From Burkholderiales bacterium (GTDB taxonomy: Bacteria; Pseudomonadota; Gammaproteobacteria; Burkholderiales; Burkholderiaceae_C), in the NCBI GenBank assembly GCA_005789825.1, contig SXWY01000166.1, positions 1 through 37,123 on the forward strand: 37,123 bases of DNA, read 5' to 3'. The notes beneath the pieces were generated by a model. The model was not told the DNA's origin, made no database searches, and saw only the letters and a program-made list of their open reading frames with translations. The translations under genes were made by a program, and so were the position numbers. This document shows positions 1 through 37,123 of the stretch, one piece after another; positions within the stretch are counted from its first letter, which is position 1, and every line of letters begins with the position of its first letter.

Positions 1-1878
1 CAATGCATCTGCGCCATAGGCAGGAATACCGTCTGGAAATTCCTTTTCGGTGTTTTTGCGTACCTGAGGCGCGGTTTCGGGCTTGCGCAAACCTTGGCTG
101 CGTTTGTCCAGCAAAGGAGGGAGTGCAATGCCGTCGATCAAATCCACCGGGTCCAGCACATTGCCTTCGGACTTGCTCATCTTCTTGCCCTGCGCATCAC
201 GCACCAGTCCGTGGATATACACATGTTTGAACGGTACGCGGCCAGTGAAATGCGTGGTCATCATGACCATGCGTGCGACCCAAAAAAAGATGATGTCGTA
301 ACCAGTGACCAATACGCTGCTGGGCAGATACAGGTCTATGTCTTTGGGTTGCCCGTCTTCGCTCTCCCAACCCATGGTGCTGAATGGCACCAGTGCAGAC
401 GAGTACCATGTGTCGAGCACATCTTCATCGCGTTTGAGGGATTTGCCGGGAGCTTGCGCCTGTGCCTCGGCTTCATTGAGAGCGACATACACCTTGCCAT
501 CTTCGTCATACCAAGCGGGAATTTGATGGCCCCACCACAGTTGCCTGCTGATACACCAATCGGTGATGTTGTTCATCCATTGGTTGTAAGTGTTGACCCA
601 GTTTTCAGGCACGAATTTCACTTCACCCGATTGCACTGCATCGATGGCTTTTTGCGCAATGCTTTTGCCGGTCGGGTCCTTGTCGCTGACTTTGTTCATG
701 GCGACAAACCACTGGTCGGTCAACATCGGTTCGATGATTTGGCCAGTGCGGGTACAACGCGGCACCATGAGCTTGTGTTTTTTGATTTCGACCAAATGGC
801 CAGCGACTTCCAGGTCGGCGACGATGGCTTTGCGTGCATCAAAACGATCCATCCCTCGGTATGGGGTAGGCGCTTCGTGATTCACGGTCGCATTCAAATG
901 CAAAATGCCGATGATGGGCAGTCCGTGGCGCTGTCCCACCGCATGGTCGTTCACATCATGTGCGGGCGTGACTTTGACCACACCGGTACCGAAATCCTTG
1001 TCCACATACGCATCGCCAATCACCGGAATCTCGCGATCACACAATGGCAAGCGCACTGTTTTGCCAATCACATGTTTGTAGCGTGCATCGTCGGGATGCA
1101 CCATCACTGCCACGTCGCCCAGCATGGTCTCGGGGCGTGTGGTAGCCACGACCAAGCCCTTGGCAGATTGACCATCTACGGGTTGCGGTCCATCGACAAA
1201 GTCATAACAGATATGCCATAAAAAGCCGTCTTCTTCTTCGCTTTCAACTTCCAAATCAGACACCGCACTCATCAGCACCGGGTCCCAACTGACCATGCGT
1301 TTGCCTCGGTAAATCAAGCCTTGTTCATACAAGCGCACAAATGTTTTTGTCACCACTTGGGAGAGCTTGTCGTCCATGGTGAAGTATTCGCGACTCCAGT
1401 CCACGCTGTCGCCCATGCGGCGCATTTGTTGGGTGATGGTGTTGCCTGACTGCTCTTTCCATTCCCACACTTTCGCGATAAAGTTTTTGCGCGCTTCGTA
1501 CGGGGTAGGCCCCATGGCGTGCCGATTGATGCCTTGGCCTTGCAATTGGCGCTCGACCACGATTTGCGTGGCAATCCCCGCATGGTCTGTGCCGGGTACC
1601 CACAAAGTGTTGAAGCCGCGCATACGGTGGTAGCGCGTGAGGCTGTCCATGATGGTCTGGTTGAATGCATGGCCCATGTGCAAGGTTCCGGTCACATTGG
1701 GCGGTGGCAACTGAATGGCGAACGATGGTTGTTCTGCCTTTGCTTGGCCGGTGCCGCGAAATCCAGCGACACCGTAACCTCTCTTTTCCCACTCGGGCCC
1801 CCAATGGGCTTCGATGGCAGCAGGTTCAAAAGACTTGGAGAGGCTGTCTAGGCCGGGTTGCGTTGGGGTGCTGGTCAT
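1..1878 (-). CDS. valS: valine--tRNA ligase, N-terminal part (runs off the window's left edge)
   Basis: Reverse-strand translation from ATG at 1878 gives [36 protein letters not shown]..., with class I aaRS motifs [15 protein letters not shown] (HIGH-like) and [12 protein letters not shown] (KMSKS). Open to window edge, so absent from the ORF track. Confidence 0.95.
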
Positions 1879-1919
1879 GCCGTGATGAGAGAAGTGGAAT
1901 AAAAAAATAGCAGGTGATT

Positions 1920-2576
1920 TTAAAGACCGGCTGCAATTTGTCGCAGTGCGTTGGCAAACACCTGAGCAGGTTGCCCGCCAGAAATCAGGTGCTTGTCGTT
2001 GATGATCACCGCTGGCACCGAGTGTATGCCTGCGCTGGTGTAGAAATGTTCTTTCTCGCGAACCTCTTGGGCATACATGTCGCTTTCCAAAACGCTGCGG
2101 GCTTGTGACACATCGAGTCCCTCGGCTTGCACAATAGCCAACAGCACTTCATGAGAATCGATTTTTTCTCCACGACCTTGGTAAGCGTTGAGCAAGGCTT
2201 TTTTCAGGCGATGTTGGGTTTGGCTGCTTTCAGTCATTTCAGCCCAATGCAACAAACGGTGCGCGTCAAACGTATTGAAGATGCGCCCACGGCCCGTGGG
2301 ATGGAATGCAAAACCTACTTCAGCGCCACGCGCTTTGATGTTTTGGTACATGTGCGCTTGTTGTTCGGCAGTCGAGCCGTATTTTTTGCCCAAATGCTCC
2401 ACCAAATCTTCGCCCTCTGGCGGCATGTTCGGATTGAGTTCAAACGGTTGGAAATGGATGTCTGCGGTGACCTCGTCTTTCACTTCTGCGAGCGCTTGTT
2501 CGAGTGCACCCAAGCCCACAGCGCACCAAGGACAGGCGACATCAGAGACAAAGTCAATTTTCAAATGGGTAGCCAT
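1920..2576 (-). CDS. DsbA family oxidoreductase (FrnE / 2-hydroxychromene-2-carboxylate isomerase-like thioredoxin fold)
   Basis: [29 protein letters not shown]..., CPWC active site; C-terminal [21 protein letters not shown] cis-Pro region. Confidence 0.88.
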
Positions 2577-2600
2577 CGGAGATTCCTTGAAAGAAAAAAA

Positions 2601-4286
2601 TCAGTGCAAGGCCAGTGACATGGCCAGGGATTTGACCAGTTGCGCGTTGAGCACTTTGCCTTTGGCGGCCACGTAAGCGTCGGGGCGCACCAGTACCCAT
2701 TGGGATTTTTCCGCATGGCAGGCTTGTCGCAATTGTTTGTTCGTGTCAGTCACGCATTCAAGAACTTGCGCCGGTTTTTTATGCACCACTTGCACCGCGC
2801 GAACGAAAGCCAGCTTGGTCAAAGACTGCAAACGGGCAATGTCTTTGGTGGAGAGTTCACCAAACACCAAGAGCAGCATATGTCCGTTCGCCCAGTTGAT
2901 CAAATCAGCCAGAGTGCCGTGTGTGCGGTCGGCAAATTGAACGCTGGTGTTTTGCACCATGAAACCGCCATTGTCTTGGCACACATTGGACAAGGTGTAG
3001 CGGTTGGCCTCTGCCATGCGGCCGGTGTTGATGAGTGGCCGCGCAAATGCATGTTGCTTGGCCAAGCCAATGGTTGCATCGCGAAACAAGCGTTCAGCGC
3101 CTGGGGGTGCGCGCAAAAAACGCGCGGTTCGGTTGGTTACTTGCACATTGCGTTGCGCGGCTTGGTGCCGTTCTGGGTGGTAGCTGCCAAGCAGTTCGCC
3201 AGGGGCTCGGCCACGCACCACAGCGGCCAATTTCCAGGCCAAATTGTCCGCATCGGCAATGCCAGTGTTGCCGCCACGCGCACCAAAAGGGCTGACCACT
3301 TTGGCGGTGTCACCGATGAAAAACACTCGGCCATGGCGAAGCCGGTGCAAGCATTGAGATTTGTAGGCATAAGGCCCCACCCAGACCAATTCACATTCGA
3401 CCTTGGGTCCGAATTGCTTGCGTAACCGCTCGCGCACGACATCTTCACGGCTGACATAAGCCGGGTCGGCATCGGGTGCCATTTGGTAATCGATGCGCCA
3501 GACATCGTCAGCCATCAAGTGTTGCCAGACTGCGCGGTTGTCGTTGAAAGGCGCTTCAATCCAAGTATGGCGTTCAGCAGGAGGGGTGTGCTTGAAACGC
3601 ACATCGGCTATGCACCAACGGTCGTCACCTCGCTTGCTGTCCATGGTGGCGCCGACCCATGCGTGAAACGGTGTGTGTGAACCACTGGCATCAATCACAT
3701 GCTGGGCTTGCAATGCATAAGTTCCCGCTGGGGTTTGCACTTGCAAGCTGGCCAGGTCGTCGTTTTGCGAAAAACCGGTGACACGGCTTTTCCAGCGCAA
3801 ATCCACCAAAGGCTGGATGTGGTTGAGCGCTTGTATGCGTTCGACCAAAAACATCTCGATATAAAACTGCTGGATATTGATGAAGGGCGGTTGTACGCTG
3901 TGTGAAAACTGCTGGCGTTCTCGCAAGTCAAAAGAAAACACTTCGTCGCTGCCTGCGAACGTTCGGCCGGTGTGCCAAGCCACACCTTTGGCGGCAATGC
4001 GCTCATAAATTCCCAAGCGTGAAAAAATTTCCAGCGATTGTTGGGTGTAACAAATGCCCCGTGAAGATGCGCCTTTGACACCCACGGTGTTGTCTTCGTC
4101 CAGCAGCACCGCTGCCACGCCCAGTTGTGCCAAGCGGCATGCCAAGGTCAAGCCACTGAGCCCTGCGCCTACGATAACGATGGGGTAGGTGACTTGGGGT
4201 TGACCACGCAGTTCAGGGGGTTTGACAAACCCATAGGTTGGCAATCGGTAGGCCGAATAAGCCGTTGCGGTGTTGGGTTTAGCCAC
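2601..4286 (-). CDS. FAD-dependent monooxygenase (PheA/TfdB/MhpA-like aromatic hydroxylase)
   Basis: GAGLSGLTLACRLAQLG Rossmann motif, FFIGDTAKVVSPFGARGGNTGIADADNLAWKLA (GD/FAD motif), thioredoxin-like C-terminus. ORF opens at 4337 (ATG), but the GTG at 4286 overlaps the upstream stop (GTGGCTAA) and is a plausible coupled start. Confidence 0.85.
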   Translation of the reverse strand: MAKPNTATAYSAYRLPTYGFVKPPELRGQPQVTYPIVIVGAGLSGLTLACRLAQLGVAAVLLDEDNTVGVKGASSRGICYTQQSLEIFSRLGIYERIAAKGVAWHTGRTFAGSDEVFSFDLRERQQFSHSVQPPFINIQQFYIEMFLVERIQALNHIQPLVDLRWKSRVTGFSQNDDLASLQVQTPAGTYALQAQHVIDASGSHTPFHAWVGATMDSKRGDDRWCIADVRFKHTPPAERHTWIEAPFNDNRAVWQHLMADDVWRIDYQMAPDADPAYVSREDVVRERLRKQFGPKVECELVWVGPYAYKSQCLHRLRHGRVFFIGDTAKVVSPFGARGGNTGIADADNLAWKLAAVVRGRAPGELLGSYHPERHQAAQRNVQVTNRTARFLRAPPGAERLFRDATIGLAKQHAFARPLINTGRMAEANRYTLSNVCQDNGGFMVQNTSVQFADRTHGTLADLINWANGHMLLLVFGELSTKDIARLQSLTKLAFVRAVQVVHKKPAQVLECVTDTNKQLRQACHAEKSQWVLVRPDAYVAAKGKVLNAQLVKSLAMSLALH

Positions 4287-4821
4287 GTTGTTGATTGCGT
4301 TCTCGTTTGTGGGTTGTCCACGCGTCAAGTTGTGCATGCACGTCTAGGCTCTCGCGTTGCAGTTGATCGGCCGATGCCACTTGTGCACTCAATTCAAGAC
4401 GTATGCCGTTTGGGTCGAAAAAATAAATGCTTTTGAAAATACGGTGGTCGGTGATGCCCAGCACTTCAATGCCATGTGCTTCTAAGCGTTGCTTGCTGTC
4501 TTCCAAGGCTTGGATACTTTCCACACGAAAGGCGATGTGGTTGACCCACGCCGGTGTATTGGGTGAGGGCAATGCGGCGGTGTCGTCACCCAGATCAAAA
4601 AAAGCGATGAACGATCCGTCATGCAACCTGAAAAAGAAATGGGTGTAAGGGCAATACTCGCCTGTGCTGGGCACATGGTCGTTTTGTATCAAGTGGTAGA
4701 GCGGCAAGCCGAGTATGTCTTCGTAAAAATGCCGCGTCTCTTCTGCATCCCGCGCACGGTAAGCGTAGTGGTGCAATTGCAGTACTTTGGCGGGTGGCGG
4801 CAGGGAAGAGGTGTCTGGCAT
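4279..4821 (-). CDS. VOC family protein (glyoxalase/dioxygenase superfamily)
   Basis: LQLHHYAYRARDAEETRHFYEDILGLPLYHL...; VNHIAFRVES; IYFFDPNGIRLELSAQ. Typical VOC beta-alpha-beta repeats. Confidence 0.85.
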   Translation of the reverse strand: MPDTSSLPPPAKVLQLHHYAYRARDAEETRHFYEDILGLPLYHLIQNDHVPSTGEYCPYTHFFFRLHDGSFIAFFDLGDDTAALPSPNTPAWVNHIAFRVESIQALEDSKQRLEAHGIEVLGITDHRIFKSIYFFDPNGIRLELSAQVASADQLQRESLDVHAQLDAWTTHKRERNQQRG

Positions 4822-4993
4822 GGTGTTTGATCAATGTTCGGGTTCAGTTTACTGGAGTGTGTGGTTTGATCGGTTTGTGGCAATGGTTGCCAGGGGCTGA
4901 GCCAGACGCTTTCCATGGCTTTGGATATTGAAATACGAATTCAAAAGTATTCTTCATGAATGATTAAACAAATAGAAGCGAAGTCACTCGCCG

Positions 4994-5030
4994 ATAGGTA
5001 TGGTCAATTGCCCGTATTGAAACAACTCAT
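4994..5030 (+). promoter_or_regulatory. candidate OxyR-type (LysR-family) site upstream of rubrerythrin
   Basis: ATAG-N7-CAAT-N7-ATTG-N7-TCAT spacing, imperfect dyad (9/15 half-site positions match the reverse complement). Confidence 0.3.
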
Positions 5031-5118
5031 TGGACGTATCCGTTACAGGCGCATAACCTACTAGGGTGTCTTTGGCCATGACCGCCAGAGCATGTTCATT
5101 AACCATAGGAGATTTCTC

Positions 5119-5541
5119 ATGTCAGCTCTCAAAGGCTCCAAGACGGAAGAAAACCTGAAAGCCGCCTTCGCAGGCGAATCTCAGGCCAACCGCCGTTACC
5201 TGTATTTCGCAAACAAAGCCGACGTGGAAGGCCAAAACGATGTGGCCGCGTTGTTCCGTTCAACCGCTGAAGGCGAGACCGGACACGCCCACGGCCACCT
5301 CGAGTGGCTCGAGCAATGCGGCGACCCCGCCACCGGTTTGCCGATTGGCGCCACCCGTGACAACCTGAAAGCCGCAGTGGCTGGCGAAACCCACGAGTAC
5401 ACCGACATGTACCCTGGCATGGCCAAAACCGCTCGCGAAGAAGGCCACGACGAAATCGCTGACTGGTTCGAAACCCTGGCCAAGGCTGAGCGTTCACACG
5501 CCAACCGTTATGCCAAGGCTTTGGCCGAATTGGTCGATTGA
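5119..5541 (+). CDS. rubrerythrin family protein (short form, no rubredoxin domain)
   Basis: [38 protein letters not shown]...[13 protein letters not shown]...[22 protein letters not shown]...[14 protein letters not shown]; two di-iron ExxH motifs. RBS-like AGGAG precedes ATG 5119. Confidence 0.93.
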
Positions 5542-5562
5542 TACCTAACAGGTATTGAGCGC

Positions 5563-5589
5563 AAGGCGTTGCCCACAAGGCAGCGCCTT
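5563..5589 (+). terminator. hairpin between rubrerythrin and Fe-S gene (attenuator or RNA-processing element candidate)
   Basis: AAGGCGTTGCC-CACAA-GGCAGCGCCTT, 11-bp stem with one G-T wobble position, weak downstream T run (TTTCCC). Confidence 0.45.
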
Positions 5590-5666
5590 TCCCTGAATGC
5601 CGGTCGACGACATTTATGCCGGCGGCGACAAGTTCGCCCTTTCTCTCATTCACACAAGGAACACAC

Positions 5667-7019
5667 ATGGCTCGCGAAGGCAGTCTAGAAGCACCGACAC
5701 GCCATCCGTTGGATTGGCTTAACCCTGACTTCTACAACGAAGAGGCCTGCTTCACGGAGATGGAGCGCATCTTTGATATTTGCCACGGCTGCCGCCGTTG
5801 CGTGAGTTTGTGTGGTTCATTTCCTACTTTGTTTGATCTGGTCGACGAAGGCAGCACTGGCGAACTCGATGGCGTGGACAAAAAAGACTATTGGAAAGTG
5901 GTTGACCAATGCTATTTGTGTGACCTCTGTTATTTGACCAAATGCCCTTATGTGCCACCGCATGAATGGAATTTGGATTTCCCACACACCATGTTGCGTG
6001 CCAAAGCCATCAAGTTTCAAAAAGGCGAAGTGTCTGCGGGAGAAAAATTTCTGGCGTCCACCGACACACACGGACAGTTCGCGGGTATTCCCATCGTGGT
6101 GCAAGCGGTCAATGCCATCAACAAAACCAGCATGGCACGTTCGGTCATGGAGTCCACATTGGGTGTGGACAAAGACGCTTGGTTGCCCGAATTGGCGACC
6201 AAAAAATTCCGTTCATCTGCACCGAAGGCGCATGCCAAAAAAGTGGTCAATGGCGAAAAAACACCAGGCAAAGTGGTGATTTATTCCACTTGTTATGTCA
6301 ACTACAACGAACCCGGCATTGGTATGGATTTGCTGAAAATCCTTGACCACAACGATATTCCTTACGAGCTGGTGTCAAAAGAAAAATGCTGTGGCATGCC
6401 CAAATTGGAATTGGGTGACTTGCAATCGGTCGATGCGAACAAAAAAATCAATATGCCCATCTTGGCCCAGTACGCCCGCGATGGCTATGCCATTTTGAGT
6501 GCGGTGCCGTCATGCACCTTGATGTTCAAACAAGAGCTGCCGCTCATGTATCCCGATGACGCAGAAACTCAACTGGTCAAAGAGCATATGTGGGACCCGT
6601 TTGAATACCTGATGGCGCGCAAACGCGATGGCTTGTTGAAAACCGAATTCACCGAGTCACTGGGCAATGTCAGCTACCAAATACCTTGTCATGGCCGCGT
6701 GCAAAACATCGGCAAGAAAACCGAAGAAATGCTCAAGATGATCCCAGACACGACCATCAACACGATTGAGCGTTGTTCGGGCCATGCCGGAACCTATGGC
6801 GTGAAAAAGGCCACGCATGCCTACGCCATGAAAATTGGCAAACCCGTTGTCAAGGCCATGGCCACCATGAAAGACGGCAGCAAACCCGACTTCATCAGTT
6901 CCGATTGCCCCTTGGGTGGTCACCATATTGCACAAGGTTTTGAGGCCAGCGGACAAGCGGTGCCCGAGTTGCAGCACCCCATCAGTTTGGTGGCCAAGGC
7001 GTATGGCTTGAAAAAGTAA
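5667..7019 (+). CDS. heterodisulfide reductase-related Fe-S protein (GlpC/HdrD-like, CCG domains)
   Basis: CHGCRRCVSLCGSFP and CYLCDLCYLTKCPYVPP cluster motifs, then CCG-domain regions KCCGMPKLELGD and RCSGHAGTYGVKK. ATG 5667 (MAREGSLEAP). Confidence 0.9.
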   Translation: MAREGSLEAPTRHPLDWLNPDFYNEEACFTEMERIFDICHGCRRCVSLCGSFPTLFDLVDEGSTGELDGVDKKDYWKVVDQCYLCDLCYLTKCPYVPPHEWNLDFPHTMLRAKAIKFQKGEVSAGEKFLASTDTHGQFAGIPIVVQAVNAINKTSMARSVMESTLGVDKDAWLPELATKKFRSSAPKAHAKKVVNGEKTPGKVVIYSTCYVNYNEPGIGMDLLKILDHNDIPYELVSKEKCCGMPKLELGDLQSVDANKKINMPILAQYARDGYAILSAVPSCTLMFKQELPLMYPDDAETQLVKEHMWDPFEYLMARKRDGLLKTEFTESLGNVSYQIPCHGRVQNIGKKTEEMLKMIPDTTINTIERCSGHAGTYGVKKATHAYAMKIGKPVVKAMATMKDGSKPDFISSDCPLGGHHIAQGFEASGQAVPELQHPISLVAKAYGLKK

Positions 7020-7033
7020 CAAGGGCTAATTGG

Positions 7034-7086
7034 TAATTGGGGTCAGGTTCCAATTAATTGAATTAATTGGAACCTGACCCCAATTA
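7034..7086. repeat. 53-nt perfect palindrome, REP/RAYT-associated-like element
   Basis: TAATTGGGGTCAGGTTCCAATTAATT-G-AATTAATTGGAACCTGACCCCAATTA: 26-bp perfect inverted arms around a single central base. Confidence 0.85.
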
Positions 7087-7109
7087 AGACACCATCCATT
7101 GATGTTTGA

Positions 7110-7715
7110 ATGAAAGAAACCATGATGCAACTGACCGGAAACATTACCCCTGACAGCTTGATGAGCTTGGAGGCTTACAGCAAATTTCGCAAAACCCACA
7201 AGGCTGAGGTGTTGGCGCATCGGAAATTGCGTTCAGTCCATTTGGGCGAACACATCACTTTGCAATTTGAAAGCGAAACCACCATCCGCTACCAAATTCA
7301 AGAAATGCTGCGCATTGAAAAAATCTTTGAAGAAGAAGGCATCCAGCAAGAAATAGAAGCGTATGCGCCGTTGATGCCCGATGGCAGCAATTGGAAAGCA
7401 ACCATGTTGATTGAATACCCCGATGTGAATGAACGCAAACGCGAACTTGCGCGCTTGATCGGTGTGGAAGACCGCATGTTCATCGAAGCGGAAGGTCATG
7501 CGCGTGTTTACGCGATTGCCGATGAAGACTTGGACCGCGAAAACGATGAAAAAACATCAGCGGTGCATTTTGTGCGGTTTGAATTTCCTTCTGCCACCAA
7601 AGCGGCTATTCAAGCCGGTGCCGCTGTCAAACTGGGCTGTGACCACACCAACTACCCAGCGCATACACAAATCTCCGCCGAAGCGCTTGCTTCTCTTGCC
7701 GGTGATTTGAAATAA
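7110..7715 (+). CDS. DUF3501 family protein
   Basis: MMQLTGNITPDSLMSLEAYSKFRKTHKAEVLAHRKLRSVHLGEHITLQFESETTIRYQIQEMLRIEKIFEEEGIQQEI...; third gene of the rubrerythrin/Fe-S/DUF3501 arrangement. Confidence 0.88.
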   Translation: MKETMMQLTGNITPDSLMSLEAYSKFRKTHKAEVLAHRKLRSVHLGEHITLQFESETTIRYQIQEMLRIEKIFEEEGIQQEIEAYAPLMPDGSNWKATMLIEYPDVNERKRELARLIGVEDRMFIEAEGHARVYAIADEDLDRENDEKTSAVHFVRFEFPSATKAAIQAGAAVKLGCDHTNYPAHTQISAEALASLAGDLK

Positions 7716-7721
7716 CCGCAA

Positions 7722-8054
7722 TCACCAACACAACTGATCTGGCGTCAAACCCAAAGCATTAGCCACTTTTTCTAATGTGGCTTTGCGGGGTTTTTTGACC
7801 CGTTCCATTTGTGCGTATGCTGCTTGTGTAATTTTCATTCGATTGGCGACTTCTATTTGGGTGAGCCTGAGGTGTTCTCTCCAAGCGGCCATGGGGGTCA
7901 TATTGTTTTCAAAGGCAAGAGTGACCACTGCATGGGGTACGGAATGCTCATATCTTTGAGATTTGAGTTTTTCAAATTCTTCAAAAGGAACCACCACAAA
8001 TGCAGGTTTTCCATCCTTGCCAAGAATGGTTTGAAATTCAGTAAGTGCGTTCAA
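7722..8054 (-). CDS. XRE/HTH antitoxin of type II toxin-antitoxin system
   Basis: N-terminal FQTILGKDGKPAFVVVPFEEFEKLKSQ (Phd/RelB-like) plus HTH RLTQIEVANRMKITQAAYAQMERVKKPRKATLEKVANALGLTPDQL. TTG start. Confidence 0.85.
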   Translation of the reverse strand: MNALTEFQTILGKDGKPAFVVVPFEEFEKLKSQRYEHSVPHAVVTLAFENNMTPMAAWREHLRLTQIEVANRMKITQAAYAQMERVKKPRKATLEKVANALGLTPDQLCW

Positions 8055-8295
8055 CTCGTTTCCTTATTTCTTCAATCGTCACGATGTGGACAGTTCCGTC
8101 ATATTCAAAGAACACTCGAAAATTTCCAACTCTTAAACGGTATCCATAAGGGCACTCTTTGAGCGCTTTGACATGTCTGGCTTGGCTTAAATCGCTCAAC
8201 TCTTCGCTTACAGAAGAACGACTCTTGCTGGCTTGACTCGGTTCGATTTTTCGAAGTTGTCTAAGTGCTTTTGGCAACCAGTTGATGGTGTTCAA
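8038..8295 (-). CDS. RelE/ParE-superfamily toxin
   Basis: INWLPKALRQLRKIEPSQ...HVKALKECPYGYRLRVGNFRVFFEYDGTVHIVTIEEIRKRVERTY; overlaps the antitoxin start by 17 nt. TTG start. Confidence 0.87.
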   Translation of the reverse strand: MNTINWLPKALRQLRKIEPSQASKSRSSVSEELSDLSQARHVKALKECPYGYRLRVGNFRVFFEYDGTVHIVTIEEIRKRVERTY

Positions 8296-8301
8296 GGTTA
8301 A

Positions 8302-8320
8302 TTATAAGTATTTTATAAGT
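8302..8320 (-). promoter_or_regulatory. candidate toxin-antitoxin promoter/operator
   Basis: Two perfect TTATAAGT direct repeats (8302-8309, 8313-8320) 11 bp apart, overlapping TATAAT and TATAAA -10-like hexamers on the minus strand. Confidence 0.4.
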
Positions 8321-8524
8321 TAAAAAATATCATGTATTGGACAAATCCGAGTGATCAGCATTGTCGCAATCAAACACGGGATTGGATGAAATTTGAATGA
8401 TTGTTTGTTATGAAAAAGGGTGTGTAGTAAGAAATATTCTGAAATTAGTAGCAATAGTTAGAGGGATGTATTCCCCTGAATATGAATTGAAATTCAACTA
8501 TTCGCGTACCCCGATAATTGACAA

Positions 8525-9301
8525 ATGCTCATACTTTTGTCCCCCGCCAAATCACTCGATTACGAAACAGACTTGCCTGAGACAGCGGCGACCATGCCGC
8601 AGTTCGTGTCGCAATCTGCTGAATTGATTGCCACGCTGAAGAAAAAGTCAGCACGGCAAATTTCCGAACTGATGTCATTGAGTGAGGCATTGGCCACACT
8701 CAATGTGCAGCGGTACAAAGCGTGGACACCGGTGTTCAGCGAACAAAACGCCCGGCCAGCGGTGTTGGCATTTAATGGGGATGTGTACGAAGGCTTAGAA
8801 GCCAAAAGTCTCACCCCCCCGCAACTGCAATGGGCGCAAAACCATGTCGCCATCCTCAGCGGTTTGTACGGTGTACTCAGGCCTTTGGACGGGATGCAGC
8901 CTTATCGTCTGGAGATGGGCACAGCCCTCAAGCATGGCAAGAGCAACAACCTCTACCAATTTTGGGGAACGCAAATCGCCGAGTACTTAAACCAACAACT
9001 GGCGACCGATAAAGACCCTGTCATCGTGAATTTGGCGTCTCAAGAATATTTCAAAGCGGTTGACAAGCGCGCTTTGAAAGCCCGCGTGGTTGAATGCGTG
9101 TTCCAAGAGCGCAAGAACGGCGACTACAAGATCATCAGCTTCTTTGCCAAGCGCGCTCGCGGTTTGATGGCCAGGTATGCCATTCAAAAGCAGGCCAAAA
9201 CGCCCAAGGCGCTGCAAGCGTTCACCACCGAAGGTTATGCTTTCGCTCCCGAAGTATCTGACGACCACACCTTGGTGTTTCGCCGCGACAGCAACCACTG
9301 A
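8525..9301 (+). CDS. yaaA: peroxide stress protein YaaA (DUF328)
   Basis: MLILLSPAKSLDYETDLPETAATMPQFVSQSAELI...LNVQRYKAWTP...AVLAFNGDVYEGLEA...LSGLYGVLRPLDGMQPYRLEMGT...NLASQEYFKAV...ISFFAKRARGLMARY. Confidence 0.95.
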   Translation: MLILLSPAKSLDYETDLPETAATMPQFVSQSAELIATLKKKSARQISELMSLSEALATLNVQRYKAWTPVFSEQNARPAVLAFNGDVYEGLEAKSLTPPQLQWAQNHVAILSGLYGVLRPLDGMQPYRLEMGTALKHGKSNNLYQFWGTQIAEYLNQQLATDKDPVIVNLASQEYFKAVDKRALKARVVECVFQERKNGDYKIISFFAKRARGLMARYAIQKQAKTPKALQAFTTEGYAFAPEVSDDHTLVFRRDSNH

Positions 9302-9309
9302 ACAAGCGC

Positions 9310-10200
9310 ATGCAAATCTACGTCAACAACATCCGTTTGCAAGTCGAAGACACCGGTGAACGAGACCGGCCCGCCGTGTTGTTGATAGCGGGTATGTCCA
9401 TGCAATTGATTGTTTGGCCAGACACGATGTTGCGTGCCTTGCACCAAGCCGGTTTCAGGATAGTGCGCTTTGACAACCGAGACAACGGTTTGTCTGAATC
9501 TTTGGACTCCTTGGGAACACCCCACTTACTCTGGTTCATGTTGCAGCAAAAGCTGGGCATGTCACCCCAACCCCCTTACAGCCTGACAGACATGACGCAA
9601 GATGCATTGGGTGTGATGGACCATTTGCAATTGCAACAAGCGCATGTGGTGGGTGTGAGTATGGGCGGCATGATTGCGCAGCGCATGGCATTTACCGCTG
9701 CCCACAGGGTTTGGAGTTTGACCAGCATCATGAGCAGCAGCGGTGCCAAGGGTTTGCCGGGTCCGACACCTGCCATGCGCCGGGTATTGATGACCCCGCC
9801 AGCGGCTCCCGGAAGTGCTGCGGCGCGTGCCCATGCCTTGCGGTTTGTCAAAGCCTTGGCGGGCCCCGGGTTTGCGCATCCTGCCGGCTCGCAAGAGCAA
9901 TTGGTCGACGATTCATTGCAACGCAGCAACCGACCTGCAGGCAGTTACCGACAAATGCTGGCGGTCATGGCTGACCGCGAGCGTTGGCGTTTTTTGTCAC
10001 GTATCACTGCGCCTACCTTGGTGATCCACGGCACCGCTGACCCGCTGATTCCTTATGCCTGTGCCCAAGACACGGCTGCGCGCATAGCGGGCGCCAAACT
10101 CTTTGGTATTGAAGGCATGGGCCATGATTTCCCGCCCGATGCCTTGGCCCAATTGACCAGCCGCTTACTGCCTTTTTTGCAAGCCCATACGCCTTTATGA
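9310..10200 (+). CDS. alpha/beta hydrolase
   Basis: [41 protein letters not shown]; nucleophile elbow [32 protein letters not shown]. Confidence 0.92.
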
Positions 10201-11042
10201 ATTCGCCTGATCAATCCTTGCTGGGCAAAACCGTTGGCTATGCCGATCAGTACGACGCCAGTTTGCTCTATCCATTGCCACGCGCTGCCCAGCGGGCAGA
10301 AATTGGCATCACCGGTCAGCCGACGTTTGTAGGTGCGGATGTGTGGACGGCCTACGAACTCAGTTGGCTCAACCTGCGAGGCAAGCCCCAAGTGGCCATG
10401 GCGCGTTTCATCGTGCCTTGCGAGAGTTCGCATTTGGTTGAGAGCAAATCGCTCAAGCTCTATCTCAACAGTATGAACAACACGCGTTTTGCGTCAGCGG
10501 ACGAGGTGAAAAAAACCTTGCAACACGCTCTGAGCGCGGCGGTGTGGCATGGTGGCGTGGTGCAATCTTCGGTGGGCGTGCAATTGCTGCTGCCGGAACA
10601 GTTCGGTGCAGAAAAAATTCAGGAGTTGCAAGGTGTGAATCTGGATCGGCTGGATTTGGATTGCACCCATTACCAGCCCGCACCCGAATTATTGACTGCC
10701 GCCCATGGCGAGCAACCCGTCACCGAAACGCTGATCAGCCATTTGCTCAAAAGCAATTGTTTGGTCACTGGGCAGCCCGATTGGGGCAGTGTGAGTATCA
10801 GTTACAGCGGGCCACAAATTGAGCAAGCCGGTTTGTTGCAATACATTGTGAGTTTTCGCAACCACAACGAGTTTCACGAACATTGTGTCGAGCGCATCTA
10901 CATGGACATCATGCAGCGTTGCCAACCGACCAAACTCTGTGTTCACGCGCGTTACACCCGCCGTGGCGGGGTAGATATCAACCCTTGGCGCAGCAGTCAC
11001 CCGCAGGCCATGCCGCCGCAAATACGCACCGCCAGACAATAG
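10197..11042 (+). CDS. queF: NADPH-dependent 7-cyano-7-deazaguanine reductase QueF
   Basis: [14 protein letters not shown]...[63 protein letters not shown]-like [33 protein letters not shown] overlap with upstream gene. Confidence 0.96.
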
Positions 11043-11045
11043 TTG

Positions 11046-11888
11046 TCAGGCCAAGTCTTTGAAACTCTTTAAGGGTGCGAGATCAGGAAAGACCGCCGAT
11101 TTTTTCTGCTGAAAGGCGCTGATAGCTTGCTGGACATGGGCGTTGCTCCAGATGCCACTTTGCAGCCAGCCCATTTGCTTGAGTGCATCTTCCACGCTGT
11201 GGTCGCGTGCATAGTGCAAAGCCTGTTTGGTTCCCCACACGGCCACGGGCGGTTTGGCGGCGATCTCTGTGGCGGCTTGCATGGCAGCGGCCAGAGCTGA
11301 GGCCGCATCCGGCAACACTTCATTGACCAAACCATATTGCAGTGCTTTGTCAGCACCCATGCGACGCCCGGTGTAAGCCAATTCTTTGACCACCGCCATG
11401 GGCATGAGTTTGGGCAGACGCTGCAAGGTGCCGACATCGGCCACCATGCCAATGTTGATTTCTTGGATACAGAAAAATGCATCGGCACTGGCATAGCGCA
11501 AACAAGCTGCGGTCACCATGTCCACCGCACCGCCGATACACCCGCCTTGTATGGCTACCAACACGGGAATGCGCAAGTTTTCCAAGCGCGTGAAGGTGGC
11601 TTGCAAACCAGCGAGCATGTCGCTGATGGCAGCACGGCCTTCAGCGGTCTGGTCATCCATGCTGACCGAACCGCCAAATGCATCCAGGGACATGCCTGCG
11701 CTGAAATGTTTGCCTGTGCTACTGATGACCAAGGCACGTGCTTCGCTGCCTTGGTGGAGTTGTTGCAAAGTGTTGTCAAGCTCACGCCAAAAGGTCATGT
11801 CCAACGTGTTCATGCGATCGGCGCGGTTCATCACCAAATGGGCCACATGGCGCTCTACAGTGAGTTCAAAACAGGTCAGCTTGTTCAT
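11046..11888 (-). CDS. enoyl-CoA hydratase/isomerase family protein
   Basis: From ATG 11888: MNKLTCFELTVERHVAHLVMNRADRMNTLDMTFWRELD...GKHFSAGMSLDAFGG...IQGGCIGGAVDMVTAACLRYAS. Crotonase oxyanion-hole motifs. Confidence 0.9.
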   Translation of the reverse strand: MNKLTCFELTVERHVAHLVMNRADRMNTLDMTFWRELDNTLQQLHQGSEARALVISSTGKHFSAGMSLDAFGGSVSMDDQTAEGRAAISDMLAGLQATFTRLENLRIPVLVAIQGGCIGGAVDMVTAACLRYASADAFFCIQEINIGMVADVGTLQRLPKLMPMAVVKELAYTGRRMGADKALQYGLVNEVLPDAASALAAAMQAATEIAAKPPVAVWGTKQALHYARDHSVEDALKQMGWLQSGIWSNAHVQQAISAFQQKKSAVFPDLAPLKSFKDLA

Positions 11889-13158
11889 GAGAAATTTCTT
11901 TGCTAGGGGTGGGTTCTTGTGCTGTGATGGCAGAGGATAAGCTTTTTTCGGTGTCAGATGGCGGCAAAGGTGCGTCAACAGCTTTGACCAACGACCCGAC
12001 ACGCACCCCCAACAGACGGATGCGGCGTTTGAATTCGATTCGTTTCAAACATTGTCCGGCGGCTTGTCTGATCGCCAACGGGTCTGCGGTGAAAAAAGCC
12101 AGGGTGTTGTCGCGGGTTACGCTTTGAAAATTGTCAAAGCGCAGTTTGATGCCAATGGTTTTTCCGACATAGCCTTTGCGTTGTAAATCGGTGGCGACTT
12201 GCTGGCACAAACGCGTGAAGATGTCGCCCAAGGCAGCACGGTCATGCTGCACATGAAGGTCTTTTTCAAAGGTGGTTTCTCGGCTCATGGATACCGGTTC
12301 AGATTCGGTGACCACGGGACGTTCGTCCACTCCGTGGGCGGCGTCAAACAGCCACGCCCCATAGCTTTTACCAAAATGCTTCGTCAACCAATCGCGTTCA
12401 CAGGCCGCCAACTCGCCAATGGTGTGTATGCCGTGGACTTTCAATTTGGCCTCGGCTTTGGGGCCGATGCCATTGATTTTTCGACAACTCAACGGCCATA
12501 TTTTTTCTTGCAAATCCTCGGGCTTCAAAATAGAAATGCCGTTGGGCTTATTCAATTCACTGGCCATTTTTGCCAACAACTTGTTCGGTGCCACGCCGAT
12601 TGAGCAAGTCAAGCCGGTGTCATCGGTGATGGATTTTTGAATCAAACGAGCCAGCACACGCCCGTCCTCGCGTTGGCCGCCGGGCACATGGGTGAAGTCG
12701 ATATAAATTTCATCAACCCCCCGGTCTTCCACCACGGGTGCGATGTCGCGAACAATCTCTTTGAAGCGGCGCGAATAGTGGCGGTATTGCTCAAAGTCCA
12801 CCGGCAACAAAATCGCTTGCGGACACAGTTGCGCGGCTTTCATCACCCCCATGGCCGAGCCGACACCGAAGGCGCGAGCGGCATAGGTGGCTGTAGTGAT
12901 CACACCCCGACCGGTGTAACCGTCAAGCCGAGGGAATATATCTACCGGTATATCTGCCAAATGCGAAGTGTCCCATTCGCGCTCAGGCTGCAGGTGACGC
13001 ATGCGTGCAAGCAAATTGTCCTCGGGGCGCCTGCCGCCACCGATGACGACCGGCAAACCTTTGAGTTGGGGATAGCGCAATAACTCGACCGATGCATAAA
13101 AAGCATCCATGTCGAGGTGGGCAATGCGTCGCATCAAGGCTGGTGTTTGTCCCAACAT
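11866..13158 (-). CDS. dinB: DNA polymerase IV (Y-family)
   Basis: From ATG 13158: MLGQTPALMRRIAHLDMDAFYASVELLRYPQLKGLPVVIGG...YSRRFKEIVRDIAPVVEDRGVDEIYIDFT...SIGVAPNKLLAKMASELNKPNG. Confidence 0.94.
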   Translation of the reverse strand: MLGQTPALMRRIAHLDMDAFYASVELLRYPQLKGLPVVIGGGRRPEDNLLARMRHLQPEREWDTSHLADIPVDIFPRLDGYTGRGVITTATYAARAFGVGSAMGVMKAAQLCPQAILLPVDFEQYRHYSRRFKEIVRDIAPVVEDRGVDEIYIDFTHVPGGQREDGRVLARLIQKSITDDTGLTCSIGVAPNKLLAKMASELNKPNGISILKPEDLQEKIWPLSCRKINGIGPKAEAKLKVHGIHTIGELAACERDWLTKHFGKSYGAWLFDAAHGVDERPVVTESEPVSMSRETTFEKDLHVQHDRAALGDIFTRLCQQVATDLQRKGYVGKTIGIKLRFDNFQSVTRDNTLAFFTADPLAIRQAAGQCLKRIEFKRRIRLLGVRVGSLVKAVDAPLPPSDTEKSLSSAITAQEPTPSKEISHEQADLF

Positions 13159-13174
13159 GGCTGGTGAGCGAGAC

Positions 13175-13203
13175 GCAAAAAAACCGGACGGTGAGGTCCG
13201 GTT
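13175..13203 (-). terminator. rho-independent terminator of the alpha-hydroxy-acid dehydrogenase gene
   Basis: Minus strand AACCGGAC-CTCACC-GTCCGGTTTTTTTGCG: perfect 8-bp stem followed by T tract, just past the stop at 13226. Confidence 0.85.
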
Positions 13204-13225
13204 GGAAACATGTTGGTTGACAACA

Positions 13226-14380
13226 TCATGCCGTTGGATACGTTCCTGGCAGCAGCACGCTATGGTCGATGCGGTTGATATCGGTATGGCCACACAAAGC
13301 CATGCTAATATCCAATTCTTTGTGAATGATTTGCAAGGCCTTGGTGACCCCGGCTTCACCCATGGCACCCAAGCCGTACAACATAGCCCGCCCGATGTAA
13401 GTGCCTTGAGCGCCCAATGCGCGGGCCTTCAACACATCTTGGCCGCTGCGCACGCCGCCATCCATGTGCACTTCAATGTTTTTGCCCACGGCTTGCACAA
13501 TGCCTGGCAGTGCATTGATGCTGGACTCGGCACCGTCAAGTTGACGCCCGCCATGGTTGGACACGATCAGTGCGTCAGCGCCACTCTCTACGGCGAGTCG
13601 TGCGTCCTCTGCATCTTGGATACCTTTCAAAATGAGTTTGCCGCCCCAGCGTTTTTTCACCCATTCCACATCGTTCCAATTGAGTGTCGGATCAAACTGG
13701 CCATTGGTCCATTCGCCCAATGAACTCATGTCGTCGATGCCTTGCACATGCCCAAAAATATTGCCAAATTTTCGGCGTGGTGTACCCAGCATATTCAGGC
13801 ACCAGCGAGGCTTGGTGGCCAAGTCCAATAAATTGAGCAAGGTGGGTTTGGGCGGTGCAGACAAGCCGTTTTTCAAATCACGGTGGCGTTGTCCCAGAAT
13901 TTGCAAATCCAGCGTCAACACCAATGCCGAGCATTGCGCGGCTTTGGCGCGGTCAATCAAACGTTCGATGAATGAACGGTCGCGCATCACATACAACTGA
14001 AACCAAAAGCCGGGCCCTACATGTTGCGCCACATCTTCGATCGAGCAAATGCTCATGGTCGACAAGGTGAATGGGATGCCAAATTTTTTGGCGGCTCGGG
14101 CAGCCAAAATTTCGCCGTCAGCGTGTTGCATGCCCGTCATGCCAGTGGGTGCAATCGCCACGGGCATGCTGACGTTTTGACCGATCATGGTGCTGGCAGT
14201 GCTGCGACCTTCCATGTTGATGGCCACGCGTTGGCGCAATTTGATTTTTTGAAAATCGTCTTCGTTCGCCCGGTATGTACTTTGTGTGTAGCTGCCTGAG
14301 TCTGCGTACTCATAAAACATTTTTGGCACACGTTTTTTGGCCAGCTGTTTCAGGTCGTCGATATGGGTGATCACGGTCAT
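13226..14380 (-). CDS. lldD: FMN-dependent L-lactate dehydrogenase / alpha-hydroxy-acid oxidizing protein
   Basis: MTVITHIDDLKQLAKKRVPKMFYEYADSGSYTQSTYRANEDDFQKIKLRQR...LTLDLQILGQRHRDLKNG...ALIVSNHGGRQLDGAESSINALP. SD AGGAG before ATG 14380. Confidence 0.88.
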   Translation of the reverse strand: MTVITHIDDLKQLAKKRVPKMFYEYADSGSYTQSTYRANEDDFQKIKLRQRVAINMEGRSTASTMIGQNVSMPVAIAPTGMTGMQHADGEILAARAAKKFGIPFTLSTMSICSIEDVAQHVGPGFWFQLYVMRDRSFIERLIDRAKAAQCSALVLTLDLQILGQRHRDLKNGLSAPPKPTLLNLLDLATKPRWCLNMLGTPRRKFGNIFGHVQGIDDMSSLGEWTNGQFDPTLNWNDVEWVKKRWGGKLILKGIQDAEDARLAVESGADALIVSNHGGRQLDGAESSINALPGIVQAVGKNIEVHMDGGVRSGQDVLKARALGAQGTYIGRAMLYGLGAMGEAGVTKALQIIHKELDISMALCGHTDINRIDHSVLLPGTYPTA

Positions 14381-14501
14381 CAAAAACTCTCCTGTTCAAT
14401 CACCCGATGTTAGCGCCCTCGGTGTGGAGCAAGCGGTGGGCTTGGCCGAGGCAAAACCAATCGTCAGGGAGGCAGTGCAGCATGCTGCCACCCTGTGAAG
14501 C

Positions 14502-16184
14502 TCAGGCCCAAATCACCATTTTGCTGTCGCTGTACCATTTTTCGACATCATGCTGCACCACAAATTCGATGCGGCTGCGTTTGATTTTCATGGTGGGGGT
14601 GAGGCAACCGTTTTCGATCGACCAAGCTTCTTTCGCAACCACGAGCATTTTGAGTTGTTCATAGTCAGCTGTTTGTTGGTTGACTTTTTGCAGCAAATCA
14701 TTCAGTTCGGTCTCGACTTGCTGGCGCACATCGCTTTTGTGCAATTGCGGGCGCAGATGTTCGGCCAACACCACCATGGCGTAGGCTTTGTCAAAGCCGC
14801 TGCCAGACACCATGGACAACTCGACCATGGGGTGCGCGTTCAATCGGTTTTCGATCGGTGCGGGCGCCACGTATTTGCCTTTGCTGGTTTTGAATTGTTC
14901 TTTCAAACGTCCAGTGATTTTCAATTGACCGTCAGGCGTGCGAGAACCCAAGTCGCCGGTTTTGAAAAACCCATCGCTGGTGAAACTTTGTTCGTCCAAA
15001 TCGGGCCGCTTGTAGTAACCCACCATTTGACCCGGTGACTTGATCAAGACTTCACCTTCAGGGCTGATACGCACTTGCACCCCAGGGTAGGGTGGCCCGA
15101 CCGTGCCAGGATCGTTTTTGTCTTGGGTTTGGCTGTGGGAATACGCAAAGTCTTCGGTCATGGCGTAGCCCTCCACCAAGTTCAGTCCCAGACGCCTGTA
15201 CCAGCGGATCAAATCGGGTGGTAATGGCGCAGAACCGCTGCCTGCGAGTTCGACATGGTCCAGCCCCAAACCCGCCAGCACCTTTTTTCTCACGATATTG
15301 CCAAGCACTGGAATCATCAGCAGTGTATTTAATTTCTTCGCGGGCATCTTGGCAAACACCCCTTGCTGAAACTTCAGCCACAACCGTGGGACAGAAATGA
15401 ATATGGTGGGTCTGGCGCGTTGTAAGTCTTGAATGAATGTGTCCAAGGATTCTGCAAAAAACACTTGCAAGCGACCGTGGGTGAATGCAGCCGATTCGAC
15501 AAAAGCCCTCTCAAATACATGTGCCAACGGCAAGTACGACAACATACGGTGCGTGCGGTCACTGCCCAAGTTGTGGTTCATTTGACCAATGATGCCGTTG
15601 GCCGCAGCCGTGATGCGGCCAAAGCAATGCATGGCGCCTTTGGGTTGGCCAGTGGAGCCAGAGGTGTAGATGATCATGGCCAGGTCGTTTGCATCGCGGG
15701 TCGGGTTGCCCGTGATGCCCACGGTGTTGGCGACGATGTCGTTCCATTTGTCAAATGCAGTGTCGGGCGACAGCGGAAAAGCAATACAGGGAAGTTGGGC
15801 CGGCACACCTTGTGATTGTTTGTGCCATTCATCAAGTTTGCCGACAAACAGCAAACTGGCTTCTGAATGTTCCAGCACAAATTTGACGGTGTCTGCTTGT
15901 TCGGTTGGAAAGATGGCAACCGTGGTGTAGCCTGCCATCCAGATGGCGAGTTCGGCCATGAAGAAATGCGCACAATTTTTCGAAAGAATGGCGATTTTTG
16001 CCGAGCGTGGCAATCCTCGCGATTGCAAATGCGCCGCCATGCGCCTGGCTTGGTCCAAGGTTTGCGCCCATGTGTAATTGACCACCTGTCCGTTGCCCAC
16101 AGGTTGGGTCATGAAGATTTCATCGGCATGGTTTTTTTCATGCGCGTAAATTTTTTCAAGAATCAGGACATCAGAGTTGTTCAT
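14502..16184 (-). CDS. AMP-dependent synthetase / long-chain acyl-CoA synthetase
   Basis: IIYTSGSTGQPKGAMHCFGRI (AMP-binding P-loop), EGYAMTEDFAYSH, FFKTGDLGSRTPDGQLKITGRLKEQFKTSKGKYVAPAPIEN. Start ATG 16184 (MNNSDVLILEKIYAHEKNH). Confidence 0.92.
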   Translation of the reverse strand: MNNSDVLILEKIYAHEKNHADEIFMTQPVGNGQVVNYTWAQTLDQARRMAAHLQSRGLPRSAKIAILSKNCAHFFMAELAIWMAGYTTVAIFPTEQADTVKFVLEHSEASLLFVGKLDEWHKQSQGVPAQLPCIAFPLSPDTAFDKWNDIVANTVGITGNPTRDANDLAMIIYTSGSTGQPKGAMHCFGRITAAANGIIGQMNHNLGSDRTHRMLSYLPLAHVFERAFVESAAFTHGRLQVFFAESLDTFIQDLQRARPTIFISVPRLWLKFQQGVFAKMPAKKLNTLLMIPVLGNIVRKKVLAGLGLDHVELAGSGSAPLPPDLIRWYRRLGLNLVEGYAMTEDFAYSHSQTQDKNDPGTVGPPYPGVQVRISPEGEVLIKSPGQMVGYYKRPDLDEQSFTSDGFFKTGDLGSRTPDGQLKITGRLKEQFKTSKGKYVAPAPIENRLNAHPMVELSMVSGSGFDKAYAMVVLAEHLRPQLHKSDVRQQVETELNDLLQKVNQQTADYEQLKMLVVAKEAWSIENGCLTPTMKIKRSRIEFVVQHDVEKWYSDSKMVIWA

Positions 16185-16612
16185 GCTGTGCTCTTTCGGT
16201 GGAGGTGTCGGGGGTTGGGTGTGACAGCCTGTTTTTGTGGTTCCATCATACGCATACAAAAGGTTTGGTTGAGCCCATGTGACAAGCGGCTTATCGGCTG
16301 CGGACAAAGTGTTTATCATGCATCACATAGGTATTTTTTGGCGTTTGTTTCAATCTGTGAAATTCCACATTCACCATGTGGTACTTTGGGCATGTTTTTT
16401 TTCGGCGTCGCAAGCGCATGCTGGCAACTATTTTTTGGGTGACATGACCTGTCCGTGAATCGGTTAAGAAAAAAACCTGCGCACGGTTTTGTCATGGGTT
16501 TATGGAGGTTATGGCGACAGTTGGACAGTAGAAAGCGCAGGAGATGCCATGCGTATCGATTGCGAGACTGGGCGCTAGGCTTGGGTGGTTTTTCCTTGAA
16601 GGAGCGAGTGGT

Positions 16613-17035
16613 ATGAAGCGCGTTATTTTGTTGTTCTTGTTGGCGGTCTCGTCATGGGCGCAAGCCGATTGGACATTGGTGTTGAAGAATCCAGAATTCG
16701 GAGAAAACTACTACGTGGATTTGCGAACACTCGAAGAAGTAGAGGGCGTGATGCAAATCACCACGATGCAAGATTTCCCCACCAACAAAAAAGAAGCTTG
16801 CCAAGGCGAGACCTGCGCATTTGTCAGCAGCTCACGCATTTCCGTTCGTCACATTGAATGCAATGCGGGGCGTCAGCGGCAAATTCAGTTCACCGATTTC
16901 GATGGACAAATGGGCACGGGTAATGTCACCCAAGCGGCGGCATCGAGAGATCCTAAAAAACGTTATTTCCGCTGGTACTACCCCGCACCCGGGTCTTTTT
17001 TCGAGGTGCTGATCAAACAAGTTTGCACCCGTTAA
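16613..17035 (+). CDS. secreted surface-adhesin E-like small protein
   Basis: MKRVILLFLLAVSSWAQADWTLVLKNPEFGENYYVDLRTLEEVEGVMQITTMQDF... signal peptide followed by W...YYVDLRT pattern; SD AAGGAG upstream. Confidence 0.65.
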   Translation: MKRVILLFLLAVSSWAQADWTLVLKNPEFGENYYVDLRTLEEVEGVMQITTMQDFPTNKKEACQGETCAFVSSSRISVRHIECNAGRQRQIQFTDFDGQMGTGNVTQAAASRDPKKRYFRWYYPAPGSFFEVLIKQVCTR

Positions 17036-17064
17036 GGCTGCATGTGTGCAATCTTAGGACTGGT

Positions 17065-18429
17065 TCAGGGTCCGGGTTGTAATTTATACACTTTGCCGGA
17101 GTCGCCAAACGGCCCCATGCCTTCGTGCGTCAGCACATATATTTCGCCGCTGCGGTCTTGTGCCAAGCTGATGATGCGGCTTTCTATTTGAACCACCTTG
17201 TCTAATAGCCAAGGGGTTTGCTTTTCGGCAGTGGGGGTGGCCACAAACAACTGCCCAGAGGCTTGTTTGAAGGACGCGCTCCAGTCAGCCACCACCAACT
17301 TGCCTTGCAGTGAGGGGATTTTTTTGCCACGGTACATGCGTGCACCCGTGATGGCAGTGCCCACGCCTTTGACACCGAGTGTGGAGTCAGGGTGGTTGGT
17401 TTGCATGTTGGCGTACTCCACCACCGGCATCTCCAGTGGTTCACCTTCGCTGCCTTTGGAGTTGCAATGCTTGGGTGGCTGTCGGGGCTTTAAGCGGTCT
17501 ACGCAATGTGTGGCCTCCATGAGAGGCCAGCCGAAATTACCCGGCCCCGTGACTTTGTAAGCCGCTTCCCACAGCGTCTCGGCGATGGCGGTGACATACA
17601 GGTCGCCGCTGCCGTTGCTGTCGAACGCAATTCGGTAGGGATTGCGAAATCCCCACGCCCAAATTTCGGGGCGCCCCTGTGAGGCATTCAGTGGGTTGCC
17701 TGCGGGAATCGCGTAGCCGGGAAAGCCACGGTCAACATCGATGCGCAAAATCTTGCCATACAAGCTGTGGCGGTCTTGCGCCAGCGCGTCCCACAACAAA
17801 CCCTCGGCAGGCACATTGAAGGCTTCCCAAACCACCCATTTGCCTATGCCGTGTGACGCGCCGCTGTCGCCCATGCCGATGTAGAGCATGCCGTCGGGGC
17901 CAAACGCCATGGCGCCACCGTTGTGTTTGCGGCTGGGCCAGTCCAAGGCCAGCAATACTCTTTCAGTTTGTAGGTCAACACTGACAGTGTTACCTGTCTT
18001 GGCGGTGAATTCGGAGATACGACGGGTGTAGTTCCAGTTTTGCGGCGCGGCGTCACGCAAGGGTGCAGAATAGCTGACAAAAAAACGCCCGTTCTTGGCA
18101 AATTGAGGATGCAGGGCAAAACCCAATAAACCGCGTTCTTCAAAATCGTTCGCCACGGGCAACATGCGACTGCGCAAATCCATGACCGGCGCTGGCTGCA
18201 CACTGCCATCGGCGCCCATCAATTTGACCAAGCCGTCTTGCTGAACCACCAAAAACCGACCGCTGGCATCAGGCAGTTCTTCCAAGTGGATTGGGGCGGT
18301 CAAACCACTGGCAAGTAACTTCAATTCCAGTTTTTGGGCGTGGACCTGGGGCACCAGCCACAAAAAACTGCTGAGAAGGCCGACCAGGCCGATCCGAGTC
18401 CATTGGGACAGCGATTTGCATTTGACCAT
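17065..18429 (-). CDS. PQQ-dependent sugar dehydrogenase (soluble glucose dehydrogenase-like beta-propeller), secreted
   Basis: MVKCKSLSQWTRIGLVGLLSSFLWLVPQVHAQ signal; LKLLASGLTAPIHLEELPDASGRFLVVQQDGLVKL; FEERGLLGFALHPQFAKNGRFFVSYS; MAFGPDGMLYIGMGDSG; GFRNPYRIAFD. Confidence 0.88.
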   Translation of the reverse strand: MVKCKSLSQWTRIGLVGLLSSFLWLVPQVHAQKLELKLLASGLTAPIHLEELPDASGRFLVVQQDGLVKLMGADGSVQPAPVMDLRSRMLPVANDFEERGLLGFALHPQFAKNGRFFVSYSAPLRDAAPQNWNYTRRISEFTAKTGNTVSVDLQTERVLLALDWPSRKHNGGAMAFGPDGMLYIGMGDSGASHGIGKWVVWEAFNVPAEGLLWDALAQDRHSLYGKILRIDVDRGFPGYAIPAGNPLNASQGRPEIWAWGFRNPYRIAFDSNGSGDLYVTAIAETLWEAAYKVTGPGNFGWPLMEATHCVDRLKPRQPPKHCNSKGSEGEPLEMPVVEYANMQTNHPDSTLGVKGVGTAITGARMYRGKKIPSLQGKLVVADWSASFKQASGQLFVATPTAEKQTPWLLDKVVQIESRIISLAQDRSGEIYVLTHEGMGPFGDSGKVYKLQPGP

Positions 18430-18592
18430 GCGAGGGGAAAATAGGGCAAAACTGGGCATAAATATTGGCAATTGATTTCCCCTGGCATGGGGAGTGGAAT
18501 CTTGTGCACCCCATCGGGCCGACCGCGAAAAGCTGATAAAACCTGAGTATAGTTTCGAAAAAACCTACTTTTCCTTTTCACCAGGTGGTCAT

Positions 18593-19078
18593 ATGTCGCG
18601 GATGAACTCAACTTTTGTGTCCTTGTTGTGTGTGATGTCATCTGCCTTGCCAGTGCATGCTGCTGACTTGGACAACACCGAACGCATTTACCAAGCTTCG
18701 TTTGGCGTCATCACGGCCTTCGGTTTGAAAAAGCAAATCGATGCCGATCCGAATTGCCAAGGCAAATCTTTTGCGGGCTTCGACCTGAACCAGTTTCTCG
18801 ATGCCATCCCCAAAGATTTTTTAACCAAGCCCGGTCAGCGCCAAGGCATCGCCAACCAGTTCAGCGACTATTTTGAACAACTGGACCAGATCCAGTTGCC
18901 GTCTGGCAAAAAAATTGCACAGCATTACCAAGACATCAAGCAATCACCTGATGTGGTGCAATTTCAGCAAAACGCTGGAGGGGATGCTTCTGCCTACTGT
19001 AAAAAAATCTACGACATGTCGGGCGACATTTTTCAGCAACAAATCGACAGCATCAAGCAATTGATCGTCAAAAAATAA
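18593..19078 (+). CDS. hypothetical secreted protein
   Basis: MSRMNSTFVSLLCVMSSALPVHAADLDNTERIYQASFGVITAFGLKKQIDADPNCQGKSFAGFDL...; signal peptide then Q/D-rich helical region; two Cys. AAGG/AGGTGG upstream. Confidence 0.7.
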   Translation: MSRMNSTFVSLLCVMSSALPVHAADLDNTERIYQASFGVITAFGLKKQIDADPNCQGKSFAGFDLNQFLDAIPKDFLTKPGQRQGIANQFSDYFEQLDQIQLPSGKKIAQHYQDIKQSPDVVQFQQNAGGDASAYCKKIYDMSGDIFQQQIDSIKQLIVKK

Positions 19079-19094
19079 AACGACGGTTTTTGCA

Positions 19095-19115
19095 GCTCAG
19101 CTTCGTCGGCTGAGC
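19095..19115. terminator. hairpin at the convergent 3' ends, overlapping the ferredoxin stop codon
   Basis: GCTCAGC-TTCGTCG-GCTGAGC, perfect 7-bp stem; gene ends at 19078 (+) and 19097 (-). No strong adjacent T tract. Confidence 0.4.
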
Positions 19116-19405
19116 GTGATGGCTTTTTCAGGGCAAGCCGCCACACACAAACCGCATGCTTTGCAAGCATCCACATGGGGTGCATAGGCCATTCGCATGC
19201 CATGTACGCGCACTTTGAGTTTGTTCATAAAACCCAGCGAGGCGTAGTCTGCGTCGTCGATGCGGCGCACCTCAAACACCGATTCGGGGCAAACCCGTTC
19301 GCAGTCGCCTTTGCCCTCGCAACGTTTCATGTTGATCACAGGCTCGAACAAGCCCGGTAATTGTTTGCATTCGCTGCTGGAGCGTTCAAGCGTGTCGGTG
19401 GTCAT
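19097..19405 (-). CDS. 4Fe-4S dicluster ferredoxin, last gene of ebo operon
   Basis: INMKRCEGKGDCERVCPESVFEV and PHVDACKACGLCVAACPEKAITL cluster motifs; ATGA overlap with the upstream eboA-like gene. Confidence 0.92.
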   Translation of the reverse strand: MTTDTLERSSSECKQLPGLFEPVINMKRCEGKGDCERVCPESVFEVRRIDDADYASLGFMNKLKVRVHGMRMAYAPHVDACKACGLCVAACPEKAITLSRRS

Positions 19406-20313
19406 TCGTAAGAGGCACTTTCAAAATCAGACCAAGGAATGCGGGCCGGCTCGGGTTGCCATGTTTTGGCGTTGACGGCGGCGCGAACCTCGGGGTCACA
19501 CAAATGGGGGTGGCTGAGACAAACCTTGGCAATCGCTTGCAACTCTGGTTCCCTGGCTTTGCCCGCCAAAGCCTGCAACACCACTGCAACGCCTTCGCGG
19601 GTGGCGCATGGCACGGCGCCGCGCCAGATTTCAGGGGCAATGAAACGGTCGGCTGCCCAACGCTCTTGCACGAGTTTGATGAGCATGGTGGATAAATCGG
19701 TGTTGTAGCGTTGGTCAACCCCTTGGATTTGCCAAATCGAGGAATCTAAAAAAAACGCTTTGACGATCATTTGGTTCCAAGCGGCTTCGTCAAAAAATTC
19801 GAGCGGATAAGGATTTCGGTGTGCCATGGCTTCGTACACCGGACGCATGGTGGAACGAATCGCTTCGCGGGCTTTGGGCTCCAGCGCTTGCGGTTGCGGA
19901 AACAAGGCGAAGCCACGAAAAATAGCCAGCAACTCGTTGATCTCAGAGGTATCGACCAGCAGCGACACTTGGTGGGCAAAGCTGGCATCGTCTGCTTGGT
20001 AAACCGCCAACGTGAAGACAATGCGGGCTGTTTGGTCAATGCTCCAGTCGCTCGGGTCCAAGCCCGGGCGCAATTGGTTTGCCGCCTGCAATTCCTCGGC
20101 AGAGGGCTTTAAATCTGCTTTGCCCAGTTTGCGCGGTGCCAACCCGAGCGCTTTGAACCAGCGCCCTTGTTCGGGTTGTTTTTGCAAGCTATGGAGCTCG
20201 GTATCAAACCATGCCAATGCATCGGCAGTCAAACGAAGTTGAAGCCAGCCCCGCAGCAGTGATATGGCAGACCCAATGGCCTCTGGGGATAAATGCTGGT
20301 GTTTGGGATACAT
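19402..20313 (-). CDS. eboA: EboA-like metabolite traffic protein
   Basis: MYPKHQHLSPEAIGSAISLLRGWLQLRLTADALAWFDTELHSL...RWFKALGLAPRKLGKADL; position within the ebo set plus EboA-like sequence. Confidence 0.8.
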   Translation of the reverse strand: MYPKHQHLSPEAIGSAISLLRGWLQLRLTADALAWFDTELHSLQKQPEQGRWFKALGLAPRKLGKADLKPSAEELQAANQLRPGLDPSDWSIDQTARIVFTLAVYQADDASFAHQVSLLVDTSEINELLAIFRGFALFPQPQALEPKAREAIRSTMRPVYEAMAHRNPYPLEFFDEAAWNQMIVKAFFLDSSIWQIQGVDQRYNTDLSTMLIKLVQERWAADRFIAPEIWRGAVPCATREGVAVVLQALAGKAREPELQAIAKVCLSHPHLCDPEVRAAVNAKTWQPEPARIPWSDFESASYE

Positions 20314-20330
20314 GGCAAAACCTCAAGCGT

Positions 20331-21209
20331 TCATGTGCCGGGAATGAACTTTTGAAACAAACGGCACAACACATATGCCACTATACAAGCCGCTACCCAG
20401 GGCCAGCTGGCGCCAGCGACAGCGACTGCTGCGGCATCGACCAAGGCGCATGCCGCAATCAACTGCGCCACCGCGCGCGGTACATCACCGCCTTGGCGTC
20501 GCAACGCCAACAACCGCACGGCGTATAAATCAGCACTGGCCAGCAACAGCAAGGCCACCCAGGCCATGGCGGGGAGATTGAAAAACACCATGAAAATCAG
20601 CAATGGCGCGGCCAAAATCGCCAGCGGCCAGAGACGGTCGATCCGGTCTAAGCTCTCTTGTTTGGCCGCGTAGGTCAAGCCGGCGATATGTGTGAATACC
20701 GCCAACATGCCCCACCACAGAGCTTGCGGTGTGTCTGGGGCAAATGTCCAAGCGGCCAGCAAATACACCAACGCCCGACAACTGCCCATGATCACCGGCG
20801 ACCAGACATTGCCCTTGTGCCAAGCGTTGTACAAAAGAATAGCCAAGCTCAGTGCAACGCCTGCTTGCACCGCCAACATGCCGTAAGGTGCGACGATGTA
20901 AATACCTGCCATCAACATCGCGCATCCCATGGCAGACACGGCTTTGGCTGAAATTTGACCCGAGGGAATGGGACGGCTTGGGCGTTCACGCGCATCAATG
21001 TCTGCGTCAAATGCATCGTTCAAATACATGCCACCGGTGTAGAACAAGGTGATCGCGAGCATGACCCACAACAACTGTGGCAGGTCAGTGTGCAAGCCCG
21101 CCAAACAAGCGCCAGCAAGCACATTGGTCCAGACCGTGGGCAAGTTGGACACCCGACCGATTTTCAACAGCAACGTGAAACGTGGGGCAGGTGGGGTAGA
21201 TGGATTCAT
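20331..21209 (-). CDS. eboC: EboC: UbiA-family prenyltransferase-like membrane protein
   Basis: RVSNLPTVWTNVLAGACLAG...LFYTGGMYLNDAFDADIDARERPSRPIPSG (UbiA NDxxDxxxD motif), multiple hydrophobic helices. Confidence 0.88.
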   Translation of the reverse strand: MNPSTPPAPRFTLLLKIGRVSNLPTVWTNVLAGACLAGLHTDLPQLLWVMLAITLFYTGGMYLNDAFDADIDARERPSRPIPSGQISAKAVSAMGCAMLMAGIYIVAPYGMLAVQAGVALSLAILLYNAWHKGNVWSPVIMGSCRALVYLLAAWTFAPDTPQALWWGMLAVFTHIAGLTYAAKQESLDRIDRLWPLAILAAPLLIFMVFFNLPAMAWVALLLLASADLYAVRLLALRRQGGDVPRAVAQLIAACALVDAAAVAVAGASWPWVAACIVAYVLCRLFQKFIPGT

Positions 21210-22405
21210 GTGGTGAGTATCTGGTGAACGAATTGCAGTTCGCGGGCGATGGCCTGCGCTTTGCTATCGGTTTTGAGGGCGGCAGGCAGCACATCCCAAG
21301 TATAGGTTTCGACCTCCAGATGCGAAGAGAAACCTTCGAGTTTGCAGCCTTGCAAGGTTTGCAAGAGTTGCGCCTGCGTCGTGGAAATAGCACCTGTATG
21401 TTCCAGAAAAACCGGTACATGGCAATGCACGCGCCACTCGCCGTTGGCTTGCCCGGCTTGATAAGCGGCCATGGCTTGGGGCAAGTCGAGAAAACGCGTG
21501 AGGTCTTGCGACTGCACCACAACTTGGTGCAAGTAAACCGCATCGTCGAACATGTGCAGGGCGGGCAACAAATCGGCTCGCATATCGGGTATGCGAACCG
21601 CACTGGACAACTGTATTTTGGGTATACAAATACCGACCGCGCGCAATTGCCGCATGGCTTGCAACGGATCTTCAAACGCGACCGCACTGTGGCAAACATC
21701 GAAGCACACGCCCAAATGGGTGCGCAATGCCGCCATGGCTTGTTCGTTGCTGCACGACAAAGTCTGTGCCAACTTCGACACCACGGCGGGACTGCGCATG
21801 TGATCCAAGATGAAATCTGCCGCCTCTTGCGTGGTTTCAAGATAGCAAGCAGGCTCGGGTTCGAGCGCCAGCGCGATCAGCTTGCCTTGTCGCTGTGCGC
21901 AATCGACCAAATGCACCACGCATTGCAGCAGATGGTCAAGAATGTTGTCCAAGGCGCCGGGCGCTTGCGCTGCGTCGCGAAAACCCACGGGCACGGTGGA
22001 GATGCTGCCATCCACGCCCTCGGGTAGCAAGGCGACCAATATGTCGATGCAAGCCAGCGTGTAGCGCAAGCGTTCGGGTGAGGTCCAATCGGGCAAATAC
22101 ACGTCTTGCTTGACTTGCGTGCCGTGGAATTGGCCGTAAGGAAAAGCGTTGAGGGTGAACACATAGGCGTTCAAACCAAGTAATTGCTGTTGAAAAGCTT
22201 TGAGTGTGTGGCTGTCTTGCAGGCTGAAAGCCGCTTGGCCCGACAAACGCAAACCAATGCCCATGGGCGCACCCTGTGTGAGCGCATCCCGTATGGGTGG
22301 GACAAAAGTGTTTAGGCTGTCTCTGACTTCTTCCCAGCTCTCACCTGCGTGGATATTGGTGCAATAGGTGAGGTGGGGTTGGGCTTTGAGCCTGGAAAGA
22401 TGCAT
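21206..22405 (-). CDS. eboE: EboE: TIM-barrel metabolite traffic protein
   Basis: LTYCTNIHAGESWEEVRDSLNTFVPPIRDAL...GIGLRLSGQAAFSL...LNAFPYGQFHGTQVKQDVYLPDWTSPERLRYT...LALEPEPACYLETTQEAADFI...LGVCFDVCHSAVAFEDP. 4-nt overlap with eboC. Confidence 0.88.
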   Translation of the reverse strand: MHLSRLKAQPHLTYCTNIHAGESWEEVRDSLNTFVPPIRDALTQGAPMGIGLRLSGQAAFSLQDSHTLKAFQQQLLGLNAYVFTLNAFPYGQFHGTQVKQDVYLPDWTSPERLRYTLACIDILVALLPEGVDGSISTVPVGFRDAAQAPGALDNILDHLLQCVVHLVDCAQRQGKLIALALEPEPACYLETTQEAADFILDHMRSPAVVSKLAQTLSCSNEQAMAALRTHLGVCFDVCHSAVAFEDPLQAMRQLRAVGICIPKIQLSSAVRIPDMRADLLPALHMFDDAVYLHQVVVQSQDLTRFLDLPQAMAAYQAGQANGEWRVHCHVPVFLEHTGAISTTQAQLLQTLQGCKLEGFSSHLEVETYTWDVLPAALKTDSKAQAIARELQFVHQILTT

Positions 22406-22409
22406 TGCA

Positions 22410-23663
22410 TTACTTGAGGTGTTTTAACCACGCAATGGATTCGGTCACCCATTGGTCGTTGATTTCATGCACTTCTATGCCTTTGCCAATCGCGCTGAGC
22501 AAGGTGATGGTCAACTCGCCGCCGAGGTGTTCTCTGAATTCGCGCAAGCCTTGTAGCACCGCCAAACGTCCGCTTTCATGGCGGGCTTCCAATTGGTCAT
22601 TCCAAAGTTTGAAGCCCAAGGTGACCAACAATTGATGAACCCGCATGTCTTCACCCGCAGGCAACAAGCCTGCCAGCACCGAGTAATGGGCATCCAGTGC
22701 AATGCCAATCGCCACTGCTTCTCCGTGGCTGAGAACATGCTGGTTGGTCATGCGCTCGAGCTTGTGTGCCACCCAATGGCCGTAATCGAGTGGACGCGCC
22801 GAGCCTGATTCAAAAGGATCGCCACCATGGGCGATTTGGTTCATGTGGATTTGTGCCGAGCGTTTGATCAGGTAGGACAGTGGCACGGTTTCAAACCGCG
22901 CCAACGCCAAGGCGTTGCTTTCCAGCCAGAGGAAAAATTCGCGGTCACGGATCAACGCAACTTTGACCGCCTCGGACATGCCGCAACGCTTTTCGCGAGC
23001 GGGCAGTGAATCGATGAACACACCGTCGTTGATCACCGCCCATGGGGGGGCAAATGTACCGACCAGGTTTTTCAGGCCCAGCCAGTTGACCGCGTTTTTC
23101 ACGCCCACGCCACTGTCGTCCTGACCAAGAACAGTGGTGGGAAAGCGGATATGGCGCACGCTGCGGTGGAAGATGGCGGCGGCATAACCCACGGCATCCA
23201 TGATGGCGCCACCACCGATGGCAATCGCAAACGAGTGACGGTCGATGGCTTTGTCTGACAGGATTTGCAGCAGGTTGGTGATGAAGTCAGGGTCGTTTTT
23301 ACATTCCTCACCGCCTTGGAGCACCACGATGTCGCCCACCAAGTCGAGGAATTCGTTGTGCGCCGAAAAATACGCCTGGATTTGCCCTGCCAATTGCGGC
23401 AAAGCCTGTGCCACACCGCCATCGATGAACACCGCGACACGGTGGCGCTTGCCGGGTTCACGGCGGCGCACCACATCCAGCAAATGCAGGTTGACCGGAT
23501 CGAACGCATGCCGTGTGAACACCACCGGGTAGTCGTACTCCACGACAAAACGTTGCACTTGCACACTGTCAACGATGGCACGGGTGTCGGCGCTGTCGGT
23601 TGGTGCAGGAAGACCCGCATCGAGTTTGCGTTGCTTGTTAGGGTAGTGGTAGATGTTGTTCAT
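22410..23663 (-). CDS. eboD: EboD: 3-dehydroquinate synthase-family sugar phosphate cyclase homologue
   Basis: AIAIGGGAIMDAVGYAAAIFHRSVRHIRFPTTVLGQDDSGVGVKNAVNWLGLKNLVGTFAPPWAVINDGVFIDSLPAREKRCGMSEAVKVALI; DYGHWVAHKLE; HGEAVAIGIALD. Confidence 0.9.
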   Translation of the reverse strand: MNNIYHYPNKQRKLDAGLPAPTDSADTRAIVDSVQVQRFVVEYDYPVVFTRHAFDPVNLHLLDVVRRREPGKRHRVAVFIDGGVAQALPQLAGQIQAYFSAHNEFLDLVGDIVVLQGGEECKNDPDFITNLLQILSDKAIDRHSFAIAIGGGAIMDAVGYAAAIFHRSVRHIRFPTTVLGQDDSGVGVKNAVNWLGLKNLVGTFAPPWAVINDGVFIDSLPAREKRCGMSEAVKVALIRDREFFLWLESNALALARFETVPLSYLIKRSAQIHMNQIAHGGDPFESGSARPLDYGHWVAHKLERMTNQHVLSHGEAVAIGIALDAHYSVLAGLLPAGEDMRVHQLLVTLGFKLWNDQLEARHESGRLAVLQGLREFREHLGGELTITLLSAIGKGIEVHEINDQWVTESIAWLKHLK

Positions 23664-23682
23664 AGGTACTCAACTCAAAAAA

Positions 23683-25086
23683 TCAGGAAGCAGGGGTGGC
23701 GTTGTAAGCGTCGCCAAAAATGTGTCTGAGCGCAATGTCTTTGATGTCAGTGGCCGCCACTTGGGCAGGCAACCATTGCGGTGTGTCGGTCATGACCAAT
23801 GGACCGTCTTGCGGGTCGTCAGTGGGTCTGCCATGCGAGCCTTTGACCAAGGTGGCGTCCAGCGGTATGACATCCATCAGCATGCGGAAACCCAAGAATT
23901 TTTTCAGCAGTTTGCCGATGACGGTGAGCTTGGGAAATGCAATGGCTGGGTCGAGGAACAATTCCACGGGGTCGAAGCCGGCCTTGCGGTGGATTTCCAC
24001 CGTGCGTGCGAAATCGGGGGCCAGCGCGTCGTCCAGCCAAAAATAGTAGGTGAACCAAGAGCGGGCGTCAGACATGACGACGAGTTCGCCACTGCGTTCA
24101 TGTGCGATGCGGTGTGCCGCTTGCTCGGACTTGTCCCAGACCGATTCCACGCCAGCAATGCCTTGAAGCAACTGTTTGACTTGGGGCACCATGGCCGGGT
24201 CACGGATGTAAACATGGGCGATCTGATGGTCAGCCACCGCGAACACCGCCGAGGTGGTGGGGTCCAACATTTCGTGGCCGTCTTCCATGCGAATTTGCAA
24301 CCAGCCTTCGCGGCGGAAGTGACGGTTCAAGTGGATGGGACGGTCCACAGGCGTGATGCCGTATTCGGACAACACCATGACTTTGCGGCCATGCTTTTGC
24401 GCAAAGTCGATCAAGTCGCCGACCACTTGGTCTACCTCTTGCAAGGATTTGGCCACTGCTGGATGCGACTCGTCCGGGCCATAGCGTTGCAAGTCGTAAT
24501 CGAGATGCGGCAGGTAGACCAGCGTGAGGGTGGGGTCAAAGTCGGTGATGGCCAACTCGGAAGCTTTGGCGATCCAGCGGGTTGACGAGATATTGGTGTT
24601 GGGGCCCCAAAAATTGAACAGCGGAAATTTGCCCAAGCGGCTACTGAGTTTTTCACGCCAATCGGTGGGGACCGTGAAGCAGTCTGGCAGTTTGCGACCG
24701 TCGGCTTTGTAGATGGGGCGCGGTGTCGCGCCGAAGTCGTGGTCTGACGCCATGTTGTACCACCAGAACATATTGGCGCAGGTGAATTGCGGATGGCGGG
24801 CTTTGCCAGCTTGCCAGATTTTTTCACCCTTGACCAAGCGGTTCGATTGCCGCCAAAACCAAATTTCATGCAGGTCGCGAAACAACCAACCGTTGGCCAC
24901 GATGCCGGTTTGGTCTGGGGGCAGGCCGGTCATGAAACTGGCCTGCGCCGTGCAAGTGACAGCAGGCAATGTGGTGGTGAGTGGGCGCATGCCACCTTGT
25001 TTGGCAAACGCTGTCAAGCGGGGCGTGTGTGGCCCCAGATGACGAGGCGTCAAACCCACCACATTCAAAACGATCAAAGGCTGCAT
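23683..25086 (-). CDS. eboF: EboF: alkaline phosphatase / nucleotide pyrophosphatase superfamily protein
   Basis: LIVLNVVGLTPRHLGPHTPRLTAFAKQGGMRPLTTTLPAVTCTAQASFMTGLPPDQTGIVANGWLFRD...VLSEYGITPVDRPIHLNR. Phosphodiesterase superfamily core with Thr nucleophile region. Confidence 0.87.
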   Translation of the reverse strand: MQPLIVLNVVGLTPRHLGPHTPRLTAFAKQGGMRPLTTTLPAVTCTAQASFMTGLPPDQTGIVANGWLFRDLHEIWFWRQSNRLVKGEKIWQAGKARHPQFTCANMFWWYNMASDHDFGATPRPIYKADGRKLPDCFTVPTDWREKLSSRLGKFPLFNFWGPNTNISSTRWIAKASELAITDFDPTLTLVYLPHLDYDLQRYGPDESHPAVAKSLQEVDQVVGDLIDFAQKHGRKVMVLSEYGITPVDRPIHLNRHFRREGWLQIRMEDGHEMLDPTTSAVFAVADHQIAHVYIRDPAMVPQVKQLLQGIAGVESVWDKSEQAAHRIAHERSGELVVMSDARSWFTYYFWLDDALAPDFARTVEIHRKAGFDPVELFLDPAIAFPKLTVIGKLLKKFLGFRMLMDVIPLDATLVKGSHGRPTDDPQDGPLVMTDTPQWLPAQVAATDIKDIALRHIFGDAYNATPAS

Positions 25087-25117
25087 AAGACAAGAAACAG
25101 GATGGATGGGTGGCGTG

Positions 25118-26230
25118 TCAGCGGATCACGTTGGCGTCAACCGTGCGGGTGGTCACCTTGGGCTCTTGGCCGCGCAACACGGAATTGCCTTCGTACAAAG
25201 TACGTTGGTCAATCGCCTGAGGTTGCAGCCAATGGGATTCGTGCATTTCGCCATTCAGGCCATAAATGGCCAAGGCGTTTTTGTAAACCACTTGGTGAAT
25301 CGTGTCAGCGGAGATACCCCGGTCAGCCATCAGGCGTGCAGTTTTGGGCACGGCGAGCGGGTCAGACACCCCCCAGTCGCAAGACGAATCCACAATGACA
25401 CGCTCTGCACCGTACTGTTGAACCAAAGCGGCCAAACGCTCGTTACCCATTTTGGTGGACGGGTAAATGGTGAAAGCGCACCAGTAGCCTCGGTCGAGCA
25501 CTTCGCGCACCGTTTCTTCGTTGTTGTGGTCAATCACACAACGGGCGGGATCGAAACCGTGTTCCTCCAAAACATCCATGGTGCGTTGTGTTCCGCGTGT
25601 TTTGTCGCGGTGCGGCGTGTGGATCATGATGGGCAGATCGAACTCTTTGGCGAGTTCGATTTGCGCACGAAACACTTTGTCTTCTTGCGGTGTTTGTTCG
25701 TCATAGCCAATTTCACCGACAGCCACCACGCCTTCTTTGGTGAGGTAGCGCGGCAAGACGGCTAACACTTCATCGGCCAGTGCGACATTGTTGGCTTCTT
25801 TGGGGTTCATGCCAATCGTGCAGTAGTGGCGAATGCCAAATTGACCCGCGCGAAAACGCTCAAAGCCGGTGATGGTGGAGAAATAGTCGATGAAGGTACC
25901 GACGTTGGTGCGCATTTGACCCAACCAAAAAGCGGGCTCAATGACGGCGACGATGCCGGCTTGCGCCATGGCTTCGTAGTCGTCGGTGGTGCGCGCTGTC
26001 ATGTGCGCATGCGGGTCGATCATCATGCCCAAACCACCCGTGCGAATGGCGCGGAAATCTTTTTTGTTCAAGGCCAAGCGCTCGGCATCGTCCATGATTT
26101 TTTGCAGCATGCTGGGTGAGAATGTGCCACCGCAGCAAGGACATGACACCGATTTGCCACTGAACATTTCTTCCACCGAGGAAGCATGCGTGTCTTTGTC
26201 AGACGATGGGTGTGAAGGATGCGTTGTCAT
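25118..26230 (-). CDS. eboB: EboB: TatD-like metal-dependent hydrolase with N-terminal Cys-rich extension
   Basis: SVSCPCCGGTFSPSMLQKIMDDAERL...MMIDPHAHMTARTTDDYEAMAQAGIVAVIEPAFWLGQ...VGEIGYDEQTPQEDKVFRAQIELAKEFDLPIMIHTPHRDK...VDSSCDWGVSDPL. Confidence 0.88.
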   Translation of the reverse strand: MTTHPSHPSSDKDTHASSVEEMFSGKSVSCPCCGGTFSPSMLQKIMDDAERLALNKKDFRAIRTGGLGMMIDPHAHMTARTTDDYEAMAQAGIVAVIEPAFWLGQMRTNVGTFIDYFSTITGFERFRAGQFGIRHYCTIGMNPKEANNVALADEVLAVLPRYLTKEGVVAVGEIGYDEQTPQEDKVFRAQIELAKEFDLPIMIHTPHRDKTRGTQRTMDVLEEHGFDPARCVIDHNNEETVREVLDRGYWCAFTIYPSTKMGNERLAALVQQYGAERVIVDSSCDWGVSDPLAVPKTARLMADRGISADTIHQVVYKNALAIYGLNGEMHESHWLQPQAIDQRTLYEGNSVLRGQEPKVTTRTVDANVIR

Positions 26231-26249
26231 GAGAAATCTTCGTCAAGCG

Positions 26250-26265
26250 TCACTCCGCAGAGTGA
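26250..26265 (-). promoter_or_regulatory. inverted repeat in the leader of the ebo operon
   Basis: TCACTC-CGCA-GAGTGA perfect dyad about 20 nt upstream of the eboB ATG at 26230. Confidence 0.35.
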
Positions 26266-26470
26266 AATAGCACTTTGAAATTATGGAAAAAAAACTATAT
26301 CACTTCAGGGCTGAAAAAGGCATGGGGGAAGCCCTGCTTTGCGTCTGAAATCCCCTCTTGTCACCCTTGAAATTCGTGGTGAAACATTCGAACACTACAT
26401 TTTCAAACGGTTTGTGTTTTTCAATCCGCTTGCCTGGCCCCTTGCGGACTTGTGCTCCCGCTAGTCGGCG

Positions 26471-26504
26471 AAAAAAAAACCTGCTGGAGTCAGGAGCAGG
26501 TTTT
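26471..26504 (-). terminator. rho-independent terminator downstream of cytochrome c gene
   Basis: Minus strand AAAACCTGCT-CCTGACTCC-AGCAGGTTTTTTTTT: perfect 10-bp stem and T tract. Confidence 0.88.
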
Positions 26505-26534
26505 CATGAAGAGGCATGCAGAACTTGGATGGCT

Positions 26535-26933
26535 TCAAGGTTCAAAGACTGAGCTCATGATGTAAGCCACAACACCTACGCGCTGTTTTTCATTGAAAAC
26601 CGCTTTCCAGCCTGGCATTTTGCGAAACCCATTGGTGACGCGGTCGTAGACGAAATCCGGTTGATAGCTTGACGGTTTGAGCTTAGGTGCTTTACCGGGA
26701 TACGCACTGTTGCCATGGCAATGGCGACACTGACCATCCCAAACCTGTTTGCCTGACTCTATGTAGCTAGGGTCTTGCATCACTTTGGTGGTCATGTCAG
26801 GCAAGGGTTCACTGGCAGCGGCTTCTTGTGCCCACGCTTGAGAAGTGAGACACAAAACGGCCAACAAAATTGAAACACACGCAGTCAACGGTGTGCGGCA
26901 GAAAAAAGTGGGGGATGTGTGCAAGGAATTCAT
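26535..26933 (-). CDS. secreted c-type cytochrome (mono-heme)
   Basis: Signal-like N-terminus (SILLAVLCLTSQAWAQEAAA), heme-binding CRHCH (QCRHCHGNSAYPGKAPKL), distal Met FRKMPGWKAV. Confidence 0.9.
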   Translation of the reverse strand: MNSLHTSPTFFCRTPLTACVSILLAVLCLTSQAWAQEAAASEPLPDMTTKVMQDPSYIESGKQVWDGQCRHCHGNSAYPGKAPKLKPSSYQPDFVYDRVTNGFRKMPGWKAVFNEKQRVGVVAYIMSSVFEP

Positions 26934-26950
26934 GAAATTCAGTGTAATAC

Positions 26951-26987
26951 AAAAAAAACTGCCGCCTGCTCAGCGCAGGCAGCAGTT
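26951..26987 (-). terminator. rho-independent terminator after the PQQ-type dehydrogenase
   Basis: Minus strand AACTGCTGCCTGC-GCTGA-GCAGGCGGCAGTTTTTTTT: 13-bp stem with one mismatch/wobble, 8-nt T tract. Confidence 0.85.
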
Positions 26988-27009
26988 GATCCTTCAAGGT
27001 CGCAAAAAG

Positions 27010-28320
27010 TTACTTGACAACAACTTTGTAGATGGTGTCTTGTGAACCGTTAGGGCCAGTGGTGATGGAAGTCAAAGCGTACACATCGCCATTGTTGTCC
27101 TGAGCAAAGCGCAGGATGTAAGGGTTTTTACCATTCGGTGTACCACCTTGGACGCTCACAGAAGCGACTTCCATGCTCCATTTGCCGTCGCTGCCTTTGG
27201 TGCCGACGAAGATTTGGCCGTCATTTTCAGCGAAGCCTTTGCTCCAGTCGCCGAAGATGTACTTGCCTTGGGCGCCAGTGCCTTTACCGCGTGACACATA
27301 ACCACCTGCCACGGAAATGCCTTTGCAACCATTGGGAACGGCTGTGCAATTGGCGTACTCCATGATGGCGGGTGTGATGCCAGTTTTGTCGCAGTTGGCG
27401 GGATGGTTGTCAGGCTCTGCCCAGTTGAAGCAGCGCATCACACCTTCCACACGACGCCATCCGGCGTTTTGGCCTTTCTCAACAGCCTTGATGGCTTCCC
27501 AGCTGTTTTGCTGCACATCGCCGCAATACAGGGTAGAGCCGCCAGCCATGTCGAATGAGCATGCCCATGGGTTACGCCAGCCAGCAGACCATATTTCTGG
27601 CAACACGTCTTTCTTGCCCGCAAACGGGTTGTCTTTAGGAATGCCATAAGGCTTGCCGTCAGTACGTCCATCGACGTCGATGCGCAGGATTTTGCCCATC
27701 AGGGTCATCATGTCCTGGCCATTACCGATCAGAGGATTGTGGCCAATGCCCCAGTCGTTGGCGTAACCGCCATCACCGGAAGCAATGTAGAGCATTTTGT
27801 CAGGGCCAAAGCCGATCCAGTGACCGTTGTGGTTGAACTGGGGCCAACTGATAGAAGTCAGACGACGTGCAGAAGATATGTCCGCCATGTTTTTATCGCC
27901 TTTGGACACGGTGTACTCTTCGACCACGTTGCTGTGGTTGTACCAAAGCATTTGGCCCAAATCAGATTGGTAGTCCAAGTGGGCAGAGTAAGCCACATAG
28001 AACTTGCCATTGCTCTTGAAATCGGGGTGGAAAGCCAGACCCAACAGGCCACGCTCGTCAAAGTCTGCCATCAGGGGAACGATTTTGCTACGGATGTCGA
28101 GGAATGTTCCAGTGACCTTACCGTTTTCAAGAATCTTGATACGGCCGTTTTGCTCAGCGATGAACAGGCGGTTATCGCCTGGAGGTTGCACCATGGCAAG
28201 CGGTGTGTTGATGCCACTGACAACTTTTTCCAATGTGACGCTTGGGCCAGCATGTGCTGCTGAGCCAAATGCCATCAACGTTGTTGCCGCGATTGCTGCA
28301 ACCAGTTTTAGTACGCGCAT
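27010..28320 (-). CDS. PQQ-dependent sugar dehydrogenase (second paralogue), secreted
   Basis: MRVLKLVAAIAATTLMAFGSAAHAGPSVTLEKVVSGINTPLAMVQPPGDNRLFIAEQNGRIKILENG; FDERGLLGLAFHPDFKSNGKFYVAYSAHLDY; IGFGPDKMLYIASGDGG; GWRNPWACSFD. Confidence 0.9.
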   Translation of the reverse strand: MRVLKLVAAIAATTLMAFGSAAHAGPSVTLEKVVSGINTPLAMVQPPGDNRLFIAEQNGRIKILENGKVTGTFLDIRSKIVPLMADFDERGLLGLAFHPDFKSNGKFYVAYSAHLDYQSDLGQMLWYNHSNVVEEYTVSKGDKNMADISSARRLTSISWPQFNHNGHWIGFGPDKMLYIASGDGGYANDWGIGHNPLIGNGQDMMTLMGKILRIDVDGRTDGKPYGIPKDNPFAGKKDVLPEIWSAGWRNPWACSFDMAGGSTLYCGDVQQNSWEAIKAVEKGQNAGWRRVEGVMRCFNWAEPDNHPANCDKTGITPAIMEYANCTAVPNGCKGISVAGGYVSRGKGTGAQGKYIFGDWSKGFAENDGQIFVGTKGSDGKWSMEVASVSVQGGTPNGKNPYILRFAQDNNGDVYALTSITTGPNGSQDTIYKVVVK

Positions 28321-28447
28321 TATGGATCTCCTCTTATGAATGAAAAAACAACTTCTGATTGTTGCCGTCAAGTCACCCCTGTCGGGTCTTCCATGCCAGG
28401 CAGCCATCTTCCGTTGACGGAATAGTAGAACTGTTTGCAAGCCGGTC

Positions 28448-28468
28448 TAATAGGTGTAAACACTATTA
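28448..28468 (-). promoter_or_regulatory. candidate promoter with embedded operator for the PQQ-type dehydrogenase gene
   Basis: Minus strand TTGCCC-N17-TATTAG with a TAATAG-N9-CTATTA inverted repeat (plus internal GTGT-TT-ACAC) filling the spacer and -10. Confidence 0.35.
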
Positions 28469-28504
28469 AGGGCAATCCCTTGAGGACAGTGGCTGTGCGA
28501 CGGC

Positions 28505-29854
28505 CTAGCTTTCACCCACCGGCGGGACGGCTTTGTGCAATGTGCCAGCCACGACCCGGGCATTGCGGCTGAAACTGAAATAGGCCGATGCCCAGTCCAT
28601 CAGCACGACCAAGCGGTTGCGAAATCCGATCAAAAAGTAAATGTGCGCCAGCAGCCAAAACCACCAAGCCCAGCGGCCCGAAAACCGCAACGGGCCCAAT
28701 GGCGTGCTGAGATCCACGACAGCAGCGTTGTGCCCGATGGTGGCCAAGTTGCCGTAGTCGGCATATCGGAATGCACGCGTGGGTTTGCCTTCGATGCGGC
28801 TAAGGATGTTGTGGGCGGCCCAGCGGCCCATTTGTTTGGCACCCGGGGACACGCCCGGCACGGCGGAGGGGGATTTTCCGGGGGCATGGCTCATCGCCAG
28901 CGCCAGGTCACCGATGACGCTGATGGCGGGAAAACCCGGCACACTCAGGTCCGGGCTGACCATGAACCGCCCGGCGCGATCGGTTTGGCAATCGGTGTGT
29001 TGTGCCAGCAATCCCCCTAGTGGTGAAGCTGCAACACCGGCGGCCCACACCACACATTGGCTGGCAATTCGGTAATCGACCGTGCCCAGCACACCGGCAG
29101 GTGCGGGGCCACGCACTTCCAAACCGGTGGCGTCAATGCCGGTGACGATGGCATTCAAACGCACTTCAACACCTAGCTTTTCTAATTGCTCCAAGGCTTT
29201 TTGGCTGAGCGATTCGGGCATGGCTTGCAGCACCCTGGGGCCTCCTTCGATCAGCAAAATGCGGGCATCGTGCGGGTTGATGCGGCGAAATTCACCCACC
29301 AAGGTTTGTCTTGCAATTTCAGCGAACGCCCCGGCCATTTCAACGCCGGTCGGGCCTGCACCGATCACGCACAGCGTCAACCAGTGTTGGCGTTTTTCCG
29401 GGTCGGGTTCTTTCTCGGCGGATTCAAAGGCGAACAGCACCCGTCTGCGGATTTCAAAAGCGTCTTCCAGCGTTTTGAGGCCTGGGGCGAAAGCCGCCCA
29501 TTCGTCGTGGCCGAAATAGCTGTGGGTGGCGCCGGCGGCCACGATCAAATGGTCGAACACCACGGTGGTGTCGTCCGATAAAAACACTTTTTTGTCGCTC
29601 GGTTGTATGTCCAGTACTTCGGCCAGCAAGGTCGTGAGGTTGGCTTGGTGTCTGAACAAACTTCGCGTGGGTGCCGCAATCGCGGGCGCGGCCAATCCAG
29701 CGGTCGCCACTTGGTAGAGCAAAGGCTGAAACAGGTGGTGGTTGGTTTTGTCAATCAGTGTGATGTCAACGTCGGCTTTGGCCAGCGACTTGGCGGCTTC
29801 GAGGCCACCGAATCCGCCGCCGATGATGACCACGTGGGGGCGCTTAGCGGGCAT
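28505..29854 (-). CDS. ndh: NAD(P)/FAD-dependent oxidoreductase, type II NADH dehydrogenase
   Basis: From ATG 29854: [64 protein letters not shown]...[18 protein letters not shown]...[16 protein letters not shown]-terminal membrane-anchor-like segment. Confidence 0.92.
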
Positions 29855-31310
29855 GGTTGGCAAGTCTTTGGCGGTGACGCGCGATTTGCGTTGCGACCTG
29901 TGACGGCGCAGTGCCGCCCAGGGTTTGGCGGGCATCCAAAGAACCTTTGAGGCTGAGCACCTCAAAAACATCTTGTGCGATGGCCGGGTGAAAAGCTTGC
30001 AATTGCGACAGCGGCAGTTGCGATAAATCCAAGCCACTGGCTTGCGCGGCTTTCACTGCGTGCGCGACAGTCTCGTGGGCGTCGCGAAACGGCAAGCCTT
30101 TTTTTACCAAGTAGTCGGCCAGAGCGGTGGCGGTGGCGTAGCCCTTGCTGGCGGCTTCTTGCATGCGTTGCTTGTTGACTGTGAGACCGCCTTCTTTGGC
30201 GCCAGTCGTTGGGTGGGTTTGCCCACCGATCATTTCCGCAAAAATGCGCAACGTGTCTTTGAGTGTGTCCACCGTGTCGAACAGCGGTTCTTTGTCTTCT
30301 TGGTTGTCCTTGTTGTAAGCCAAGGGTTGGGCCTTCATCAAGGTGATCAGGCCCATCAAGTGGCCAACCACTCGCCCGGTCTTGCCGCGTGCCAGTTCCG
30401 GCACATCCGGGTTTTTTTTCTGCGGCATGATGGAAGAACCCGTGGTGAACCGGTCAGCGATTTGTATGAAGCCAAAGTTTTGGCTCATCCACACAATGAG
30501 TTCTTCAGACAACCGACTGATGTGCAACATGCACAGTGTGGCCGCCGAGGTGAACTCGATGGCGAAATCGCGGTCGCTGACCGCGTCCAAACTGTTTTGA
30601 CAGACTTGGGCCACACCGTGGCTGTCGACCATGCCCAAGCGGCGCGCCACACGTTCGCGGTCTAACGGGTAAGTGGTGCCCGCCAAAGCGGCGGAACCCA
30701 GTGGCAGGCAATTGGTGCGCTCGCGCACTTGCGACAAACGCTGTTGGTCTCGCGCAAACATTTCGACATAGGCCAACAGGTGGTGCGCAAAGCTGACCGG
30801 TTGCGCCACTTGCAAATGGGTGAAGCCGGGCATGATGGTGTGGGTGTGTTGTTCGGCCACTTCCACCAAAGCCGATTGCAAAGCGCTGAGCAGCGCATCG
30901 ATCGCGTCAATTTCACCGCGCAACCACAGGCGCACATCGGTGGCTACTTGGTCATTGCGACTGCGCCCGGTGTGCAGACGCTTGCCCGCGTCGCCGACCA
31001 ATTGAGTCAACCGCGCTTCGATGTTCAGGTGAACGTCTTCCAGTTCCAGCTTCCACTCGAACTGGCCGCTTTCAATGTCAGCGGTGATGTGTGCCAGCCC
31101 CTTTTGAATATCGGCCCAATCTTGGGCGCTGATGATGCCTTGGGCATGGAGCATGTCGGCATGCGCCAGACTGGCTTCTATATCGGCGCGCCACAACCGC
31201 TGGTCGAAAAACACACTGGCGGTATAGCGTTGTACCAATTCGCTCATGGGCTCAGAGAACAGGGCGGACCAAGCCTGGGATTTGCGGTCTAGCGAGTTGG
31301 AAGAAGTCAT
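29844..31310 (-). CDS. argH: argininosuccinate lyase
   Basis: [66 protein letters not shown]. Fumarase/ASL superfamily signature. Confidence 0.97.
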
Positions 31311-31496
31311 GCGGGCATTTTAGGTGCGGGCCACCAAGGCGAGCCAACGCAGAGCTTCATAGGAAATAGGGTCAGCAAATGGTGCCTCGTCAAAGCTTGG
31401 GCAAATGATCGGCAAGTTTGTAAGCCTTTTGAAGGTGCGCCAATGCTAAATTCATGACACACCCTAGACAGGGGCAACTCAAGGGAGATATCGGTC

Positions 31497-31715
31497 ATGT
31501 TGAAAATAGTTTTAGGGTTTGTCGTGTTTGCGGCTTTGTCCTTGTTTGTGATTTTCAAAGCAGGCGACAAAGTGGACATGGGCGGTGAAAAGCATGGTGC
31601 GGAAGCAGTGCATGTGCCTGAAGATTCCAAGCCTGTCGCCGCACCTGCATCAGCAGCTGATACGCCAACTGCGCCTGCCGCGCCTGCGGCCGCCCCGGCG
31701 CCGGCTGGCAAATAA
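31497..31715 (+). CDS. small single-pass membrane protein with Ala/Pro-rich tail, function unknown
   Basis: MLKIVLGFVVFAALSLFVIFKAGDKVDMGGEKHGAEAVHVPEDSKPVAAPASAADTPTAPAAPAAAPAPAGK; GGGAG-type SD (AAGGGAGA) upstream. Confidence 0.7.
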   Translation: MLKIVLGFVVFAALSLFVIFKAGDKVDMGGEKHGAEAVHVPEDSKPVAAPASAADTPTAPAAPAAAPAPAGK

Positions 31716-31792
31716 GCCTTTGCCTCTCAAGGCCTCAGTTCAAAGGCCGTCTCTTGACCCAGCGAATCCGGTGTACTTGCTGAAGCGAAGTG

Positions 31793-34612
31793 TCAGCCGG
31801 TGTTGCGCAACCCCGCCGCGATGCCATTGATGGATAAATGGATGCCACGTTGCGCCCGTTCGTCGCTGGTGCCCGCGCGGTATCTGCGAATCAGTTCGAC
31901 TTGCAAATGGTGCAAGGGATCGATGTAGGGAAAGCGGTGTTTGATCGACCTGGCCAAAGAAGCGTTGTTGGCCAAACGCTGTTTGTTGCCGGTGATCCAT
32001 TGCAAGGCTTCTGAAGTGCGTTGCCATTCGGTTTCAATGGCTTTGAAGATTTTTTTTCGCAGCTTCGCGTCTTCCACCAATTCGGCATAGCGTGACGCCA
32101 GCGCCAAATCGGATTTCGCCATCACCATGTCCATGTTGGAGAGCAAAGTGCGGAAAAAGGGCCATTCTTTGTGCATGCGGCGCAGCATGGCCAATGCTTG
32201 TGCGCGAGACAGCGTGGGGTGGTCATCTAAAAATGCATGCACCGCAGAGCCAAACCCCAACCAACCGGGCAAGGTCAAGCGGCACTGGCCCCAACTGAAC
32301 CCCCAAGGAATGGCCCGCAGGTCTTCGATGCGCTGCGACGGTTTGCGCGAGGCTGGACGCGAACCGATGTTCAAGCCAGCGATTTCACGCAACGGTGTGG
32401 CTTGAAAAAAATAGTCGCTGAACCCTGGTGTGTTGTAGACCAGTGAACGGTAAGCGTTCATGCTGTGCTGAGACAACTTTTCAGCCGCTTCGATGAAACT
32501 TCGCGGCGCACGCCGCTGGGCCGGCAGCAAGCTGGCTTCAAGCGTGGCGGCGACCAGCGTTTCCAGGTTGCGGCGTCCCAGCATCGGGTTGGCGTATTTG
32601 GAATTGATCACTTCGCCTTGTTCGGTCAAACGAATTTGACCGCGCACCGTGCCAGGGGGTTGCGCCAAGATCGCGTCAAAACTGGGGCCACCGCCTCGGC
32701 CTACCGTGCCGCCGCGACCGTGGAACAAACGCAAGGTGATGCCGTGCAATTCTTCCAAGGTGTTGAACACATCGACCAAGGCAATTTCCGCCTGGTAAAG
32801 AGACCAATTGCTGGTGAAGATACCGCCGTCTTTGTTGCTGTCTGAATAGCCGAGCATGATGTCTTGTTCGCTGCCGCTGCGGGCCAGCAGCGCCGCTATG
32901 CCGGGCAACGCAAAATAGTCGCGCATGATTTGCGGTGCATGTCGCAGGTCTTCGATGGTTTCGAACAACGGCACTGCAATCAATTCAGCTTTGGCGTCGC
33001 TGTTTTGGCTGCCTTGCAACAAGCCGGTTTCTTTTTGCAACAACAGCACCTCTAACAAATCGCTGACGGTTTCGGTGTGGCTGATGATGGCGTGGCGAAT
33101 CGCGTCAGCGCCGTGTTGTTGGCGTATGCGTTTTGCGGTCTCAAAGATCGTCAATTCAGACACGGTGTGAGCGCTGTAACCGTGGCCGGGAATACGCAAG
33201 GGTCTGGGGTCGTTCAAGGCTTGCAACAAAACCGCTTGCCGTTTTGCTTCGTCTTGCTTCAAATATTCAGGTTCAATGCCAGCCGCTTTGAGCAATTCAG
33301 CCACCACCAATTCATGCTGGTCTGAACTTTGGCGCAAATCGATGGTTGCCAAGTGAAACCCGAACACCTGAACCGCGCGCATCAGCGGTCGCAATCGCGG
33401 CAAGGCCAAAGCTTGCGCATGTTGTTCGCTCAAAGATTGGTTGAGCACTTGTAAATCGTGCAGAAATGCATCGGCATTCGGGTAGGGGTGCTGCGGCGGC
33501 AATGCGTGGCGTGCGGCTTCTTTGCCGGTCAGGTGCAGCAGGCTGGCAGCCAATCGTGCATAGATGAATGTCAAACTGCGTCTGTAAGGTTCGTCTTGGC
33601 GGTGTGCATTGGTGTCTGGCGATGAATCGGCCAGCGCTTGCAATGCTTTAGGCACACCCACCAACATCGCAGAGGTGGACAACTCACCACCCAGCCAATG
33701 CACTTCAGTCAGGTAGTGGCGCAACACCACTTCGCATTGGCGCTTCATGGCCAAGTCAAGCGTGTCTGCATTGACATTCGGGTTGCCGTCACGGTCGCCA
33801 CCCATCCATTGGCCCATGCGAAAGAACGAAGCAATCGGTTGCCCGCCCAATTCGTTTTCCAAATCGGCATACAGCTTGGGAATTTCTGCCAAAAAAGTCG
33901 ATTCGTAATACCCCATGGCGTTTTCAATTTCGTCGGCCACGGTCAATTTGGTGAACCGCAGCAAGCGCGTTTGCCACAGTTGCAAAACGCGGGCGCGCAC
34001 CAAGTGTTCGAGTTGCGCCAGTTGGCGAGCGCTGGTCGCGTCTTGGCCGCGAGAGACGATGTCATCGCGGGCTTGCAAGCATGCTGCGATGCCGCGTTCC
34101 GCATCCAAAATACTTTTGCGTTGCACCTCGGTCGGGTGCGCGGTCAGCACGGGGGAAATATAGGCATGTTCCAGCGCTTGGCGAATGGCTTTGGGGCTGA
34201 CCCCAGCGGTTTTGAGTTTGCCCAAGGAAGATGCCAGACTGCCCGGGTGCACATCACCGGCGCGGTCATGTGCTTGTTGGCGGCGGATATGGTGTTGGTC
34301 TTCGGCCAAGTTGGCCAAATGGCTGAAATAGGTGAAGGCGCGAATGACACTCACGGCTTGGTCGCTGCTCAGTGAGGCCAACAGTTTTTTCAAAGCGGTT
34401 CCGGCTTGGGTGTCTGCATCGCGCCGAAAAGCCACCGACAAGCGGCGAATTTGTTCCACCAATGCAAACGCTTTGTCGCCTTCTTGCTCGCGGATGATGT
34501 CGCCTAATATGCGGCCAAGCCAACGGATGTCGTCGACCAACGGTCTTTCGTGACTGGATAAAGCGGGGGAGGAAAACTTGCGTGAGGTCGAACGTTGGGG
34601 CTTGGGAGTCAT
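31793..34612 (-). CDS. ppc: phosphoenolpyruvate carboxylase
   Basis: [82 protein letters not shown]; ends ...[13 protein letters not shown]. Confidence 0.98.
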
Positions 34613-34706
34613 GTGAAAAATCTGCTGGTTATAGAGGGAAAACCACGAGATGCGTGCATGCTAGCATCGACCTGACCTATCAGTAGACGGCCTTTGGTCA
34701 TTAGTT

Positions 34707-35618
34707 TTGAGCACACCACATCTCACGATTGCGACGCGCGAAAGCCGCTTGGCCTTATGGCAAGCGCACCATATGCAAGACCTGCTTCGTGCACGCGGTT
34801 GCCAAGTCGACATACTCGGCATGACCACCCAAGGCGACCAAATCCTTGACCGCTCACTCAGCAAAGTTGGCGGCAAAGGTTTGTTTGTCAAAGAACTCGA
34901 AGTGGCCCTGGAAGAAGGGCGCGCCGATTTGGCGGTGCACTCTCTCAAAGATGTGCCCATGGACATGCCTGAAGGCTTTGAATTGGCCTGCGTCATGGAA
35001 CGCGAGGACCCCAGAGACGCATGGGTGTCATCCCAATTTGCAAGCTTGCAAGATTTGCCCATGGGTGCGGTGGTGGGCACCTCAAGTTTGCGTCGCACGG
35101 TGTTGCTGCGCCATTTGCGCCCCGATTTGCAGATTGAGCCATTGCGCGGCAACTTGGACACGCGCTTGCGCAAATTGGACGAAGGCCACTATGCGGGCAT
35201 TGTGTTGGCTGCTGCCGGTCTCAAGCGCTTAGGTCTGGGCGAACGTATTCGGCATATTTTTGACACCCAAGACATGTTGCCTGCCGCTGGTCAAGGCGCA
35301 TTGGGTATCGAAATTCGCGCAGCGCGTGGCGATGTGCGCAGCGTGTTGCAACCACTGGCGCACCACACCACCTGGTTGGCTGTGGCGGCTGAGCGTGCTG
35401 TCAGCCGTGCCATGGGCGGCAGTTGTTCTATGCCACTGGCAGCCCATGCCGTGTTGCATGGCAACTTGCTGGATTTGCATGCCGCTTGGGGCAACCCCGA
35501 TTTGAGCAGCACCACCTTGGTTCGGGCGCACAGCCAAGGTGAAGTTTCCACATTGGAAGAAGCAGAAGCCCTCGGCTTGTCGGCGGCACGCCAACTTCGG
35601 GCGCAGGGAGCCGGTTGA
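34707..35618 (+). CDS. hemC: hydroxymethylbilane synthase (porphobilinogen deaminase)
   Basis: [87 protein letters not shown] (dipyrromethane Cys). TTG start. Confidence 0.96.
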
Positions 35619-36410
35619 TTGGGACACGGGCGCCGTGTCATATTGACCCGTCCGAGCAGCGACAGCCAGGCGTGGGTCAGCGGCTTACAAACAGCGGGTC
35701 ACAGCGTGTTGCATTGGCCACTCATTGACATAGCCCCTGTACCCAACAGCTTGTCCATGGCTGACATGGTGGCAAGCGCAGGCAGTTGCCATGCCATCAT
35801 GTTTGTCAGCCGCAATGCGGTCACACATGCCGTGGCAGCGGGTTTACAACTGGTCAATGAACACGGTCCGCGTTATTGGGCGACGGGCCCAGGCACTCGC
35901 CAAGCTTTGTTGGATGCCGGTGTGCCAGCGGCCCGCATTGACGCGCCGCCTGCCGATGCCGTTCAATTTGACACCGAAGCCTTGTGGCAACAGGTCCAAC
36001 CCAGTTTGCAGGCCAAACAAGTGGTGTGGATATTGCGAGGTGCAGATGCAGACAACGCCGAATCGGCGATGGAAGGTGTGGGACGCGACTGGTTGACGCA
36101 GCAGCTGCGCCAGCTTGGAGTGACAGTGAACACATGGGCGGTCTACCAACGGGTTTGTCCGAGGTGGGACACGGCGCAAGTCTCCCTAGCCACGGCTGCG
36201 GTCAGTGATGGCAGTGTGTGGGTATTCACCAGTTCTCAAGCGATTACCCATTTGAAGCACCTGCTGCCAAGCGTGCCTTGGCACAACGCCAAGGCGATCG
36301 CCACCCACGACCGCATCGCGCAAGCGGCGAGGCAACTGGGCATTGCGCAGGTGGTGGTTTGTAAACCTGCGGTGGGGGCAGTGCTGTCGTCATTAGAATC
36401 GCTGGCATGA
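35619..36410 (+). CDS. hemD: uroporphyrinogen-III synthase
   Basis: GRRVILTRPSSDSQAWVSGLQTAGHSVLHWPLIDIAPV...CHAIMFVSRNAVTHAV...VWVFTSSQAITHL; follows hemC directly (TGA then TTG start). Confidence 0.88.
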   Translation: MGHGRRVILTRPSSDSQAWVSGLQTAGHSVLHWPLIDIAPVPNSLSMADMVASAGSCHAIMFVSRNAVTHAVAAGLQLVNEHGPRYWATGPGTRQALLDAGVPAARIDAPPADAVQFDTEALWQQVQPSLQAKQVVWILRGADADNAESAMEGVGRDWLTQQLRQLGVTVNTWAVYQRVCPRWDTAQVSLATAAVSDGSVWVFTSSQAITHLKHLLPSVPWHNAKAIATHDRIAQAARQLGIAQVVVCKPAVGAVLSSLESLA

Positions 36411-37123
36411 GCAGTGCCCCAGACAAAGCCCCCCTTCCATCCACTGCAACCCCACCCTCTTTCTTGCGCATGACAGGTTGGCGTCAAAGGTGGCCATGGT
36501 TGACGCTGGTGTTGGTGGTGTTGTGCGCTCTGGCTTGTTTGCAACTGTGGATCAAGCTCTCCACCATTCAAGAACAGTTGGCGCGGCAAAGTGCAGATGC
36601 CACGCAGATGTCTGTGCAGGCCAACGGACTGGCCAAACGCGCCGAAGAAATTACCCAGGAAACAGCCGCCAAAGTCTCTTTGCTAGATTTGCGCTTGAAT
36701 GAAGTTGCGCTGCAACGCACCCAACTCGAAGAATTGATACAAAGTTTGTCGCGTTCGCGCGATGAAAACTTGGTGGTAGATATCGAATCCGCGTTGGGTT
36801 TGGCGCAACAGCAAGCCGAATTGACCGGCAGTGTGCAGCCCATGCTGGCCGCTTTGCAAACCGCACAAAAGCGTTTGTCCAAAGTACCGCAACCCCGACT
36901 GGCCCCTGTGTTGCGCGCCATACAACTCGATATCGATAGGCTGCAATCGACCTCCACCACAGACATCCCTGGCTTGTTGATTCGCATGGATGAATTGGTG
37001 GTGCTGGTCGAAAACCTGTCGTTGGCCAATGCAGTCGGCCCGGCCAACCGCGCCGCACAGGCCATGCAAACCAAGCCCATGCCCTCTTGGGCGCTCATTT
37101 GGCAAAACAAAGACTGGTCAGGC
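36407..37123 (+). CDS. hemX: HemX-like membrane protein, N-terminal part (runs off the right edge)
   Basis: ATGA overlap with hemD; MSSAPDKAPLPSTATPPSFLRMTGWRQRWPWLTLVLVVLCALACLQLWIKLSTIQEQLARQSADATQMSVQANGLAKRAEEI... TM helix plus coiled coil typical of HemX. Confidence 0.8.
   Translation, partial: MSSAPDKAPLPSTATPPSFLRMTGWRQRWPWLTLVLVVLCALACLQLWIKLSTIQEQLARQSADATQMSVQANGLAKRAEEITQETAAKVSLLDLRLNEVALQRTQLEELIQSLSRSRDENLVVDIESALGLAQQQAELTGSVQPMLAALQTAQKRLSKVPQPRLAPVLRAIQLDIDRLQSTSTTDIPGLLIRMDELVVLVENLSLANAVGPANRAAQAMQTKPMPSWALIWQNKDWSG

Follow-up and report, generated by a model that had tools for sequence, protein, structure and literature searches.

An ebo gene cluster in a Burkholderiales genome is flanked by genes for secreted glucose/sorbosone dehydrogenase (GSDH)-family proteins and a small cytochrome c

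Gene clusters of the ebo type are present in many phyla as well as in plastids and are believed to assist the export of small molecules from the cytoplasm. We know of no ebo product. In eustigmatophyte plastids, Bacteroidota and cyanobacteria, the cluster has been described as eboABCDEF (PMC5133447), and the locus reported here encodes the same six families in one packed operon, although its gene order is B-F-D-E-C-A, a ferredoxin gene is added and genes encoding a GSDH-family protein and a cytochrome c flank it. In Nostoc, the scytonemin monomer stays cytoplasmic in every ebo mutant tested, and the periplasm is where ScyE acts (PMC6282210). The scytonemin-linked cluster of Nostoc punctiforme (PMC6282210) and the present locus both combine Ebo proteins with a secreted potential oxidiser of the delivered molecule, whereas here the secreted partner is of the GSDH family with a cytochrome c and the window contains no scytonemin biosynthesis genes. 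According to the same report (PMC6282210), Pseudomonas fluorescens NZI7 has in its EDB region another full proteobacterial ebo cluster whose neighbours bear signal peptides. Ubi-297, an EboC of marine Flavobacteria (PMC9235831), is also a UbiA-type prenyltransferase encoded in an ebo cluster and carries a DxxDxxxD-type motif, and one EboC has been shown to farnesylate quinoline acids in vitro (PMC9235831).

The window analysed here, a stretch of 37,123 nucleotides, carries seven consecutive open reading frames on the minus strand at 19097-26230, comprising eboB-F-D-E-C-A and a coupled ferredoxin gene. These genes and their neighbours are as follows:

27010..28440, minus strand: GS2, secreted GSDH-family beta-propeller protein of an ebo-associated orthologue group (PF07995, 112 bits)
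26535..26933, minus strand: small secreted cytochrome c-type protein with a CRHCH motif (PF13442, 51.3 bits)
25118..26230, minus strand: EboB, TatD/amidohydrolase superfamily (PF01026, 82.3 bits)
23683..25086, minus strand: EboF, alkaline-phosphatase superfamily, NPP-like (PF01663, 211.5 bits)
22410..23663, minus strand: EboD, sugar-phosphate-cyclase superfamily (NF004852, PRK06203-type cyclase, 552.6 bits, cut-off 333)
21206..22405, minus strand: EboE, xylose-isomerase-like TIM-barrel family (NF035939, 446.5 bits, above the curated cut-off of 250)
20331..21209, minus strand: EboC, UbiA-superfamily membrane prenyltransferase (PF01040, 70 bits)
19402..20313, minus strand: EboA, all-helical superhelix (NF035938, EboA domain, 126.1 bits, above the cut-off of 50)
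19097..19405, minus strand: ferredoxin with two iron-sulphur motifs (Fer4 models)
17065..18471, minus strand: GS1, the other secreted GSDH-family protein, encoded downstream of the cluster (PF07995, 115.9 bits)

Curated models and conserved neighbourhoods identify 19097-26230 as an ebo cluster, which is itself of a known kind, with a gene order that differs from ABCDEF. The intergenic distances from eboB through F, D, E, C and A to the ferredoxin gene (31, 19, 4, -4, 17 and -4 nt) agree with the original prediction of seven consecutive minus-strand genes with gaps of at most 31 nt or 4-nt overlaps, and its assignment of a complete ebo cluster is borne out by family models and neighbourhoods alike. 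The designation eboABCDEF-type holds for the six families, all of which are present, but not for their order. The same genes are grouped in approximately 80 other loci, mostly proteobacterial, so the grouping is far from chance. When compared with profiles of Ebo families, the cyclase, UbiA and TIM-barrel proteins scored best against Ebo or Ebo-like models, and the ebo genes were found to co-occur in relatives. The closest relative of EboE, 95% identical, comes from a Burkholderiaceae MAG, which fits the betaproteobacterial origin proposed earlier. The presence of a TatD-like EboB and a type I phosphodiesterase-like EboF within one operon, with PF01026 and PF01663 above their cut-offs, is conserved across loci. 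The earlier family calls for EboB, EboD, EboE, EboC and EboA stand, but the term phosphatase is doubtful for EboF, as set out below.

EboB has an N-terminal extension of approximately 70 amino acids with a CPCC motif, which is kept in Burkholderiales relatives (common to L025-L033), and its metal-type residues H74, H76, E173, H204, H235 and D285 are conserved in 69 sequences; its nearest solved relative is AF_1765. For EboE, for which a relation to inosose isomerases had been considered, the search of its profile against solved structures returned no relative. The best NCBIfam model for EboC is that of EboC itself (NF035940), at 135 bits and hence below the equivalog cut-off of 250; the gene lies within the ebo cluster in relatives too, and the NDxxDxxxD motif (N64, D65, D68, D72) is conserved in 91 sequences. 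EboA scores 216 bits against a narrower family model with a cut-off of 320. Its predicted structure (pLDDT 90) has an armadillo/HEAT-like arrangement, with middling Z scores to the common helical-repeat arrangement, and a Foldseek fold search gave no significant match, a result that points to no known fold and does not show a new one either; EboA is probably a scaffold. The ferredoxin gene overlaps eboA by 4 nt, and several ebo clusters of Burkholderiales have the same gene directly after eboC or after eboA. The first iron-sulphur motif of the ferredoxin lacks its second Cys, and the protein has no obvious role in the scheme proposed below.

EboD is distinct from the housekeeping AroB, an identity that was rejected since a separate aroB (380.7 bits) is present in the same genome and EboD scores 206.9 bits against the AroB model TIGR01357, below the cut-off of 305; the original prediction had anticipated this distinction. 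D293 and E378-H379 of EboD stand in place of dehydroquinate synthase residues. A Streptomyces ebo cluster contains a myo-inositol-phosphate-synthase relative instead of EboD, and a cyclitol product is therefore favoured. The earlier suggestion that the cluster produces or transports a metabolite of prenylated or cyclitol-like type is still a hypothesis, and one already published (PMC5133447, PMC6282210).

The predicted fold of EboF matches that of Xac NPP (E 4e-18), and the nucleophile threonine is present. The metal ligands of Xac NPP, which we take to be D54, D210, H214, D257, H258 and H363, correspond in the alignment to 2gsn to V10, D196, Q200, E241, Y242 and H418 of EboF, so that four positions of the full two-metal ligand set are replaced. 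A residue census covered 69 sequences drawn from several phyla, and each of these six EboF residues was the same in 68 or more of them. By the aligned residues, the second metal site is dismantled. Because the replacements are conserved, EboF is not an ordinary two-metal phosphodiesterase and its label as a phosphatase is doubtful; the usual 'phosphatase/phosphodiesterase' annotation may be wrong, and the reactions encoded by the locus may be out of the ordinary.

Of the new pointers to function, the strongest comes from the secreted GSDH proteins and the cytochrome c encoded on the flanks, which the original prediction did not mention. Both GS1 and GS2 exceed the PF07995 cut-off of 25, and GS1 is kept at the same place in close relatives (L025-L028). 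Signal-peptide-like segments can be read at the start of the GSDH and cytochrome sequences. The cytochrome gene adjoins the GSDH gene in most GSDH-bearing loci, usually with a gap of less than 200 bp, and we regard the small cytochrome c as the partner of GSDH. Residues H204, R289, N290 and Q311 of GS2 are invariant (alignment A1); PQQ binding and dehydrogenase activity are putative. The enzymatic activity of GS2 is not secure, because quinoprotein glucose dehydrogenase resembles the protein less than Hedgehog-interacting protein does and because PqqB, PqqC and PqqE are absent from four genomes with both ebo and GS2 (G059, G102, G179 and G211, 96-99% complete). PQQ dependence of all GS2 proteins is likewise not supported, given these four good genomes; the genome of the window has pqqB, C and E, as do two GS2 genomes without ebo. 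The ScyD/ScyE model NF033206 matches GS1 at 24.1 bits, below its cut-off of 80, and GS2 is not among its listed matches; the likeness to ScyE is one of analogy.

Among 399 genomes of the order, with GS2 orthologues counted above 680 bits, GS2 was found in 16, EboE in 20 and both in 14 (Fisher 1.9e-19), so that nearly every GS2 genome also carries ebo (14/16). At the genus level, GS2 and EboE occur in eight and seven of 159 genera, with five in common (p 1.4e-6). In 12 of the 14 double positives, the two genes lie on one contig approximately 8 kb or less apart, the other two being in fragmented assemblies. The idea of a chance neighbour was rejected by this co-occurrence and distance. GSDH adjoins ebo in 24 of 52 EboE identity groups. 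These span alpha-, beta- and gammaproteobacteria as well as SAR324 and Myxococcales, and the order of their ebo genes varies; in Hyphomicrobium loci, the cytochrome is a MoxG-like cytochrome c(L). GSDH is not obligatory for ebo, since roughly one in two locus groups with good flanks (15/32) lacks it and some loci carry a ferritin-like, VioB-type gene instead. A secreted oxidoreductase-cytochrome pair that is nearly confined to ebo genomes in this order offers a direct handle on ebo function.

We favour, with somewhat less than even confidence, the reading that this is a proteobacterial type of ebo cluster equipped with a periplasmic oxidation unit of its own. The cluster would make a prenylated cyclitol-type compound that either delivers a cargo to the periplasm or is itself delivered, for oxidation by GSDH and the cytochrome. 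Gene identity, the packing of the operon, the residue changes in EboF and EboD and the linkage of GSDH and cytochrome to ebo are observations, while we infer the chemistry at each step, which cargo is moved and in which direction. EboD would cyclise a sugar phosphate in the cytoplasm (sedoheptulose-7-phosphate being the usual guess), and the resulting cyclitol would be modified by EboE, EboB and EboF. EboC would attach a prenyl chain at the membrane, and EboA may hold the enzymes together. The scheme is in keeping with NUDIX genes resembling isopentenyl-diphosphate isomerases, which adjoin ebo in eight groups. The prenylated compound would then reach the periplasm as a carrier of cargo or as the cargo itself; no exporter gene was found near the cluster. 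There, the secreted GSDH-type beta-propeller would oxidise the delivered molecule and pass electrons to the small cytochrome c, the pair possibly taking a role analogous to that ascribed to ScyE for the scytonemin monomer.

It is also possible, if less probable, that ebo produces a stand-alone secreted secondary metabolite (an isoprenoid-cyclitol in the proposal of Yurchenko et al.), with GSDH and the cytochrome performing the last maturation step and no other cargo involved. The combination of a cyclase, a prenyltransferase and modifying enzymes in a single operon, the inositol-phosphate-synthase relative of the Streptomyces cluster and the nematode-repellence phenotype of a Pseudomonas cluster with ebo, reported in PMC6282210, are consistent with such a product, but the Nostoc ebo mutants show no gene-specific intermediates and all accumulate the same scytonemin monomer (PMC6282210).

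We consider it unlikely that, rather than a substrate carrier, ebo supplies a small prenylated molecule that the secreted beta-propeller proteins need as cofactor or as electron mediator. The near-confinement of GS2 to ebo genomes would agree with this, as would the lack of PqqB, PqqC and PqqE in the four near-complete ebo- and GS2-bearing genomes and the presence of all three in both ebo-free GS2 genomes. However, the numbers are small and come from two genera, cells could import free PQQ, the genome of the window has pqqB, C and E, and the step missing in Nostoc is localisation of the monomer and not only its oxidation (PMC6282210). A bolder version, in our view a long shot, is that this compound, hitherto unknown, can replace PQQ and serves a whole family of secreted beta-propeller oxidoreductases, of GSDH type at the present locus and represented by ScyE where scytonemin is made; the apparent transport phenotype would then arise from loss of this periplasmic sink.

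It is most improbable that the GSDH and cytochrome genes are unrelated hitch-hikers that stay beside ebo because the sampled genomes share ancestry: the 14 double positives of the order do fall in five genera, and when co-occurrence was counted across the phylum the positives (3 EboE and 2 GS2 genomes) were too few to decide, but the association persists when counted by genus, recurs on both sides of ebo, in both orientations, with different ebo orders and in distant classes, and an ebo-free genome (G224) of genus g39 also lacks the GS2 orthologue.

As originally noted, seven consecutive minus-strand genes, each overlapping the next by 4 nt or lying no more than 31 nt from it, occupy positions 19097-26230. 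The cluster they form is a true member of the known ebo kind, in a proteobacterial form that is linked to a secreted oxidation unit including glucose/sorbosone dehydrogenase (GSDH)-family proteins. The features concerned are as follows.

17065-18471, minus strand: GS1, a secreted GSDH-family protein
18494-19078, plus strand: 194-aa protein with a signal-peptide-like start, matching no known family, between GS1 and the oppositely oriented ferredoxin gene
19097-26230, minus strand: ebo operon, from its 5' end eboB, eboF, eboD, eboE, eboC, eboA and a ferredoxin gene
26535-26933, minus strand: small c-type cytochrome
27010-28440, minus strand: GS2, a second secreted GSDH-family protein

EboE, the EboA domain and the cyclase passed curated cut-offs, and so did EboB, EboC and EboF with their Pfam models; the top match of the UbiA protein is the EboC equivalog model, at a score under that model's cut-off. 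The cyclase, EboD, was rightly separated from true 3-dehydroquinate (DHQ) synthase (AroB), since a separate aroB in the genome scores 380.7 bits (cut-off 305), whereas EboD reaches 207. The expected co-occurrence in relatives was also observed: in the comparison loci (80, almost all from proteobacteria, fetched via EboE, together with seven on plasmids, several of which belong to other phyla), the six ebo genes remain together, in many orders. The nearest EboE relative (95 %) is from a Burkholderiaceae MAG, and EboE was not found in the 11 other same-family genomes of the sample, thus the cluster is sporadic within the family.

Among 52 EboE identity groups, the commonest non-ebo neighbours are GSDH-family genes (24 groups; 17 of the 32 that are well flanked) and small c-type cytochromes, the GSDH gene typically lying 1-2 kb or less from an ebo gene and the cytochrome within 200 bp of the GSDH gene. 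Next in frequency come an ABC-type ATPase group, membrane proteins resembling TMEM220 and proteins labelled NUDIX by Pfam, which look like isopentenyl-diphosphate isomerases. A profile of GS2 and 16 orthologues (alignment A1) was searched against the 399 genomes of the order that had also been used for EboE, with orthologues accepted at >680 bits. GS2 orthologues were detected in 16 genomes and EboE in 20, with 14 genomes in common (Fisher p=1.9e-19 when genomes are counted and 1.4e-6 when genera are, phylogeny being corrected for at genus level only). The two genes share one contig, within ~8 kb, in 12 of the 14; the assemblies of the remaining two are fragmented. Where GS2 occurs without EboE (two genomes), its neighbours are a cytochrome and a TonB-dependent receptor; one of these loci holds PQQ-type dehydrogenases as well. 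The window's genome encodes a second GS2-like paralogue (534 bits; L149:8364-10205, G000:C57), adjoining a TMEM220-like gene, a type that neighbours many ebo clusters.

GS2 retains H204, R289, N290 and Q311 (A1); by reference to quinoprotein glucose dehydrogenase, we take H204 to be the catalytic His position and R289-N290 and Q311 to be the Arg-Asn and Gln near PQQ. Among solved structures, however, the best relative of GS2 is Hedgehog-interacting protein. PqqB, PqqC and PqqE are encoded on one contig of the window's genome and are all present in both GS2 genomes lacking ebo; none scored over cut-off in four near-complete genomes that have both ebo and GS2 (G059, G102, G179, G211).

EboF is predicted to adopt the nucleotide pyrophosphatase/phosphodiesterase (NPP) fold. 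Aligned to Xanthomonas NPP, it keeps the nucleophile T90 (T44) and D210 (D196), while D54, H214 and D257-H258 are replaced by V10, Q200 and E241-Y242; the roles of these NPP residues are established for the family. From what is established for the family, H418 corresponds to NPP H363, a position outside the alignment shown. The listed site residues are identical in 68 or 69 of 69 EboF sequences (Pseudomonadota, Myxococcota, SAR324, Gemmatimonadota, Actinomycetota, Deinococcota and Bacteroidota), and this conservation of the change favours altered chemistry over decay. The link to GSDH, the residue changes in EboF and the distribution of PQQ genes appear to be new, no mention having been found in the portions of the open-licence literature covered.

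In EboD, alignment to DHQ synthases places D293 at the Asn of LNLGH, and residues ending in the invariant H379 take the place of the DKK motif. On a Streptomyces plasmid, an ebo cluster that lacks EboD encodes a protein in which both domains of myo-inositol-1-phosphate synthase are present (L109:5392-6522). Together with the literature, these findings support, without proving, a cyclitol product. In the best-supported picture, a cyclitol-type compound would be synthesised in the cytoplasm, prenylated by EboC at the membrane, delivered to the periplasm and oxidized there by GSDH with cytochrome c; we infer this scheme except for the transport phenotype, which published Nostoc genetics demonstrates (PMC6282210).

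The ferredoxin gene overlaps eboA by 4 nt, and in several ebo clusters of Burkholderiales its orthologues come after eboC or eboA. Since one Cys is missing from the first motif of the aligned full-length sequences, the protein may carry a 3Fe-4S cluster; no partner enzyme is evident. The EboB N-terminal extension with a CPCC motif (26026-26230) is missing from the other EboB starts inspected (L059, L087) and is conserved as far as Undibacterium.

At some loci (Undibacterium, Massilia, Jeongeupia), a PF12902 gene, ferritin-like and weakly matching VioB, is present instead of GSDH, and annotated ferritin-like genes lie beside ebo in Mycetohabitans and Aureibacter, which suggests that ebo, as a module, is combined with various cargo pathways. 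The PF12902 gene occurs in the GSDH-free clusters L033-L036, L040, L047, L052, L060, L097, L106 and L108, fused to or adjoining a protein with a VioB-like start (PRLxFxGxFQADVSTINND). At L106 (Mycetohabitans), genes for a CTQ-dependent oxidase and a tryptophan halogenase lie nearby.
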